From Agaribacillus aureus (GTDB lineage Bacteria > Bacteroidota > Bacteroidia > Cytophagales > Cyclobacteriaceae): a stretch of 64,000 bases of DNA. The notes under the pieces were generated by a model that saw only the letters and a program-made list of their open reading frames with translations, was not told where the DNA came from and did no database searches. The translations under genes were made by a program, and so were the position numbers. The DNA lies in assembly GCA_030442055.1 (NCBI GenBank), contig JAUJEB010000005.1, forward strand, positions 1 through 64,000, in the 5' to 3' direction. This document shows, one piece after another, positions 1 to 64,000 of the stretch (within the stretch, counting starts at the first letter, position 1; each line of letters starts with the position of its first letter).

Positions 1-61
1 GTATAAATCTATGGTTAAGATCTATTTTCGAAAAAGCTCACACCTACCTTAGCGTAGAAAG

Positions 62-85
62 AAAAAAGGGGAAAATCCCCTTTTT
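62..85. terminator. Rho-independent terminator of an upstream gene outside the window
   Basis: A hairpin with arms GGGGA and TCCCC and a three-A loop lies between a run of A and a run of five T, so it could work in either direction. No gene is complete before it, so it probably ends a gene that starts left of the window. Confidence 0.6.
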
Positions 86-97
86 CGACCTTTATTG

Positions 98-171
98 CTA
101 CTTGTCTCAGTTAACTTGACGGCTATGAGAATTTTCTACGTCCTTTTATCATTTTGGAACTGAGACGGTAG
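98..171. repeat. Imperfect inverted repeat, function unknown
   Basis: CTAC-TT-GTCTCAGTT at 98-112 is repeated in inverted form as AACTGAGAC-GG-TAG at 158-171; nine bases of each arm match perfectly and the outer CTAC/TAG ends also pair. The 45 bases between hold no gene. It could be a small MITE-like relic or a structured leader for the gene at 227. The rest of 1-226 holds only the terminator at 62-85. Confidence 0.4.
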
Positions 172-226
172 TTCCCATAAAAAGTAAAAAACTGAATGTG
201 ATTAGTGTAACAGAAAAAGTAATAAA

Positions 227-631
227 ATGAGGTTAGTTAAATTGATATTTTTATTTTCGATTATAGGAATTGCATTTTTTGACTGTTCTTATAGCCCGCT
301 TCAAAATAATTCAAGTGAATCAAAGAAAATTGACTCGGTAATGAATATATATTTTACTATTCTTGATAAAACACTTAAAGGCGAGGAGCATGAATATTAT
401 GATGATTGGATAGATGTACCAGAAGCAAGCAAGGTTTTATCTCTTTTATCTGGGATAGCTTCCAAATCGGATGGAACCTTTCTTGGTACTATTGATATTA
501 CAAGAGAGACATATGATGAATGGTTTGAGTGGTATAGAAACAACAAAAATGTTCTAATTTGGGAAGAGGATAAAAAAAGAGTTAATAGAAGGGATAAAAA
601 TGTCTTTTGGTTCGAGGATGAGGGAGATTAA
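227..631 (+). CDS. Small exported hypothetical protein
   Basis: This 134-residue protein is not recognised. Its first 20 residues form a hydrophobic signal peptide ending in FFDC, a weak match to a lipobox, so it may be a lipoprotein. The mature part is polar and rich in acidic and aromatic residues (several Trp and Tyr, such as EWFEWYRNN), with no catalytic motif. The ATG follows a 140 bp AT-rich leader containing an inverted repeat, and a strong terminator lies 80 bases after the stop, so it looks like a single-gene transcript. A real coding region is likely from the signal peptide and terminator. The function is unknown. Confidence 0.6.
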   Translation: MRLVKLIFLFSIIGIAFFDCSYSPLQNNSSESKKIDSVMNIYFTILDKTLKGEEHEYYDDWIDVPEASKVLSLLSGIASKSDGTFLGTIDITRETYDEWFEWYRNNKNVLIWEEDKKRVNRRDKNVFWFEDEGD

Positions 632-709
632 AAGCTTTTACTTAAAAAATTATGTTAGCGCCTAACCAAAAATTCTGGTAAGGTGGGAGTAGAATAATAA
701 AATGAAAAT

Positions 710-748
710 AAAAGGGCATGTGTCTTAGACTATGCCCTTTTATTTTTT
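710..748 (+). terminator. Rho-independent terminator after the small exported protein
   Basis: Perfect 10-base arms AAAAGGGCAT and ATGCCCTTTT surround a 12-base loop and are followed by ATTTTTT. The rest of 632-980 holds no gene; it has a short palindrome GGATT-TGC-AATCC at 764-776 and a GGTCAA/TTGACC pair at 778-807, which may be a small dispersed repeat. Confidence 0.8.
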
Positions 749-980
749 AAGGGTGGCTACGCAGGATTTGCAATCCGGGTCAATTAAATGAGAATCAAAT
801 TTTGACCTAGAAATTAAAAGCCCAGTCTAAATGATCGGTTTTTTTATTGAATCGATTTAACCAAACCTAACTACATATATCTTCAACTCATAATACAATT
901 CGTTTATAGTAAACTTTTTTAAAAACGGGCAGGGTAATCATGGATCATTGATAAGATAAATAGTATTTTAATTATGGCTG

Positions 981-2411
981 CTATACGGTAGCCGTTTTCC
1001 ATTTACCTCTGGTAAACATCCATAGTGTGAACAGGCCTACGGAAGTCTCAGAAATAAATACAGCCCAAAATACACCGGAGTGTCCCCAGTCAAGTAGCAA
1101 CGCCAACAGGTAAGCCAGCGGAATCTGGATAAGCCAGAAAAAGATCAGGTTGATCCACGTAGGTGTTTTGGTGTCTCCCGAACCATTGAATGCCTGTACG
1201 GAAACCATCCACCATCCGTAAATGAAATAGGAGTAGGAGAGTATCCTTACCCATTCCCCGCCAATCCGGATGACATTTTGATCATTAGTGAAAATGCTTA
1301 CCAGCGATTCATTGAAAAAAAAGTAGACAATCGAAACACCGATCAGGAAGATCATATTGTACAATCCGATCTTCCAAACTGACTGTTCCGCCCGTTCGGA
1401 ATTCCCGGCACCCAGGTTTTGACCGACGAGGGTGGCTGCCGCATTGGATAAACCCCAGGCAGGCATGAGGGTAAACATCATCAACCTGATGGTAATTGTG
1501 GCACCTGCTACAGCTTCACTTCCTATATCCGCCAGAATTCGCATCAAAAATATCCACGAGGTCATGGCCACTATCATTTGTCCAATCCCACCGAGTGAAG
1601 TGCGAAAAATATTGAGCATGATTTCGGATTCCAACCTTAGCTGGGAAAATTTGGCCTTGATGTGTTTTCCACCTTTTGCCAGGAGCCATAATTGCGTAGC
1701 AACTCCAATACCTCTTCCGGTGGTTGTGGCAATAGCCGCCCCTTCAATGCCAAAGGCAGGGATCGGGCCCCAACCAAAAATCAGCAAGGGATCCAGGATA
1801 ATATTGATTCCATTGGCGATCCAAAGTACTCTCATTGCAATTGCCGCATCACCGGCCCCTCTGAATATCGCATTAATGATAAAGAGGAGAAGAATAATAG
1901 CATTGCCTCCTAACATCCATTGTGTATAGTGATAGCCATTTGATATGCTCCATTCATCGCCGCCCATCAACGCCAACAATTCTTTGGCAAAGAAGATACC
2001 GGCAAGGGCAAAAGGAATTGAAATAAAAACGGCGAGCAAGATGGACTGAATAGCGGACTTTGCCGCCGCCTCCTTGTTTTTTTCTCCTATCCTTCGCGCT
2101 ACAATTGCTGTAACGGCCATAGATAGCCCCATCGCCACTGAATAAAGCAGAAATAAATATGTTTCTGTCAGGCCTACCGTTGCTACAGCCGAAGGACCTA
2201 ATTTCCCCACAAAGTAGATATCCACTACGGCAAATGTGGATTCCATAACGAGCTCGAGGATCATAGGTACTGCCAAAAGAAAGATAGCCTTCCTCAGGCC
2301 AATACTGGTGTAGTCGGCATCCGTACCGCGAATGGCGTCTTTCAGCGCTTCCCAAACAGAACTTTTAGGTGTTGATATCGCCTGATCCGTAGTTGCTGTT
2401 TCATTTTCCAT
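981..2411 (-). CDS. MATE family efflux transporter
   Basis: This is a 476-residue inner-membrane exporter of the multi-antimicrobial extrusion family, expected to push cationic drugs or metabolites out using a Na+ or H+ gradient. After a 40-residue polar N-terminus the protein has about 12 hydrophobic segments in two homologous halves. The family's usual early VDIYFVGKLGPSAVA segment and an internal FRGAGDA motif are visible, as is the late FNGSGDTKTPTW segment that mirrors it. Length is normal. It is monocistronic: 175 bases separate its ATG from the DoxX operon, which runs in the same direction. No regulator is adjacent, and the substrate cannot be predicted. Confidence 0.93.
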   Translation of the reverse strand: MENETATTDQAISTPKSSVWEALKDAIRGTDADYTSIGLRKAIFLLAVPMILELVMESTFAVVDIYFVGKLGPSAVATVGLTETYLFLLYSVAMGLSMAVTAIVARRIGEKNKEAAAKSAIQSILLAVFISIPFALAGIFFAKELLALMGGDEWSISNGYHYTQWMLGGNAIILLLFIINAIFRGAGDAAIAMRVLWIANGINIILDPLLIFGWGPIPAFGIEGAAIATTTGRGIGVATQLWLLAKGGKHIKAKFSQLRLESEIMLNIFRTSLGGIGQMIVAMTSWIFLMRILADIGSEAVAGATITIRLMMFTLMPAWGLSNAAATLVGQNLGAGNSERAEQSVWKIGLYNMIFLIGVSIVYFFFNESLVSIFTNDQNVIRIGGEWVRILSYSYFIYGWWMVSVQAFNGSGDTKTPTWINLIFFWLIQIPLAYLLALLLDWGHSGVFWAVFISETSVGLFTLWMFTRGKWKTATV

Positions 2412-2586
2412 ATTTTGGCGAAGTTTTAGGTTTTATTGTTAGTTTGTAAGTTATCATTAAAAGATTTTCTAAAGGTGTTGATACGTTATTTTTCGCGATG
2501 GTAATTTCAAAATTAAACTTCTTTGTGACAACCCTGTGTCACCGGATCTGAAAAAAATCACCGGGAATTATCAGCTGTGTTATGCA

Positions 2587-2964
2587 TCATCTGCTTACGA
2601 TCAAACCCGTATAATAACTTCTATTTACGTAAGCCAGAAATAAAGTTGCTATAAATACAAATAATGCCATTGGTAACCCTTCCGGCGCCAGAAAAATATG
2701 CACACATAGGATGTTGACCACTATTGAAAAAATAACGAGGACAGCTAAAGGAACAAAACGCCCTACAATAAATGCAATCCCACAAATCAGCTCAATGGCT
2801 TTAACCAGCGGCAATAAGTAGCCAGATGCGGTCAGGCCATCATTGAAAGTTTTCATGTCTCCTGTCAATTCCGGCTGAGGAACCAGCTTAAAAAAGTAAG
2901 CGACTGATGCGAAGACAAAGAGCGCTCCAAGGAGCATGCGAATAATGATTGTTGCGATTTTCAT
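2587..2964 (-). CDS. DoxX family membrane protein
   Basis: A 125-residue protein with four predicted membrane helices (about residues 5-25, 48-68, 72-95 and 99-118) and the DoxX-type segment around residues 47-68 (LLPLVKAIELICGIAFIVGRF). DoxX-like proteins are small inner-membrane proteins of mostly unknown biochemical role, often linked to redox or thiol stress. Its ATG overlaps the TGA of the SRPBCC remnant upstream (ATGA), so it is translationally coupled and is the last gene of an ArsR-controlled operon. The gene itself is intact, although the two genes between it and the regulator are broken. Confidence 0.88.
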   Translation of the reverse strand: MKIATIIIRMLLGALFVFASVAYFFKLVPQPELTGDMKTFNDGLTASGYLLPLVKAIELICGIAFIVGRFVPLAVLVIFSIVVNILCVHIFLAPEGLPMALFVFIATLFLAYVNRSYYTGLIVSR

Positions 2965-3250
2965 AATGCTGTTTTGCTATTTAATGTTGAAAGATATTTT
3001 GATAACCTATCCATATTTTGTTGTAGTTCCACATCAGCTTCGAAGATTTCTACAATCTGCCTGAGCTGTTCCTCCGATTCAAAAAGCTGTGTCATTTCAA
3101 TGAAGGTTTTACCGGCTTCTGCTTTAAACATTGCTTTATCAGGTCCGGCCCGGTCCAGGCTCTCCAAACCAGATCAGCAGGAGCGTCAAACAATCGGGTG
3201 ATGGATAGTTCACGTCCGTTTTTAGTGATGGTAGTTTCGCTCTTGTTCAT
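2961..3250 (-). pseudogene. SRPBCC (AHSA1-like) gene with internal deletion and frameshift
   Basis: Reading from the ATG at 3250, the first ~40 residues match the N-terminus of AHSA1-type SRPBCC proteins (ITRLFDAPADLVWRAW, then GPDLIKQ). The sequence then jumps to another frame whose 55 residues match the family's C-terminus (GKTFIEMTQLFESEEQLRQI to QNMDRLSKYLSTL). Normal members have about 150 residues, so roughly 60-70 from the middle beta-sheet and the frame between are missing. In the original frame the product stops after about 52 residues. The C-terminal frame could start at TTG 3167. The 3' end still overlaps doxX by four bases, as in an intact operon. Loss of function is inferred. Confidence 0.75.
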
Positions 3251-3298
3251 TTCTTTTACATTAAGTGATTAAAATCCATTGGCTAACAATTCATTCCC

Positions 3299-3444
3299 CG
3301 TCATTGTGAAGAAAGGGAGGGCCACAGCGTAGGTTCTGAAACAATCCACTGGCTTACCCTACTGCCCTTTGCCGGATACCTGCCTTGCCGCTTAAGGATT
3401 GCTTCATAACCTGCCCAATAGCCAGCGCATTATTCGCAATGACG
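3299..3444. repeat. REP/MITE-like palindromic element
   Basis: The ends are inverted copies: CGTCATTGTGAA (3299-3310) and TTCGCAATGACG (3433-3444), with one mismatch. A second inner pair is GAAACAATCC (3338-3347) and GGATTGCTTC (3396-3405), also with one mismatch. Ends of the form CGTCATTGCGA with inner GAAGCAATCC are a familiar dispersed palindromic repeat in Bacteroidota and other bacteria. It contains no gene, is more GC-rich than its flanks, and sits between the two damaged SRPBCC genes. Confidence 0.75.
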
Positions 3445-3522
3445 GTTGATGACAGAAGGGTTAGGTGTAATGAGAAGTTTTGTCGTCAGAATCGTAAATG
3501 TTCGATTCGCTTTCCATAAAAT

Positions 3523-3718
3523 CTACAGTTTTTTTAATACCTCATCAAGATTTTCATAAGCAGCAGTCAATCCTTCTTTCATGCCCATTTGGATTACTTG
3601 TTGAAGATGATCTTCAGATTCATACTCGGTAATTAAGTTCACAATGGTTTCACCTAACGCTTCGCTAAATTTATTTGTAAAATTTGTTTTGATCGGTAGT
3701 AATGTTTGTTTTGCTCAT
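3523..3718 (-). pseudogene. Second SRPBCC (AHSA1-like) gene with internal deletion
   Basis: The ATG at 3718 overlaps the stop of the ArsR gene (TAATG). In frame it reads MSKTNITTDQNKFYK and stops. One frame over, starting within the same bases, 50 residues match the C-terminus of SRPBCC proteins (NKFSEALGETIVNLITEYES, then HLQQVIQMGMKEGLTAAYEN and LDEVLKKL) and end at TAG 3523. Only about 13 N-terminal residues and the final ~50 remain of a normal ~160, and the two parts are in different frames. This matches a large internal deletion. The coupling to arsR is the standard ArsR-SRPBCC arrangement, which supports the assignment. Confidence 0.72.
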
Positions 3719-4044
3719 TATGGCTTATCTTTTTTGTTTTTCATTTTCATTAACAGGCTGTCCAGTTGATTAAAGCGGCCTTCCCACATTTCTCTAAATG
3801 GCTCCAGCCAGTCCTGAACCTCTATCAATTTTTTTGGTTGTAGTTCACAGTATCGCTCACGACCCTGCTGATTAATGACGACGAGTCCACATTCCTGCAA
3901 AAACTTAATGTGTTGTGAAATTGCCGGCCTGCTCATGTCAAAATTCTCAGCTATCGCATTTAAATTAAGCGACTTATGTGTAATCATATTAAGTATGTCC
4001 CGCCTTGTTGGATCTGCTATGGCCTGAAATACATCTCTTCTCAT
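3718..4044 (-). CDS. ArsR/SmtB family transcriptional repressor
   Basis: A 108-residue winged-helix regulator beginning MRRDVFQAIADPTRRDIL, the standard start of the SRPBCC-linked ArsR group. The helix-turn-helix is around residues 30-52 (LNAIAENFDMSRPAISQHIK) and the beta-wing around 58-75. There are no metal-binding Cys clusters, so it is probably not metal-responsive. A longer form beginning at 4074 is possible, but those codons run into an operator-like palindrome, so ATG 4044 is preferred. The stop overlaps the next ATG (TAATG), giving an operon with the SRPBCC remnants and DoxX. Two palindromes just upstream suggest autorepression. Confidence 0.9.
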   Translation of the reverse strand: MRRDVFQAIADPTRRDILNMITHKSLNLNAIAENFDMSRPAISQHIKFLQECGLVVINQQGRERYCELQPKKLIEVQDWLEPFREMWEGRFNQLDSLLMKMKNKKDKP

Positions 4045-4062
4045 AACTTTCGCGATTAATAT

Positions 4063-4105
4063 GTAAGTATTCACTTACAAATAAAAGCGTAAGTAATCAC
4101 TTACG
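4063..4105. promoter_or_regulatory. Two tandem operators for the ArsR repressor
   Basis: Two near-identical palindromes stand directly before the arsR start: GTAAGT-ATTC-ACTTAC (4063-4078) and CGTAAGT-AATC-ACTTACG (4088-4105). Both have perfect arms and a four-base spacer, with centres 26 bases apart (about 2.5 helical turns). ArsR-family dimers bind such 12-2-12 or short inverted repeats, so these are likely autoregulatory sites. That the repressor acts here is inferred. Confidence 0.8.
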
Positions 4106-4183
4106 CAAATTTTATTGAAATTTTTTTAAAAGAACATTCAGAGAAATAAATATAATAGACCGGGGATTACTTGTAGGAAAAAA

Positions 4184-4528
4184 TCAATTGACCTCTGATT
4201 GACGTTTCTTAGCCAGCAAGTCAAGATAAAAATTAAAGGCTTGCTCCAGAAGTTCTTTATCATTTTCAGGATTGACATTTTCAAGAAGCCTGGTCTGACA
4301 GGCAAAATACCATTCCATGAATTCATCAGTAAGATCATTACCAAAACCCATCATAGCCAAAATTAATCCACTGAAGTCCAGATAGCCTGCGTGGGTATCA
4401 ATTTCCTTATCATTCAGGTCATTAATAAATTTTGCGTTTTTCAATTCTGATTTGATCAGAAATATTGCAAGCTCTACTTTTGGCGGGAGATTGATTAATC
4501 CTAAGTTTTCAGGGACTGGAATTTTCAT
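4184..4528 (-). CDS. Hypothetical protein, second gene of an unknown pair
   Basis: This 114-residue protein (starting MKIPVPENLGLINLPPKVEL) is not recognised. It is soluble, mostly helical by composition, acidic, and has no signal peptide or obvious catalytic motif; a conspicuous segment is GYLDFSGLILAMMGFGNDLTD in the middle. An upstream extension to 4618 is open but gives an arginine-rich, unlikely N-terminus, so ATG 4528 is chosen. It follows the gene ending at 4542 by 13 bases in the same direction, so the two are probably co-transcribed. Together they are divergent from an XRE regulator. Confidence 0.5.
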   Translation of the reverse strand: MKIPVPENLGLINLPPKVELAIFLIKSELKNAKFINDLNDKEIDTHAGYLDFSGLILAMMGFGNDLTDEFMEWYFACQTRLLENVNPENDKELLEQAFNFYLDLLAKKRQSEVN

Positions 4529-4541
4529 GACTTTTAAGTAT

Positions 4542-4811
4542 TTATTTTGGCGCTTTGTTATCAGATATCGAGGTTTTATCCCGGGATAGCGATTCCTCCT
4601 CCTCCACCAGATAGCCAAGCAATTTGTAAACAGACCTAATATGATTGATCAATTCCTGGTTGGATTTATTAATTTTAATTTGCCTTAGCACACCCATAAT
4701 TCCGTTTTTGTAGTCCTGCAATTCCTCAATTCCCGAAAATGGGATTGCGAGTTTTAGTCGATTTTCTTTTTCATTATATTTTTTCACGACATTTGTAATT
4801 AGGTGTAACAA
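4542..4811 (-). CDS. Hypothetical protein, first gene of an unknown pair
   Basis: This small polar protein of up to 89 residues is not recognised. Its sequence suggests helices (KSNQELINHIRSVYKLLGYL) and a charged tail with EEEE. The start is uncertain: the frame opens at TTG 4811, with a GTG eight codons later and no in-frame ATG near. It precedes the gene at 4184-4528 by 13 bases. The pair and the divergent XRE gene at 5175 share a 360-base intergenic region with palindromes, suggesting one regulated cassette. Confidence 0.4.
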   Translation of the reverse strand: MLHLITNVVKKYNEKENRLKLAIPFSGIEELQDYKNGIMGVLRQIKINKSNQELINHIRSVYKLLGYLVEEEESLSRDKTSISDNKAPK

Positions 4812-5118
4812 TTGAGAAGTTGTGTTTTATCATTTCGCTGGTTGTGGACTAAAAAACAATATTGATATCGGCTAAAATATGATGTACCTGGTTGTTACAA
4901 TGGCAGGTGGAAAGTAGTACCATGTAGTACTGTATCTCTGCACCTCTGTTTAAACTCCTTTTAAAATCACAGATTCTTAAAGCAGGTCAGTTACCATCAT
5001 ACAAAAAATAGTTATCCAGCGATGTTGCCAGATTTTACCATAAAAATTGGTTTCCTTTCAGCTGGTCCAAATAAGATACCATTTGGCGATAATTGATGTG
5101 AATATAATGAATAATTCC

Positions 5119-5142
5119 AAATAGAGCAAATCTGCTCTATTT
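5119..5142. promoter_or_regulatory. Palindromic operator upstream of the XRE regulator
   Basis: A perfect inverted repeat with 10-base arms AAATAGAGCA and TGCTCTATTT and a four-base spacer AATC ends 32 bases before the XRE start. No T-run follows on either strand, so it fits an operator rather than a terminator. The rest of 4812-5174 holds no gene; there is a direct repeat GTAGTAC about 4916-4929 and a CCAAAT/ATTTGG pair at 5067-5086. Confidence 0.65.
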
Positions 5143-5174
5143 ATCTAACAGAAAAAATTTGATTTTCGTTTCTA

Positions 5175-5390
5175 TTGGAAATAGATATAAAAATACCGTT
5201 TGGCAAAAAAGTCCGGGAAATAAGGCTAAAGAGGCAATTGACACAACTGGATTTGGCCACTAAACTAAAAACTGAACCTAGCCAAGTTGGTCGAATTGAA
5301 CGGGCAGAAATTTCAACCAGTGTCAGCTATGCGGGTAAAATAGCTAACGCACTTGAGGTACCGGTTAAAGATCTTTTTGATTTTGATTAA
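5175..5390 (+). CDS. XRE family helix-turn-helix regulator
   Basis: A 71-residue single-domain Cro/C1-type DNA-binding protein. The five-helix HTH_3 core spans residues 9-67, with recognition region LTQLDLATKLKTEPSQVGRIER and the closing ISTSVSYAGKIANALEVPVKDLFDF typical of the family. The frame has a stop shortly upstream and no ATG, so TTG 5175 is the likely start. It is divergent from two unknown small genes and is preceded by a strong palindrome. Solitary XRE proteins of this size often autoregulate and control the neighbouring cassette. A toxin-antitoxin role is possible but unsupported. Confidence 0.85.
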   Translation: MEIDIKIPFGKKVREIRLKRQLTQLDLATKLKTEPSQVGRIERAEISTSVSYAGKIANALEVPVKDLFDFD

Positions 5391-5549
5391 AAGAGTAAGC
5401 GTTGTACTTAATAATGATAAATATTAGGCGTGAAAAGGATTTTCTAAACCTTTATATTTTTTAGAAACCAAACCCAGCATTTGTGATGCGGATTAATAGC
5501 CCCTCCACTACCAACCACCATCCTTTACACTTCAATATCATCTATTGAT

Positions 5550-6284
5550 TTAATTTTTAAACATCGCAATCGTATAATCCAGTAATTCCTGGCCGCCGGC
5601 TTTTCCGTGTCCCGGAATTATTATTGTTGCATCGCTGTATTTTGTTTTTACTTTTTCAACGGTCTTTGACCAGTCATTGACGTTAGCATCTCCCAAATAT
5701 CCCTTACCTGCGCCATTGGCCTTGATCAGGCATCCGCCAAATAGCACTTTTTCGCTAGGAAAGTAGCCTACGATATTATCCTTTGTGTGTCCTTCCCCTA
5801 AGTGTTCATTGATAACTTTCTTATTACCAACCTTTATTTCAAGATAACTATCAAATCCGTTTTGTGGTAATGTGACCTTGTCAGATTTTGCCAAATCAAT
5901 TGTGGATTTATTGGCATAGGAAGGAATATTTCTTTTGTGGAATTCCTTGATACCTCCTAAGCAGTCACCATGAAAATGTGTGATGACCACCGCTTTTATC
6001 TGGCAATTAGCTCGCTTTTCGATCCAGGTTATTAATTCCATTGATGCGGTGTCATCTCCCGGTGTATCAAAAACAACGGCTTCCCCGTTGTCGATAACCA
6101 CCATGCCATTGCACGGTACCCTTCCATAGCTTTCAGTATTCAAATAGGAAATATGCATAAAGCTATTAGCCGTCAGTTTGTCAATGCGCAGTGTTTCCGT
6201 TTTGTACACATTTTTGTTATCCTGGGCTTTGCTGTTAATAACTAAAATCGATAATGCTATCAATGCATATATTTTGAACTTCAT
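5550..6284 (-). CDS. Subclass B1 metallo-beta-lactamase
   Basis: A 244-residue periplasmic zinc hydrolase with a signal peptide (residues 1-20, ending NSKAQ). All subclass B1 zinc ligands are in place: His103, His105 and Asp107 in THFHGDCLGG, His166 in GEGHTKDN, Cys185 in GGCLIK and His226 in IPGHG. Lys188 three residues after the cysteine is the substrate-carboxylate-binding lysine of B1 enzymes, and YLGDANVNDW matches the conserved loop carrying the active-site Asn. Length is normal. B1 enzymes hydrolyse most beta-lactams, including carbapenems, but activity here is predicted only. It appears monocistronic with no regulator, integron or IS beside it, so it looks like a resident chromosomal gene. 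Confidence 0.9.
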   Translation of the reverse strand: MKFKIYALIALSILVINSKAQDNKNVYKTETLRIDKLTANSFMHISYLNTESYGRVPCNGMVVIDNGEAVVFDTPGDDTASMELITWIEKRANCQIKAVVITHFHGDCLGGIKEFHKRNIPSYANKSTIDLAKSDKVTLPQNGFDSYLEIKVGNKKVINEHLGEGHTKDNIVGYFPSEKVLFGGCLIKANGAGKGYLGDANVNDWSKTVEKVKTKYSDATIIIPGHGKAGGQELLDYTIAMFKN

Positions 6285-6328
6285 GTGGTTTTTTATTGAC
6301 TACAACGATACCCTGATTGCAGTAGTGT

Positions 6329-6439
6329 GTGAAAACAATTTTAAAAGAAAGGAAAGATAATAAAAAACGTCCCCTATTCAATTTCGACTATGAATTTGCA
6401 CCGGAAAATGCTGATTATATTAAGAATTTGTTAATTTAA
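6329..6439 (+). CDS. Possible 36-residue protein or gene remnant
   Basis: A short open frame with a GTG start runs divergently from the beta-lactamase gene. Its last part reads KKRPLFNFDYEFAPENADYI then KNLLI and stop, which looks protein-like rather than random. It may be a tiny gene or the surviving C-terminus of a lost one. No homologue is recognised. Confidence 0.25.
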   Translation: MKTILKERKDNKKRPLFNFDYEFAPENADYIKNLLI

Positions 6440-6842
6440 GCGAATGAAATATCAGCCCGGTGGTGAGATTCAGTACATAATGGTATGCCACCTGGAGCCA
6501 AAATAAAATGATATGATACGTTACTGAAGTATTGCAGGCTTTGAGGTTATTATTGGAATTGAATTGATAGCACAGGAAGAATCTGGACATTTCAACAACC
6601 AGGTAGATGACGGTCATATGGTGTCTTAAACTTTTCGAGTAAAGGATATTACGTAGTTGAAAGAAATTTTATATTGTTATAGTTAGCGGTTATTCAATAA
6701 ATTTGCTGGAATTGCTATGGTTTGGCACCTGCAAAATATTCGTCGTTTTGAGTTTTTCAACCAGATACCTCATTGGTTAAAAACGCTATCCTGCTTCAGG
6801 CGCTTTTATCTAAAGATTGCGAATCGTGAATTTTAAGGAAAT
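6440..6842. other. Gene-free stretch before the sensor kinase
   Basis: About 400 bases with no convincing gene on either strand. A 65-residue frame on the minus strand (6420-6617) is low-complexity hydrophobic and unconvincing. It presumably includes the promoter of the sensor kinase at 6843, but no clear -33/-7 pair was found. Confidence 0.4.
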
Positions 6843-8411
6843 ATGGGAATAAGAGTTAAACTTATGATCACCATCCTCATTGTAGCTTTAGCAGGTGGAT
6901 TGGTAGGCATCGTCGGTTATCACTCTAATCGCTTAATTGTGTCTTCATACGACGTGGTGTCAAACGAGTCATCTCCCAGGCTTTTTTTATTAAGCAGAAT
7001 CTCCGACCAGGCAAACCGAATACAGGTTGAAGCGATTAGCTATGTGCTATTAAAGCTTACACAATCCGATGTCGAAGATGAATCTGTTTCAAGTGCCTCC
7101 AAACAGTCAAATGAGGAATTGATGGAAATGCAGGAGGCGTCGGAAAGGTTCTCACAATATTTAAAATCTTTGCAGGAAATTGATTGCCTCAATTGTTCCG
7201 AAGAAGATAAAAAATTGGTGTATGGTGAAATTGAAAAGACCTCCTCGCTATTTCTTTCGCTATGCTCCAAATTGGTGGAAGCCGTGGAAAACGGAGAAAC
7301 GAACGAATCTCTTGCTAAACTAAAAAACGAGATGGAAGCGCTGGAGCAAGTGCTACTATCCCTGGTAGCGGAAGAAATTGACAAAGAACACATCATATTG
7401 AAAAAACGAATGGAGACAGCGACCAAAAATGCGCGCTATTCCAACAAGCTCATTTTTCTGATTACCGGGTTAGCTGTTTTTCTAACCATTGTGATGGGAG
7501 CCTTGCTCGCAAATTCTATCGTCAAGCCTATCGTTCAATTAAAAAGTTTTGCGCAGTCCGTCGGGCAAGGAAACCTCGATCAGAAAATGCCTATCAATAG
7601 TAGGGATGAAATAGGGAGCCTATCAAAGTCATTTCAACAAATGATGAAAGATCTCAAACGCACGCTGGAGGAAAAAACCAAGTTGGTAGAGCTGGCAGCT
7701 GAGGCAAAAAACGAGAGGCTTCGCGTTAGCGAACTGAAAAAAAGAAACCAGGAATTGGAACAGTTTGCCTACATTACCAGCCATGATCTAAAGGCACCGT
7801 TAGTTAATATCTCCAGTGTAATTACCATGATTGAGATGAGCGATGAGGTTGACAAGAACACCGCTTTCCTCATGGACAAGATAAAAAGCACCGTGAGCAG
7901 CATGCGGCAAAAAATTGCCAAGCTCAATGAGGTAATTAAACTCAAAAAGAACATGAAGCTTGTACCTCAAACAATTTCACTGTCAGATCATACGCAAGAA
8001 GTACTCAAAAATCTTGAGGCTCAGATTAACGAAACCAATGCCATTGTCAAAACCGATTTTAGCCATTGTGAAACCATTGTTTTTCCATCCATACATTTGC
8101 ATCATATTCTGATTAACCTAATATCCAATGCCTTAAAATATAAAAAACCAGGTGTACCGCCTCTCATCGAGGTCACCAGCGTTAACAGTGAAGGATATGT
8201 TTGCCTGGTGGTCAAAGACAATGGTTTAGGCATAGATCTTGACACCTACGGTTCAAAACTATTTGGCCTGTTTCAGCGATTTCACCTGGCCATAGAAGGT
8301 GATGGTGTTGGTTTACACGTTGTCAAGAGCATAATAGAAAGCCACGGGGGTAAAATTCATGTGGATAGTAAACCAAATGAGGGAACAACCTTTAAAGTTT
8401 ATTTGACTTAA
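6843..8411 (+). CDS. HAMP-domain sensor histidine kinase
   Basis: A 522-residue inner-membrane kinase. Order: membrane helix at 7-27; periplasmic helical sensor of about 170 residues, rich in Glu and Ser and like a four-helix bundle; second helix around 201-223; HAMP domain at ~224-276; coiled coil; HisKA with His314 in the SHDLKAPL box; HATPase_c with an N box NLISNALKY, then KDNGLGID and a late GVGLHVVKSI. It phosphorylates a response regulator, most probably the receiver protein 13 bases downstream. The SHDLKAP box and single receiver partner resemble phytochrome-like pairs without a DNA-binding output. The signal is unknown. Confidence 0.92.
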   Translation: MGIRVKLMITILIVALAGGLVGIVGYHSNRLIVSSYDVVSNESSPRLFLLSRISDQANRIQVEAISYVLLKLTQSDVEDESVSSASKQSNEELMEMQEASERFSQYLKSLQEIDCLNCSEEDKKLVYGEIEKTSSLFLSLCSKLVEAVENGETNESLAKLKNEMEALEQVLLSLVAEEIDKEHIILKKRMETATKNARYSNKLIFLITGLAVFLTIVMGALLANSIVKPIVQLKSFAQSVGQGNLDQKMPINSRDEIGSLSKSFQQMMKDLKRTLEEKTKLVELAAEAKNERLRVSELKKRNQELEQFAYITSHDLKAPLVNISSVITMIEMSDEVDKNTAFLMDKIKSTVSSMRQKIAKLNEVIKLKKNMKLVPQTISLSDHTQEVLKNLEAQINETNAIVKTDFSHCETIVFPSIHLHHILINLISNALKYKKPGVPPLIEVTSVNSEGYVCLVVKDNGLGIDLDTYGSKLFGLFQRFHLAIEGDGVGLHVVKSIIESHGGKIHVDSKPNEGTTFKVYLT

Positions 8412-8424
8412 CCACCGCTTTATT

Positions 8425-8808
8425 ATGAGCAAGATCAAAAGAATACTTCTCGTTGATGACGATAGCCTGACAAATTTGTTTACCAAATTCATATTGGGTC
8501 GATACAATAAAGAACTGGAAATTAATGTCTGCCTGAACGGGGAAGAAGCCATTAATTATCTTCAAACCACGGATTCTCCTCCAGATCTTATTATACTGGA
8601 CATAAATATGCCGCTCATCAATGGGTTTGAATTTTTGGATTGGCAATCCCAAAGCTCTTTTCAGGAAACCTGTGTGGTCATGTACTCAACATCCGACAGA
8701 GAAGAGGACATAAAATTATCGCTGCAGTACAAGCAAGTGGTGGAATATATTGAAAAGCCATTTGATCTTCAGAAAATCAAGGTGCTATTTGACAAGATAG
8801 ATCATTAG
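8425..8808 (+). CDS. Single-domain response regulator
   Basis: A 127-residue CheY/Rcp1-like receiver with no output domain. The acidic pocket is Asp11-Asp13, the phosphoacceptor is Asp59 (LIILDINMP), the switch residue is Ser88 or Thr89 in VMYSTS, and the conserved lysine is Lys111 (EKPF). The gene starts 13 bases after the sensor kinase stop, so the two are an operon and likely a cognate pair. With no effector domain, it must act by protein-protein contact or in a phosphorelay. Confidence 0.93.
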   Translation: MSKIKRILLVDDDSLTNLFTKFILGRYNKELEINVCLNGEEAINYLQTTDSPPDLIILDINMPLINGFEFLDWQSQSSFQETCVVMYSTSDREEDIKLSLQYKQVVEYIEKPFDLQKIKVLFDKIDH

Positions 8809-8845
8809 GTTTTTATATTTTAAAGCGCTAAATCAATACCGGAAA

Positions 8846-8879
8846 GTCAAACATCGAATCTGATTATCGCATGTTTGAC
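8846..8879. terminator. Hairpin after the kinase/receiver operon
   Basis: Perfect 9-base arms GTCAAACAT and ATGTTTGAC with a 16-base loop lie 37 bases after the response regulator stop. No run of T follows directly, so this is a possible terminator or an RNA-stabilising hairpin. Confidence 0.4.
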
Positions 8880-8958
8880 CCGAATCTATTATATTTAAGG
8901 AAAGGGAATAAAAAGAATTTTTACATTTTTTCAATCAGCACAAGACTTCAATGAGGAT

Positions 8959-10058
8959 GTGTATAAAACCGACCATTTCATGAATTTTTTACCTGCCCAT
9001 GAGCTGCTCCCCTATTATCAATATAAGAAACAGCAGGCCGTTCCGTTTGACCCAAAGGCTATAGCTAATTTACCTGACAATATCAGAGACCAGTTTAAAA
9101 AGGAGGCATCTACGGGATATGAGGAATTTTTGATAGCATTTAAGAACCCCTGTATCATTGAGCCAAAGTCCGGGTGGGTATTAACTGAAGACTTCAGGAC
9201 AATTGCGGAATCCCGTCCATATGGAAGATCCGTTTTACCTGAATTTTTGCCTGCTATCACGGCCGGGCAATATGATGAGGTATCAAAAGTACAAATTGAA
9301 GAAGCCGTGGTTCTTTATGAAGGATGTGAAAATTATTTTCATTTTTTGAATGAATTTGTGGGCAGGCTCATATTGCTTGATCAGCTCGGCGTTCCGAGAG
9401 ATATCCCCATAATCATTCCCGAAAAGATGAAAGAGATCACGTTCGTAAATCAGTTTTTTGATCTGCTGCCTGACCTGTTCAGCCGTAACTGGGTATATCA
9501 GCCTCCTGATGTATTCTACAGGATAAAGAAATGTACTTATCTTGTTCAAGTCATGAAACACAACAGGAGAAACCTAGCCAGCCTGGCAGAGGGATCTTCA
9601 GCTGCTGTTGAAGACTTCCATAAAGCCGATCAGGACCTGCACCTTTTTATCACCAGGAGCAAAATTTCAGGCAGAGGATTGTTAAATATGGATAAGATCG
9701 AGGCAGTTGCTTTAAAACATGGTTTTACAATAATTGATCCTGAACAGGAAAGTGTTGAAAAACAAATAAAACTTTTCAGTCGTGCAAGACACGTTATCGG
9801 CCCTCATGGTGCAGGAAATGTTAACCTGGTTTTCAGAGGGGACAAACCTTTAAAGCTACTGGAGATTTTCCCTGAAAATTTCATTAAAGGAACATACTTT
9901 TTTTATGTTAGAATTTTGGCTATGAGTACGAGGCATTATTGGGAGGCCCCATAGCAGAGACTAAACTTACCGTATCGGCATCCGCCGTCAAGTTAAAGGG
10001 AGAATTTTACCTGTCACCGGATGCATTCGAGCGTAAGGTTGTTTCCTTTTTTGATTAA
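8959..10058 (+). pseudogene. GT61-type glycosyltransferase, copy 1, 3' end broken
   Basis: The readable frame (8959-9954, GTG start, or ATG 8980) encodes 331 residues of a DUF563/glycosyltransferase-61-like protein. GCENYFHFLNEFVGRL is near residue 122, and the family's nucleotide-sugar-site motif GPHGAG near 281. Compared with copy 2 (11827-12636) the run of T at 9898-9904 has seven instead of eight, which shifts the frame into a foreign tail ending YWEAP. A CAG codon is also TAG two codons later, so restoring the T would not restore the protein. About 50 C-terminal residues are lost; the original frame would end at 10058. Residual activity cannot be judged. Confidence 0.75.
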
Positions 10059-10166
10059 AATTCTTCTTAGCAGCGATATGGAATACATGCTGGCATTTAT
10101 CGTAACCCGAAACGGTTTTATCTTGTCCTATTGGTCTTAGGACCGCTTCGCTAATCCTAAGACCGG
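9322..10166 (+). repeat. Direct duplication, copy 1 (~845 bp)
   Basis: From GGATGTGAA at 9322 to just past the hairpin at 10164, the sequence matches 11887-12732 in the same orientation with only scattered substitutions (about ten amino-acid changes in ~200 shared residues) and one T missing. The copies are 2.56 kb apart. No terminal inverted repeats, transposase or clear target duplication were seen, so it looks like a segmental duplication rather than a transposon. Confidence 0.88.
10133..10164. repeat. Hairpin closing duplication copy 1
   Basis: Perfect 10-base arms GGTCTTAGGA and TCCTAAGACC enclose a 12-base loop containing CCGCTTCGC. The same structure closes the other copy at 12699-12730, and the homology stops within two bases of it. 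It could be a terminator without a T-run or a dispersed palindrome that served as a recombination end. Confidence 0.6.
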
Positions 10167-10623
10167 TGGGGGTAGTCAGCTTAAGTTTTTGAAAATCAAA
10201 CAAAGCTGAGATAGAATGAAAGGGAGAGCGAGAATGAAGTAAATCAGAATGAAAGCTCGGTTCATGTGAATACTTTGTTAGATTGTACTTAGACAATAGA
10301 AGTCCTACACAAAAACGCCCCCACTCCCAACTAAAAATTGATTTTTTATGGTTAAATTTTTACTTTTATTTAGCAGATAGATAAAAATTGTATCTATAAT
10401 GTGAACTAATATCTTTTAATGCACTGATTATTAGCCTATAAGAAATTTTTTGGGAGGTAATTACAGAGTGTCACGCGAGGAGAGATATTTTTAAATGATT
10501 GAGGCAATTGCCACTACATACAGCTTTTGAGCTGGATTTTTTTACGGGTAAAACCCTAACATCAATCTTCTGAACCGGTCATTTATTGTAAAAGACCCGT
10601 TGCTAACCTGAAAATCAGCTACT
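10167..10623. other. Gene-free region between duplication copy 1 and the exported-protein pair
   Basis: About 460 AT-rich bases with no credible gene. A purine-rich section around 10195-10265 repeats GAATGAA several times (GAATGAAAG, GAATGAAGT, GAATGAAAG). The part just before 10624 should hold the promoter of the exported protein, but no clear element is recognisable. Confidence 0.4.
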
Positions 10624-11025
10624 ATGAAAAACAAAAAATTCCTGTTATTACTTACTTTTTTATTGCTGTCATTTTTTGAGGTAGATATCCTACCTGAAAA
10701 AACGACTACACGAATGTTTACGTTTAATTTTAAAAGTGTTATCGCGCAGGAGGAAGAACCGGAGAAGAAGAAGATACATCCGGAATTTCCTGAATGGCAT
10801 AGTTTCGACTATTACTGCGATTTTTTTGAAGATGGCAAAATGAAAAGAGCATCCTGGAATGCCGGCCCGCAAGGAGTGTGGGGCCGTACCCGTGCCTGTG
10901 GGATGTCTTACAGGAAAAATGGCAAGTGGGAAATGCAGTGGAGCAGAACAGAGCCCGCATGTGATTCAAAAGTATTTGAAGAAGCCTGTGGAGGTAATTA
11001 CAAAGAAGTAGCGACTGACAATTAA
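10624..11025 (+). CDS. Small secreted cysteine-containing hypothetical protein
   Basis: A 133-residue protein that is not recognised. A lysine-rich start and a long hydrophobic stretch (residues 1-18) form a signal peptide; a processing point near VIAQEEEPEKKK around residue 40 would give a mature part of ~90 residues. The mature part has four cysteines (FDYYCDFF, RTRACGMS, EPACDSK, EEACGGN) that could form two disulfides and is rich in Trp. The architecture, a small precursor with a late Cys-rich module, resembles secreted peptides of Bacteroidota, but no family is claimed. A lipoprotein gene follows 32 bases later, so the two are probably one transcript. Confidence 0.65.
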   Translation: MKNKKFLLLLTFLLLSFFEVDILPEKTTTRMFTFNFKSVIAQEEEPEKKKIHPEFPEWHSFDYYCDFFEDGKMKRASWNAGPQGVWGRTRACGMSYRKNGKWEMQWSRTEPACDSKVFEEACGGNYKEVATDN

Positions 11026-11057
11026 ACTCGAATAGAAAACTGAAAAAAATAAATATC

Positions 11058-11753
11058 ATGAAAAATTATATATTCTTCATCTTGCTAATATCCCTCATCG
11101 CCTGTGATAATGCTTCGGAGGAGACCCCTGCTAAAAGTAAACTGTCACTGGAAGAGCAGTTTCTGAATGGAACCGATCCCGTTCGATTTCCTTATAGTGT
11201 CACAACTCCCGAGGCATTAGAAGTACCATCCTCGTTTGAGCCGGGGGTGCTAGTGAAAGTAGTAATAGATCCGAAAAAGGTTGAACCTCCGAAGATGGAA
11301 AAAACCAATTTCATACTTTCCAATGAAAAGTTATTTGACAATTTTAATTATAACAATACCGCTGAGTGGAAAGCTATAGATAAGCTGGCCCGAAAAGTGT
11401 TTAGTGAATACAGGGGAAATATCAGGTATTACCATGAACCGCAAATTGTCTCCAACATCATGTTAGACAAGTATCTTTCCAAACTACCCCAAACAAAAGA
11501 GGTTCAGGAAGCCACCAAATACTACCTGGAAGTCTTAACGGATTATCAAAACGGTGAGCTGGCCGTAATAAGCGGGGCCATCGACCGGCTGGAAGGGTTC
11601 GTGGATAACGACCAATTAAATGATTACATTTCCGGTACACTGAAGGCAAGAGAATACGACTTCGCTAATTGGAGTGATGATCCCAAAGTTGAACGGGATT
11701 TAAAAGCATACCGCAAGCTGCAAAATCGGATTTCTAAAAATTTGGACAATTAG
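11058..11753 (+). CDS. Hypothetical lipoprotein
   Basis: A 231-residue protein with a clear lipobox: the hydrophobic start ends in LIAC at residue 16, followed by DNASEE, an acidic stretch compatible with surface export in Bacteroidota. The mature protein is charged and mostly helical with no recognised domain or catalytic motif. It follows the secreted Cys-containing protein by 32 bases and precedes the truncated glycosyltransferase copy. Both genes lie inside the interval flanked by the two duplication copies, so that interval may have a common history. The function is unknown. Confidence 0.65.
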   Translation: MKNYIFFILLISLIACDNASEETPAKSKLSLEEQFLNGTDPVRFPYSVTTPEALEVPSSFEPGVLVKVVIDPKKVEPPKMEKTNFILSNEKLFDNFNYNNTAEWKAIDKLARKVFSEYRGNIRYYHEPQIVSNIMLDKYLSKLPQTKEVQEATKYYLEVLTDYQNGELAVISGAIDRLEGFVDNDQLNDYISGTLKAREYDFANWSDDPKVERDLKAYRKLQNRISKNLDN

Positions 11754-11826
11754 TTTAATTTCACCGGTCTTAATGGTCAATTATAGGGTGCATGAAGAAT
11801 GGCTTGTGATCCTATGATCCGACAAA

Positions 11827-12636
11827 GTGGCTAGGCAGCGCTATCTTCTGTTTGTTGGGGCTCTGGTATGTCAGTCATCAATTAAGGGATGTGAAAATTA
11901 TTTTCATTTTTTGAATGAATTTGTGGGCAGGCTCATATTGCTTGATCAGCTAGGCGTTCCGAGAGATATCCCCATAATCGTTCCTGAAAAGATGAAAGAG
12001 ATCACATTCGTAAATCAGTTTTTTGATCTGCTGCCTGACCTGTTCAGCCGTAACTGGGTATATCAGCCTCCCGATGTATTCTACAGGATAGAGAAATGTA
12101 CTTACCTTGTTCAAGTCATGAAACACAACAGGAGAAACCTAGCCAGCCTGGCAGAGGGATCTTCAGTCGTTGTTGACGACATCCATAAAGCCGATCAGGA
12201 CCTGCACCTTTTTATCACCAGGAACAAAATTTCAGGCAGAGGATTGTTAAATATGGATGAAATCGAGGCAGTTGCTTTAAAACATGGTTTTACAATAATT
12301 GACCCTGAACAGGAAAGTGTTGAAGAACAAATAAAACTTTTCAGTCGTGCGAAACATGTTATCGGCCCCCACGGCGCAGGCAATGTTAACCTGGTTTTCA
12401 GAGGAGACAAACCTTTAAAGCTACTGGAGATTTTCCCTGAAAATTTTATTAAAGGAACATACTTTTTTTTATGTCAGAATTTTGGCTATGAGTACGAGGC
12501 ATTATTGGGAGACCCCATAGCAGAGACTAAACTTACCGTATCAGCATCCGCTGTCAAGTTAAAGGGAGAATTTTACCTGTCACCTGATGCATTTGAGCGT
12601 AAGGTTGTTTCATTTTTTGATAAAAATTCTTCTTAG
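11827..12636 (+). pseudogene. GT61-type glycosyltransferase, copy 2, 5' truncated
   Basis: From residue 20 of the open frame this is a near-identical copy of the GT61-like protein at 8959, including GPHGAG. It keeps the intact C-terminus that copy 1 has lost (through the ERKVVSFFDKNSS end). The first ~120 residues of copy 1 are absent; upstream are unrelated bases read as MARQRYLLFVGALVCQSSIK from a GTG. Homology begins exactly at GGATGTGAA, 11887. Without its own N-terminal region or promoter it is probably not expressed as an enzyme, but it is an intact sequence donor for repair of copy 1. Confidence 0.75.
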
Positions 12637-12732
12637 CGGCGATATGGAATACATGCTGGTATTTATCGTTACCTGAAACGGTTTTATCTTGTCCTATTGG
12701 TCTTAGGACCGCTTCGCTAATCCTAAGACCAG
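11887..12732 (+). repeat. Direct duplication, copy 2 (~846 bp)
   Basis: Matches 9322-10166 end to end, including the non-coding tail with the GGTCTTAGGA hairpin (12699-12730). It is one base longer because its T-run at 12463-12470 has eight T rather than seven. Confidence 0.88.
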
Positions 12733-12792
12733 TGGATCTATGTGGCAAAAGAGGGTAGCTGGCAGCTTAAAGCAAACGAAAGTTTAGTGAGA

Positions 12793-13986
12793 CTATGCTT
12801 TATACCTATTCTTATCCGCCTGCATTTGATTTTCAGTATCTTCAATTAAATCAAATAATCCGTGTGTTTTTGGATCAATCTCCCTGGCTTTATGAAAGAA
12901 TTCTATAGCACGTTGCAATTCTCCTTTTTCCATATGGTATATCCCTAAATTTTTATAAGCATAGGAATTGTTACCATCTAATTGCATCGATTTTTCTATA
13001 TCACCCAAGCCTTCCTTTTCATTCCCCATTTTAATCTTTGATAATCCACGATTGTTGTAAGCATGTGCAAATTTTGGATTAAGCTCAATAGCTTTGTCAA
13101 AATCTTTCATGGCACTTTCATACTGTCCAATCAAATTAAATGTATATCCGCGATTGTTTAAAGAATAAAAATTGTCTGGATTCATTTTCAACGATTTATT
13201 ATAGAGCTCCAGGGCCTTCGAATGTTCTTCTGAATAAGAATATGCTAATGCATAGTTACAATAGTCATCAGCGGTAAGTTCAGTTATGGTTTGGAGTTGA
13301 CTAAATAATTCAAAGGCCTTTTCAAAATTCTCATCTTTTATGTACATCGTTGCGCCCATTCTGAGAAGGTTTATATCCTTCTTTTTTGCATACGTTTCTT
13401 CAAAAAACTTAATCCCCTCCTTAGTATTGTTATTTGAATGATACTCATTTAGCTTAATTAATTCTTTACAAACCCCCTTGTAACTTTTTAGAAGTTTTAA
13501 TGTTTGACCATCGTTGTAGGTCATGGAACCATCATGTAAAAATATGGGGTCTTCGTTGGGCCTGATGTTTTGAAAAAAATCTAAGAGGGATGAAAAAAAC
13601 AGGAATATTGCAATAATCTTAATTACACCATGTGGATTCGGGTCGACCAGAAGAAACAGGCAGATAAAAGTTGTAATCAATGACGCCAAAGGCCCTGCTA
13701 AAGTAAATAGGTAATTTCGTAACAGGGTTATTTGAGTTGCGTTTGAAACACATAAACCATGGCTCCATAATAGTGGGTTGTACTTGAAATGAACTTTTAA
13801 TCTGCCAATACCGAAATGGAAGCCTTTCTTTGGATCACCATGCGATCCTATGTAGATTGAGATATTGCCTTTTAAAAGGATTAATCCGGCAAGTGCATGA
13901 CCCATTTCATGGATAGCCACACTAATAACCCTGGTTAAGGCTATAAGTAAAATAAAGGTTATTAAGATTAACAGAAAATTCTCCAT
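12793..13986 (-). CDS. M50-like membrane metalloprotease fused to TPR repeats
   Basis: A 397-residue protein starting MENFLLILITF; an ATG at 14031 is also open, but the later one gives a clean first membrane helix. The zinc motif is His26-Glu27-x-x-His30 (HEMGHALAG) within the first helix, as in site-2 protease-like M50 peptidases and their loosely related minimal forms. About three more hydrophobic segments follow up to residue ~155. From ~200 to the end are at least five tetratricopeptide repeats (NPDNFYSLNNRGYTFNLIGQ and similar). This suggests an intramembrane or membrane-embedded protease with a cytoplasmic protein-binding tail. The third M50 ligand (usually in an NPDG-type motif) is not evident, so activity is uncertain. 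It is transcribed alone. Confidence 0.75.
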   Translation of the reverse strand: MENFLLILITFILLIALTRVISVAIHEMGHALAGLILLKGNISIYIGSHGDPKKGFHFGIGRLKVHFKYNPLLWSHGLCVSNATQITLLRNYLFTLAGPLASLITTFICLFLLVDPNPHGVIKIIAIFLFFSSLLDFFQNIRPNEDPIFLHDGSMTYNDGQTLKLLKSYKGVCKELIKLNEYHSNNNTKEGIKFFEETYAKKKDINLLRMGATMYIKDENFEKAFELFSQLQTITELTADDYCNYALAYSYSEEHSKALELYNKSLKMNPDNFYSLNNRGYTFNLIGQYESAMKDFDKAIELNPKFAHAYNNRGLSKIKMGNEKEGLGDIEKSMQLDGNNSYAYKNLGIYHMEKGELQRAIEFFHKAREIDPKTHGLFDLIEDTENQMQADKNRYKA

Positions 13987-14300
13987 TCCATATTTATGGT
14001 AAATACATTTGAGTACATACCCGTACTCCACCTTTACACTAAATCTAACAGATTTTTTATCTTTTTGAAATTATTCACAATAACATAGGTGTTTATTTCT
14101 GTAGTCTAATGGTATGGTTTATTTTGAGGGTTTCGTGAGACTTTTAACAATCAATTTATTTAAGGTGACCCAGCCATCTACAAAATTATTCCGGTATCGA
14201 TTGATTCAAGTTCATAACAGGACCTATTTGTATTGTATTTAAAAATAAACGTCCAAAGTCCATTGCCAAAAATTGTCCCAATTTTGTCCCCCTTAAAACC

Positions 14301-14331
14301 AAAAAACCCTGACAACCAATTAGTTATCAGG
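14301..14331 (-). terminator. Terminator of the tRNA transcript
   Basis: On the minus strand CCTGATAAC and GTTGTCAGG form a 9-base stem (one T-G pair) with a TAATTG loop, followed by GTTTTTT, just after tRNA-Leu. The rest of 14032-14300 holds no gene. Confidence 0.85.
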
Positions 14332-14339
14332 ATTTTAAG

Positions 14340-14423
14340 TACCAGGGGCGGGACTTGAACCCGCACGGCCCGAGGGCCACAAGATTTTAAGTCTTGCGTG
14401 TCTACCAATTCCACCACCCCGGC
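14340..14423 (-). tRNA. tRNA-Leu (anticodon UAA)
   Basis: The minus strand folds as a class II tRNA of 84 nt: 7-bp acceptor stem (GCCGGGG with CCCTGGT), a D-arm with TGGTAGAC, anticodon stem-loop with loop CTTAAAA giving anticodon TAA, a long variable arm (GGCCCTCGGGCC) and T-arm GCGGGTTCAAGTCCCGC. CCA is not encoded. It lies 37 bases downstream of tRNA-Gly in the same direction and shares a terminator with it. Confidence 0.95.
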
Positions 14424-14460
14424 AGCGACTATGATTACTTATAGCCATAAATAAAAAAAG

Positions 14461-14533
<73 letters not shown>

Positions 14534-14780
14534 TTAATGCTCCCTAACTATGTCAGTTAAAGGGATTGCAAATTTAAGTAACCACAGGTAATTTGCAATA
14601 GCTTTTTTCAAAAATATTGCCCCCCTGCCCGTTTACTCCCACAATGCCACAGTTAATTGATGAAATTAGTCCCCAAAAATTGGTATTATGCCCCTGGGGT
14701 CTCCTTTATTGCCGAATTATTTCCTAATTTGTAATACAAATCCAGCTAATCTACCAACGATCCATTTAAACAAACAGACT

Positions 14781-15344
14781 ATGAGAGTTTTTTATACACC
14801 GTTAATAATTATCTTGTTTCTTTCCGCCCTGGTCAGGGCCGACGATGACCCTGGAAAGAAAGCCAGGAAAGCTTCCAAAACCCTAGCAACGGACTTTGCC
14901 AGGAACTATGTGCCTGTGCTGGAAACAGCCAAGACAATTACGCTGGCAGTTGCCGAAGCCATGCCAAAGGAAAAATATACATACAAACCTATGGAGATCA
15001 GCAAAACGTTTGGGCAACAAATGGTGCATATTGCTTATACAATCACCATTCTGGAGGAAACGCATATACAGGGAAAAGAGCTGGCCTTTCAGGAACCTTC
15101 AGCCGAGGGTAAATCCAAGGAGGAAATCAAAAATATGCTGGTGAAAGCTTTTGATCAGCTAATTGCGTCAGCCAAGGCCATTTCCAGCCAGGACCTTAAA
15201 ACGCCTGTCAACCTCTCTGATGCCAGGGTATTGTCTAAACAATATGTCTACGTGTTTATTCATGATCATCTGACCAATCATCGAGCCAAGGCTAATTTGT
15301 ATGTGCGCATGAATGGCATTGAGCCACCGGCATACGGATTTTAA
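14781..15344 (+). CDS. Exported DinB-family protein
   Basis: A 187-residue protein with a signal peptide (1-20, cut near LVRADDD) followed by a DinB/YfiT-like four-helix bundle. Expected metal ligands are the histidine in QQMVHIAY and the pair in FIHDHLTNHRAKANLYVR near the C-terminus, matching the family's HxxxH ending. DinB-like proteins are putative metal-dependent enzymes, often thiol transferases; the substrate here is unknown. ATG 14781 is chosen because the signal peptide begins there; a longer frame from 14688 is open but unlikely. An exported DinB protein is less common than the cytoplasmic form. Confidence 0.82.
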   Translation: MRVFYTPLIIILFLSALVRADDDPGKKARKASKTLATDFARNYVPVLETAKTITLAVAEAMPKEKYTYKPMEISKTFGQQMVHIAYTITILEETHIQGKELAFQEPSAEGKSKEEIKNMLVKAFDQLIASAKAISSQDLKTPVNLSDARVLSKQYVYVFIHDHLTNHRAKANLYVRMNGIEPPAYGF

Positions 15345-15366
15345 AGGTAATCAGCATTTATTCCAG

Positions 15367-16011
15367 CTAAAATTTGCCAAATTTAAAAGATATATGGGTG
15401 CTCCAATTTTCTAAATCGCTTTGACTAATATCATTCAGATCTGACCCTTCAATGAATCGATATGTCCCGCCTATGGCTAACCTAAAGAAGCTGGCCACAT
15501 TGATTTCTATCTCAACACCAGGCTCCAGGATAAAAAATCCGGTTGAATCCTTAATATTATCAAAGCCATTACTAAAAATATTGTCCTCATCCTCCAGCAC
15601 ATCGATACCTCCCCCACCAAAAAGGATCGGAAAGTGTACATGAAAGATTTCCCTGGCAAAAATTGAATAACCTATCAATAGGCCTCCATAACCGCCGCCC
15701 AGATACAGGTTGTCCTGATTATCAGAGCTCTTAAATTTCGATCGTGTGGTTATTCCGTAACCACCCAGGCCAAGCGTAAATTGGTTATTCAGGATGACAC
15801 CTCCATGGCCTCCGACTAAAAGCGTGGTTTGTTTGTTCCATTGTGATACTTTGAGGTCTACAGATCCAAACCCCCGCACCTTAACCTGGCCTCCCAGAAG
15901 GGTTTTAACCTGGTTATTATCTGCGTATTCAAATTGCTGCGCCACCGTCTGGCCTGCTAACATCACCAGGCCTGTAAAAAAAATAATGTATCTGATCTTC
16001 ATCGCTCCCAT
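15367..16011 (-). CDS. Predicted outer-membrane beta-barrel protein
   Basis: A 214-residue protein with a signal peptide (MKIRYIIFFTGLVMLAGQTVAQ, from M4 of the open frame). The rest has alternating glycine/aromatic strands typical of small outer-membrane barrels (GGYGITTRSKF, NLYLGGGYGGLLIGYS, AIGGTYRFIEGSD) and the last strand is HISFKFGKF. It is the last gene of the sigma-factor operon, five bases after the preceding gene. No ligand or function can be assigned; the ECF context suggests an envelope role. Confidence 0.7.
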   Translation of the reverse strand: MGAMKIRYIIFFTGLVMLAGQTVAQQFEYADNNQVKTLLGGQVKVRGFGSVDLKVSQWNKQTTLLVGGHGGVILNNQFTLGLGGYGITTRSKFKSSDNQDNLYLGGGYGGLLIGYSIFAREIFHVHFPILFGGGGIDVLEDEDNIFSNGFDNIKDSTGFFILEPGVEIEINVASFFRLAIGGTYRFIEGSDLNDISQSDLENWSTHISFKFGKF

Positions 16012-16015
16012 GTAT

Positions 16016-16540
16016 TTAAATTAAAAAAGAAAATGTCAGAGAGGCATCCCAAAACTCAAAGCGGGTGAACCTCATGCCCAAAAAGGAAAATCGGGGTTTT
16101 ACATCAAATCCTAATGTGATGGGCGCCGTAAAGCGATATTCCAGTCCCACTATAGCATCTATGCCCATGCTAAAGTATTTTGGCGGATTGAAGTTATTGA
16201 CCTGTGTATTAAATACGTTGGTACTAATGGTATTAAACTCAACCCTTCGTCTCCGGTTGCTTTCATACCTTTCAAATCCTACGTGCGCCCCTCCCCCGTA
16301 ATAGAAAAAAAGGTTATGGCTTAATTTTGTGGGGAGGTGCCTTGTGTACAAACCCGTCGCCTGAGCCCCGCCGTTTCTGGCCGAAACCAGTGCCTGGTAG
16401 GCCATTGATTCTGTATGAAAGCTCTTGTAGAAAACCCCGGCGGATCCACCAGCCCGGATTCCCACCGCGTTGCGATAATACTGGGCCAGACAATGATCTG
16501 CGAAAAACATTATTGCTGTTATGAGTAGTATTTTTTTCAT
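16016..16540 (-). CDS. Predicted outer-membrane beta-barrel protein, OmpW/porin-like size
   Basis: A 174-residue protein; M3 of the frame gives the signal peptide MKKILLITAIMFFADHCLAQ. The mature part has short amphipathic strands (AVGIRAGGSAGVFYKSF, HNLFFYYGGGAHVGFERY, YFSMGIDAIVGLEYRF) and a final strand ending LTFSFLI. The arrangement resembles eight-stranded barrels of Bacteroidota. It lies 16 bases after the DUF4097-like gene and 4 bases before the next barrel gene, within one operon. Confidence 0.68.
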   Translation of the reverse strand: MKKILLITAIMFFADHCLAQYYRNAVGIRAGGSAGVFYKSFHTESMAYQALVSARNGGAQATGLYTRHLPTKLSHNLFFYYGGGAHVGFERYESNRRRRVEFNTISTNVFNTQVNNFNPPKYFSMGIDAIVGLEYRFTAPITLGFDVKPRFSFLGMRFTRFEFWDASLTFSFLI

Positions 16541-16556
16541 ATCCATATAATTTGAG

Positions 16557-17678
16557 TTAATGACTGCTTCTGACGAAAAATACCTTCAGGTCACCTTTCT
16601 GAGCATTTATGTTGACTGAGCTGGGATTATCTTTCTTATTTCCAATGGTACCGTTCACAGAGACCAGGTTATCTTTATCTTCCAGGTAATCAATATCCAC
16701 ATCTGATATTTTTGTGGGTAATACGAGTTTATCTTTTCTGGCGGTCAGAGAGGCGTTGAAGTAGGACAGACTGGCAAAACTTAAATTAAAGTCTGTAGAT
16801 TTCCCGGTCAATTGTATTCTCGTAAAGCCGTCATGAATTTCAGAAACAGCGAGACGGCCGTAATTCATATCCAGATCCGTCAGATTCAATAACTCGGTAA
16901 CTTCAATTTTTGAAAAACTGGATCGACCGGAAAAATGGTCGATCTTATTAATTTTGATTTTATCATTCCTGGAATTAATTCTGGCCTTTGTCACCTTGCG
17001 AATGATGATATCGGAGGAGCTACTGCTTACATTCAAGATGCTGGCATCCTCAATTTCCACATCAGCTACTTTTAATGTTAACTCGCCCCGTTCTATGGTG
17101 TTAAAATAGGCATTGCCAAAGCTGATACTAATATCGGCGGAACCTGACAAATCGCTGGCTTTTAAATTTCCATTGGATATGTCGATCTTACAGTCATTTT
17201 TAAGGTCCCCCAAAAACACGTCGCCAAATTTATTGTCAATTTTTAATGCCGCATTTTCCGGGACATATAACTCATAGTCCACGTCTAACCGGTCTTTGCT
17301 TAACAGGGTTTTGGAATAATCGCCAATGTTATTCAATAACTCTTTGAAAACACCGGATTTACGGTCCAAAATGGTCTCCAGGATCACATAATTGTTTACC
17401 TGATTAAAATCGAAACTTACCCTGTTGAGGATTTTTTCGGCAGCAGCCTGGGATTTGCCGTAGGCCGTCATGGTCACTTTTAGCTGTACCCTGTTTTCCG
17501 GCCAGGTATTGACAATCACCTGACCATACTTATTTTTAACTTCAATGTTGTCTCCGGTGCTAACAGTGTATTCTTCTGTAATTGTTTTCGACAGTTGGGA
17601 AGCGTTTTGTGACATCACTTCCAATACCGGAAAACATAGCACGGTGCACAACCAAATATTATATAGCAACTTTCTCAT
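16557..17678 (-). CDS. DUF4097-like beta-helical exported protein
   Basis: A 373-residue protein (start chosen at MRKLLYNIWLCTVL) with a signal peptide. A long series of short beta-strand turns in the style of putative-adhesin DUF4097/DUF2807 proteins follows: NKYGQVIVNTWPENRVQLKV, LKIDNKFGDVFLGDLKND, DISISFGNAYFNTIERGELT. Such proteins form a right-handed beta-solenoid and commonly sit beside ECF sigma/anti-sigma pairs. Its start overlaps the end of the anti-sigma gene by 20 bases, so they are translationally linked. A role as surface sensor or adhesin is inference only. Confidence 0.72.
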   Translation of the reverse strand: MRKLLYNIWLCTVLCFPVLEVMSQNASQLSKTITEEYTVSTGDNIEVKNKYGQVIVNTWPENRVQLKVTMTAYGKSQAAAEKILNRVSFDFNQVNNYVILETILDRKSGVFKELLNNIGDYSKTLLSKDRLDVDYELYVPENAALKIDNKFGDVFLGDLKNDCKIDISNGNLKASDLSGSADISISFGNAYFNTIERGELTLKVADVEIEDASILNVSSSSSDIIIRKVTKARINSRNDKIKINKIDHFSGRSSFSKIEVTELLNLTDLDMNYGRLAVSEIHDGFTRIQLTGKSTDFNLSFASLSYFNASLTARKDKLVLPTKISDVDIDYLEDKDNLVSVNGTIGNKKDNPSSVNINAQKGDLKVFFVRSSH

Positions 17679-18210
17679 TGTGCAATTTATCTTCTTCATT
17701 ATTGTCCGGATTACTCCTTTCTAACTCATCTAAAATAGCCTGCAGTATCTCCAGTTTCATTTTGTAGTTTTGAATCATGGCCTGAATGACTTCCTCATTA
17801 TCGGCATTATCCTTTAAGTCATTTTGCAATTCCAGATACGCCTGATCCAGGGCTTCCAGGTCATTAAATATTTCTTCTCCCACATCTTTTTTATTGGCCT
17901 GAATGATCTCCAATTTGTCATTGATCATGCTTTGATAGTAAAAAGCAGCCTCCGCCAGCTCAGAAGAAATCGTTTGGTCGCCATGATTATTTAACGCATT
18001 GTTCCTGCTTACCAGCAAAAATAAAACGCCCACCGTTAGAATCAATAAAAAGGAGGCAGCCACTTGCCAGACCACTTTTAACCCATCCTTCTTTCGCCTT
18101 TTATCCAGGTTTGACGAAATGTCAACCCATAATTCCTCATAGTCCTCCTGATAAAGATCGAAAGAGGCGCGGTTTTCATCAACGAATTTTTTAAGCTTAT
18201 CTTCTTTCAT
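17659..18210 (-). CDS. Putative anti-sigma factor
   Basis: A 183-residue single-pass membrane protein: cytoplasmic N-terminal ~45 residues, a membrane helix around 47-67 (VVWQVAASFLLILTVGVLFLL), and a largely helical periplasmic part. It overlaps the sigma factor gene by four bases (ATGA), the classic sigma/anti-sigma coupling. The N-terminal part is expected to bind and hold the sigma factor. No HxxxCxxC zinc motif is present, so it is not a ZAS-type anti-sigma factor. The assignment rests on topology and position, not on a recognised domain. Confidence 0.65.
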   Translation of the reverse strand: MKEDKLKKFVDENRASFDLYQEDYEELWVDISSNLDKRRKKDGLKVVWQVAASFLLILTVGVLFLLVSRNNALNNHGDQTISSELAEAAFYYQSMINDKLEIIQANKKDVGEEIFNDLEALDQAYLELQNDLKDNADNEEVIQAMIQNYKMKLEILQAILDELERSNPDNNEEDKLHNEKVAI

Positions 18211-18749
18211 ATTGCCAACAACTTTCTGATTTTTGCTTTTGCCTTGCTATACTGCGCTTTCGATGCAGATACGGATATATTCAATATTTGTGCAATTTCC
18301 TTATGGTCGTAGCCCTCAAATATGTACAAATTAAGCACTACCTTGCACCCCTCCGAGATCTGATCCACGGCATTTAATACTTTTCTAATTTCTTCCTGTT
18401 GAAAATCATAGTCATACCTGTCATTATCTTCCTGATTTTCAATAGTCTCGTCCCACTCATTAAAAACTAATCTTTTCTTCTTCAAATAATTAATGCAATT
18501 GTTAATCACAATTCTCTTTAACCAGGCGCTAAAGGTAACTTCATTTTTTAAGGTCTTTATCCGGCTAAAGGCATCTATAAATGAATCCTGTAATACATCT
18601 TTTGCTTCCTCAGGATCGCCCAGCATACGCCTGCAGATATTATACATAGCATTCACGTACAGCTTGTATAGCTCATTCTGCGCACTTCGGTCACCTGTCT
18701 TACTTCGTTGTACCAGGTATTTATGTATCGTCTGTTGCCCTGATTGCAA
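18207..18749 (-). CDS. ECF-type RNA polymerase sigma factor
   Basis: A 180-residue sigma-70 family protein. Region 2 is at ~25-92 (YKLYVNAMYNICRRMLGDPE, DVLQDSFIDAFSRI, FSAWLKRIVINNCINYLKKK) and region 4 at ~125-175 (NAVDQISEGCKVVLNLYIFE, then HKEIAQILNISVSASKAQYS). Regions 1 and 3 are absent, as in ECF sigmas. The start is not ATG: TTG 18749 is used and an upstream ATT is conceivable. It heads an operon with anti-sigma, DUF4097-like and two barrel genes, so it probably controls envelope functions. Confidence 0.92.
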   Translation of the reverse strand: MQSGQQTIHKYLVQRSKTGDRSAQNELYKLYVNAMYNICRRMLGDPEEAKDVLQDSFIDAFSRIKTLKNEVTFSAWLKRIVINNCINYLKKKRLVFNEWDETIENQEDNDRYDYDFQQEEIRKVLNAVDQISEGCKVVLNLYIFEGYDHKEIAQILNISVSASKAQYSKAKAKIRKLLAI

Positions 18750-18906
18750 TCCTGAATGTTCTTTTTTTATAATGACAAGGTGAAAATATAAAGGTTTCCA
18801 CTTTCTCTAAAACTTTCTGTTTTCCGGTTTTCTTTCAAGATAATGCAATTGGACCCTTAATTCAACCACATTTTACTATATTCGTGATCAAATTTACAAG
18901 TGAAGG

Positions 18907-20070
18907 ATGAAATTAATTGAAGTAAAGGACACCAAAACCGCCCGCGCTTTTTTACAGCTTCCCGTTAGTTTATACAAACAGGAAAAAACCTGGATCAGGC
19001 CGCTGGACACTGACATCGAGCAGGTTTTTGATCGTGGGAAAAACAAATTTTTCCGGCATGGCGAGTGTATTCGATGGATTTTACAAAATGAAAAACAGGA
19101 AACGATTGGCCGCGTGGCAGCTTTTATTAATAAAAAAACAGCCAACAAGGAGGAGCAGCCGACGGGAGGCATTGGTTTTTTTGAATGTATCGAAGACAAA
19201 GATGCCGCATTTCAATTGTTTGATGCCGGCAAATCCTGGCTGATGTCGAAGGGAATGGAGGCCATGGACGGCCCTATAAATTTTGGTGACCGGGACAGGT
19301 GGTGGGGCCTTTTGGTTGACGGTTTTGATATTGAGCCGAATTATTGTTGCAATTACAATTTTCCTTATTATCAGCAGTTTTTTGAGGATTACGGATTTCA
19401 GATCTATTTTAAGCAGTTCACTTACGGGCGAAAGACCAGGGATCCCTTTCATCCTAAAATCGCCGAAAAGGCCGAAAAAGTTGCCAAAGATCCAAAATAT
19501 CGGTTTGAGCACCTTAAGAAGCATAACCTGGAGAAATATACAGAGGACTTCCGGACGGTTTATAATAAAGCCTGGGCACGTCACAAGGGTGTAGCAGCCA
19601 TGTCAAGCTTGCAGGCTAAAAATGCCATGAAAAAAATAAAACCCATCATGGATGATAAAATTATCTGGTATGGATACTATGATGACGAGCCTATTGCTTT
19701 CTTTCTGCTTTTGCCGGAGGTAAATCAGATTTTTAAGTATGTGAACGGTAAACTCGATTGGTTGGGTAAGTTGAAATTCCTCTATCACAAATGGACAAAA
19801 TCCTGCAATAAGATGTTCGGCGTGGTGTTTGGTGTTGTTCCGGAACATCAGGGCAAAGGTGTGGAAGGTGCCCTTATTATTGCTACCGCCAAAATGGTGC
19901 AGGATGATTATCATCGCTACGAAAACCTGGAAATGAACTGGATCGGTGATTTTAATCCAAAAATGATCCGCGTAGTGGAACAGGTAGGAGGTAGTGTCTT
20001 TAAGACACACTACACGTATCGAAAGTTATTTGATGAAAGTAAACCTTTCAAGCGTGCGCCCATTGTTTAG
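18907..20070 (+). CDS. GNAT-like acyltransferase, large Bacteroidota type
   Basis: A 387-residue cytoplasmic protein that resembles the Bacteroidota family annotated as GNAT or acyl-CoA N-acyltransferase-like. The N-terminal half carries IGRVAAFINKK and a conserved DGPINFGDRDRWWGLLVDGF block. The C-terminal half has the second GNAT fold with FGVVFGVVPEHQGKGVEGAL, the Q/RxxGxG/A acetyl-CoA-binding loop. The substrate is unknown. It is transcribed away from the sigma operon, with a shared ~150-base promoter region that includes a possible TATATTCG -7 element at 18877. It stands alone, followed convergently by a histidine kinase gene. Confidence 0.75.
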   Translation: MKLIEVKDTKTARAFLQLPVSLYKQEKTWIRPLDTDIEQVFDRGKNKFFRHGECIRWILQNEKQETIGRVAAFINKKTANKEEQPTGGIGFFECIEDKDAAFQLFDAGKSWLMSKGMEAMDGPINFGDRDRWWGLLVDGFDIEPNYCCNYNFPYYQQFFEDYGFQIYFKQFTYGRKTRDPFHPKIAEKAEKVAKDPKYRFEHLKKHNLEKYTEDFRTVYNKAWARHKGVAAMSSLQAKNAMKKIKPIMDDKIIWYGYYDDEPIAFFLLLPEVNQIFKYVNGKLDWLGKLKFLYHKWTKSCNKMFGVVFGVVPEHQGKGVEGALIIATAKMVQDDYHRYENLEMNWIGDFNPKMIRVVEQVGGSVFKTHYTYRKLFDESKPFKRAPIV

Positions 20071-20110
20071 TATCCTCTTTCAATAAATAGGAATGGTATG
20101 ATTACGCCGG

Positions 20111-23100
20111 TCAGGCGTTGACCGCAGCGACCGCTTTTTTCCGCAGTTTTTTCTTGCTTTCAAGGTTCTTGGGTAAATAAATAGTAAATGTACTGCCGAG
20201 GCCAGGCTTACTTTTTACTTCCAGCTTGCCTTTGTGTTTTTCAATAATACCGAATGAAATAGACAATCCAAGTCCTGTTCCCTTGCCCAGATCCTTGGTG
20301 GTAAAAAATGGATCAAAGATTTTATCCATTACCTCTTTACTCATACCGACCCCATTATCCTTGATGGTGACGACAATGTAATCCTCCACATTCTTGGACT
20401 TGATATTAATTTCACCTTTCTCGTGGATGGCTTCAATGGCATTACTTATCAAATTCATAAAGACCTGATTAAGCTGGCCGGGATAACAATTGATCTCGGG
20501 CGAACTGGGATCATATTTCCTGTTAACGGTGATTTGGCGCTGGTTTATTTTATTGTTCAATAACACCAGGCTACTTTCTATGCCTTTATGAATATTTACT
20601 TTTTTAAGTTCTGTCTCGTTTATCCTGGAGAAGTTTCGCAGCCCTTCAACTATTTCAGCGGTCCGTTGCGCCCCGTCGCGAATAGCATTGATCAGATCAT
20701 GCACAGACTCTTTGGTTTCTTCGAAATACAGGGCTTCCTTCAGCCGGTTTATTTCATTTAATATCTCCAGTACATTTTGCGCACCTTGCAGGCCTTCAAT
20801 TTCCTCGTATTTATCCAGTATCTCCATTAGGGCATCCAGGGAGGTATTGAGCCCGTCGATACCAGCATACACAAAGTTGATTGGATTGTTAATTTCATGG
20901 GCAATACCGGCGGTTAATTGCCCCAGGGAAGCCATTTTTTCAGATTGGATCAGTTGTGCCTGAGCGGCTTTCAGATCCTTTAAAGTATTCTCAAGCTTAA
21001 TGGTTTTATCTTTAATTTGACCGAAGTTGGAAGCGTTTTCCAGGGCAATGGCCGTATGTACGGCAAGGTTTCGTAAAATATTCAAGTGATATTCGGAGTA
21101 AGCATTCTTTTTAAAGCTCTGCACAGTTATCACCCCAATTGCTTTCTCTTTCACAACCAGTGGAAGATAGATAATGGAAGAAGAGTTTTCTCCGGTCACC
21201 GAGGGCGGAATTTCCTCAATATATTGGCGATACTCATTCTGGAAGTCATTGACAAAAATGGCTTGTTTATCCTCGAAACACTTCACGGCCAACCGTCTTT
21301 TATCTTTGATATCATAAGATATCATAATGATGGTTTCTCCTTTTTCCTTTAACCCCGGGAATTCCAGGCACTTAGTAAGCTCGTTGTAAAGGCCAACCCC
21401 AAAAACCGAGGCATCCATCAGCGGTCTTACGTTGCGGAATACCGTCTCAATAATTCTGCCTATAGAAAGGTTGGACGTGATGCTCTTTCCGATTTCACTG
21501 AGCTGCTTCAGATTGTAGTAGGCCTGTTCAAGCTTATCCCGCTGGGTTTGAATTTCCCTATTCTGCTGGGCTAATATCTTATTGGCCTTTTTCTTGACCA
21601 GATAACTACGCAAAGCCAGAAATACAATAATGGCCAATGCTACAAAAATGCCGTTAAATAATCCTTCACGAGCCCGTTGTTCATCTAATATCAACTGCTG
21701 ATTATAGGCTTTTTCCTTCAGCAAGGCCAATACCTGCTCCTTCTGTTTTTCCTCAAGGGCTATTTTCTCCACCTCGAGCGACCGGATACTGTCTTGCTGC
21801 TGCAAAAGTTTATTATCCTTATCTTTTTTGTCAAGTTCATATTGCTGCTCCAATATAATAAGCTCGTGTTTGGCTTTGAGCTTATCTGCCTGCTCGTTAA
21901 GCAGTAAGGCTTTTTGTAACTCCTCTTTTTTAAGGAATAACTCTCTTTCTCTTCTCAATAAAGCATTTTCGTTTCTCTTTTTTTCCAGCTCAATCTCCTT
22001 GATCTCCTTTTCCGCAATGGCCAGTTTTTTATCGGTTTCGGTAATGTTGATTTTGTATTGCTGCTGAAGCAATTCCTCCTGCCGCTTGTTTTGTTCCATC
22101 AGATAGGCATCGTTAGCCTTTGCATAGGATTGATAGCATTCCAGTGCATTTTTATCATCGCCAAGCTTTTTATAAATTTCCGACAGTTCTTTGTTTATAT
22201 AAGCAATAAACTGGTTGTTTTGTGAATCCTTAGCTGTACTCAAAGCCTGTCGAAATGAATTCCTGGCGCTTTCCAGCTCTCCAATCGCCATGTAATTCTT
22301 GCCAATTTTATTGTAGATATTGGCTATTTCTTCCGGCTTTCCTTTCGCTACCCAAATCGACAACGCTTCATAAAAATTCTTATTGGAGTTTTTGTAATCC
22401 AGCAGGTTCCGGTAAATAATCCCCTTGTTCATCAGCACCGTTTTTTCCATCAATGAGGCCTGAATGGTATTGGCATTATAATTCCTGGTTAATGTCAGGC
22501 ATTTGTCAAAGTAATGCAGGGCATCATTGTACCTTTTCAGGTGCTTGTGAATGTACCCCAGATTATTGTACGAGTTAACTACCCCCATTGAATCACTAAG
22601 TTTTTTCTTCAGGTCCAGTATTTTCAGTTCCTGATTCAATGCCTCATCATATTTTTCCAGCTCGTGATAACTACTGGAAATGCTTCTCCTTACGTTGAGC
22701 GCCTGTCTATCATTTTTTTGTTCGACGTAAATATCCAGCAACTGCAATTGATAGGAAATAGCGGCTTCATGGTCTTTCAGAAAGGTATAGGAGTTGCTAA
22801 TTTCCTGCAACACTTTAGCGCGGCCTTCCAGGTCATTCAGGTTTTCTTTCAGTTCCAGTGATCTTTTAAAATAGGTGATGGCTTTCTCGTGAAACTCCCC
22901 CCATTCCTTGTATAAAAGTCCAATTTGAAGACAGACCTCGGAGGTTTTTTTAGTGGCCTTTAATTTTTCAAAAGCCTTTAAAGACTCCAGGAAGTAGTCG
23001 TGCGACTGTGCATATAAAGGCGTTTTACTAGTTTCCGGCGCACCCAGCCCCTGTTGGTACTTCACCTGCGCCATCAGCAAAAGGCTTTCTGCCACCCCCA

Positions 23101-23353
23101 GCTTGTTATTTAGGGAGGTAGATAAATCGCAGGCCTGCTTGGCCAGTTCAAAAGCCTGGGAATAGCTCTTTATGGCGAGCGTTTTTTTTGCATTTTCTCT
23201 CAGCTGCGCTACTCTGCTGGTATCTCCGACTTTACTGCAGGCGCTTTCCACAACGCCCAGGCTATAACCATCTATAAAATAGGTATAAGATTCCTGGGCC
23301 CACGATATTCCTTGCCATATACATAGAATAAAAGTAAGAAGGAAATGTTTCAT
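20111..23353 (-). CDS. TPR-GAF sensor histidine kinase
   Basis: A 1080-residue membrane kinase. ATG 23353 is chosen because a signal peptide starts there (MKHFLLTFILCIWQGISWAQ). Order: periplasmic TPR array (~30-420), long charged coiled coil (~430-560), membrane helix (~570-590), short coiled coil, GAF domain (~630-790, with GVGLYNELTK and IAL-type ends), coiled coil, HisKA with a MASLGQLTAGIAHEINNPIN box (~835), and HATPase_c with NLISNAIEAI, KDNGVGMS and GKGTGLGLSIS. The HEINNP box is the NtrB-like type. No response regulator adjoins; it follows two other kinases in the same direction and may join them in a phosphorelay. The signal is unknown. Confidence 0.9.
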   Translation of the reverse strand: MKHFLLTFILCIWQGISWAQESYTYFIDGYSLGVVESACSKVGDTSRVAQLRENAKKTLAIKSYSQAFELAKQACDLSTSLNNKLGVAESLLLMAQVKYQQGLGAPETSKTPLYAQSHDYFLESLKAFEKLKATKKTSEVCLQIGLLYKEWGEFHEKAITYFKRSLELKENLNDLEGRAKVLQEISNSYTFLKDHEAAISYQLQLLDIYVEQKNDRQALNVRRSISSSYHELEKYDEALNQELKILDLKKKLSDSMGVVNSYNNLGYIHKHLKRYNDALHYFDKCLTLTRNYNANTIQASLMEKTVLMNKGIIYRNLLDYKNSNKNFYEALSIWVAKGKPEEIANIYNKIGKNYMAIGELESARNSFRQALSTAKDSQNNQFIAYINKELSEIYKKLGDDKNALECYQSYAKANDAYLMEQNKRQEELLQQQYKINITETDKKLAIAEKEIKEIELEKKRNENALLRRERELFLKKEELQKALLLNEQADKLKAKHELIILEQQYELDKKDKDNKLLQQQDSIRSLEVEKIALEEKQKEQVLALLKEKAYNQQLILDEQRAREGLFNGIFVALAIIVFLALRSYLVKKKANKILAQQNREIQTQRDKLEQAYYNLKQLSEIGKSITSNLSIGRIIETVFRNVRPLMDASVFGVGLYNELTKCLEFPGLKEKGETIIMISYDIKDKRRLAVKCFEDKQAIFVNDFQNEYRQYIEEIPPSVTGENSSSIIYLPLVVKEKAIGVITVQSFKKNAYSEYHLNILRNLAVHTAIALENASNFGQIKDKTIKLENTLKDLKAAQAQLIQSEKMASLGQLTAGIAHEINNPINFVYAGIDGLNTSLDALMEILDKYEEIEGLQGAQNVLEILNEINRLKEALYFEETKESVHDLINAIRDGAQRTAEIVEGLRNFSRINETELKKVNIHKGIESSLVLLNNKINQRQITVNRKYDPSSPEINCYPGQLNQVFMNLISNAIEAIHEKGEINIKSKNVEDYIVVTIKDNGVGMSKEVMDKIFDPFFTTKDLGKGTGLGLSISFGIIEKHKGKLEVKSKPGLGSTFTIYLPKNLESKKKLRKKAVAAVNA

Positions 23354-23513
23354 AGCCCGACCCATTTGGCACCTCAAAAGAATTTTAGGTTATTTTAAAT
23401 GTAACGATTATTTAACGCATATAAAAAAAATAGCCCTTGAATCCAACCAAAATACGGTCAATTTATGACGTTAGTCCCCCAAAATACGGGTGTTCTTGCA
23501 CGGTCTCTAAATG

Positions 23514-24695
23514 CTAATTGGGTTTTGCTAATGGTACGGTGAAGTAAAAAACGGATCCCTTGTTTGCCTGTGTTTTAATCTTCAATTTACCCCCCTGTTT
23601 TTCGATGAATTCCTTGCAAAGCTTTAAGCCGATCCCAGTACCTTTTTCATGGGCAGTTCCCGGATTTGTATTAAAATAACCCGGTTCAAATAATTTGGAA
23701 AGCTGCTCTTCCGACATACCGATGCCTGTATCGGCAATGCCAATGCTCGCGAAATTCTCTTTGCGTTCAACAGTTAAATTGATACGACCATCGGCCGGGG
23801 TAAATTTGACGGCGTTGCTTAACAGGTTTCTGAAAATCAAGTTCAACATATTAGCATCTCCCATAAGTTTCAGGTCATCTTTGATGTCCTCCACCTGAAT
23901 ATCTATATTTTTTTGAAAGGCGGCGATATGGATCAGCTTGATGTTTTTTTCAATGATCGGCAATAAGTCCAACTCATTAATTTCTATTTTTTTATCCCCC
24001 AGCTGGGACAGTGACCAATTGAGCAGGTTATCAAGCAGGTCCATTACATTTTGTATGTAGGTCTGTACCTTGCCGGAATACCTTTTAAACTCCTGCAGTG
24101 AAATGTTGTTCTTCGTTTGTACCAGCACCTCCATCAACACATTCAAAGAAGCCATTGGGACCCGTAAATCGTGGGAAATGATGGTAAATAGCTTATCCTT
24201 TATCTCGTTGGTCTTTTTCAGTATTTCATTTTTTTCATCCAATTCGGAGGTCCGCTCCTTCACTTTTTCCTCCAGTCCATCGTTGGCTTTCTTCAAATCG
24301 GCAATCAGCTGGGCGTTGTTTCTTTTCAGGTGATAGCTTTCGAGGGCGTTATCAATGATAATTTTTAATTCCCGCGAATCCCATGGTTTCAAAATATACT
24401 GGTATATACCACAGGTGTTAATAGCACGCATGATAAAGTCTATGTCGCTATAGGCCGTCAAAATCATACGCACCGTGTCCGGGTGGGTCTGCACCACATT
24501 TTCAAGAAACTCAACACCTGACATGCCGGCCATCTTTTGATCCGTAATAACCAGATGAATATCGTTATTCCCAATGATTTCCAGGCCTTCTTCACCCGAT
24601 TGAGCCGTCAAAATATTGTAATGTCGAAAAAATGCATTTTTAAAAACAATGATATTGTTGCGTTCATCATCAACATATAAAATATTATATCTCAT
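23514..24695 (-). CDS. Response-regulator-histidine-kinase hybrid (REC-HisKA-HATPase)
   Basis: A 393-residue soluble protein. The N-terminal receiver has Asp9-Asp10, phosphoacceptor Asp52 (LVITDQKM), Thr80 and Lys103 (ILKPW). A coiled coil (~124-168) links it to HisKA with His175 in ISHDLRVPMASL and to HATPase_c with NLLSNAVKF, ADTGIGMS and GTGIGLKLCKEF. With the receiver in front, the kinase is probably controlled by phosphorylation from another kinase rather than by a ligand. It lies between a propeller kinase (134 bases upstream) and a TPR-GAF kinase (about 160 bases downstream), both in the same direction, and could relay signals between them. That link is inference. Confidence 0.92.
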   Translation of the reverse strand: MRYNILYVDDERNNIIVFKNAFFRHYNILTAQSGEEGLEIIGNNDIHLVITDQKMAGMSGVEFLENVVQTHPDTVRMILTAYSDIDFIMRAINTCGIYQYILKPWDSRELKIIIDNALESYHLKRNNAQLIADLKKANDGLEEKVKERTSELDEKNEILKKTNEIKDKLFTIISHDLRVPMASLNVLMEVLVQTKNNISLQEFKRYSGKVQTYIQNVMDLLDNLLNWSLSQLGDKKIEINELDLLPIIEKNIKLIHIAAFQKNIDIQVEDIKDDLKLMGDANMLNLIFRNLLSNAVKFTPADGRINLTVERKENFASIGIADTGIGMSEEQLSKLFEPGYFNTNPGTAHEKGTGIGLKLCKEFIEKQGGKLKIKTQANKGSVFYFTVPLAKPN

Positions 24696-24829
24696 CGTTT
24701 TTATGGATTTTAAATATTAAAAACCGTTTGGTTAAATCCCATTACAAAGCGAAAGATAAGGGGCTATCTTAAATTATGCTACTAACTTAACGGAATAAAG
24801 TTGTTGTAATTGAAAGGAATCCAGAGATA

Positions 24830-27800
24830 TTATACGATGTGTGCCGGTACTTTGGGTTGTGCTTTCCGCTTGGGAATGGATACACTAAAGGAAGTAAATT
24901 TCCCCTCCTCGCTGTCTACTTCAATTTTGCCCTCCAGCTTATCAATCGCCTTTTTGACCAAATATAATCCCAGTCCATTACCCTGAGAAATTTCAGAACC
25001 GCGGAAAAACATCTGGAAGATTTTACTTTTGTACTCATTATCGATACCCAACCCATTGTCTTCCATTTTCATCACAATTTTTTTGTCATTGGAGGCAAGG
25101 CTGATGATAACCCTTGGTTTTACGGTTCCTTTGAAAGTAATCGCATTTTCCAGCAGATTTTCAATGATAATCTTTAGCAGGCTTTCATCACATACAAAGC
25201 TGGAACTTTTGTCAAAATTCAGTTCAATCTTAATTTTTGATTCCTCGATCTGACTTTTATACGGCTTCATAATTTGATCAAAAAGCGCGTGAATATCCAC
25301 TATCTCATTGTTGACGGGTTTGGTATTGATGGAATGGATGTTGATAAGCTTGTTCAGCGTTTTGTTCATGTCAATTGATGACAACTCAATAATATTAATG
25401 TAATCAATGTCTTTGCTCTTTTTGTTGTCGAGCTTAGCCAGTTGTGTCAATCCGAGTAAGCGGGTAATCGGTCCTTTCAAGTCGTGGGAGGCGCGGTACA
25501 GAAAGGTGTCAAGTTCCTGGTTGGATTTCATCAATTCTTTAATAGCGTCGCGCAATTTAACGGTTCGTTCCTCTACCTTTTCCTCCAGGTTTACGTTAAC
25601 CATTTTCAGCTCATTATTTGCTTTTAAAACTTCATCCCAGGCTTTTTCCAGCTGCTTGTTTTTTTCTTCAATATTGTTTCTCTGCGCAAGAATTTCTTCC
25701 GTTTTTTCTCCCAGCAAATAGTTTTGCTTCTCAATTTCTTTTTTCTTCTTCTCGAGCGCTTTCTTTTTCTTCTCCAACTCATCGCGCTGGCTCACCACCT
25801 GCGCCGTCCGTAAAGCCACTTCTTTCTCCAGCATTTCTTTTTTATACTCAATCCTTTTCACCCTTATTTTATATAGGAGAAATCCCAGGAATATAAATAG
25901 GACAAAGGCCAGCACTTTAAACCACCAGGTTTCCCACAGCGGGGGCAGGATTTTAATTTTTATAGCCGTCCCCTCCTCGTTCCAGATACCATCGTTGTTG
26001 GAAGCCTTTACCCTGAATATATACTCACCGGGTGCCAGATTGGTATATTTGGCATATGTACGGTTACCGACGTAATTCCAATCGGGGTCAAAGTTCTCCA
26101 TTTTGTAGGCGTACTGATTTTTTTCGGCATTGGCAAAATTCAAGGCTACAAAATCAAAAGAAAATACGGCGTGTTCATGAGACAAAGTAATTTCCGTTGT
26201 CTCCGAAATATCTTTGGACAGGGGAGATTCCGGGGTCCTGAAAGTAACGGGTTTGTTAAATAGTTTAAAGTCCGTAATCACCACCTGAGGCACATGTTGA
26301 TTATCTTTTACACTCGCAGGGAAAAAACTGTTATAACCGTTAATGCCTCCAAACAACATCTCTCCGTTTTTGCTCATCGAATAGGCACCGGGGATAAATT
26401 CGTTGCTTTGCAAGCCGTCTTTGCGATCATAGTTGTTAAACTTCCCGGTTTCAATATTAAATCTCGACAGCCCTTTATTGGTACTTAACCATAAGTTCCC
26501 CTTGCCATCATGAAGGATACCGTAGATTAGATTATTGGGTAAGCCATCATTCATGGTATAGTGAGTGAACTCATTTTTCTCAATGTCATACTTGTTTAAC
26601 CCCTCACTTGTACCGATCCATAGAATCCCGGACTTGTCAAAATGAAGGCAGAAGATGATATTGCTGCTTAGGCCGTTCTGTTGATCTTTTTGCTTTACAA
26701 AGGCAGTGAATTTTTCGGTTTTGGGATTAAATACGTTCAATCCGCCACCGTAGGTGCCTATCCAGAGTTTTCCATTTTTATCTTGTGCCAGGGCCCTGAT
26801 GTCACTGCTTGTTAAACTGCCAGGATTATCCGGCTCCTTCACATACCTTTTAAATTTTCTCCGGTCAAATCTGTTGAGGCCGCCTCCTTCTGTCCCAAGC
26901 CAGATAATTCCCCTTCTGTCCTCGAAAATTACTCTGATGGTGTTATGACTTAAACTATCCGGATTGGCGAGGTCGGCTTTGTAATGTCTAAAACGTTCCG
27001 TTCTTAAATCAAGCCTGTTAAGACCACCGCCTCCGGTACCCACCCAAAGCGTGTTGCGGACATCGCGGTGGATCGCCAGCACCCTCATGTCACTCAGGTT
27101 TTTTAGCGGAACATAAGGTTTTTCCTTTTCCGTCTTTTTCTTCCGTCTTCTCCTTCTTTTCTTTTTGACGGGCTCCGGCTTTTTAAATTCCCTTTTAATC
27201 CCGGAGTCAAAAATCCCGCTGGTAGTATATTGGGTCACCTTTCCGGTTCTGGTATTCAAACGATTCAAGCCGCCATCCAGGGTTCCGATCCAGGTAATAC
27301 CATTTCTTTCCTTGTACAAAGCCTGCACGTAGTTACTGCTAATGGCATTGTCACTTAACCCATCGCGCTGGTAAATTTTAAACCTCTTCCGCTGGCTACC
27401 TAACTGGCTGATCCCGGCATTAGTGCCTATCCACAACATTCCCACGATGTCATCGTAAATGCATCGAATATTGTTGTTTTTTATGGAGTTTGGATCGTTT
27501 ACATCATTTTTGTAGTGTGTGAAAACCCCGGTCCTCTTGTTAAATTTGTTGAGTCCGCCACCATCAGTTCCGATCCATATTAAACCAGATGCGCCTTGCA
27601 CAATGCTGATAACGGTATTATTGCTGAGGGAATTCTGACGCTTTTCCTGGTGAAAATACCGGTAGATCCTTTCATTTTTATAAAATCCTTTTGTGCGGGA
27701 TTTTTCGCGAAGCCGGGACAGCCCCTCCTGCGTTCCCGCCCAAATGTCACCTTGCCGGTCCAGGTATAAAGTATTAATTCTATTATCTGAAATGCTGTAT

Positions 27801-28486
27801 TTCTGCTCCTTCAGGTAATGAAGTGCGGTAGCGCTTTTCGGATCAAACTTGTTCAACCCATTATCGCGGGTACCGATCCACAGGTAACCATTTTTATCTG
27901 CTACCAGCGCCGTAAGATAATTACTGCTAATGCTTTGCTCATTGTCCGCCTCATGCCAATAATGTGTAAATTGAGCCCTTTCCACGATTGGCTCGGGGCC
28001 TGGCTTAAGGGTAATTTTGTTTAGGCCCCCTCCGTTGGTACCTAACCAATAATTGCCATTGGCATCCTCGATGATAGATTTTACGGTATTATGGCTTAAT
28101 CCCTTGTTTGGGGACCGGCTTTTTTTGAACACGGTAAATGCCCTGGTGGCGTGATCAAAAACACTCAGCCCTTCTTGTGTACCTACCCAAATTAAGCCGT
28201 TCTTGTCCTCATACAAGGAATAAATGATGTTGTTGGAAATGGAGGTAGAATCAGAGGGATTATGAAGAAAGACTTTGAAAGAAGTACCATCATAGCGGTT
28301 TAATCCACCCCTGGTACCGATCCAAATGAATCCTTTCCTATCCTGCAAAATACAGTTAATGGTACTTTGAGATAAGCCGTCGTCGAGTGTAATGCCCTTG
28401 AATTTCAGGGTGCTCCTTTGGCCATAGGAATTGAAGGCCAGCAGCATCAGGAATAAGGAATATGACCAACCGAATGTTAATTTCAA
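24830..28486 (-). CDS. Two-component-regulator propeller histidine kinase
   Basis: About 1218 residues if it starts at TTG 28486, where a signal-peptide-like start (LKLTFGWSYSLFLMLLAFNS) begins; an ATG at 28636 gives an unlikely polar extension. The periplasmic part has about 14 Reg_prop repeats of the form IWIGTxxGGLNRxD, fitting two seven-bladed propellers, then a Y_Y_Y domain (~770-830) and a membrane helix (WWFKVLAFVLFIFLGFLLYK). A coiled coil, HisKA (RASHDLKGPI) and HATPase_c follow. Unlike SusR-type hybrid regulators it lacks a fused receiver and AraC output. A polybasic segment, KKKRRRRRKKKTEKEK, near residue 440-455 interrupts the propeller repeats, which is unusual for a periplasmic domain. 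Confidence 0.9.
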   Translation of the reverse strand: MKLTFGWSYSLFLMLLAFNSYGQRSTLKFKGITLDDGLSQSTINCILQDRKGFIWIGTRGGLNRYDGTSFKVFLHNPSDSTSISNNIIYSLYEDKNGLIWVGTQEGLSVFDHATRAFTVFKKSRSPNKGLSHNTVKSIIEDANGNYWLGTNGGGLNKITLKPGPEPIVERAQFTHYWHEADNEQSISSNYLTALVADKNGYLWIGTRDNGLNKFDPKSATALHYLKEQKYSISDNRINTLYLDRQGDIWAGTQEGLSRLREKSRTKGFYKNERIYRYFHQEKRQNSLSNNTVISIVQGASGLIWIGTDGGGLNKFNKRTGVFTHYKNDVNDPNSIKNNNIRCIYDDIVGMLWIGTNAGISQLGSQRKRFKIYQRDGLSDNAISSNYVQALYKERNGITWIGTLDGGLNRLNTRTGKVTQYTTSGIFDSGIKREFKKPEPVKKKRRRRRKKKTEKEKPYVPLKNLSDMRVLAIHRDVRNTLWVGTGGGGLNRLDLRTERFRHYKADLANPDSLSHNTIRVIFEDRRGIIWLGTEGGGLNRFDRRKFKRYVKEPDNPGSLTSSDIRALAQDKNGKLWIGTYGGGLNVFNPKTEKFTAFVKQKDQQNGLSSNIIFCLHFDKSGILWIGTSEGLNKYDIEKNEFTHYTMNDGLPNNLIYGILHDGKGNLWLSTNKGLSRFNIETGKFNNYDRKDGLQSNEFIPGAYSMSKNGEMLFGGINGYNSFFPASVKDNQHVPQVVITDFKLFNKPVTFRTPESPLSKDISETTEITLSHEHAVFSFDFVALNFANAEKNQYAYKMENFDPDWNYVGNRTYAKYTNLAPGEYIFRVKASNNDGIWNEEGTAIKIKILPPLWETWWFKVLAFVLFIFLGFLLYKIRVKRIEYKKEMLEKEVALRTAQVVSQRDELEKKKKALEKKKKEIEKQNYLLGEKTEEILAQRNNIEEKNKQLEKAWDEVLKANNELKMVNVNLEEKVEERTVKLRDAIKELMKSNQELDTFLYRASHDLKGPITRLLGLTQLAKLDNKKSKDIDYINIIELSSIDMNKTLNKLINIHSINTKPVNNEIVDIHALFDQIMKPYKSQIEESKIKIELNFDKSSSFVCDESLLKIIIENLLENAITFKGTVKPRVIISLASNDKKIVMKMEDNGLGIDNEYKSKIFQMFFRGSEISQGNGLGLYLVKKAIDKLEGKIEVDSEEGKFTSFSVSIPKRKAQPKVPAHIV

Positions 28487-28990
28487 GATTTGTAGTTTTT
28501 TGATATTGAAAGGTAATAATTTGCCTGCCGTTTTCTGAAAGCAAGTTTGGCATTCCCTTGCTAAGTAATATTTCAGGATTATTTGAATTTTGTGCCTTCC
28601 CGCAATGGATTCGCACTCCCAAAGTGGGAAATGCATCCCATTTTGCCATATTTTTCCAAAATGAGTTTCCCCAAAAATTCAAAAAAGTAAGCGTAAAATC
28701 CACGTCAAAAAATGAGCCTATCTAAAAGTTAACTTTAAGATTTTAAGCCACTTGCTCATCGCATAGACTGAGAGATAAAATCAGAACTATATTTATATTA
28801 TTATATTTAATATGGATATAGTTCTATTCGTAGCGAGCCATCAAATTTTTTTCTGGTGGGAAATAATGAAATTTTATCGAGGCTTTCGACTAGTAACAAA
28901 TCATGTGAAAACCCGATTTTTTGACAATAAGTTACTGTAAACATTAAAATTTTATACGACCTGAAAACAGCCGACAGGCATCAATGCTTA
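28487..28990. promoter_or_regulatory. Intergenic region with an inverted repeat, upstream of the propeller kinase
   Basis: About 500 bases without a convincing gene apart from a possible N-terminal extension of the propeller kinase to 28636. A perfect inverted repeat, AGAACTATAT (28783-28792) and ATATAGTTCT (28816-28825) with a 23-base AT-rich loop, lies in its middle. It may be an operator of the kinase or a weak terminator of the kinase/regulator operon that ends at 28991. Confidence 0.4.
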
Positions 28991-30457
28991 TCAAACATAC
29001 AAGGGAAGGTTAAAAGAAAAGGTGGTTCCTTCGTTTATTTTACTTTTGACAGAAATAATCGAATGATGTAGTTCAACGATCTTCTTGACAATCGCCAGTC
29101 CAAGACCAAAGCCCGGTGCTGCTTCCTTGTTATTGGTACCCTTGTGATATCTATCAAAAATAAGGGGAAGGTCATCTTCCGGTATGCCACAACCGGTGTC
29201 CTTGATGTTAACCTGAATTGCCTTCTCCACTTTCATGAATTCAAAGCTGATCTTTCCGCCTTCTTTCGTATATTTTATGGCATTGTCAACCAGGTTTTGT
29301 ATCGCCCGGTCTACCAGTGCGATGTCGGCGTAAATAAGTGGCAGGTCATCCGGTAAAATGGTAGCAATTTCAATGTTTTTCTTGTCTGCAAGAATTTTGT
29401 ATTTGGCGGTCACATCCTGTACCAGCTCCACGATGGAAAAAGGTTCCGGATTCAGTTTCACTTGTTTGGCCTCCAATTTTGAAAATTCAAATAATTCATC
29501 AACCAGATTTTTGAGCTTTTCTGTATTCTGCAAGATAATGTTCAGGTAACGTTGCTGTTCTTCCGAATCGTTTTCATTGATTTTCAGGAGCAAAGTCTCG
29601 GCATAGCCATAAATAGAAGTGATAGGTGTTCTCAAATCGTGTGAAACATTGGCCAAAAGCTCTCTTCTAAGTCTTTCCAGGCCTTTTAATCCTTCTATAT
29701 TCTTCACGGTAGTATCTGCCATCTCATTGAACGTGTCCCCCAGCATTCTCAATTCACCGCGGGATTTCAGATTTATCCTGGCGTTAAGGTCTCCATTTTT
29801 AAATTTGTTAACGGTCTGAATAACCATATTAAGGTTTTTAGTGATTACCCAAATAGCTAGTAGCCCAACGATCACAGCGGCAAGAAATGCAATAATCATG
29901 GAAGAAGTGCTTAACCTTAATATATAGCTATTGAATAATGTTTGACTAGCCGTTTCATACTCTTCACTGGCCAATACTACATATACATATCCCAATAATT
30001 GATTGTCATCAACCACTCTGGTAGCAGAAAATACCTTTTGCCTGCCTGGATTTCGGGGGTCATCGCCCAATGTAAATACCTCGCCGTTGTTATCGATAAA
30101 ATCAATGATGGGGTCAAGGGAAACCCTGGTCAATTTTACCTTTTTGTAAGGCGCCACATATTTGAGAATATCGCCTTTGGTATTAAGCAGGTATACTTCA
30201 ATACTTGGATTTACCGCCATCATGGCATGCATGATGTCCTTAACCTTTTCCTCACTGATCTCCTTGTCGAGAAATGGGCCAACCTCCTTTTCAATATGTG
30301 TTGCGATATCACCATTTAATTTCTGATTCACTTCCTGAGAATATTTGCTGGCCGATCTCACTGAGATATACATAAATATGCCACATAACAAAATCAAGAC
30401 CAGGAGAAATACGGCAGAAATACGCCAATATAAGCTACTAAATATTCTATTTTTCAT
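28991..30457 (-). CDS. HAMP sensor histidine kinase of an OmpR-type pair
   Basis: A 488-residue membrane kinase: membrane helix ~14-35, periplasmic sensor of ~145 residues (a PAS/CACHE-like mixed fold, IEVYLLNTKGDILKYV), second helix ~187-207, HAMP ~208-262, HisKA with His273 in ANVSHDLRTPITS, and HATPase_c with NLVDNAIKYT, KDTGCGIPEDD and GFGLGLAIVKK. It follows the OmpR-type regulator gene by 14 bases and is its cognate kinase. The kinase belongs to the PhoR/ArlS/BaeS type by architecture; the signal is not identifiable from the sequence. Confidence 0.93.
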   Translation of the reverse strand: MKNRIFSSLYWRISAVFLLVLILLCGIFMYISVRSASKYSQEVNQKLNGDIATHIEKEVGPFLDKEISEEKVKDIMHAMMAVNPSIEVYLLNTKGDILKYVAPYKKVKLTRVSLDPIIDFIDNNGEVFTLGDDPRNPGRQKVFSATRVVDDNQLLGYVYVVLASEEYETASQTLFNSYILRLSTSSMIIAFLAAVIVGLLAIWVITKNLNMVIQTVNKFKNGDLNARINLKSRGELRMLGDTFNEMADTTVKNIEGLKGLERLRRELLANVSHDLRTPITSIYGYAETLLLKINENDSEEQQRYLNIILQNTEKLKNLVDELFEFSKLEAKQVKLNPEPFSIVELVQDVTAKYKILADKKNIEIATILPDDLPLIYADIALVDRAIQNLVDNAIKYTKEGGKISFEFMKVEKAIQVNIKDTGCGIPEDDLPLIFDRYHKGTNNKEAAPGFGLGLAIVKKIVELHHSIISVKSKINEGTTFSFNLPLYV

Positions 30458-30471
30458 AAGTGAAAAAGGGT

Positions 30472-31176
30472 TTAATTTAAATCATCGGTAAAGCGGTATC
30501 CCACTCCCCATGAGGTCAGTACAAATTTTGGATTAGAAAGATCTGATTCAATTTTTGCGCGTAAACGGTTTATATGTGAATTTACGGTATGATCATAGCC
30601 CGAAAACTCGTAGCCCCAAACTTTGTTTAAAATACTCGCGCGGCTATACGTCCTGCCAGGGTTTTTGGCCAGGAGCACCAACAGCTCAAATTCTTTTGGC
30701 GTCAACTCTACCCGTTGTTCGCTGATGGTCACCGTCCTTTTGGTAAGATCAATGGAAAGGTTGGAAAATTGCAACTGTTGGTCTTCATCTCGTCCCGATT
30801 GATCATTTAATGACTCTATTCTCCTGAAAATAGCCTTAACCCTGGCTATCAATTCGCGAATGCTGAAGGGTTTGGTCAGATAATCATCGGCGCCGGATTC
30901 CAGGCCAAGCACCTTGTCAATTTCTTCGCTTTTGGCGGTCAGCATCAAGATAGGCGTAAACTTTTTCATTGACCGCAATTGGCGGCAAATTTCCAGGCCG
31001 TTCATGTCCGGAAGCATCAGATCAAGAATAATGAGATCAAAGTTTTCAGTCGACGCTATTTTAAACCCTTCATAGCCGTTGTTTATAATGGTAGGATGGA
31101 AAAAATTATCGTTTAGATGAATGTTTAATAGTTCACCTATATTGTGATCATCTTCAATAACCAGGACCTTCTTCAT
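30472..31176 (-). CDS. OmpR/PhoB-family response regulator
   Basis: A 234-residue regulator starting MKKVLVIEDD. The receiver has Asp9-Asp10, phosphoacceptor Asp52 (LIILDLMLPD), Thr80 and Lys102. The C-terminal winged helix (~135-232) has the OmpR-class LTPKEFELLVLLAKNPGRTY, the recognition segment VNSHINRLRAKIE and the closing WGVGYRF. It is first in the operon, followed by its kinase 14 bases later. By type it is a candidate for binding tandem direct repeats such as those found at 55371 and 57791 in this window, but nothing in the sequence proves that link. Confidence 0.94.
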   Translation of the reverse strand: MKKVLVIEDDHNIGELLNIHLNDNFFHPTIINNGYEGFKIASTENFDLIILDLMLPDMNGLEICRQLRSMKKFTPILMLTAKSEEIDKVLGLESGADDYLTKPFSIRELIARVKAIFRRIESLNDQSGRDEDQQLQFSNLSIDLTKRTVTISEQRVELTPKEFELLVLLAKNPGRTYSRASILNKVWGYEFSGYDHTVNSHINRLRAKIESDLSNPKFVLTSWGVGYRFTDDLN

Positions 31177-31357
31177 CTTAAACATTTTAACTCAAATTTA
31201 ATTGATAAGTATCACGAAAGTATCACAGATTAATACCGGAATCTTCATATTTTTTATACGAAATAAAATGGGAGAGTTTGGCTTACTTTTGTTTGTTACG
31301 CGACAAATGGCCAGATAATGATACTTTTGGACAGCTTATTTTGGATCATCTACGAAG

Positions 31358-31383
31358 AAAGGGGTCTCTATGAAACCCCTTTT
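31358..31383. terminator. Bidirectional hairpin
   Basis: Arms AAAGGGGT and ACCCCTTT with a nine-base loop; TTTC-type tails follow on both strands. On the minus strand it comes directly after the open frame at 31412-31609, which it may terminate. Otherwise 31177-31663 holds no clear gene. Confidence 0.55.
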
Positions 31384-31411
31384 CACCCAAACAATAAAAT
31401 TAGCTTTGAAG

Positions 31412-31609
31412 CTATATAGTTAATTTTATCAACACAATCGGATACAACACGGTTCCCTGAAGGGTACTTTTTTTAAAATCTATTGTAAGCCTCATGACAT
31501 TTGCATCAATAGCCCGGTTCCAATGCCACACACCGCCGTGATAATCCGTATTCCTCCAAGCGGGCCTGTCCTGACAACATGAGATGCCGATTGAAAAAGA
31601 AACTATTTT
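31412..31609 (-). pseudogene. Possible remnant of a lost gene
   Basis: A 65-codon open stretch on the minus strand reads like a protein C-terminus: CCQDRPAWRNTDYHGGVWHW, then NRAIDANVMRLTIDFKKSTL and QGTVLYPIVLIKLTI before TAG. It has no usable start codon before an internal ATG near its end, and the frame is closed by TGA immediately upstream. A terminator-like hairpin follows it. This fits the tail of a decayed gene; the family is not recognised. Confidence 0.25.
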
Positions 31610-31663
31610 TCAATAATATTGGTGATTGACCCGCGATCGTTTTAAAAGTATGCTATCAATAAA

Positions 31664-32872
31664 ATGAAAACTATAAAACTTCAATTCGATAATAAGACAG
31701 GTGACCAACTATCCGCGAAACTGGAATTACCACTGGATCAGCAGCCAAAGGCATTTGCCTTATTTGCTCATTGTTTTACCTGTAATAAAAACCTGTTGGC
31801 GGTCACTAATATTAGCCGCGCATTGACTGATAACGGCATTGCGGTATTGCGATTTGATTTCACCGGACTGGGTGAAAGCGAGGGGGAGTTTTCAGATACC
31901 AATTTCTCTACTAATGTAGAAGATCTGGTTCAGGGGGCCAACTATTTGGCTGAGCATTATCAGGCACCTCAAATTATCATTGGTCATTCCCTGGGTGGCG
32001 CAGCTGTATTGCAAGCGGCGGCAAAATTGTCTTTTGTGAAGGCGGTGGTCACCATCGGAGCACCATCAAACCCTCCCCACGTCCAGCATCTATTGAAAAA
32101 CAGTCTCGAAGAAATTAGGGAATCCGGGGAAGCTATTGTCAATTTAGCGGGCAGGTCATTTACCATAAAAAAACAATTTTTGGAGGATCTGGACGGCAGG
32201 AATATGCAGGATATTATAAAAAACCTGAACAAAGCCCTGCTGGTGCTACATTCGCCCCAGGATAATACGGTGAGCATTAACAACGCTGCAGAAATTTATC
32301 AGGCGGCAAGACATCCTAAAAGCTTTATTTCCCTGGACGGGGCGGATCATCTATTGACCAATAAGCAGGACTCCATTTATGTTGGGCAGCTGATCGCTTC
32401 GTGGAGCAGCCGCTATATTACACCTGACACCGGGCAGGAGCTTGAAACAGAAAAGCAAGTGGTGACGGAAACCGGACAGGATGGTTTTACTACCCAGATA
32501 AAAGCCGGGAGGCATCACCTGCTGGCTGATGAACCAACTTCGGTTGGAGGCAAAGATCTGGGGCCTACACCTTACGGATATTTATTGGCAGCGCTTGGGG
32601 CTTGCACCAGCATGACACTTAGAATGTATGCCGAACGTAAAAATTGGCCTTTGGAACGTGCCAGGGTCCATCTGGAACACGCCAAAGTTCATAGCGACGA
32701 TTGCGCAACCTGTGAAAGCACTACCGGCTATATTGACCAGATCAATCGTGAAATTGAATTGGAGGGGCCACTGGATGAGCAGCAAAAGGCAAGGCTGCTT
32801 GAAATTGCCGACCGCTGTCCCGTGCACAAAACATTACATAACGAAATTAAGGTAAAAACGCGATTACTGTAG
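31664..32872 (+). CDS. Alpha/beta hydrolase-OsmC fusion protein
   Basis: A 402-residue two-domain cytoplasmic protein. Residues 1-255 form an alpha/beta hydrolase with nucleophile Ser109 in IIGHSLGG, probable acid Asp200 and base His229 (GADHLL). Residues ~265-402 form an OsmC/Ohr-like domain with the two redox cysteines Cys314 (LGACTSM) and Cys385 (DRCPVH). OsmC proteins reduce organic peroxides; the fused hydrolase may release or pre-process peroxidised esters. This fusion is known in several bacterial phyla as a bifunctional annotation, so it is not unique here. It is monocistronic, and its stop is immediately next to the stop of the convergent DUF6702 gene. Confidence 0.93.
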   Translation: MKTIKLQFDNKTGDQLSAKLELPLDQQPKAFALFAHCFTCNKNLLAVTNISRALTDNGIAVLRFDFTGLGESEGEFSDTNFSTNVEDLVQGANYLAEHYQAPQIIIGHSLGGAAVLQAAAKLSFVKAVVTIGAPSNPPHVQHLLKNSLEEIRESGEAIVNLAGRSFTIKKQFLEDLDGRNMQDIIKNLNKALLVLHSPQDNTVSINNAAEIYQAARHPKSFISLDGADHLLTNKQDSIYVGQLIASWSSRYITPDTGQELETEKQVVTETGQDGFTTQIKAGRHHLLADEPTSVGGKDLGPTPYGYLLAALGACTSMTLRMYAERKNWPLERARVHLEHAKVHSDDCATCESTTGYIDQINREIELEGPLDEQQKARLLEIADRCPVHKTLHNEIKVKTRLL

Positions 32873-33361
32873 TCAGAATTGCAACTGCGCCGTGGGTTCG
32901 TCGCTTGTCAATCTAAAACTTCTTATTTTTTCATCCTTTTGGATGTGTAAAATAGTCGATTGGTCGTCAAACGTTTCAAACAACAGGGTATTGGTTACTT
33001 CCAGGGATTTGAGGTTCTTTACCTTTTCAATTTCCAGGTAGCACCACATGGCATCCGCTTCCATTTCAAAACCCAAATACCGGAATGGCCTGGGTTTGCC
33101 ATTGATTTTAACCTGCATGTTTTCCGGATAATAAACTTCCAGCAGCTGGTTGACCTTTTGCTCATGCACTTTTTCGGTAATATCAAAATGCTCTCCGGAA
33201 TACTTTGTCAACCCTTCTTCAAGGTCATCCAAAAATATCTTTTGTGTAATCTCCAATGCCTTGTTCTTGTCATTGTAATCTATCTCACAAACGCTCACAT
33301 GAAATGGATGAGCGATGTTCAGTCCAAGTAATAAAACGCCCAGGGCAGTGATTTTGATCAT
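32873..33361 (-). CDS. DUF6702 family exported protein
   Basis: A 162-residue protein with a signal peptide (MIKITALGVLLLGLNIAHPF) and a single soluble domain of the DUF6702 type. It begins HPFHVSVCEIDYNDKNKALE and has a FLDDLEEGL segment and mid-domain WCYLEIE. In Bacteroidota it commonly stands next to a HupE/UreJ-like membrane protein and an M1 peptidase; here those two are divergent from it across a 167-base promoter region. The role is unknown; a metal-transport link has been assumed because of HupE. The N-terminal His-Pro-Phe-His after processing could bind metal. Confidence 0.78.
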   Translation of the reverse strand: MIKITALGVLLLGLNIAHPFHVSVCEIDYNDKNKALEITQKIFLDDLEEGLTKYSGEHFDITEKVHEQKVNQLLEVYYPENMQVKINGKPRPFRYLGFEMEADAMWCYLEIEKVKNLKSLEVTNTLLFETFDDQSTILHIQKDEKIRSFRLTSDEPTAQLQF

Positions 33362-33528
33362 GATAAATTACCTTCCTCTATTCAATAAAAAGCCAAATGG
33401 AATAAAATTCATAACGGGCAATATACCAGAAATAATACTATACTTCCATCAATAACAATTTTATTTTCCCAAAACAAAAATATGCGTTATCATTACATTA
33501 ATAAACTAATCACTATTCGTATTATTGT

Positions 33529-34113
33529 ATGGCTACATTTTGGTTATATTTTCAATTAGGCGTTGAGCACATCCTTGATATTGATGGGTATGATCATATT
33601 TTGTTTGTTGTAGCCCTTTGCGCAGTATACGCTGCCAAAGACTGGAAAAATGTGCTCATTTTGGTTACCGCTTTTACAGTGGGGCATTCGGTTACTTTGG
33701 CGTTGTCGACCTTGAATATCATTCAGATTAATGGAAAAATCATTGAATTCTTAATCCCAGTTACTATTTTTATTACCGCAATCAGCAATATCACAAAGCC
33801 CGACAGCGCTGTGCATAAACGAAAAATATCAATCAACTATGCTTATGCGCTATTTTTCGGTTTGATCCACGGCCTGGGATTTTCAAATTATCTGAAAGGG
33901 CTGTTGGGCAAAGATGTTTCTATTGTCAGTCAATTGCTGGCATTTAATGTAGGGCTGGAGTTAGGACAAATCGCTATAGTGATTATTTATATCCTGATTT
34001 CCTTCATCTTCATAAAAATATTTAACGTAGCAAAAAATAAATGGAGTTTAATAACCTCCTCAATGATTATGGGAATAGCTATTACCATGATGATCGAAAC
34101 TAAATTTTGGTAA
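33529..34113 (+). CDS. HupE/UreJ-like membrane protein
   Basis: A 194-residue inner-membrane protein with about six hydrophobic helices and conserved motifs of the HupE/UreJ_2 group: HILDIDGYDHILFVVALCAVY near the N-terminus, TAFTVGHSVTLALST, and GLIHGLGFSNYL in the middle. Several intramembrane His/Asp residues (GYDH, GHS, HGLGFS) fit transition-metal (Ni or Co) transport, the activity known for some HupE/UreJ proteins. It precedes the M1 peptidase by 19 bases and is co-transcribed with it. Metal identity is not determinable here. Confidence 0.85.
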   Translation: MATFWLYFQLGVEHILDIDGYDHILFVVALCAVYAAKDWKNVLILVTAFTVGHSVTLALSTLNIIQINGKIIEFLIPVTIFITAISNITKPDSAVHKRKISINYAYALFFGLIHGLGFSNYLKGLLGKDVSIVSQLLAFNVGLELGQIAIVIIYILISFIFIKIFNVAKNKWSLITSSMIMGIAITMMIETKFW

Positions 34114-34132
34114 ATTATAAACAACCTCTCAA

Positions 34133-36364
34133 ATGAAAAATATCTCTCTATTTTCCATAGTTTTTTTGTTTGTGCAATCAGCTGTATTCGGCCAGGGCAA
34201 GTACGAGCAAAAATTTGAACAACTTGGAACCACACTGCCTACCCCTAATACCTATCGAACCGGGTCCGGAGCGCCCGGATCGGAATATTGGCAACAAAAA
34301 GCGGATTATGAAATTAATGTGGAAATTAATGACGAAACCCAGGTACTGACGGGAAGCGAGAAAATCACTTACTTCAATAATTCTCCGGACGTATTAGAAT
34401 ACCTGTGGGTACAATTAGATCAGAACGTGCGATCTAAGGATTCTAACACTGCGTTGTCCCAAACTAGCAGCTTGCCTGCGAATAATACAATTCCCGGACG
34501 ATTTCTTCAAAAGACTGTCAACGATACGGATTATGACGGCGGTTTTAAAATTGCCGCGGTAAAGAACAATAACGGACAGGGGTTATCCTACACCATTAAC
34601 AAAACAATGATGCGGATCGATCTAAATAAGCCTATGAAAACAGGCGATTCTTTTACCTTCAGCATTGATTGGTCTTACAATATCAACGATAGGATGCTGG
34701 TCGGGGGCCGGGGAGGTTATGAGTATTTTCCTAAGGACGGCAACTATTCCTATACCATCGCCCAATGGTACCCGCGCATGGCTGTGTACGATGATGTCAA
34801 TGGCTGGCAAAACAAGCAGTTTTTAGGATCAGGAGAGTTTGCGCTAACCTTTGGGGACTTTAAAGTAAATATCACTGTTCCTTCAGATCACATTGTGGCT
34901 TCCACGGGAAGCTTGCAAAACCCGGAACAAGTGCTGACAGCCACGGAACAAAAGCGCCTGAAAGAAGCGAGGACATCGTTTGATAAACCTGTCTTGATTG
35001 TTACCATGGCAGAGGCAAAGAAAAAAGAAAAGACCAGGGCTAAAACTAAAAGCACCTGGACCTTTCACGCAGAAAATGTGCGGGATTTTGCCTTTGCGTC
35101 ATCCCGTAAGTATATCTGGGACGCCCAGGCCGTAGACATTAATGGCAAAAAGCCCCTGGCCATGTCATTTTATCCTAAAGAGGGCAACCCGTTATGGGAA
35201 GAGGAATCGACAAAAGCTGTGGTTAATACACTGATCACCTATTCCAAATACACCATTGATTATCCTTATCCGGTAGCCATTTCCGTGCACGCCGCCTCCA
35301 TTGGTATGGAATACCCTATGATTTGTTTCAATTTTGGGCGTCCTAACGAAAAGGGCAAATATACCGACAAGGTCAAGCATGGTATGATAGGTGTTATTAT
35401 CCATGAGGTAGGACATAATTTTTTCCCAATGATCATTAATTCTGACGAAAGGCAATGGACCTGGATGGATGAAGGTCTCAACACCTTTGTGCAGTACAGA
35501 ACGGAGCAGGAACAATATGAGAATTTTCCTTCCAAAAGAGGACCGGCGCGAAACATTGTTCCTTATATGAAAGGTGACAAAAGCTTTATCAGGCCAATTA
35601 TGACCAACTCCGAGCAAATCCTGCAATTTGGAAACAACGCTTATGCAAAACCAGCCACCGCCCTCAGCATTTTGAGGGAAACCGTGATGGGACCGGAATT
35701 ATTTGACTACGCTTTTAAGGAATATGCCAAGCGTTGGGCTTTTAAACACCCGACCCCGGCTGATCTGTTCAGAACAATGGAAGATGCCTCCGCGGTAGAT
35801 CTGGACTGGTTCTGGAAAGGTTGGTTTTACGGCACCGATCATGTGGATGTAACCCTTGACGATGTGAAGTGGTTCAAGATCAAAAACGAAAAACGGTCAT
35901 TGGAAAATAAAATCTCAGATGCGAAAATCACCAACTCCGGCGGAAAACAGGGGGCTCAGAACAAAGATTTCAGCAACGGTTTTGAAGAAATAGCCTTGAC
36001 AGATATGGATCCGCGTTATTACGGCGAGTTTAAAAATCGCGTAGACGACAATGCCATCAGGCAAAGGTATGCTGATAAAAACTTTTATGAGCTTACTTTT
36101 AAAAATACCGGGGGCCTCGTGACACCCCTCATTATTGAGTGGACCTTCAGCGACGGCAGCAAAGAAATCGACAAGATCCCTGCGGAGATCTGGCGTAAAA
36201 ATGAAAATGAAATAAAAAAGGTCTTCCTGAAAGACAAAGAGGTTACCAATGTTGTCCTGGATCCGAATTTGGAAACTGCGGATACAAATGTTGAGAATAA
36301 TACATTTCCAAGAGCAGCATCACCATCCAAATTTGATCAATTCAAAAAGAAATCAGGAAAATAA
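34133..36364 (+). CDS. M1 family metallopeptidase
   Basis: A 743-residue exported aminopeptidase-like zinc enzyme: signal peptide 1-22 (VQSAVFGQ), an N-terminal beta domain, and a catalytic domain with His424-Glu425-x-x-His428 (HEVGHNF) and the third ligand Glu447 in WMDEGLNTF, exactly the M1 spacing. The GAMEN-type substrate motif appears as GMEYP. A C-terminal beta domain follows. It acts in the periplasm or outside. It is the second gene after the HupE-like gene, in a set with DUF6702, and is followed by a strong terminator. Confidence 0.93.
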   Translation: MKNISLFSIVFLFVQSAVFGQGKYEQKFEQLGTTLPTPNTYRTGSGAPGSEYWQQKADYEINVEINDETQVLTGSEKITYFNNSPDVLEYLWVQLDQNVRSKDSNTALSQTSSLPANNTIPGRFLQKTVNDTDYDGGFKIAAVKNNNGQGLSYTINKTMMRIDLNKPMKTGDSFTFSIDWSYNINDRMLVGGRGGYEYFPKDGNYSYTIAQWYPRMAVYDDVNGWQNKQFLGSGEFALTFGDFKVNITVPSDHIVASTGSLQNPEQVLTATEQKRLKEARTSFDKPVLIVTMAEAKKKEKTRAKTKSTWTFHAENVRDFAFASSRKYIWDAQAVDINGKKPLAMSFYPKEGNPLWEEESTKAVVNTLITYSKYTIDYPYPVAISVHAASIGMEYPMICFNFGRPNEKGKYTDKVKHGMIGVIIHEVGHNFFPMIINSDERQWTWMDEGLNTFVQYRTEQEQYENFPSKRGPARNIVPYMKGDKSFIRPIMTNSEQILQFGNNAYAKPATALSILRETVMGPELFDYAFKEYAKRWAFKHPTPADLFRTMEDASAVDLDWFWKGWFYGTDHVDVTLDDVKWFKIKNEKRSLENKISDAKITNSGGKQGAQNKDFSNGFEEIALTDMDPRYYGEFKNRVDDNAIRQRYADKNFYELTFKNTGGLVTPLIIEWTFSDGSKEIDKIPAEIWRKNENEIKKVFLKDKEVTNVVLDPNLETADTNVENNTFPRAASPSKFDQFKKKSGK

Positions 36365-36378
36365 AATAAGCTTTTATG

Positions 36379-36415
36379 AAAAGGTATTGACGGTTGGCAT
36401 CAATACCTTTTTATT
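36379..36415 (+). terminator. Rho-independent terminator after the M1 peptidase
   Basis: Perfect 12-base arms AAAAGGTATTGA and TCAATACCTTTT with a nine-base loop, followed by TATTTT. Confidence 0.9.
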
Positions 36416-36466
36416 TTAGCGAGTGACTAAACTTTATTTTGTGTGGCGACCTGCAAAGCAATTAAC

Positions 36467-36928
36467 ATGACTGTCATTTACTCACTTTTGTTTCTACTGG
36501 CATGCAGTTCAGGAAAAAATGATCCGGTTGATAAAGGCGATGTATCAGGAAAAGCAGATGTCGTTGCGGTCTCGGTATCTGGCCAGCCCGGTGCCTATAC
36601 TTTCAACACAACAGTCAGCAGTCCTGACGAGGGATGTCAGCAATATGCCAATTGGTGGGAGGTAGTTTCAGCGGATGAAACATTATTATATCGTAGAATA
36701 CTGCGGCATAGCCATGTAAACGAGCAGCCTTTCGCCAGAACCGGAGGGCCTGTGGCCATTAATCAGGACGACATCGTGTGGATCAGAGCACACATGAATA
36801 ATACCGGCTACGGCGGCGAGGCTTTCAAAGGAAGTGTTAGTAAGGGATTTGTGAAAACCGTTATGCCGGAAGGGTTTGCAGCTGCGTTGGAAACCCAGGA
36901 TCCTCAACCTGGAAAATGCCCTTTTTAG
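36467..36928 (+). CDS. Hypothetical lipoprotein
   Basis: A 153-residue lipoprotein starting MTVIYSLLFLLACSSGKNDP, with lipobox LLAC at residue 13. The mature protein has a domain with two Cys (DEGCQQYANWW and GKCPF at the very end) that could form a disulfide, plus ILRHSHVNEQPFARTGGPVA in the middle. No family is recognised. Its stop lies 13 bases from the convergent DJ-1-like gene, and it has its own region after the terminator at 36379. An upstream GTG at 36443 is open but lacks the signal peptide. Confidence 0.65.
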   Translation: MTVIYSLLFLLACSSGKNDPVDKGDVSGKADVVAVSVSGQPGAYTFNTTVSSPDEGCQQYANWWEVVSADETLLYRRILRHSHVNEQPFARTGGPVAINQDDIVWIRAHMNNTGYGGEAFKGSVSKGFVKTVMPEGFAAALETQDPQPGKCPF

Positions 36929-36941
36929 GTTGATTCAAGAA

Positions 36942-37694
36942 TCATTGGACGATCAGGTGGTCCACCAGGGATAAATCCCAATCAATAACCAAACCTGCGG
37001 CAATACCCCTTGCCACCTTTTTGCCATATAACAATTCGCATAAATACAAAGCCGCATCATAAGATTTAGCCCCTCCGGCGGAGGTAATAAGGTTATCATG
37101 GTGAACGAAACTATAGCCTTCATGCACCGTGAGCTCTGGGAACATTTTCCTGTAAGCATCAATGTCTCCAGGGAAAGTAGTGGAGGCTTTTCCTACCACC
37201 AAACCGGACCTGGCCAATACAAATGCCCCGTCGCAAAGTGACATGACAAATTTAGCCCTGGAACCCTGTATCTTTACGAAGGAGATCAGGGCTTCATTTT
37301 CAAGATCCTTGTCCACATTATGTTCCGCGCTGGCCACTACCAGCACGTCAATGTCAGGAAGTGCCGGACTGTCAAAGCTGAAATCAGGCAGGATTCTAAT
37401 CCCTTCAAAAGTGGTAACAACATCCATTTTTGGTGCGACAGTGAAAACTTTCATGCCAAATTCGTGATGAAAAACAGAATGGTGAAAAATATCAAAGGGT
37501 GCCATGAGCTCCGAATTATAGACACCGTCAATGATCAAAAATCCAATATTCAAGGTAGTTGTTGGCGATGGGTAGTCCGGCACGGCCACCGTGTTTTTGT
37601 GAGGATTGGGTTCATCGGTTTTGGTTTCAATCTGACAGCTGCCCAGTAAGATTAGTACCAAAAGTATGTAAGTGCGTCCCAAGAGGGTTTTCAT
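36942..37694 (-). CDS. DJ-1/PfpI-family lipoprotein
   Basis: A 250-residue protein with a lipobox (LLGSC, Cys20) followed by a glutamine-amidotransferase-like DJ-1/PfpI domain starting near LNIGFLIIDGVYNSELMAPF. The nucleophile elbow is Cys154 in VMSLCDGAFVLA, and GRIPS-like partner residues include SAGGAKSYDAAL. It resembles the sensor domain of GlxA-type AraC regulators but lacks the DNA-binding part and is exported, so it probably has an envelope role, possibly in damage repair or as a chaperone. The open frame has a TTG four codons earlier; ATG 37694 is preferred. Monocistronic. Confidence 0.8.
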   Translation of the reverse strand: MKTLLGRTYILLVLILLGSCQIETKTDEPNPHKNTVAVPDYPSPTTTLNIGFLIIDGVYNSELMAPFDIFHHSVFHHEFGMKVFTVAPKMDVVTTFEGIRILPDFSFDSPALPDIDVLVVASAEHNVDKDLENEALISFVKIQGSRAKFVMSLCDGAFVLARSGLVVGKASTTFPGDIDAYRKMFPELTVHEGYSFVHHDNLITSAGGAKSYDAALYLCELLYGKKVARGIAAGLVIDWDLSLVDHLIVQ

Positions 37695-37764
37695 AGCGGA
37701 TTTCAATTGATTAAAATTTACAAGGAATCGGGCTCACGCCAATACGTACTCCAAAGACACCATT

Positions 37765-39567
37765 TTAGACTGCCTCCTGGAACTGCAATTTTACAAGATT
37801 ATTATAAAGGCCATTTTCAATCTTGGAAAGATCATCATGCGTTCCTGATTCCAGGATATTTCCTTCGTTGATTACATAAATCTTGTCTACTTTCCTGATG
37901 GTGGACAGGCGATGGGCGATAATAATGGTTGTGCGGTTTTCCATTAGTTTGTCCAAAGCGGTTTGCACCAAATTTTCCGATTCGGCATCAAGCGAGCTGG
38001 TAGCTTCATCCAATATTAATATTTTAGGGTCTTTCAAAATAGCTCTGGCAATAGCTACCCGCTGTTTTTGTCCTCCCGATAGTTTCATACCCCTTTCACC
38101 TACCAGGGTATCCAGCTTTTCCGGAAAGGAATTAATGAATTCCAGGGCGTTGGCCTGTCTGGCGGCTTCAAGAATTTCATCGTCGCCGGCCAGCGGATTC
38201 CCATATCCTATATTTTCCCTGATACTTCCACCAAAAAGTATAACTTCCTGCGGGACAATTCCAAGGTTAGACCTGTATCCTCTCAAATCATAGTCATTAA
38301 TATTTTTTCCGTCGACCTTGATTTCTCCTTTATCCAAAGCATAGAAGCGCATCAATAACTGGATGATGGTGGACTTTCCCGCCCCGCTGTGTCCTACCAG
38401 CGCAATTTTTTCTCCGGGCTGTACGGAAAAATCTATCTGTTTCAGCACTTGAAAATCTTTTCTGGTAGGATAAGAAAATGCAACACCCTCAAATGCAACA
38501 CTACCATTAAGTTTCATGGAAGGTGTCAGCGTAGTATCCAAATCCAGCTCTGTCGCTTCACCAATAATTTCCAAAACCCTTTCTGAGGCTCCCATGGCCC
38601 GTTGCACGGTACCGTAAATGCTTCCCAAACCTGCTATGGAGCCGCCAATAAATGCAGTAAATAAGACGAATGAAAATAAATCACCTACCTCCATTCCCGC
38701 CTGCACCAGGGTTGCTCCTCTCCACATAACACCTACGATTCCGCCAAAAAGCGCAATAATTATAAAAGATATAAAAAGCCCCCGGTACTTGGCCGTTTTC
38801 AGCGCGGTCTTCACGACGCGGTCAAGGGATCTTCGATACCGTAATACCTCCGTTAGCTCACTGGTAAAGGCTTTCACGGTATGAATAGATTGCATCGTTT
38901 CCTCCACAATTATATTGGCAGTTGCCAATTGATCCTGGGTCTGCCTCGAAAGTTTTCTGATGAAACGACCAAAAAACATGGCGCCAATGATGACTACAGG
39001 AAATGTCGCCAACATGAATAAACTTAACTTCGGCGTTGACCAAAAAATAAATATTAAGGCACCGACCAAAGTAATGACTTGCCTTACCAGTTCTGCCAGC
39101 GTGGTTGAAAAAGTATCTTGTAGCAATGAAACATCGGAAGTAATTCTACTCAACAATTCACCTGTTCTGCTTTTATCGTAAAAAGGAATAGGTAAGGTCA
39201 TTAATTTGGTATAAAGACTTTGACGAATGTCAGCCATACCCTTTTCACTTACCTGAGCAAAAAGATACACTCTGAAAAATGAAAAAAGACTTTGAATTAC
39301 CAGCACTGCGAAAAGCATCAAGGTGATTTGATTGATATCGTTTGTGATCCAATTACCTTCACCGACTGCCGCGTTGACCAGCTTCCCCATCAGAAAGGGA
39401 AATAAAAGCAATACACCGCTCCCTGCCAGTAAACAAAACATTCCCAAAATAAAGGGTAATTTATAGGGGACCATGTACTTGAATATCCCCAACAATTGTG
39501 CGAAATTTTTTTTGTTTAATGCCTTTTTATCTTCTTCTTTAAGGCCTTTTTGATCGATTTTCGCCAT
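37765..39567 (-). CDS. ABC exporter, fused permease-ATPase
   Basis: A 600-residue half-transporter that works as a homodimer: six membrane helices in the first 320 residues (type IV exporter fold), then a nucleotide-binding domain. Walker A is GHSGAGKST, Q-loop VPQEV, signature LSGGQKQR, Walker B ILILDEATSSLD and the H-loop IIAHRLST. It belongs to the MsbA/LmrA-like lipid or drug exporter group; the substrate is unknown. The gene is monocistronic and is followed at 58 bases by the DJ-1-like gene in the same direction. Confidence 0.94.
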   Translation of the reverse strand: MAKIDQKGLKEEDKKALNKKNFAQLLGIFKYMVPYKLPFILGMFCLLAGSGVLLLFPFLMGKLVNAAVGEGNWITNDINQITLMLFAVLVIQSLFSFFRVYLFAQVSEKGMADIRQSLYTKLMTLPIPFYDKSRTGELLSRITSDVSLLQDTFSTTLAELVRQVITLVGALIFIFWSTPKLSLFMLATFPVVIIGAMFFGRFIRKLSRQTQDQLATANIIVEETMQSIHTVKAFTSELTEVLRYRRSLDRVVKTALKTAKYRGLFISFIIIALFGGIVGVMWRGATLVQAGMEVGDLFSFVLFTAFIGGSIAGLGSIYGTVQRAMGASERVLEIIGEATELDLDTTLTPSMKLNGSVAFEGVAFSYPTRKDFQVLKQIDFSVQPGEKIALVGHSGAGKSTIIQLLMRFYALDKGEIKVDGKNINDYDLRGYRSNLGIVPQEVILFGGSIRENIGYGNPLAGDDEILEAARQANALEFINSFPEKLDTLVGERGMKLSGGQKQRVAIARAILKDPKILILDEATSSLDAESENLVQTALDKLMENRTTIIIAHRLSTIRKVDKIYVINEGNILESGTHDDLSKIENGLYNNLVKLQFQEAV

Positions 39568-39793
39568 TCACGCTAATATTAAACTTATGACCTCATCCCA
39601 AGGGTAGTCTTGCGCCGCCTTAACCGCAGGTTTGCATTTCCGCTAGTGCAAGGCAACAAATTTTCGCAAATTTATTTAGTAATCACTACAATGTCGAATT
39701 TATTTTTGAATTTGCAGGAATTATGCTTGTTTACCTTGAAAATATCATTTTATTGCCGAAAATTGTAGTTAACAAAACTGTCAATAACTCACC

Positions 39794-40711
39794 ATGTATC
39801 CATTAAAAAAAATCCTTGTTTGCCTAGATTTATCGGAGATAGATGAGCAGCTTATCAGCTATACCAATTTGATCAGCAGCATTGTAAAAGCGGAAAGTAT
39901 TGATTTTATACATGTCGCCAAAATGCTGGACATTCCCGCTGAAATCAAGAAGGAATTCCCGGAGCTGGTTCCATCGGCTGATGAAACCATCATCAAGAGA
40001 ATCGAAAGTTGCCTGGAAACGCGCCTGGATAAACAGCTGGGGATCGACAGTAATATTATCCTGAGGGAGGGAAACCCCACGCATAAGATTGTAGAATATA
40101 CCAAAGAAAACGATATTGATCTGGTCGTTGTGGGTCGTAAATTGAAATTGACAGGAACAGGAATAATTCCTCAAAAACTGGTGAGATTGATTCCATGCAA
40201 TATCCTGTTTGTCCCTGAAAAAAGTGAGCTAACCATTTCAAGGATCATGGTACCCGTTGACTTTTCCAAAAAATCGGCTTACGCCCTGGAGCGGGCGCTG
40301 GATATCGCCAGATTGAAAGACATAGAGATCTTATTTCAAAATGTTTACATCGTTCCTTCAGGCTATTCCCATACCGGCAAAAGCTACGAAGAATTTGCCG
40401 ACATCATGAAGCATCATGCCGAAAACGACTTGAAGAAATTTATAGGTGATTTTGATCTGGAGGGCATTAAACACCGAAGCACCTACACCCTGGATAACGA
40501 TACGAGGCCGGCTGATAAAATATATGCTATTGCTTTAAAAGAAGAAGCCAGCCTTATAGTTGTAGGGGCCAAAGGAAAAACTTCGGCCGCCACCGTACTA
40601 TTGGGAAGCGTCACTGAGCAACTCGCGAACTATGACAGTGAAATCCCACTATTTATCGTGAAAGATAAAAAGGATAATTTAAGCTTTTTCGAAGCTTTAA
40701 TGCAGGTGTGA
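39794..40711 (+). CDS. Tandem-domain universal stress protein
   Basis: A 305-residue protein of two UspA domains (~5-145 and ~150-300). The first domain has IDLVVVGRKLKLTGTG in place of the ATP-binding GxxGxxxxGSV motif. The second retains VVGAKGKTSAATVLLGSVTEQL, close to the consensus, so it probably binds nucleotide. Such tandem Usp proteins are common in Bacteroidota and help survival under stress. It is monocistronic; a small hairpin (GACAATA/TATTGTC, 40739-40755) lies behind it in the gene-free 40712-40924 region. Confidence 0.92.
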   Translation: MYPLKKILVCLDLSEIDEQLISYTNLISSIVKAESIDFIHVAKMLDIPAEIKKEFPELVPSADETIIKRIESCLETRLDKQLGIDSNIILREGNPTHKIVEYTKENDIDLVVVGRKLKLTGTGIIPQKLVRLIPCNILFVPEKSELTISRIMVPVDFSKKSAYALERALDIARLKDIEILFQNVYIVPSGYSHTGKSYEEFADIMKHHAENDLKKFIGDFDLEGIKHRSTYTLDNDTRPADKIYAIALKEEASLIVVGAKGKTSAATVLLGSVTEQLANYDSEIPLFIVKDKKDNLSFFEALMQV

Positions 40712-40924
40712 AAAATTACTTAATCCACAACCATTTTTGACAATATTTTATTGTCGGGAATCACAGCTTATTGTTCGCAGATCCGTAATTAGATTCAAAT
40801 GGCACCATCAGTCAAATTCACGTGTTGGAAACAATGGTCAACGCCATTGGTTTGACAGAAAAAGGAAAGTTTTGACTTCGCTGTGAAGATGGAGCGTTGA
40901 AACTAATTATCTTAGACTAAAGCA

Positions 40925-41557
40925 TTAAGGTAACAAAGTACCCAAACTAAAATTGCCAATTTCCTCAAAAAACGCAGATAGCAAACCGGGATCTACCACC
41001 AGTGTAAACAGTATCCCAAATACCGCGCCGTAAAAGTGGGCGTCGTGATTAATATTGTCCTTCCCTTTTTTGCTCATATAATAGGAATAAACCAGGTACA
41101 AAATTCCAAAAACAAAAGCCGGAATAGGGACTAACATCGATATGTATAATACATTTGATGGATAAATCATGATGCTGCTGAAGACAATTGCCGCTACCCC
41201 ACCCGAAGCGCCGAGGGAATTGTAGTTAACATTATTTTTATGTTTTAGAAAAGTAGGAATTTCAGAAAGTACAATGGCCGCCAGATAGAACCCGACATAA
41301 ATCAATGTGCCAAAGCCGGCAGACTGGATTTCAAAAAAGTATTCAACGTGATCACCAAAAAAATACAAGGTCAGCATATTAAAGCCCAGATGCACATAAT
41401 CCGAATGTATGAACCCTGAAGTCAAAAACCGAAAGTATTGATTCTTGTTGGCGACAGAATAAGGATTCATCATCCATTTGTAAAAAATATCGTGATTGCT
41501 GAAAGCATACATACTTAAGGCGACCGTAACAGCTATGATGATGAGGGTAGTTGACAT
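40925..41557 (-). CDS. Rhomboid family intramembrane serine protease
   Basis: A 210-residue six-helix membrane protein. The catalytic dyad is visible: Ser118 in LGASGGVAA and His174 in HDAHFYGAVFG; Asn60 (LGFNMLTLY) supplies the oxyanion hole and the EF/GFIHSDYVHLGFN loop is typical. It cleaves membrane proteins; the substrate is unknown. Its ATG lies 2 bases after the polyprenyl synthase stop, so the two are co-transcribed. Confidence 0.93.
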   Translation of the reverse strand: MSTTLIIIAVTVALSMYAFSNHDIFYKWMMNPYSVANKNQYFRFLTSGFIHSDYVHLGFNMLTLYFFGDHVEYFFEIQSAGFGTLIYVGFYLAAIVLSEIPTFLKHKNNVNYNSLGASGGVAAIVFSSIMIYPSNVLYISMLVPIPAFVFGILYLVYSYYMSKKGKDNINHDAHFYGAVFGILFTLVVDPGLLSAFFEEIGNFSLGTLLP

Positions 41558-41559
41558 AA

Positions 41560-42537
41560 TTATTTTTCTCGGTTAACTAAATATTTTGTGAAAGCCATCA
41601 ATTTTTCCTTTCTCCCAGGGTCAACGTTAAGATGCTCCAGCGCTTCAAATCCCATTTGAAAATATTCATTCATTTTGTTTTCGGCCAGATCCTTTATCCC
41701 CAATTGGTCATATATGCCTTTTACCGCCGACACTTTTTCTTCCTTATCAAATTCGCGCCTCTGCAGCCAGCTATTTAATTCATTTTTAATAGCGCCGCCG
41801 GCATTTTCTAAAGCCTTGATAAGCAAAAATGTTTTTTTATTGGCTATTATATCGCCGCCCGGCTGTTTGCCAAATTTGGCCTGGTCTGCATATACATCAA
41901 GCAGATCATCCTTTAACTGGAATCCTAAGCCAATGTTGGTGCCGAATGCGCTCATTAACCGTTGATCTTCATCGCTCGCCCCGGCCAGGATCGCCCCGAG
42001 CTCTACGCTAAAACCCAATAAGACTGCTGTTTTTAGCCTGATCATCTCCAGGTATTCAGGTACCGTCACCACCTCCTGGGTTTCAAAATTCATGTCCAGC
42101 TGCTGGCCTTCACAAACCTCCGTGGCACACTTGTTAAATTTGCTGATTACCGTCTTAAACTGGCTGTCTTCCACTTCTAAAAACAGCTCATAGGCCCTCA
42201 CCATCATAACATCTCCGGAAAGAATTGCAATGTTATCGTTCCATCGTGTATGCACCGTCGGCTGTCCCCGGCGCAAGGGTGCGTGATCCATGATATCATC
42301 GTGCATCAAGGTAAAATTGTGGAATACCTCAACTGCAATGGCTGGCTTCATCACTTTGTGGACATTCTCATTAAATAACTGATAGCTTAAAGCCACCAGC
42401 AACGGCCGCATTCGTTTACCCCCCAGGTCCATAATATATCGAATAGGCTCATACAGTTCCTTTGGAGAATCTCCGAAATTAAATTGGGCTATTTCCTTAT
42501 TAATTGCTTCTACTAGGTTAAGAATATCCTTATTCAT
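41560..42537 (-). CDS. Polyprenyl synthetase (isoprenyl diphosphate synthase)
   Basis: A 325-residue E-type prenyltransferase that extends allylic diphosphates with isopentenyl diphosphate. The first Asp-rich motif is Asp80-Asp81-Ile-Met-Asp84 (DDIMDHAPLRRG) and the second DDLLD at 210-214, with GGKRMRPLL at 39-47 for IPP binding. Residues before the first motif are bulky (FHNFTL), which bears on chain length, but the product (geranylgeranyl or longer) cannot be fixed by eye. First gene of a two-gene unit with the rhomboid. Confidence 0.93.
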   Translation of the reverse strand: MNKDILNLVEAINKEIAQFNFGDSPKELYEPIRYIMDLGGKRMRPLLVALSYQLFNENVHKVMKPAIAVEVFHNFTLMHDDIMDHAPLRRGQPTVHTRWNDNIAILSGDVMMVRAYELFLEVEDSQFKTVISKFNKCATEVCEGQQLDMNFETQEVVTVPEYLEMIRLKTAVLLGFSVELGAILAGASDEDQRLMSAFGTNIGLGFQLKDDLLDVYADQAKFGKQPGGDIIANKKTFLLIKALENAGGAIKNELNSWLQRREFDKEEKVSAVKGIYDQLGIKDLAENKMNEYFQMGFEALEHLNVDPGRKEKLMAFTKYLVNREK

Positions 42538-42621
42538 TGATGGGTAGCCAATTTAACTTGGTGCAAATTAAATTCCTTTTGCGAATTTTCACTTAATGAT
42601 TAGTGTTAATTTTGGTAATGC

Positions 42622-43425
42622 TTAATGAGGAATCTTAAGAATCTTATTGAATGAAGCCAGAATACCTCTTATCAGCGAGGAGCTGAAACCCTGATGCTCC
42701 ATCTCATTTAAGCCCACAATGGTACAGCCCTGGGGTGTAGTCACCTTGTCTATTTCCTTTTCGGGATGATTTTCTTCCTGTAAAATAAGGTTGGCGGCTC
42801 CCTTAACCGTTTGTGAAGCTATTAACTCGGCTGTTTTGGCATCAAAACCTATTTCAATCCCGCCTTGCGTCGCCGCGCGAATAAATCGCAGTGAGTAGGC
42901 AATACCGCAGGCGCCCAGGACAGTCGCTGCCTCCATTAATTCCTCATTGATCAAAATGGCCTTACCCACCTGATCAAAAATGTTGATCACCATTTTAATT
43001 TCGTCGTCAGAACCATTATTGGTGGCAATGCACGTCATAGCTTCTCCGATGGCAATGGCAGTATTGGGCATCGCCCGGAATACACTGATATGATCACCGA
43101 CTGCACTTTTAATTTCTTTGATACTATATCCGGTAACCACCGAGATCAGTATGTGCCTGTCACTTTCCAGTTCCGGTTGGATCTCGGCCAATACATCGTT
43201 TATCTGATAAGGTTTGATGGCAAGGACGATGATATCCGCAGCTTTTACTGCCGCTTTGTTGTCCTTTAATACACTCACTCCTTTTCCCTTCAGGTCTTCC
43301 AGCAGGTGAGTCCGCCTTCTGGTAATTGTCATCTTATCGGCCTGGATAAATTGATTGTTTATCAAACCTTCAGCAATGGCAATTCCTAAATTTCCACCAC
43401 CAATAATTGCTATTTTCTTATTCAT
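42622..43425 (-). CDS. proC: Pyrroline-5-carboxylate reductase
   Basis: A 267-residue NAD(P)H-dependent enzyme that makes proline from pyrroline-5-carboxylate. The N-terminal Rossmann motif is GGGNLGIAIAEGL (9-21). The RAMPNTAIAIGEAMTCIA substrate segment is typical, and the C-terminal dimer part has the signature CTIVGLNEMEHQGFSSSLIRG near the end. Length is normal. It is followed in the same direction by the polyprenyl synthase (84 bases) and preceded by a DUF985 cupin gene (19 bases), so the cupin and proC are likely one transcript. Confidence 0.95.
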   Translation of the reverse strand: MNKKIAIIGGGNLGIAIAEGLINNQFIQADKMTITRRRTHLLEDLKGKGVSVLKDNKAAVKAADIIVLAIKPYQINDVLAEIQPELESDRHILISVVTGYSIKEIKSAVGDHISVFRAMPNTAIAIGEAMTCIATNNGSDDEIKMVINIFDQVGKAILINEELMEAATVLGACGIAYSLRFIRAATQGGIEIGFDAKTAELIASQTVKGAANLILQEENHPEKEIDKVTTPQGCTIVGLNEMEHQGFSSSLIRGILASFNKILKIPH

Positions 43426-43444
43426 TGTAGCTTGTCAATAATAT

Positions 43445-43945
43445 TCAAGTTAAGGTGTTTATAATTTTTTGGTGCCGGGGAAATGTTGTTATCAATTTTT
43501 CGCGATCCGCCAGTTCAAAGTCTGCAAAGTCGAAGCCGGGAGCTACTGTGCATCCAATGAGGGCATAACCCTGGTCGACTGACAATTTGGCCCCAAACCA
43601 GCAATTTTTTGGTATGGTCAATTGCATCTGCTGCCCACTTTCCAAATCCCTTCCCAAATGAAACTGATCCAGTCTGCCATCTCCTTCACCCAAAACATAG
43701 ATGGTTAGTGGCTGCCCCTCATAAAAATGCCATGTCTCGTCACTTTTAATTCGATGGAATTTGGAACAATTACTTTCCGTAATCAAAAAGTAAATTGCGG
43801 TCGAAAAGCATCGATCACCCTGATAACGGGAAGGTAAATGTTCCCCTGAGAGCTGCTCATCGCTCCGATAGGTTTCCTTAAAAAAACCTCCCTCAGGATG
43901 TTTTTGAAGATCTAAATGGTCAATCCAGTACTGCGCACTTTTCAT
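43445..43945 (-). CDS. DUF985 cupin-fold protein
   Basis: A 166-residue single-domain cupin of the DUF985 (cupin_5) family. It opens with the family's hallmark LDLQKHPEGGFFKETYRSDE and has STAIYFLITESNCSKFHRIK, DETWHFYEGQPL, and a late ALIGCTVAPGFDFADFEL. Metal ligands are probably the histidines of FHRI and WHFYEG. The biochemical role is not established. It lies 19 bases upstream of proC in the same direction. Confidence 0.92.
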   Translation of the reverse strand: MKSAQYWIDHLDLQKHPEGGFFKETYRSDEQLSGEHLPSRYQGDRCFSTAIYFLITESNCSKFHRIKSDETWHFYEGQPLTIYVLGEGDGRLDQFHLGRDLESGQQMQLTIPKNCWFGAKLSVDQGYALIGCTVAPGFDFADFELADREKLITTFPRHQKIINTLT

Positions 43946-44025
43946 TCTTTGTTAATTGAAATTTAAAGCTAAGATATTTTTAAAGATTAGTAAAGGTTGT
44001 CGGCTATGGAATTTACCATAATAAA

Positions 44026-44051
44026 AATGCCCGATCTAAAGACCGGGCATT
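44026..44051 (-). terminator. Rho-independent terminator of the S41 protease gene
   Basis: On the minus strand 8-base arms AATGCCCG and CGGGCATT with a 10-base loop are followed by TTTATTAT, 42 bases after the protease stop. Confidence 0.85.
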
Positions 44052-44092
44052 ACCTACAGAGCTTGTGTGTGTGTATTCTTAATGCTTTACGG

Positions 44093-45721
44093 TTAGTTGT
44101 GTTGCGATAGCGCCTTTGCTTTGTCAAACAACCCAATGGCCCTTGTTAAAATTTCGTCATGCTCATTGATGATAGGATAATAACCCTCTTCTCCCCAAAT
44201 TCTCCTGCCAATGTGTGCTTTGATGTTTGAAAGGATAATGGCTTTAGATGTGTCAAAGCCCGCCTTATCAAAAGTAATTCCGGAAAGCTCTGCCAAAGCA
44301 ATAAAGTCCTTGATCATACCCTCCGATATTTTGAAATCTTGTTTGAATTCGTCGAGGGACATCTCTTTAAACATTTCTTCATTTTTAGAGGTATAGTTTA
44401 AGGTATACTCTCTGAAAAGATTTTTGACATAGAGGCTTCTTAAAAAAGCGCTATTGAAGGTAGTATCAATCGGAACAAAATAGTCAGGCATAATCCCTCC
44501 ACCACCGTAAACGACCCTGCCGCCTGAAGTTCTGTAAGTAAGAGAGTCATTAAATTTCACACTATCGGCATGAAAAAATTCCCCATTTTCCAGTCGTGTA
44601 TATATTTCCTGGTCGTAATCGTTGTCCTCGGCGCGATAGGGCTTCTGAATAGACCTTCCGCTCGGCGTATAATATCTTGAGATAGTCAATCGCAATTCCG
44701 AGCCGTCACTCAGATCTATCGGCACCTGTACTAACCCTTTTCCAAATGATCTTCTGCCTACGATTAAGGCTCTGTCATTGTCCTGCAAAGCGCCGGAAAC
44801 AATTTCAGAGGCCGAAGCACTGCCCTGGTCAATTAGCACGATCAACGGAATATCTTCAGCAATTCCCTTGATTCTGGCCCGCGCTTCCGAATCATAACGA
44901 TTGTCTTTCCCTTTTGTATAAACGATCAACTGGTTGTTGTCGAGAAATTCGTCGCTTATTTCAATCGCGCGTTGCATAATGCCACCGCCATTTCCTTTTA
45001 GGTCAAGCACTAGTTTCTTCATGCCCATCCCATTCAGCTTTTTTAGCGCCGTTTTGAATTCGTTATAAGTATTGGTTCCAAACCTGCTTAATTTAATATA
45101 GCCGGTTTCCTTATCAATCATGTACGAAACGTCTACGGTGTTTTGCGGGATTTTATCTCTTACAATGGTATAATCCAAATAGGCCGCTTCGCGATCACGC
45201 TTGATCTTAACATTGACCTTTGTTCCCTTATGACCTCTTAATCTTTTATAGACATCGTAATTATTAATACCAATTCCGGCAATGTTCTCACCGTCAACTT
45301 CAATGATCTTATCACCCGATCTCAATCCAACTTGCTCAGAAGGACCTCCGTTGATTGGCGCAACTACATATAATGTGTCCCTGAAGATGCCAAATTCAAT
45401 TCCAATCCCATCAAATCCGCCTTCCAGCTCAGATTTAGCCGCCGCTACATTTTCCGCGGGAATGTAAACGGTATGCGGATCCAGCTTTTCCAACATTTCC
45501 CGAATGGCATATTCCGCTAATTCATCTGTATTAACTTCATCGACATAATCCCTTTGCACATAGGTCAGGATCTCTTTAAACTTTTGAATATTATTATAAA
45601 TGGCCACTCCTTTGGGCGAATTATTTGAAACGGTGGCACCAATTAGAATGCCGCCGGCAATAGCAATGGAAATAAGTAGGGGGAGTCTGATACTTGATCT
45701 TGAATTTTTCTGCGCACTCAC
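44093..45721 (-). CDS. C-terminal processing protease (S41, CtpA/Prc-like)
   Basis: A 542-residue periplasmic serine protease, GTG start. An N-terminal membrane anchor (~12-32, LPLLISIAIAGGILIGATV) is followed by a short helical part, a PDZ domain (~90-165, with LRSGDKIIEVDGENI) and the S41 core. The Ser is in DQGSASASEIVSGAL (about residue 300) and the general-base Lys in RRSFGKGLVQ about 25 residues later. The C-terminal ~130 residues are helical. Such enzymes trim or degrade periplasmic proteins from their C-terminus. Monocistronic with its own terminator. Confidence 0.93.
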   Translation of the reverse strand: MSAQKNSRSSIRLPLLISIAIAGGILIGATVSNNSPKGVAIYNNIQKFKEILTYVQRDYVDEVNTDELAEYAIREMLEKLDPHTVYIPAENVAAAKSELEGGFDGIGIEFGIFRDTLYVVAPINGGPSEQVGLRSGDKIIEVDGENIAGIGINNYDVYKRLRGHKGTKVNVKIKRDREAAYLDYTIVRDKIPQNTVDVSYMIDKETGYIKLSRFGTNTYNEFKTALKKLNGMGMKKLVLDLKGNGGGIMQRAIEISDEFLDNNQLIVYTKGKDNRYDSEARARIKGIAEDIPLIVLIDQGSASASEIVSGALQDNDRALIVGRRSFGKGLVQVPIDLSDGSELRLTISRYYTPSGRSIQKPYRAEDNDYDQEIYTRLENGEFFHADSVKFNDSLTYRTSGGRVVYGGGGIMPDYFVPIDTTFNSAFLRSLYVKNLFREYTLNYTSKNEEMFKEMSLDEFKQDFKISEGMIKDFIALAELSGITFDKAGFDTSKAIILSNIKAHIGRRIWGEEGYYPIINEHDEILTRAIGLFDKAKALSQHN

Positions 45722-45952
45722 AATCTTAATCGGTTTAATAAAACAAATTAATGTTATAACTTTACTAAAGTGGTGTTAATTCTCGTTTTATAAAAGGTAA
45801 ATCTATTACTAAAGTTACATAAAATTGTCAACAAATTATTGCTACAATGCAATTTTTGCTCCATAAAATTAAAACGCGGTTAAGTGAAAAGGGTTTTATC
45901 TGACCATGATAATGTAAGCTGGAAAGATTTATATTTTCAAAGTGGTAATAAA

Positions 45953-45986
45953 TTGTCATTTTATAGTACTAATTTCCTTATATTTG
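45953..45986 (+). promoter_or_regulatory. Bacteroidota-type promoter for the hemerythrin/ruvX cluster
   Basis: TATATTTG at 45979-45986 matches the -7 consensus TAnnTTTG exactly and a TTG stands 23 bases before it, in the -33 range. The GTG start of the first gene is 23 bases downstream. Confidence 0.5.
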
Positions 45987-46009
45987 TTGTTTAGTCTAAT
46001 CTGTTAATT

Positions 46010-46759
46010 GTGGAAATAGTAAATAAAAAAATTGAAGATCTGGTAGGAGAAAATCTTATTTTCGCTTCAGTATTGTATTATTTCGGCATTAAATTCTACG
46101 ATTATTGTGATAAAACGCTGAAACAGGTTTGCGAAGAAAGGCAGTTGGATACCAACATTGTGATTAAGAGCCTGGAGTCTGTCGAAAAAAACGATGACAA
46201 CAATAATATTCAACTCGTTTCATATCCCGTTGAATTGATCATTGAATATTTAAAGCATACACATTACATTTTTATCAAACAAAAACTCCCATTCATAGCC
46301 AGATTACTGGAGACGATTGATGAAAAACATACAGGCAGCAGCAATTTTGTGGAAGATTTAAAGTTAGTTTTCCCCCTGTTTGTACAAGATTTCATCGAGC
46401 ATATCTATGAGGAGGAGGATACGCTTTTTAATTATATCCTGAGCCTTAGCAAAACATTGCATGGCAAAATGCACCCATCCCAGATTTATTATCAAATGGA
46501 AAAGCACTCGATCCAAAAATATGCAATGGAACATGAGCTGCATGGTGACGAGATGGAAGGGATCAGAAAAATTACCCAAAATTACCAAATACGCGAATCC
46601 GACGAGCTGCCAGTAAGGGTTTTAGTGTCGGAGCTTAAAAATTTTGACAAGGAATTGACCGTCCACGCCAATGTGGAAAATAATGTATTGTTCCCCAAAG
46701 TAATGCAGTTGGAAAGTGATGTAAAAAAGTGGATGGCGGACAAAATAATGTTCAATTAG
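46010..46759 (+). CDS. ScdA/RIC-like hemerythrin-domain protein
   Basis: A 249-residue cytoplasmic protein with a GTG start. The first ~60 residues resemble the ScdA_N/DUF542 domain (FGIKFYDYCDKTLKQVCEER), but the usual FCCGG cysteine motif is reduced to YDYCDK. The remainder is a hemerythrin-like bundle with candidate di-iron ligands His83/His85 (LKHTHYIF), HIYEEED, MEHELHGDEM and ELTVHANVENNVLFP. RIC proteins repair iron-sulfur clusters after oxidative or nitrosative damage; the incomplete Cys motif makes that exact role uncertain. It is the first gene of a five-gene forward cluster with ruvX 4 bases later. Confidence 0.82.
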   Translation: MEIVNKKIEDLVGENLIFASVLYYFGIKFYDYCDKTLKQVCEERQLDTNIVIKSLESVEKNDDNNNIQLVSYPVELIIEYLKHTHYIFIKQKLPFIARLLETIDEKHTGSSNFVEDLKLVFPLFVQDFIEHIYEEEDTLFNYILSLSKTLHGKMHPSQIYYQMEKHSIQKYAMEHELHGDEMEGIRKITQNYQIRESDELPVRVLVSELKNFDKELTVHANVENNVLFPKVMQLESDVKKWMADKIMFN

Positions 46760-46763
46760 TCAA

Positions 46764-47183
46764 ATGGCCAGAATTGTCGCAATTGATTATGGCACTAAAA
46801 GAGTAGGAATAGCGGTGACAGATCCTGCCAGAATTATCGCCAGCCCGCTTACAACCGTTCACGCAAACAAGCTCATACAATTCCTGAAAGACTACGAAAA
46901 AAATGAAGGGATAGCGCTATTTGTAATTGGCTTACCAAAAAATTTAACTAACAAAGATACCGATTTAACCCAAACTGTCCGAAACTTCATCACCCACCTG
47001 AAACGCGTATTTCCCGATAAAAAGGTCTTTACTATTGACGAAAGATTTACTTCAAAAATAGCATTCGATACTATGCTACAGGGCGGTATGAAAAAAAAGG
47101 AAAGAAGAAATAAAGAAAATATAGATAAAATTAGTGCAACCATTATATTGCAATCGTTTTTAGAACAAGGTAGTGTAACATGA
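46764..47183 (+). CDS. ruvX: Putative Holliday junction resolvase / pre-16S rRNA nuclease
   Basis: A 139-residue RNase H-fold protein of the YqgF/RuvX family. The first acidic motif is AIDYGTKRVGIAVTD at residues 6-20, followed by FVIGLPKN and TIDERFTSKIA, which supply the remaining catalytic acids. In E. coli, YqgF processes the 5' end of 16S rRNA; a recombination role has also been proposed. It overlaps the deformylase gene by four bases (ATGA), a tight translation-related operon. Confidence 0.95.
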   Translation: MARIVAIDYGTKRVGIAVTDPARIIASPLTTVHANKLIQFLKDYEKNEGIALFVIGLPKNLTNKDTDLTQTVRNFITHLKRVFPDKKVFTIDERFTSKIAFDTMLQGGMKKKERRNKENIDKISATIILQSFLEQGSVT

Positions 47184-47737
47184 TATATCCTATTGTAGCA
47201 TACGGGGATCCTGTGTTAAGGAAAAGGGCCGTTGATATTGAAAAGGGATCCATTGAAATCACGCAATTGGTCAATGATATGTTTGAAACCATGTACAACG
47301 CCCATGGTGTTGGTCTGGCAGGACCTCAAATCGGCAAATCTCTGAGAATATTTGTAGTAGACGGAACGCCGATGGAGGAGGAAAATATGCAGGACTTTAA
47401 AAAGACCTTCATCAATCCGGTGATGATCGAAGAGAACGGTAACGAATGGCCCTTTGAGGAGGGGTGCTTGAGTATTCCTGATATCAGGCAGGAGATTAAT
47501 CGTAAACCACAGGTGAAAATAAGGTATTTGGATGAAAATTGGGAAGAGCACGAGGAGGTATTTGATGGGGTAAAAGCCAGGATAATACAACACGAGTACG
47601 ACCATATAGAAGGTGTTTTGTTTACCGATCACCTATCCCCGTTCAAAAAAAGGCTGTTGAAAAGCAAATTGACAAATATTAGCAAAGGCAACGTCAACGT
47701 AGAATATAGAATGGCTTTTCCGACCAGGAAAAAATAA
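47180..47737 (+). CDS. def: Peptide deformylase
   Basis: A 185-residue metalloenzyme that removes the formyl group from nascent proteins. All three motifs are present: GVGLAGPQIG (43-52), EGCLSIP with metal ligand Cys96, and QHEYDH with His138, catalytic Glu139 and His142. Length and spacing are normal. Its ATG overlaps the ruvX stop. A 68-base gap separates it from the aminotransferase. Confidence 0.97.
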   Translation: MIYPIVAYGDPVLRKRAVDIEKGSIEITQLVNDMFETMYNAHGVGLAGPQIGKSLRIFVVDGTPMEEENMQDFKKTFINPVMIEENGNEWPFEEGCLSIPDIRQEINRKPQVKIRYLDENWEEHEEVFDGVKARIIQHEYDHIEGVLFTDHLSPFKKRLLKSKLTNISKGNVNVEYRMAFPTRKK

Positions 47738-47805
47738 TGATTAAGAGCCTGTTTTCAGTGTTCTCTTGTGGCAATGTTTCAACTCAATGTTTAAATTAAG
47801 ATCTA

Positions 47806-48960
47806 TTGTCAACACAATCTCCTTTCCCTTCAAAATTACCGGAAGTTGGAACCACCATATTTACGGTAATGTCCAAAATGGCCCTGGACTTCAACGCCAT
47901 TAATCTTTCCCAGGGATTCCCTGACTTTGAAATCTCCGCTGAATTGCAAAACCTGGTCACCGATTACATGGGCAAGGGTCATAATCAATATGCACCCATG
48001 GCCGGGGTGCCGGATTTACTAAATAGCATCAGCCGAAAATTAAAACAGACTCACAACATTGAGGTCGATGAGAAAAATGAAATAACCATCACGGCCGGAG
48101 CTACTGAAGCGCTTTACGCAACCATTGCCGCGATCGTTAAACCCGGAGATGAGGTATTGGTCATTGAACCCGCCTACGACGCCTATGTCCCGGCCGTCAG
48201 GCTCAATGGAGGAAAGCCGGTACTAATCCCTATGGATATCCCGGATTTTACTATTAACTGGGACAGGGTGGCACATCACATTACCGGACGCACCAAACTA
48301 ATCATTATTAATACGCCCCATAATCCAACCGGTACCATTCTGGAGGAAGATGATTTATCGGCCCTGGCCGGCATTGTGGCAAAGCATGGTATTTATGTTC
48401 TTAGTGACGAGGTTTATGAACATATTATTTTTGATGGTGAGGTGCATCAAAGTGTCCTGAAACATCCGGGACTCAGGGAGAGAAGTATTGCCGTTTATTC
48501 ATTTGGAAAAACCTTTCATGCCACCGGCTGGAAAATTGGCTATAGTGTGGCACCACCCTCGATTACCAGGGAAATCCGAAAGGTACACCAGTTTTTGACT
48601 TTCAGCGTCAACACCCCGATACAGTATGCGCTGGCAACTTTTTTAGAAGATAAAAAGAATTACGAGGGGCAGGACAGGTTTTTTCAACAAAAAAGAGATT
48701 ATTTTTTGGAGCAAATGCAAACATCCCGGTTTGTGCCGGTAACTTCCAAAGGGACCTATTTCCAACTGTTCTCCTATAAAAACTATGGCAACAGACCCGA
48801 CCGGGAGATGGCGGAATGGTTAACACAGGAAATTGGTGTTGCCTCTATTCCCATTTCTGTTTTTTATCAGGACAAAACCGACAATCACTATTTGAGATTT
48901 TGTTTTGGTAAAAACGACCAAACCTTAAAAAAAGGAGCAGAGATATTATGCAGGATTTAG
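47806..48960 (+). CDS. Methionine aminotransferase (YbdL-like, PLP-dependent)
   Basis: A 384-residue class I aminotransferase. The PLP lysine is Lys235 in SFGKTFHATGWKIGY; other fold-type I marks are QGFPDF, NTPHNPTG (169-176) and SDEVYEHIIF. The sequence FGKTFHATGWKIGY and overall shape match methionine/glutamine-preferring YbdL-type enzymes. The TTG at 47806 is accepted as start because the conserved PFPSKLPEVGTTIFTVMSKM begins at once; the first ATG would delete it. It overlaps by 13 bases the nitrilase-type gene, giving a transaminase/omega-amidase pair. Confidence 0.9.
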   Translation: MSTQSPFPSKLPEVGTTIFTVMSKMALDFNAINLSQGFPDFEISAELQNLVTDYMGKGHNQYAPMAGVPDLLNSISRKLKQTHNIEVDEKNEITITAGATEALYATIAAIVKPGDEVLVIEPAYDAYVPAVRLNGGKPVLIPMDIPDFTINWDRVAHHITGRTKLIIINTPHNPTGTILEEDDLSALAGIVAKHGIYVLSDEVYEHIIFDGEVHQSVLKHPGLRERSIAVYSFGKTFHATGWKIGYSVAPPSITREIRKVHQFLTFSVNTPIQYALATFLEDKKNYEGQDRFFQQKRDYFLEQMQTSRFVPVTSKGTYFQLFSYKNYGNRPDREMAEWLTQEIGVASIPISVFYQDKTDNHYLRFCFGKNDQTLKKGAEILCRI

Positions 48961-49739
48961 CCATTGCGTTGATACAATCCGATTTGCATTGGCATGACGT
49001 AGATGCCAACCTGGCCATGTTTGAAGAAAAAATCTGGCAAATACCAGGCAAACCCGATATTATTCTTTTGCCGGAGATGTTCAACAGTGGATTTACCAAT
49101 GCTACAGATAAGATAGGCGAAATGATGAATATGAAAACTTTTCGCTGGATGAAACAACAGGCGGCCCAAACGCAGGCTGTTATTGCCGGAAGTCTGATTG
49201 TCAAAGAACACAACCAATATTATAACAGGCTTATTTGGATGCAGCCCAACGGTGATTTTGAATCCTATGACAAAAGACACCTGTTTAGAATGGCTGAGGA
49301 ACATCATTACTTTGAAGCAGGCAAACAAAAACTATTGGTGGAGGTCAGGGGGTGGAAAATCTGCCCGATGATTTGTTATGACCTGAGATTTCCGGTATGG
49401 ATCCGAAACCAATGGCAAGAAAACCAGGGCCACACTTACGATCTGTTGATATTTGTTGCCAATTGGCCGGCAAAGAGAATTAACGCCTGGGATACGCTGC
49501 TGAAGGCAAGGGCTATAGAAAATTTAAGCTACGTTGCCGGCTTGGGCAGAATTGGAAAAGATGGAAATGACATTGCCTATAACGGGCACTCTGCCGTAAT
49601 CGATCCGCTAGGTAAGGCATTGTATTTCTCAGAAGACCGGGAAAGCATAGAAACGATCGTCCTTTCCAAAAAAAACCTGGAAAAGATACGCTCCCAATTT
49701 CCGGCTTTCCGGGATGCCGATTCGTTTCGCATAGAATAG
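48948..49739 (+). CDS. Carbon-nitrogen hydrolase, probable omega-amidase
   Basis: A 263-residue nitrilase-superfamily enzyme with the catalytic triad Glu43 (LLPEMFNSGF), Lys109 (SYDKRHLF) and Cys143 (MICYDLRFPV). It matches the YafV/Nit2 omega-amidase type, which hydrolyses alpha-ketoglutaramate to alpha-ketoglutarate. Overlap with the methionine aminotransferase gene supports a methionine-salvage step in which glutamine donates the amino group and the omega-amidase makes it irreversible. The substrate is inferred. Confidence 0.9.
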   Translation: MQDLAIALIQSDLHWHDVDANLAMFEEKIWQIPGKPDIILLPEMFNSGFTNATDKIGEMMNMKTFRWMKQQAAQTQAVIAGSLIVKEHNQYYNRLIWMQPNGDFESYDKRHLFRMAEEHHYFEAGKQKLLVEVRGWKICPMICYDLRFPVWIRNQWQENQGHTYDLLIFVANWPAKRINAWDTLLKARAIENLSYVAGLGRIGKDGNDIAYNGHSAVIDPLGKALYFSEDRESIETIVLSKKNLEKIRSQFPAFRDADSFRIE

Positions 49740-49746
49740 GCATGGC

Positions 49747-49932
49747 TCAGCGGCTGAGAAAAAAGGCCAGCAGTAACAATCCTGCCCCAAGCGTTCCGTA
49801 CAACCGAATTACCTGCAAGCGATTTTGCCGGCGTCTCCACCACAAAACAATCCAGGGCCTGTAAAGCCCCACAGCCAGCAGGAGAAAATTGAAGATGGCA
49901 AGGATAAAAATCAGATTAAGCAGCAGCTCCAT
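49747..49932 (-). CDS. Small membrane protein, 61 residues
   Basis: A short protein with two hydrophobic segments (LLLNLIFILAIFNFLLLAVG at the N-terminus and LGAGLLLLAFFLSR at the C-terminus) around a basic WWRRRQNRLQ loop, so a two-helix hairpin in the inner membrane is likely. The composition is typical of a real small membrane protein. Its stop is seven bases from the convergent omega-amidase stop, and it is divergent from the FtsX gene. The function is unknown. Confidence 0.6.
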   Translation of the reverse strand: MELLLNLIFILAIFNFLLLAVGLYRPWIVLWWRRRQNRLQVIRLYGTLGAGLLLLAFFLSR

Positions 49933-50057
49933 TCCAATACTTTGAAACGATTAAATTTTCTTTTAAATTAGGATCTTACTCACACCTATCACTAAGAAGC
50001 AGCAAGACGCAAATATACACGTCTATTCTAATTTTCTTTAAACCAAACATTGATACC

Positions 50058-52478
50058 ATGTTTAAAAACTATTTTAAAATTGCTGTCCGAAATATGTTAG
50101 GTCAAAAGGCTTATAGCTTTATTAATATAGCTGGACTGGCTACCGGCATGGCGGCTTGTATCTTAATACTTTTATTTGTCCACGACGAATTAAGCTATGA
50201 TAAATACCATGACAAATCAGACCAAATAGTAAGGGTCAGCAGAGCATGGAAAAACATCGATGGTGAAACCAGTCTGCATTTAGGACATGTAGCCCCTCCA
50301 TTTGGCCCATTATTGAAAAACGATTTTGAAGGCATCGTGCTCAATGCTGTTAGATTTTTAAATTATACCGCCCTGATCGGTTACGAGGAAAAAAAGATAC
50401 AGGAACGCCAATTTTATTTTGTCGATCAGGATGTATTTGATGTTTTTTCCTGGAAAATGATCCAGGGTGATCCTAAGACGGCGCTGAAAGCCCCAAATTC
50501 ATTGGTTATCACCCAATCAACCGCAAAAAAATATTTTGGCAATTCGGATCCCATGGGCAAAGTGCTCAACTTTGAGAATCATCAGGCCGATATGAAAGTG
50601 ACAGGGGTTATGGAGGATATCCCACGCAATTCACATTTTACGGCGGACTTTCTATGTTCATTCAAAACACTGGAAGATTTTTTTGGACTTGAGAATTTGA
50701 TGAGTAATTGGGGTAGTAATAATTACAGTACCTATCTCTTACTCCCGGAAGATTACAATCACATGGAATTGCAGGCCAGGTTGGGAGACTTCCTTAATTC
50801 GCATTTAAATACTGGCAGTGATGGCACCAAGCCGTCGGAATATAACGAATTAACGCTATGGCCTATTACGGATATTCACCTGCATTCCCATCTTGACTCT
50901 GAAATCGGCGAAAATGGAGATATCGTATACATTTACATTTTTACGATCATTGCACTTTTGACCTTAACAATCGCCTGTATCAATTTTATGAATCTTTCAA
51001 CCGCGCGTTCTGTGAAAAGGGGAAAAGAAGTTGGCCTTCGAAAGGTAATGGGAGCATTTAGAACTACGATTATCCGTCAGTTTTTAACGGAATCAATTTT
51101 GTTTGCTGTGATAAGTTTGGCTTTGGCGGTAATTATTGTTCATTTAATGCTGCCATGGTTTAACAACTTTGTACAAAAGGAACTTTCCATCACGCAAAAT
51201 GACAGCTTATTCATACTTTATCTGCTTTCGGGCATCACCCTGTTTGTAGGTTTAGCTGCGGGTAGCTATCCGGCATTGTTCCTTTCAAAATTCCAGCCGG
51301 TCAATATTTTAAAAGGGCCCAAAAAACCAAATAAAAATGGATTTAATCTCCGTTCGGTGCTTGTTGTAATACAATTCTGTATTTCCACCGGATTAATTAT
51401 TAGTGTAGGGTTAATCCAGGATCAATTGCAGTACATGCGCACTAAAGCTTTGGGATTTAATAAAGACAATTTGCTGGTGCTTCCTATGAGCGATGATATT
51501 TATAATCAATATGAATCTGTCAGAGCGAGATTATTGCGACAACCGGGTATCAACAGTGTTACCATTACCTCGCGGGTTCCGTCGGGAAGGTTGCTGGATT
51601 CCGGTGGTGCAGCTGCGCAAGTAGATGGTGAGATGAAACAAATCCAATTTCGAATTGCGGATGTTCATGTCGACCATGATTTTCTAAGTTCATTTGAAAT
51701 TCCGCTTAGGGCCGGACGGGATTTTAACGTCAACCTGGCCAGTGACTCAACCGAGGCATTTATATTAAATGAAGCTGCTGTAAAAGCGATCGGCTGGCAA
51801 TCCAACAAAGAAGCCGTTGGCAAGGAATTTAAATACCGTCAAAGAGAAGGCAGGGTTATCGGTGTTATGGAAGATTTTCACTTCGAATCGCTTCATCAGA
51901 GAATTGCGCCTATTGTATTCTTTATCTCCAGTGGCAGGTCGCGTAGCATAGCGATGAGAGTTAACCCTGCTCATAAAGAAGAAACCCTGGCATATCTGAA
52001 GGAGCAGTGGTCTTATCTGAGGCCTGGCTTTCCATTCACACATTATTGGGTGGAAGACCGCCTCAATGAACAGTATGGGAATGAGGATCGCCTGGCTAAC
52101 CTGATCCAATATTTTTCCGGGCTGGCTATATTTATCGCCGCTTTGGGTCTTTTCGGGCTGGCTTCTTTTACCGCCGAGCAACGATTCAAGGAAATTGGTA
52201 TACGGAAGGTGCTGGGGGCATCGGTCAGCCAAATTCTATTGTTGCTAACCAGAGGTTTCACATTGCTGGTGATTATCGCCTTTTTGATTGCTTGTCCCCT
52301 TACCTGGTATTTTATGGAAGACTGGCTCGGTAATTTTGCCTATCAAACCAGCATATCAATTGTTCCTTTTTTATGGGGAGGAGGGCTTGCGGTTTTGATG
52401 GCCTGGATAACCGTAGGTTATCAATCTGTTAGGGCAGCAAGTTCGAATCCCGTAGATGCTTTGAGACAGGAGTCATAA
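50058..52478 (+). CDS. FtsX/MacB-like ABC transporter permease
   Basis: An 806-residue permease with the Bacteroidota N-terminal signature MFKNYFKIAVRNMLGQKAYS. It has two MacB_PCD periplasmic domains and two FtsX transmembrane blocks (~280-420 with IACINFMNLSTARSVKRGKE, and ~680-800 with ERFKEIGIRKVLGASVSQIL), giving about eight helices. It is a mechanotransmission-type transporter part and needs an ATPase, which is not adjacent. The substrate is unknown; many such proteins act in macrolide, peptide or lipoprotein export. A strong terminator follows directly. Confidence 0.92.
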   Translation: MFKNYFKIAVRNMLGQKAYSFINIAGLATGMAACILILLFVHDELSYDKYHDKSDQIVRVSRAWKNIDGETSLHLGHVAPPFGPLLKNDFEGIVLNAVRFLNYTALIGYEEKKIQERQFYFVDQDVFDVFSWKMIQGDPKTALKAPNSLVITQSTAKKYFGNSDPMGKVLNFENHQADMKVTGVMEDIPRNSHFTADFLCSFKTLEDFFGLENLMSNWGSNNYSTYLLLPEDYNHMELQARLGDFLNSHLNTGSDGTKPSEYNELTLWPITDIHLHSHLDSEIGENGDIVYIYIFTIIALLTLTIACINFMNLSTARSVKRGKEVGLRKVMGAFRTTIIRQFLTESILFAVISLALAVIIVHLMLPWFNNFVQKELSITQNDSLFILYLLSGITLFVGLAAGSYPALFLSKFQPVNILKGPKKPNKNGFNLRSVLVVIQFCISTGLIISVGLIQDQLQYMRTKALGFNKDNLLVLPMSDDIYNQYESVRARLLRQPGINSVTITSRVPSGRLLDSGGAAAQVDGEMKQIQFRIADVHVDHDFLSSFEIPLRAGRDFNVNLASDSTEAFILNEAAVKAIGWQSNKEAVGKEFKYRQREGRVIGVMEDFHFESLHQRIAPIVFFISSGRSRSIAMRVNPAHKEETLAYLKEQWSYLRPGFPFTHYWVEDRLNEQYGNEDRLANLIQYFSGLAIFIAALGLFGLASFTAEQRFKEIGIRKVLGASVSQILLLLTRGFTLLVIIAFLIACPLTWYFMEDWLGNFAYQTSISIVPFLWGGGLAVLMAWITVGYQSVRAASSNPVDALRQES

Positions 52479-52483
52479 AAAAA

Positions 52484-52512
52484 GGGCAAGAGGAAAAACT
52501 CTTGCCCTTTTT
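52484..52512. terminator. Bidirectional terminator between convergent FtsX and TonB receptor genes
   Basis: Perfect 9-base arms GGGCAAGAG and CTCTTGCCC with a GAAAAA loop, T-run on one side and A-run on the other. Confidence 0.93.
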
Positions 52513-52513
52513 G

Positions 52514-55303
52514 CTAATATTTTTCGATCGTATAGGAAAGTCCCAGAGAGAAACTTCTTCCGGTAGTATATCGTTGCCAAACAAAATCCTGATCAAAAAA
52601 ATCAAGCTCAAAATTTGTGTCTGGGTTAATTAGATTCTGCGCTCTCAATGTAATACGCCATTTCTCAGAAAGTCTCTGTCGGATATTAAGGCCCAAGTCC
52701 GGTCTTGACTTTTCATATACCAGCGCTCCGGTCTCAGTGGATATCAGGAAAAGCCTTTCGCCAAAAACGTTGAAATTCAGGCTTACATCCGTACCCTTGT
52801 CATCATCCAAATATTGCAATCCCGCATTGATAACAAATGGAGACTGTCCAAACAGCTCTCTTTCACTGCTGAAATCCGGAACAAACTGTCGTATTTGATC
52901 CAATTCACTGGCCGCCAATTTCACTTTGGAATCTACCAAGGTCACATTCATATTCAACTTGAATTTTTCAAAAGCTGACCCAAGAAAATCGAGTTGCTTT
53001 CTGGCCTCAAGCTCCAAACCTACCAGGGTAGCTTCATCCCGGTTTTGCCACTGGAACTGCAGGTCACTGGTATTTAGAATGGTATTTTCGATAGGATTTT
53101 CAAATCGCTTGTAAAAAGGACTGATGGCTAAGTACTCACCAGATCTCGGATAGTATTCCCATCGGAAATCAAAGTTGTCGATAAGCGTCCTTTCAAGAGC
53201 AGGGTTACCTGATTGTATACCACCACCGGCAAAATCAAAAGTAGATAGCGGTGCAAACTCTCTGAAAGTAGGTCTGGCCAAGGTTTTATTATAGGATAGC
53301 CTCAGGTTCATACTTTCTACCAATTCATAAGTAAGATTCACCGAGGGCAACAGGTCATTTAAATCCAACTCTCCCTGAGAACCGTTTTCCGCTTCAATTT
53401 CCTGTTTCGTTGACTCAAAGCGAGCACCTCCGTTTAACCTGAGCTTTTTGGTAAGCCAGGTTTCAATGCCCAAATAACCTGCAAATATTTCCTGATTTGC
53501 TGTATAACTGTTTTCCGGCGCAGTAGCAAATTGAACATCCACACCATTTCCTAAATTTTCAGTAGAAAAATAATCATCTCCTGAACCATCATATGGCACG
53601 CGGAAAGTAAACTCGTAGCGATCTTCAGAGAATTCGCGATCCTTCTTGGTGTATGCCCCACCAAATTTGATCTTTCCTTTGAGGTCATTCCATAAATTGA
53701 TAGGCAGTGTGAAATCCAGTTTATTGTCCCAATTGTCCTCCTCAAGTTCTCTAAAATACCTGGAAGGTCTTCGATAACTTAGTGATATTCTGTAGTCCTC
53801 AGGATTGCCACTTTCGTCACGTGCAAATTCGTTCGTGAAAAAAGCCACATCGGGATCTTCCTGGCTGGACATGGTATATGACGAGATCCATTTGATCTCC
53901 AAATTATTCAACGCCTCAATGTTATGCTCTCCGCTTAATTGGGCATTTGAAAATCCTCGTTCAATATATTGCAATGTCCTTGTTTCGATAAATGGTCTTT
54001 GGCCACTGTTGTTCCAAAACCCAGCCTGATAGCGGCCAGTATTAGTACCGCTCTGGTTATGGAGTAGATTAAGCTTTATCTTGTTCAGGTCGTTGAGCTT
54101 CAAAGAACCACTGATCATGGCTCCCCAAAGTACATTTTCATCGCCACGCATGTCCACTAAATCCCTGGTTTCCTGTAATTCCCTCACACCGGTCGTTGGT
54201 CTCTCGTATCGGGCCGTGGCACCATTGTCATAGGCATCATAACTCCTGGAATAAGTAACAGAAGCAATATAACCAAAGGTCTTGTTAAACAGCGAGGTCT
54301 GGTTGCCTAGTGAAAAACTAAACTTATGATCCAGCAGGGAGTTTTTGACTCTTCTTTCAAATTGCCGGCCGGCAAAAGCATCTGAGAATTCATTCAGCTC
54401 TTCTCCGAATTGTGGAAAATCCCTGGCGCCAACACCATCAATGATAGAAGGAATTTCCCGGCCTTTGCTACCAAAAGCAAAAGCTTCATTTTCTCCTCCC
54501 TCATAGGTCAAAAAGTCGTTTCTCAGGCTTGACTGCGTGTTAAAGCCAACACTGGCAGAGGCCTTGAATGTAAAATTGTCAGGAAAATCCTTGGTCTCAA
54601 TATTTACATATCCACCTGTAAAACTGCCGGGTAGTTCCGGAGAAAAAGTTTTATAAACAATCAGGTTACTGATCAAATTACTTGGAAAAACATCCAGTTG
54701 TACCGAATTTTTGTTTGGATCCAGGCCTGGAATATCCGCGCCATTAAGTACGGTTTTGCTGTAACGGTCTCCCAAGCCTCTCACATAAACATATTTACCT
54801 CCTTCTACGGTTACCCCGGTAACACGCTTAATAGCCGCACCGACGTCGCTATCACCATTCCTGGAGAATTGATCTGCTGAAATGGCGTCAAATAGTGTTG
54901 CTGATTTTTTCTGAATGGTTAATAAAGCGTTTTCGCTACTTTTGATAGCTTCTGCGGTCACCACTACCTCCTCTAGCCCTACTACATCGGATCCCAGTGA
55001 AACATTTAACACGGTTGACTCCTCAGCAATTACTTCAACACCTGTAATTAATTTTTTCTCATACGAAACGAACGAAACCTCCAAATCGTACGTTCCTTCA
55101 TCTATTATTAAAGTAGCTTTGCCATCAAGGTCTGCCACAGCGCCAATGGACGTCCCCGCTACTTGTGCCGTGGCGCCAATCAATGGTTCGCCTGACTCTA
55201 CATCAAATATAGATACTACTATCTTACCACTTTGAGCGAAAGTTGTCTGAAATAGCAATATAAAAGCAGTAAAAAGTAGAGTTCTTTTCAAATTTATAGC
55301 CAT
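52514..55303 (-). CDS. TonB-dependent outer-membrane receptor
   Basis: A 929-residue receptor; ATG 55303 is used (a TTG two codons earlier also opens the frame). Signal peptide 1-23, a carboxypeptidase-regulatory-like beta domain (~26-105, SGEPLIGATAQVAGTSIG), plug domain (~110-250, with EEVVVTAEAIKSSENALL, VRGLGDRYSKTVLNG and TGGYVNIETKDF), then a ~650-residue 22-stranded barrel ending FSLGLSYTIEKY. It imports a TonB-driven ligand; no SusD partner is next to it. A direct repeat of Pho-box type and a TAAATTTG -7 element precede it, arranged exactly as before the lipoprotein gene upstream, so the two are probably co-regulated and cooperate. Confidence 0.94.
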   Translation of the reverse strand: MAINLKRTLLFTAFILLFQTTFAQSGKIVVSIFDVESGEPLIGATAQVAGTSIGAVADLDGKATLIIDEGTYDLEVSFVSYEKKLITGVEVIAEESTVLNVSLGSDVVGLEEVVVTAEAIKSSENALLTIQKKSATLFDAISADQFSRNGDSDVGAAIKRVTGVTVEGGKYVYVRGLGDRYSKTVLNGADIPGLDPNKNSVQLDVFPSNLISNLIVYKTFSPELPGSFTGGYVNIETKDFPDNFTFKASASVGFNTQSSLRNDFLTYEGGENEAFAFGSKGREIPSIIDGVGARDFPQFGEELNEFSDAFAGRQFERRVKNSLLDHKFSFSLGNQTSLFNKTFGYIASVTYSRSYDAYDNGATARYERPTTGVRELQETRDLVDMRGDENVLWGAMISGSLKLNDLNKIKLNLLHNQSGTNTGRYQAGFWNNSGQRPFIETRTLQYIERGFSNAQLSGEHNIEALNNLEIKWISSYTMSSQEDPDVAFFTNEFARDESGNPEDYRISLSYRRPSRYFRELEEDNWDNKLDFTLPINLWNDLKGKIKFGGAYTKKDREFSEDRYEFTFRVPYDGSGDDYFSTENLGNGVDVQFATAPENSYTANQEIFAGYLGIETWLTKKLRLNGGARFESTKQEIEAENGSQGELDLNDLLPSVNLTYELVESMNLRLSYNKTLARPTFREFAPLSTFDFAGGGIQSGNPALERTLIDNFDFRWEYYPRSGEYLAISPFYKRFENPIENTILNTSDLQFQWQNRDEATLVGLELEARKQLDFLGSAFEKFKLNMNVTLVDSKVKLAASELDQIRQFVPDFSSERELFGQSPFVINAGLQYLDDDKGTDVSLNFNVFGERLFLISTETGALVYEKSRPDLGLNIRQRLSEKWRITLRAQNLINPDTNFELDFFDQDFVWQRYTTGRSFSLGLSYTIEKY

Positions 55304-55331
55304 AGTCAAAAATTAAATTTAATAAGGTCTG

Positions 55332-55391
55332 CAAATTTAATTTCTTAATATATTCTAATTATTTCCGTCATGTTAACAAACTGTTAACAAA
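55332..55391 (-). promoter_or_regulatory. Pho-box-like direct repeat plus -7 element of the TonB receptor gene
   Basis: On the minus strand TTAACA-N5-TTAACA (within 55371-55391; extended units TTTGTTAACA, 11-base period) is followed after 31 bases by TAAATTTG (55332-55339), a perfect TAnnTTTG -7 element 28 bases before the ATG. The same layout stands before the gene at 55569-57707. Confidence 0.65.
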
Positions 55392-55493
55392 TTAATAAGG
55401 CAAAATGAACTCTTTATGATATGCCTGCTAATCAATAAAATAGGACAAACTACCACAGAGACTCATTTATGGGTCATCATTTAGTTCGTCAAT

Positions 55494-55527
55494 AAAAAAG
55501 CCTGAAAGCGTATTACTTTCAGGCTTT
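55494..55527 (-). terminator. Terminator of the surface lipoprotein gene
   Basis: Arms AAAGCCTGAAAG and CTTTCAGGCTTT with a 7-base loop; on the minus strand the last arm is followed by TTTTATT. It separates this gene from the TonB receptor gene, so the latter needs its own promoter. Confidence 0.9.
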
Positions 55528-55568
55528 AATAGTGAATAATATTTTAAAATTTATCGGAATGCTTCAAT

Positions 55569-57707
55569 TTATTGAATTACCTCTGCGGTTTTTGTCCAGC
55601 CATCAATCCAGTTGGTTGTGGCAGCAGGATCAAATGCTCCTCTGAAAGTAACGTTATCAAAAAACGGATCAACAGCTGAGGCATCTGCACCTCCGGTCGC
55701 CGCATCGCCTGCTTGCGAAGGAACAAAAATGCTGGTACCGGTTGTTCCAAAATCCGGAGCTCCAATAGCGTTGATTGGTCCAAAGGCTCCCTGGATAGCA
55801 GTAGTTGATGCAGGAACGTCATTTAAGTCGTTGCCATCAACGGCTCCAAAAACGTCATTTATATTAGCAAGATCCACTCCGCCTACAGAAATGTCAGAGA
55901 AGAGGTTGTTAGAAATAAAGATCCTGTTGTCATTGTCTCCTCCAGGCTGACCAGCCAGGAATCTTTCGTAAGAGTCTTCTCCACTTCTATCCTCTATCAA
56001 GATTTGTCCGTCTGCATTGTGGAAGATCGAGTTCCAGATCTCACCGCCAGCATTATCACGATAGAAAACTAATGCCTGCAATCCGTCAGCATCCGCACCG
56101 TAATAAGTGATGTGAGAGAAGATAGGTGAACCAAATGGCGTAGCGTCATCAGGAGAACTTCCTCCATCATGCTCACCAAAATTAGGATCTGAACTTACTG
56201 AAGTGCTTGCTTTTTGATAAGCTAATGCATACTGAATATGACCATCGTATCCTAAATCATAATCGATGAAGTCATCTCCTATATAACCTAATACTACATA
56301 CTTAAGATTTACTGTTCCACCAAAGAACTCAATTCCATCGTCAAGATTTGACCAAACCTCAATGAATTCAACTTCTGTTCCTGTTCCAACAGCGCCGAAA
56401 GTAATACCGTTAATCTCGTTGTTATCACCGATAATACTACCACCGTGTCTTACAGATACATAATTTAATACGCCAGAGTCATCGGCAGCATCCTCGGTAA
56501 AGGTTACTTCCTGTCCACCGGTAGGTATGGTTGCGTAGTCCGCACCATTTTCGTCTACCAATTCTCCGTTAGGTCCTAAGATTTCTGTATCACCGTAGCC
56601 AAAGATACCTCTTGGTTCTGTATCAGCAGGAAGACCTTCAATGTTAGTTCCGCAAACTCCACCGTTACACTCATTGTTGGTGGCAGTACCCAGGATGATA
56701 AGTCCACCCCAAAGTGCGTTAGACTCATTTAAAACTGAGCCCTGAAGGTTGTCAGCTACACCAGTCATGATGATTGGCTCATCAGCAGTTCCGTTAGCTT
56801 CTATAGTACCTCCTCTGGCAACAATAAGTGCACTGGCTCCGGAACCCTGTCCTGGCAAACCTTTTATAACGACACCCTCTTGAATTACCAGGGTTTGGCC
56901 GTAATTGACAAAGACAAATCCATCGAGGATGTAGGTGATCCCTTTGATCATAGTCAAAGTGTTGGTAGCAGCGTCAAAGCCAGGATATTCTGCTAATCCC
57001 AATCTTGAAGATGCCAGCTCTACTTCTGAAGGTGGCTCAATTGTCAGGGTGTGGGTAAATGATACATCATCTCCATCTCCATCAGTAACGGTAAATACTA
57101 TTTCAGCGGTTGTAGTAGCTGTTACCAGAGAAGTTGGATAAGCAACAGGTACGTTGGCAGAAGTAGGACTACCGGTGAACGTACTGTCGATAGCTGTTGT
57201 AGTACCGTCAATTACAACTGTGAAGGTAGCTATCCCGTCCTCAGCAGCCAATTCCGCAGTTACTTCTAAGGTGTTTCCACCCACGATGCTGGCTGTTGCA
57301 GGAATACCTGAAATGGTAGGTACTGGGCTGTCAGATACATTCACTGTACCATTTTGAGATCCAGTTTGATCAGCGTTATCAGTTACGGTTAAAGTAACTG
57401 TAGCTGCTCCTGCTGATGTTCCTGCAGTGTAGCTAACAACTACTGTTCCGGAAGTGGCACCGGCAGCTGGCTCGGTTGAAACAGTTGCGCTTCCTGAAGA
57501 TTGTGAAACGCTGGAAGATTTATATCCCCCCGGTGTGGTTACTGAGAATGAAAGGTCTACTGACTGACCTACCTGCACAGATGTAATGGCAGGTGCTGTA
57601 ACGGAGGGAGCTGCTGTTGACCCACCGTCATCATCATCCGAACATGATGATATAAATATTAAGCCCATCAATCCCAATAGACCAAATAAGTAAGTTAATT
57701 TTTTCAT
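55569..57707 (-). CDS. Surface lipoprotein with Ig-like and beta-helix domains
   Basis: A 712-residue lipoprotein. The signal peptide ends in ISSC (Cys22) followed by SDDDDGG, the acidic +2 stretch that serves as the surface-export signal of Bacteroidota lipoproteins. Two or three Ig/cadherin-like beta domains (~32-230, ending VTDGDGDDVSFTHTLTIEPP) precede a right-handed parallel beta-helix (~240-712; GGTIEANGTADEPIIMTG, WGGLIILGTATN, FFGGTVNLKYVVLGY). This last part is the group often annotated as multidrug-transporter-like or hypothetical next to TonB receptors. No catalytic motif is recognised. It has a Pho-box-like promoter and its own terminator, and probably works with the TonB receptor encoded next. 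Confidence 0.85.
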   Translation of the reverse strand: MKKLTYLFGLLGLMGLIFISSCSDDDDGGSTAAPSVTAPAITSVQVGQSVDLSFSVTTPGGYKSSSVSQSSGSATVSTEPAAGATSGTVVVSYTAGTSAGAATVTLTVTDNADQTGSQNGTVNVSDSPVPTISGIPATASIVGGNTLEVTAELAAEDGIATFTVVIDGTTTAIDSTFTGSPTSANVPVAYPTSLVTATTTAEIVFTVTDGDGDDVSFTHTLTIEPPSEVELASSRLGLAEYPGFDAATNTLTMIKGITYILDGFVFVNYGQTLVIQEGVVIKGLPGQGSGASALIVARGGTIEANGTADEPIIMTGVADNLQGSVLNESNALWGGLIILGTATNNECNGGVCGTNIEGLPADTEPRGIFGYGDTEILGPNGELVDENGADYATIPTGGQEVTFTEDAADDSGVLNYVSVRHGGSIIGDNNEINGITFGAVGTGTEVEFIEVWSNLDDGIEFFGGTVNLKYVVLGYIGDDFIDYDLGYDGHIQYALAYQKASTSVSSDPNFGEHDGGSSPDDATPFGSPIFSHITYYGADADGLQALVFYRDNAGGEIWNSIFHNADGQILIEDRSGEDSYERFLAGQPGGDNDNRIFISNNLFSDISVGGVDLANINDVFGAVDGNDLNDVPASTTAIQGAFGPINAIGAPDFGTTGTSIFVPSQAGDAATGGADASAVDPFFDNVTFRGAFDPAATTNWIDGWTKTAEVIQ

Positions 57708-57751
57708 GCCAAAATTTAGATTTTAATTTTTTAAGTGTAATAATTGCGATA

Positions 57752-57808
57752 CAAAGTTGTGGATTGAATATTAATGGGGAGTCTCGGAATTGTTAAGAAT
57801 ATGTTAAG
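57752..57808 (-). promoter_or_regulatory. Pho-box-like direct repeat plus -7-like element of the lipoprotein gene
   Basis: On the minus strand CTTAACA-TATT-CTTAACA (57791-57808, TTAACA with 11-base period) is followed after exactly 31 bases by CAACTTTG (57752-57759), one mismatch from TAnnTTTG, about 45 bases before the ATG. A looser TTAACC/TTAAGC pair lies just upstream of the box. Confidence 0.6.
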
Positions 57809-57981
57809 CTTAAATGAAGGTTAAATTTTGAACATAACATAAATTTAACACCTTTTGAGTAGGGATCTGGTTCGAACTTACTGGATATAACTTTAAAGCT
57901 AAGTTATATTAATATTCAGAGCTAATTGAAGAGTTTCCAGGTTTGAGGTGAGGTAATCTTTGATGAATACTATTAAATAAA

Positions 57982-58980
57982 TCAGACGTTAATAGGAATC
58001 TTTTTAAGCAATGATTCAATGATATCGTGCGTAGTGATCCCATCGGCTTCCGCCTCATAATTAAGTATTATCCGGTGGTTGAGCACGTCTGGTGCGATTT
58101 CCTTTATATCTTCAGGCAATACGTAATCTCGTCCATCGAAAAAGGCAAGGGCTTTGGCAGCCAGATTCAAATTAATGCTCGCTCTGGGAGATGCCCCGAA
58201 TTGAATAAAACCTGCCTCATGGCTCATACCATAATCTGCCGGCTTTCTGGAAGCAAATACCAGCTCGATGATATATTTTTCCAGGGACTCGGAGATAGCC
58301 ACCTGGTTTATTTCCTGTCTGATCGCAAAAATATCTTCTTTGGATAAAATGGTGCCGGCTTCGCTGCTAAAACTCATATCCGCCATGCGCCGCATTACTT
58401 CCAGCTCTTCTTCCTTGGACGGGTAATCTACATGTACCTTCAACATAAACCTGTCAACCTGCGCTTCCGGTAAGGGATAAGTACCTTCCTGGTCGACAGG
58501 ATTCTGTGTAGCCATCACCAAAAACGGTCTGTCCAGCTGGTAAGTGTTTTCCCCAATGGTCACCTGCTTTTCCTGCATTGCCTCAAGCAATGCCGATTGA
58601 ACCTTCGCCGGAGAACGGTTGACCTCATCTGCCAGAATCATATTGGCAAATATTGGTCCCTTCTTCACTTCAAATTGTGACAATTTTTGGTTATAGATCA
58701 TGGTGCCAATTAAATCCGCTGGCAGCAGATCCGGTGTGAATTGAAGACGGTGAAAATCAAGATGTAAAACCTTGGCCAGCGTATTGACCGTTAGTGTTTT
58801 GGCCAGTCCTGGCACCCCCTCCAACAATATGTGGCCCTGGGTAAACAAGCCTACCAGTAGACGATTGATCATGTATTCCTGGCCTACCACAACCTTGCCG
58901 ACCTCCTCGAATACCTTTTTAATTTTGTCCTGGTGCTCTTTTTTCAAGTCCTGGCCGCCTGCCATAATCGGTTCTTCCAT
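57982..58980 (-). CDS. MoxR family AAA+ ATPase
   Basis: A 332-residue ATPase starting MEEPIMAGGQDLKK. Walker A is GVPGLAKTL (around 53-61), Walker B is ILADEVNRSPAKVQ, sensor 1 VMATQNPVDQEG, and the C-terminal lid contains HEAGFIQFGASPRASINL. MoxR proteins act as chaperones with VWA-domain partners, usually encoded just downstream with a DUF58 gene. Here the next gene in the same direction is the beta-helix lipoprotein, so no partner is in the window and this is an orphan copy. Confidence 0.92.
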   Translation of the reverse strand: MEEPIMAGGQDLKKEHQDKIKKVFEEVGKVVVGQEYMINRLLVGLFTQGHILLEGVPGLAKTLTVNTLAKVLHLDFHRLQFTPDLLPADLIGTMIYNQKLSQFEVKKGPIFANMILADEVNRSPAKVQSALLEAMQEKQVTIGENTYQLDRPFLVMATQNPVDQEGTYPLPEAQVDRFMLKVHVDYPSKEEELEVMRRMADMSFSSEAGTILSKEDIFAIRQEINQVAISESLEKYIIELVFASRKPADYGMSHEAGFIQFGASPRASINLNLAAKALAFFDGRDYVLPEDIKEIAPDVLNHRIILNYEAEADGITTHDIIESLLKKIPINV

Positions 58981-59254
58981 CAATTTTTCCGGTTTAATGA
59001 ATATTTTGAAGACGTAAATCTATAAAATTAATTATTTATAAGAATGACTATCTAGTGTTTGCCAGCAGGAATAGCAGGAGAATTGGCATTTTTAACAATT
59101 TTTAACAGAACCGGATCTATTTTAAAGTGGCTGTTAAAGCCGTGAATTGACATAAAAGCATCAGTGCTTATAAGTAGGTGGGGCAAAGAAGGAGGTAAGG
59201 CGAGGTTGAAAAAATGAAGGATACCGCAACAGACTTCCCCAAATCGCGTAAATG

Positions 59255-59280
59255 AAAAAAGGAGCCTAATGGCTCCCTCT
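59255..59280 (-). terminator. Free-standing Rho-independent terminator
   Basis: On the minus strand GGAGCC-ATTA-GGCTCC is followed by TTTTTT. It lies ~275 bases upstream of moxR and has no recognised gene before it, so it implies a short minus-strand transcript from the region to its right. Confidence 0.8.
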
Positions 59281-59492
59281 TTCAAACTGTAAAAAACTAA
59301 CCCTAAATTTAACCTATATTACCTTATTAACTTTGCAAACAAATGTTGTTGACTTTTAAATCTTTAACTATTTGTTTGTCTTAATGACATTTCAAAGATG
59401 GGGGCTTTTGAAGGAATTTTGAAATGCAACTGGAGGCTTTTCTTACATTCGTAATTTATATTCTTTTTATCTAGTTTCAGGCACTCCTGTCC

Positions 59493-59570
59493 CGGCAAAT
59501 AATGCCTTTGCCGCTGGGTTTTAGGTCGGGTAAACAGGCATTTATTGCCGTTTGCGGCCTTTATTGGCCG
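59493..59570 (-). ncRNA. Candidate structured RNA: three adjacent hairpins
   Basis: Reading the minus strand: CGGCC-AATAAA-GGCCG (59570-59555), AAAC-GGCA-loop-TGCC-T-GTTT (59553-59532), CGGCAAA-GGCATTA-TTTGCCG (59513-59493). All stems are GC-rich in an AT-rich region and a strong minus-strand terminator follows ~220 bases later. It may be part of a small RNA, or a set of repeated palindromes; no known RNA family is recognised, and the overlapping 97-codon frame is the alternative. Confidence 0.3.
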
Positions 59571-59999
59571 ATTTTTAGCTATTTTCAAAAAAATTTTTGG
59601 GGCACTGTTTAAAGAACTAATAGATTTAAGGATTATTAAACCTTTGATAATGAACATTTTATATTTTGCTCACATATCACATCAACACAAACGAAATATT
59701 AAAATCAGTTAAAAAAAATTTGGCGGAAATTTGCGTGAAATTCCGTCGTTTTTAACCAACACCAACCTGTTTTCGAAGACGTCATTTCCCATTTCAATAC
59801 TAAAAATATATTTTGTGCCTCTTTGGAAATATGGCAACGATTATTTTTCTAAATTTGCCGGAAAGGAAATTATTGTGAAATCGTAGTCAAACGGTGAAAG
59901 ATGAAATCGATGTACCTGACAGAATTGTTATGACTCAAAGCAATGAGTATATCAGGTAATACCAGATTTCATCTGGCTGAAAAAACAAATTGTAAACAG

Positions 60000-61409
60000 A
60001 TGAATAGTCGCATTGAAAAAGATACCATGGGCGATGTGCCGGTTCCCGCCGACAAATATTGGGGCGCTCAGACGCAGCGGTCAAAACAAAACTTCAAAAT
60101 CGGTGGTGAAAACATGAAAATGCCGATCGAAATAGTCAGGGCATTTGCCATCCTTAAAAAGGCCGCAGCCCAGACCAACTACGAGTTAGGCGTATTGGAT
60201 CAGGAAAAGGCTGAGGTGATCAGCAAAGTGTGTGATGAAATAATAGCCGGAGATCATGACGACCAGTTTCCCCTGGTAATTTGGCAAACGGGGTCAGGTA
60301 CCCAATCCAATATGAATGTAAATGAGGTGGTGGCTAATCGCTCCCACGTTTTGCTGGGTGGTAAGCTGGACGACCCACAAAAAAAGATACACCCTAATGA
60401 CGACGTTAATAAATCACAGTCTTCCAACGATACCTTCCCCACGGCAATGCATATTGCAACATATACCAAAATAGTGGAAGAAACCATTCCCAAGATCACC
60501 ACTTTGCGGGATACGCTGGACAGCAAAGCAAAAGCCTTTGTTGACGTGGTGAAAATTGGTCGCACGCATTTTATGGATGCCACCCCACTCACCTTGGGTC
60601 ACGAGTTTTCAGGATATGTTTCACAACTGGACCACGGACTAAAGGCACTCGATAATACATTGCCCCACCTCTCGGAGCTGGCCCTTGGTGGTACTGCGGT
60701 TGGTACAGGTCTAAATACACCTGAAGGTTATGCGCCTATGGTCGCTGATAAAATCGCACAGTTTTCCGGACATGCATTTATAAGTGCCAAAAATAAGTTC
60801 GAAGCGCTGGCAGCCCACGATGCGATTGTGGAGACCTCAGGTGCCTTGAAACAATTGGCCGTAAGTATCATGAAGATCGCCAATGATATCAGAATGCTGT
60901 CGTCGGGTCCCCGGTCTGGTATTGGAGAAATACTTATCCCCGAAAATGAGCCGGGATCTTCCATTATGCCGGGCAAAGTGAATCCCACTCAATGTGAAGC
61001 CCTGACGATGGTTTGCGCCCAGGTAATCGGCAACGACACCGCTATCTCCATAGGAGGTATGAATGGGCATTTTGAGTTAAATGTCTTTAAACCAATGATG
61101 GCCTATAACCTGCTGACATCAGCTACTTTGCTGGGAGATGCGTGTTTATCCTTCGAAAAGCACTGTGCCATCGGTATTGAACCCAACCATAGTGTGATTA
61201 AAGATAAATTAGAAAAGTCACTCATGTTGGTAACAGCACTGAATACGCATATAGGTTATGAAAATGCCGCCAAAATTGCCAAAAAGGCGCACAAAGAAGG
61301 TACAACATTACGTGAAGCCGCTCTGGCACTGGAATTATTGACCAACGAACAATTTGATCAATGGGTGGTACCTGAAAATATGACCGGACGACTGTCAAAA
61401 ACACCCTAA
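60000..61409 (+). CDS. fumC: Class II fumarate hydratase
   Basis: A 469-residue iron-independent fumarase of the TCA cycle (fumarate + water to malate), a homotetramer. The start [20 protein letters not shown] is the family's usual N-terminus; an earlier ATG at 59943 adds an unlikely 19 residues. Conserved segments: [13 protein letters not shown], the substrate-binding [12 protein letters not shown], and the signature [15 protein letters not shown] with the catalytic serine. A possible promoter lies ~145 bases upstream. Monocistronic. Confidence 0.97.
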
Positions 61410-61517
61410 ACCTCACTTTAGCGCCACAACTTGTAATCCCCGAAAATTTGGAAATATTATCCTTAATTTCGTACATTAGGCCCTTAAGAAAGAAATTCGT
61501 GGAAAAAATTATATAAA

Positions 61518-62111
61518 ATGAAAAACCTAGTTCTGATTATCTGTTTAATGTTCTGTGCTACATTTGGGCAACAGGCGTATGCGCAGCTCTCTAAAAAAGA
61601 GAAAAAGGAGTGGAAAAAAAGACAGAAAAGTCTCCCGGTAGATGAATTCAAAAGAATAGTAGAAGAAAGCAGTTCCTTGAAAGGCAAAGTCAGCAGCTTG
61701 GAAGGCCAGGTTTCAAGTTTACAGTCCAGGGTTGGCGACAAAGACGCCGAAATTAATCGCCTGAAATCAGACCTGGCCTCAGCCAGGGAAGAAGCTGCTT
61801 CTAATAATGTCGCAAGCGCCAATCAGGAAATCAAAGAAACCAGATCTGCCAAGGGCGTAGTTTTCAAGGTGCAAATTGGGGCCTACAAAAATATTGATCT
61901 TAAAAAATATGACGACGCCGATAGCGACTTCTCTGCTGAGGATGCCGGCGGCGTACAAAAATATACCCTGGGCAGCTTCGCTGACTACTGGGAGGCAGAT
62001 ACTTTTAAAAAATATATCAGGGAAATGGGGGTAAAAGATGCCTGGATTGTTCCCTACAAAGACGGTGTCAGAGTTCCTATTAAAGATGTCCTTGAAGGAA
62101 TCGTGAACTAA
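61518..62111 (+). CDS. Exported coiled-coil protein with a SPOR-like C-terminal domain
   Basis: A 197-residue protein: signal peptide 1-22 (ending QAYAQ), a coiled coil at ~25-100 (KEKKEWKKRQKSLPVDEFKR and a regular leucine/valine heptad), and a C-terminal domain (~110-197) of the SPOR-like kind found in Bacteroidota, with VFKVQIGAYKNIDLKK, VQKYTLGSFADYWEADTFKK and DAWIVPYKDGVRV. A role in binding the cell wall is possible. It precedes rmuC by 71 bases and is separated from it by a terminator. Confidence 0.75.
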   Translation: MKNLVLIICLMFCATFGQQAYAQLSKKEKKEWKKRQKSLPVDEFKRIVEESSSLKGKVSSLEGQVSSLQSRVGDKDAEINRLKSDLASAREEAASNNVASANQEIKETRSAKGVVFKVQIGAYKNIDLKKYDDADSDFSAEDAGGVQKYTLGSFADYWEADTFKKYIREMGVKDAWIVPYKDGVRVPIKDVLEGIVN

Positions 62112-62131
62112 ACAGACATTGAATTTGACTT

Positions 62132-62164
62132 AAAAGCAGTACTTTTGAAGTGCTGCTTTTTTTG
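62132..62164 (+). terminator. Terminator between the SPOR-like gene and rmuC
   Basis: Arms AGCAGTACTT and AAGTGCTGCT (one G-T pair) with a three-base loop, followed by TTTTTTT. It ends 18 bases before the rmuC ATG. Confidence 0.85.
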
Positions 62165-62182
62165 TTTAAAGATTTCTTGATC

Positions 62183-63502
62183 ATGGAAATGATATATTTA
62201 TTTTCCGGTGTATTGGCTGGCCTCATAATTTCCTGGTTGCTTTATAAGTTTTTGCTCAAACAAAACTTTATACACTTGACCGATTACAATGCCCTGGACA
62301 AAGAGCATGGTTTATTGGAAGAACGGCATCAAATATTATTGAAAAACTCTCAAGAGCTGGATCAGGGCTATAAAAACAAGGTAATAGAAAATACCGGGCT
62401 TGAAAAAAAGGTTGTAGAACTGCAAAGTGAAATCTTCCACCTCCAGGAAAAACTGAATTTTCAAAAAAAAGAATTTGAAAACCTCCATCAGGTTTTCACC
62501 GAAAAATTTGAAAAAATTGCCGGTGAAGTGTTACATAAAAATTCACAACAATTTACACGCATTAACCACGAAAGACTCCATTTAATTTTAGACCCCCTCA
62601 AAGAAAAAATTAATCACTTTGAAAAAAAGGTAGAGGAAACACAGCAAAAACAATTGGTTGAGAGCAGCTTGCTAAAAAAAGAGATTGCTACCCTGGCCGA
62701 GCTCAATCAACAAATGAGTATAGAGGCCAACAACCTGACGCAAGCCTTGAAAGGAGATAATAAAATTCAGGGCAACTGGGGAGAGGTGGTATTGGAAAGA
62801 GTATTGGAACGCTCAGGGCTGGTTAATGGATCGGAATATTTTACCCAGGGACAAGCCATGAAACTGACCGGCGATCAGGGACAACACTTAAAGCCAGACG
62901 TAGTAGTCCTGCTGCCTGATGACAAACACATCGTGGTTGACTCAAAAGTATCGCTAAAGGCGTATGAATACTTCATCAACAGCCAGGATGAGCAGGAAAA
63001 GGTGAGCTATTTGAAACAGCACGTTAATTCCATTAAGGCCCATATCAGAAATTTGGCTGAGAAATATTATCAGAGTATTGACAAACTCAACTCCCCGGAT
63101 TTTGTCCTGTTATTTTTGCCCATAGAAGCTTCGTTCAGTACCGCTATAGGTCATGAGGGAGATGATCTTTTTAGTTTTGCCTGGGAGAAGAAGGTGGTAA
63201 TTGTCAGCCCCACCACGCTGCTGGCCACGCTAAAAACAGTAGCTTCCATTTGGAAAAATGAGAAACAGAACAAAAATGCCATGAAGATTGCCGAGGAAAG
63301 CGGGAAATTATACGATAAACTTTTCGCTTTTGTAGGAGACCTGGAAAAGGTTGGCAAGTCATTGAAAGTGGGTCAGGACGCCTACGACGAAGCCATGAAA
63401 AAATTGGGTACGGGAAAAGGCAATTTACTCGACCGCGCAGATAAATTAAAAAAGTTGGGGATAAATACTAAAAAATCTATTGAAAGGCCCGGAAGCGATT
63501 AA
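62183..63502 (+). CDS. rmuC: DNA recombination protein RmuC
   Basis: A 439-residue protein: N-terminal membrane helix (LFSGVLAGLIISWLLYKFLL), a long coiled coil (~30-195), then the RmuC nuclease-like domain with GNWGEVVLERVLERSGL, HIVVDSKVSLKAYEYF and VVIVSPTTLLATLKTVASIW. RmuC limits inversions at short repeats and has a PD-(D/E)XK-like fold (here DSK). The upstream GTG at 62150 is inside a terminator, so ATG 62183 is used. Length is normal. Confidence 0.95.
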   Translation: MEMIYLFSGVLAGLIISWLLYKFLLKQNFIHLTDYNALDKEHGLLEERHQILLKNSQELDQGYKNKVIENTGLEKKVVELQSEIFHLQEKLNFQKKEFENLHQVFTEKFEKIAGEVLHKNSQQFTRINHERLHLILDPLKEKINHFEKKVEETQQKQLVESSLLKKEIATLAELNQQMSIEANNLTQALKGDNKIQGNWGEVVLERVLERSGLVNGSEYFTQGQAMKLTGDQGQHLKPDVVVLLPDDKHIVVDSKVSLKAYEYFINSQDEQEKVSYLKQHVNSIKAHIRNLAEKYYQSIDKLNSPDFVLLFLPIEASFSTAIGHEGDDLFSFAWEKKVVIVSPTTLLATLKTVASIWKNEKQNKNAMKIAEESGKLYDKLFAFVGDLEKVGKSLKVGQDAYDEAMKKLGTGKGNLLDRADKLKKLGINTKKSIERPGSD

Positions 63503-63510
63503 GTGGTATC

Positions 63511-63624
63511 TCAGGAAAAAAAGATAAACAATATTATGATGAACAAAATCATGATCAGGTACATCAAAAGATCGACCTGAATATAGGCTTTCCACTTGCT
63601 ATATAATGCCTTAATTTTTTTCAA
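63511..63624 (-). CDS. Small single-helix membrane protein, 37 residues
   Basis: A short minus-strand frame with a TTG start reads MKKIKALYSKWKAYIQVDLL and then a hydrophobic segment MYLIMILFIIILFIFFS before TGA. A basic amphipathic N-terminus followed by one membrane helix is the usual layout of a real small inner-membrane protein. It is tucked eight bases behind the convergent rmuC stop. No family is claimed. Confidence 0.45.
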   Translation of the reverse strand: MKKIKALYSKWKAYIQVDLLMYLIMILFIIILFIFFS

Positions 63625-63775
63625 TATTGCGTAGGCCTTTCAGACAAAGTTATAAAATATACCTTGAAATTAAATCGAATTATTTTATATTGCACAAAGC
63701 CCCCACCCCGAAAAATTTCGAAGTTTCCACACAAAAAGTCGTTAGTTTTAATTCTTATTTTTATTTTGGGCAATT

Positions 63776-64000
63776 ATGGTAAACAGATGGGATATTAAAG
63801 AACAGCCACCGGCAGATCAAATTGAAAAGCTTTCGAGCGAAATAAATGTTAATCCCATCCTTTCAGCCTTATTGCTCCAGCGGGGCATCTCCGCTTTCGA
63901 TGAGGCAAAGGCTTATTTCCGCCCCTCCCTGGAACAGCTTCATGATCCTTTTTTGATGAAAGATATGGACCTGGCCGTGGATAGAATTAATGAGGCTATC
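63776..64000 (+). CDS. recJ: Single-stranded-DNA exonuclease RecJ, N-terminal part (runs off the window)
   Basis: The first 75 codons are in the window, starting MVNRWDIKEQPPADQIEKLS. This is the usual Bacteroidota RecJ opening; PILSALLLQRGISAFDEAKA followed by FRPSLEQLHDPFLMKDMDLA is the family-typical pre-DHH segment. The catalytic DHH motif should lie just past the edge. RecJ digests 5' single-stranded DNA in recombination and mismatch repair. rmuC, another recombination gene, is nearby on the same strand. Confidence 0.88.
   Translation, partial: MVNRWDIKEQPPADQIEKLSSEINVNPILSALLLQRGISAFDEAKAYFRPSLEQLHDPFLMKDMDLAVDRINEAI

Follow-up and report, generated by a model that had tools for sequence, protein, structure and literature searches.

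Shared repeat-based promoters suggest PhoB control of a surface lipoprotein and TonB-dependent receptor pair in Agaribacillus aureus

Results

A lipoprotein gene and a TonB-dependent receptor gene of A. aureus are each preceded by the repeat TTAACA-N5-TTAACA, which lies exactly 31 bases from a -7 element. These boxes are Pho boxes, most likely read by PhoB. Taking the explanation as a whole, we consider it highly likely that both genes are members of the PhoB regulon with promoters of their own, and that they encode an ElpS/FII-type lipoprotein and a receptor for phosphorus. The pair is widespread, and very probably helps the cell to find phosphorus when it is short.

Both genes lie on the minus strand of the window, the stretch of 64,000 nucleotides that was analysed. 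The receptor gene (52514..55303), identified from its open reading frame and by profile searches, encodes CarbopepD_reg_2, Plug and TonB barrel domains; the ATG at 55303 gives a protein of 929 residues, and the listed TTG at 55309 one of 931. Its best profile match was the TonB-Xanth-Caul model, below the cut-off. The lipoprotein gene (55569..57707) encodes 712 residues, with a signal peptide that includes Cys22, the sequence SDDDD directly after this cysteine, predicted Ig-like domains and then a predicted beta-helix-like domain. Acidic residues after the cysteine are taken as a signal for surface export. No Pfam or NCBIfam family exceeded its cut-off for the lipoprotein, and a search of PDB sequences gave no match. 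The C-terminal half of the AlphaFold2 model (pLDDT 83.4) was rich in short strands, and its top PDB match was a GH28 exopolygalacturonase (E value 4.7e-07), but with TM-scores of only 0.17-0.20 and an rmsd of 24.9. Assignment of the pair to the SusCD or PusCD systems was rejected, as the lipoprotein contained no SusD Pfam domain and the receptor scored 49 of 368 bits against the SusC/RagA model. The lipoprotein gene adjoined a TonB-dependent receptor gene on the same strand in 35 of 36 loci of relatives, and lay within 1.5 kb of one in 59 of 80 loci in wider genome contigs. A gammaproteobacterial homologue was found in Pseudoalteromonas.

Bacteroidota promoters follow a -33/-7 consensus. An exact repeat search placed the box of the receptor gene at 55371..55387 (minus strand), a layout also found upstream of orthologues, and its -7 element, TAAATTTG, at 55332..55339 (minus strand). 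The box of the lipoprotein gene lies at 57791..57807 (minus strand) and its -7 element, CAACTTTG, which has one mismatch to TAnnTTTG, at 57752..57759 (minus strand); this box and its 31-base spacing are kept in an orthologue from the same genus. A sequence-only reading of this DNA had described the repeat before both genes and the 31 bases that separate it from the -7 element, and both observations were confirmed; its box ends, 55391 and 57808, were off by a few bases. The exact repeat was matched three times in the window, compared to a mean of 0.02 in 100 dinucleotide shuffles. Since GTTAAC is self-complementary, the receptor box can be read on both strands, and this single site accounts for two of the three matches. 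When up to two mismatches were allowed, the window contained 18 matches and the shuffles 12.0, which is too little enrichment to mean much. A hairpin search detected a terminator-like structure between the two genes (55497..55527, minus strand; 13 pairs followed by a T-rich stretch). The strong intergenic terminator proposed earlier is present as a hairpin, but terminator-like sites in the region were no commoner than expected by chance (6, compared to 5.1 in shuffles).

A scan of the whole genome (9.39 Mb) for the composite of box, 31-base gap and -7 element gave a single exact match, in front of the receptor gene, and a single match with one mismatch, in front of the lipoprotein gene. Four further composites had two mismatches, two of them (L316 and L317) with a same-strand gene downstream and two (L314 and L315) without. 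The bare repeat gave 10 matches at eight places and the reversed control gave 4; when one mismatch was allowed, the repeat was less frequent than its control (118 versus 139). It is the composite, and not the bare repeat, that stands out in this genome. The repeat precedes both Na/Pi cotransporter genes of the host, and the box of its own phoB operon is weak, consisting of two overlapping pairs with one mismatch. These Na/Pi and phoB-operon sites are in the opposite orientation, and the 31-base layout is therefore not present at every target. Two of the eight repeat places belong to an RprXY/DUF1573 class. No box was found before the lipoprotein paralogues of the host (L102 and L105) at up to one mismatch, and a search for PstB in the host gave nothing above the family cut-off.

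Upstream regions of 35 orthologous pairs were searched on the same strand, over 250 bases and with up to one mismatch. The first gene was preceded by a box in 15 pairs and lacked one in 20, and in 16 pairs neither gene had a box; when 59 anagrams were used in place of TTAACA, a mean of 0.80 pairs had a match before the first gene. When the spacing between the half-sites was varied in these 35 promoters, a gap of 5 occurred in 15 and a gap of 16 in 9, with every other gap in at most 4. The dominance of gaps 5 and 16 indicates direct repeats with an 11-base period. Among 27 sites before the same two genes in relatives, a -7 element lay at exactly 31 bases in 10, and no other offset occurred more than three times. 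The 31-base composite was found before orthologous pairs in eight genomes of relatives, seven of them of other genera, as predicted by the earlier proposal of a Pho-box-like promoter before each gene. Four of the 15 box-bearing pairs (L088, L089, L095 and L099) share an unlike-looking arrangement, TTAACAAA-N-CC-N-TAACA, located far upstream and without a -7 element at 31 bases.

The repeat also recurs before phosphate genes. A box with a spacing of 30-31 bases preceded pstS in four of seven relatives that carry Pst (G016, G015, G006 and G030), and two of the seven pst operons had no box even at two mismatches. Searched on either strand, Na/Pi genes carried a box at 13 of 30 loci (anagram mean 0.51; 17 without) and phoB operons at 7 of 28 (anagram mean 0.39; 21 without); the 31-base distance to the -7 element was not generally kept at these sites. 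Together with the Na/Pi genes of the host, these sites and the composites before orthologous pairs bear out the phosphate-starvation reading suggested from the sequence. We take certain neighbouring genes to be PstC, PstA and rprX, labels that were assigned by eye. A scan of the order gave 140 composites versus 10 for reversed controls (summed counts), with copies before PhoX, PhoB, Na/Pi and porin O/P genes, and, in two genomes from a single genus, before a gene of the ExbB/MotA type; 13 of the 29 composites examined precede other or unclear genes. Across the phylum there were 24 exact composites and one control match. In all 11 genomes of other classes that have exact composites, these stand before genes for phosphate transport or porins (9) or before a receptor homologue (2), and composites elsewhere also precede PHO4 and Pst genes. 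Twelve exact composites lie within the class but outside the order; one of them stands before a phosphate-type gene and six, all from a single genus, before a MarR-like gene.

A candidate regulator is encoded in the host (L106) next to a HisKA kinase. Its best matches are PhoB models, below the cut-off (223.9 of 296.2 bits), and its recA/S9 neighbourhood is the same as in the relative G031. In G031 itself the pair is flanked by a phoB-like gene on one side and a histidine-kinase gene on the other, in Arenibacter (L449) it adjoins a phoB-like and histidine-kinase gene pair, and in Pontibacter it adjoins pst genes and a porin gene. PhoB of Bacteroides fragilis binds the pst promoter and is required for pstC expression; the accessible part of that paper does not mention a consensus, a binding site or TTAAC (PMC3547664). 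The conserved core obtained by DAP-seq for PhoP of Riemerella anatipestifer is TTTAACA, which its authors likened to the ArcA motif, with hundreds of targets listed (PMC9603813).

Discussion

The layout of the pair resembles that of two known systems. In Flavobacterium johnsoniae, PUSIV consists of the TonB-dependent transporter Fjoh_0545 and the lipoprotein Fjoh_0546 (FII, carrying entry IPR011050) within the phoBR cluster, and PUSIII of Fjoh_3856 (FI) and Fjoh_3857; both pairs are strongly induced by phosphate depletion (PMC8115612). In each, as in the window, a lipoprotein lies beside a receptor with Plug and CarbopepD_reg_2 domains, a likeness of layout, and the location of PUSIV is that of the pair in Arenibacter and G031. 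In the window, by contrast, each gene of the pair has its own promoter; the main text of that paper, in the part accessible, does not mention a motif, a Pho box or a promoter. The accessible part of PMC12872454 contains nothing on regulation. In Caulobacter, ElpS (CC0170) is an extracellular lipoprotein induced by phosphate starvation and paired with the TonB receptor CC0171, which was reported as constitutive and in this respect speaks against the present reading, and ElpS homologues were noted in Bacteroides (PMC2996285). The likeness is again one of layout, a lipoprotein with a TonB receptor, and here the TonB-Xanth-Caul match, though below its cut-off, is relevant. ElpS is exported by a type II system (PMC2996285), whereas no such secretion genes were recognised by eye among the neighbouring open reading frames of the window. 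Both functions had earlier been called unassigned, a description that does not wholly hold given these starvation-induced lipoproteins.

In other phyla, the Pho boxes of phosphate genes are built from two direct repeat units of 11 bases (reviewed in PMC4415409). Here the unit is TTAACA, and exactly 31 bases separate the end of the downstream unit from a -7 element of the Bacteroidota type, TAnnTTTG. The Riemerella motif comes from the same phylum and shares the TTTAACA core for a phosphate-responsive OmpR-family regulator, with no 31-base geometry given in the accessible text (PMC9603813); besides it, we found no Pho-box consensus for Bacteroidota in the open-access literature. On the PhoB reading, phosphate shortage would lead PhoR to phosphorylate PhoB, which would bind head to tail to the two 11-base units upstream of the -33 region and recruit RNA polymerase to the -7 element exactly 31 bases away. 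At the cell surface, the lipoprotein would then probably bind or trim a polymer or ligand that contains phosphorus, and probably supply the receptor with phosphate or an organophosphate.

It is hardly credible that these boxes are AT-rich repeats that arose by chance and have no regulatory meaning. TTAACA does resemble a -35 hexamer, and the genome-wide counts of the bare repeat, taken alone, would not argue against chance. However, the anagram, spacing, offset and reversed-pattern controls were all far lower than the observed values, the composite is unique to the pair in the host genome, and the box is conserved before orthologues and pstS. A more substantial alternative is that the boxes are read by RprY, the phylum's other OmpR-family regulator, which would place the genes in a sodium or envelope-stress regulon rather than in the Pho regulon. 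Of 151 exact sites with these half-sites, 18 entries lie before rprX-like kinase genes and 18, with one locus entered twice, before DUF1573 genes; both kinds occur in the host, at two of its eight places, and the best match of the regulator beside the rprX-side site is an RprY model, below the cut-off. Further, RprY responds to sodium depletion in Porphyromonas gingivalis (PMC3646045), and Na/Pi transporters are sodium-driven. Yet spacers end in TC(A/G) in 14 of 18 rprX and 14 of 18 DUF1573 entries, and those of the pair and pstS differ; the distance to xxxxTTTG is 42 bases in 11 of 18 DUF1573 sites, compared to 31 for the pair and 30-31 for pstS. Pst, PHO4, PhoX and phoB genes elsewhere carry the composite of the pair, which adjoins phoB-like and not rprY-like regulators in the loci inspected. 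Spacer and distance thus disfavour RprY as the reader of these boxes, and we regard this as improbable. The RprXY/DUF1573 promoters make up a second regulon, in which these half-sites are combined with a different spacer and a different distance; not every TTAACA-N5-TTAACA is therefore a Pho box.

A different alternative accepts PhoB control and questions import: the receptor may be a surface sensor or another kind of partner, or the lipoprotein may assist a secreted phosphatase activity, a role that has been discussed for ElpS. Import is the usual task of TonB-dependent receptors, the pairing with the lipoprotein is strict, and the composite before the ExbB/MotA-type gene also speaks for import. 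On the other side, ElpS has been connected with the mobilisation of phosphate and with the activity of secreted phosphatase, its production persisted after deletion of CC0171 (PMC2996285), and the literature accessible to us contained no transport assay for any member of such pairs. We consider a role other than import rather unlikely, and favour phosphorus uptake under PhoB control.

The composite gives a testable definition, in sequence and geometry, of a phosphate-starvation promoter in Bacteroidota, and it ties a very widespread lipoprotein and receptor pair to phosphorus by sequence alone. Tentatively, it may belong to a strict phosphate promoter grammar of the phylum, in which the PhoB repeat stands in helical phase with the unusual TAnnTTTG element, in 11-base steps (about 21, 31 or 42 bases). 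PhoB would act on acquisition genes from 31 bases, and RprY on the DUF1573 gene from 42 bases, with a TC(A/G) spacer. The receptor and its ElpS-like lipoprotein would serve the phylum as an outer-membrane importer of phosphorus that does without SusD, and would be retained even in genomes that have lost Pst. In A. aureus, Pst seems to have been lost, and the flanking boxes and two Na/Pi transporters have been kept; the pair may therefore be an important scavenging route.

Results and Discussion

The TonB-dependent receptor gene (52514..55303, minus strand) and the gene for the 712-aa lipoprotein (55569..57707, minus strand) are each preceded on the same strand by a TTAACA-N5-TTAACA box, TTAACAGTTTGTTAACA at 55371-55387 and TTAACATATTCTTAACA at 57791-57807, respectively. 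As claimed in the sequence-only reading, the spacing was identical, with the -7-type element of the receptor (TAAATTTG) and that of the lipoprotein (CAACTTTG, one mismatch) lying exactly 31 bases past the end of the box. The bare repeat is insufficiently rare on its own: it has 10 matches at 8 places in the 9.39 Mb host genome, where the reversed pattern has 4, and allowing one mismatch gave no excess (118 matches, control 139). Unlike the bare repeat, the full composite, in which box and TAnnTTTG stand 31 bases apart, gave a decisive signal. Its sole exact match in the host genome is the receptor and its sole one-mismatch match the lipoprotein, followed by four matches with two mismatches; with up to three mismatches there were 51 matches and 29 in controls. 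In the comparative tests described here, the promoters of the pair behave as Pho boxes, and PhoB binding and induction at low phosphate are putative. The pair of proteins is of an already known kind; to the extent of our literature search, the promoter grammar is a new variant.

A lipoprotein match was present in 37 of 39 genomes, host included, and at the best locus of the 36 other matching genomes a receptor homologue adjoined it on the same strand in 35. The repeat (≤1 mismatch, same strand) preceded the first gene in 15 of these 35 pairs, as predicted for orthologues, compared to an average of 0.80 for the 59 other anagrams of TTAACA, among which the runners-up were register shifts of the same motif; it lay upstream of either gene in 19 of 35. 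When the spacing was scanned before first genes, a gap of 5 gave 15 pairs, a gap of 16 gave 9, and every other gap 4 or fewer. Among 27 box sites in 21 of 71 receptor and lipoprotein promoter regions, xxxxTTTG was found at offset 31 in 10 (8 genomes, 7 from other genera), and no other offset occurred more than 3 times. A separate box at spacing 31 precedes each of the two genes in the host and also in G001 and G006, the start codon of the G006 receptor necessarily lying downstream of the called start. Four of the 15 (L088, L089, L095 and L099) have in common a TTAACAAA-N-CC-N-TAACA element, located 150-210 bases upstream; this element of receptor promoters falls outside the 31-base layout and may differ in kind from the box. 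It was also seen at the L084 receptor promoter, about 150-210 bases upstream of the start.

PstB scored above its family cut-off in 7 of 39 genomes searched and not in the host (best 166.8 of 343.2 bits). A same-strand copy of the repeat preceded pstS in four of the seven Pst-bearing genomes (G016, exact; G015, G006 and G030, one mismatch), in agreement with the prediction for pst genes; G001 has a two-mismatch copy, and G032 and G036 had none within 250 bases even at two mismatches. The -7 element of pstS lies 31 bases from the box in G016, G015, G030 and G001 and 30 in G006, and is a TTCG or TTTA variant in G030, G001 and G006. In G016 the pstS box, TTAACATAAACTTAACA, is common to a divergent Na/Pi gene, and the identical sequence is found upstream of a host Na/Pi gene. 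Because this box remains and no pst genes lie between the two Na/Pi genes of the host (L015:7940-8675, compared with L244:5861-13699), a pst operon appears to have disappeared from that position. Across genomes, a box with at most one mismatch lay no more than 300 bases away, on one or the other strand, at 13 of 30 Na/Pi loci, counting one gene per locus and including the host (anagram mean 0.51), and at 7 of 28 phoB operons, host included (anagram mean 0.39), where two of 30 loci were not resolved and 1.5 kb flanks shorten some operons. Genes of two unnamed families are repeatedly found next to the box (e.g. L147:3080-3913, L197:3080-4204), one encoding a ~275-aa protein without a Pfam match and one a ~375-aa protein with a sub-cut-off PHO4 match, running divergently to Na/Pi genes and with the -7 21-22 bases away.

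The eight host places with an exact repeat include the receptor and the lipoprotein. The scan for phosphate genes did recover the two divergent Na/Pi cotransporter genes (L015), where the box points the opposite way; by PF02690 these are the only two in the host. Other host sites are an rprX-rprY-like two-component pair (L012), a DUF1573 gene (L014), a 308-aa gene that lacks a Pfam match and has three units (L013), and a place flanked by genes that resemble, by eye, those of an anti-sigma and a sigma factor (L011). A 167-aa gene without a Pfam match (L317, host C31:784388; L103:7455-7958) has a three-unit box with TATATTCG at 31 bases, and is a possible further Pho target.

A TTAACA array whose spacer is NNTC(A/G) recurs at both the rprX-like and the DUF1573 genes (e.g. 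L012:7195-7222, L014:7990-8006), and is apparently an RprY autoregulatory box. At DUF1573 sites the spacer ends in TC(A/G) in 14 of 18 entries and xxxxTTTG lies at 42 in 11 of 18. Over 151 exact sites, xxxxTTTG offsets peak at 21 (8), 31 (7) and 42 (12), in 11-base steps. Since these spacers and offsets differ from those of the pair, we favour a reading in which two regulators of one family would use common half-sites with different spacer and distance. Best matches of host regulators were to PhoB models for L106 (223.9 bits, below the cut-off of 296.2) and to RprY for L012 (261 bits, below 370).

Across the 291 genomes searched from the order, the composite (≤1 mismatch) gave 140 matches against 10 for the reversed pattern, both totals being our own sums, and was found in 95 genomes. 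Among the 29 order loci listed besides those of the host, the next gene encodes PhoX (2), Na/Pi (2), PhoB (1), porin O/P (1), a receptor homologue (7, one a 65-aa fragment), ExbB/MotA (2) or DUF1573 (1), and is other, unclear or absent in 13. The ExbB/MotA-type gene, behind an exact composite in two genomes of one genus (L368, L370), is perhaps a phosphate-induced TonB motor. Across the phylum (247 genomes), the exact composite occurred in 24 genomes against 1 for the control. The 11 in other classes precede genes for PHO4 (1), porin O/P (5, four scoring only 24-27 bits, cut-off 20.9), PstS-like proteins (2, one 339 bases downstream), a binding-protein permease, labelled PstC-like by us (1), and receptor homologues (2). 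The 12 in other orders of the same class precede porin O/P (1), MarR-like (6) and unclear (5) genes, which speaks against every composite marking a phosphate gene. The MarR-like gene, so labelled from Pfam on one genome, is conserved after the exact composite in six genomes of one genus (L453, L454, L456, L458, L459, L460).

The receptor matched CarbopepD_reg_2, Plug and barrel profiles. The structure model of the lipoprotein (pLDDT 83.4) suggests Ig-like domains and, C-terminal to them, a beta-helix-like domain; this fold is provisional, as TM-scores were only 0.17-0.20, the best PDB match being a GH28 exopolygalacturonase. Acidic residues 456-457, 460, 478-479, 482 and 484 are invariant in two alignments, and could form a metal or ligand site. 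According to passages of Lidbury et al. (PMC8115612), the Flavobacterium johnsoniae lipoproteins FI and FII, with adjoining receptors, are strongly induced on phosphate depletion, the FII gene lies in a phoBR cluster, and both are related to Caulobacter ElpS, which with its TonB receptor figures in passages of Le Blastier et al. (PMC2996285). We liken our pair to these by published description.

A receptor homologue lay within 1.5 kb at 59 of 80 loci (the best 80 of 587 relatives). The pair adjoins genes for porin O/P, PstS, PstB, PhoU and two permeases in Pontibacter diazotrophicus (L377), and a PhoB-like regulator and histidine kinase in Arenibacter palladensis (L449); PHO4 transporters lie nearby at L394 and L443. 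In G031 it sits between phoB-like and histidine-kinase genes in the recA...ribosomal S9 neighbourhood, where the host has regulator and kinase and lacks the pair. A MoxR-type ATPase gene (57982-58983, labelled by eye) adjoins the lipoprotein gene in the window, and is its neighbour also in several relatives (L066, L067, L068, L078, L085 and L086).
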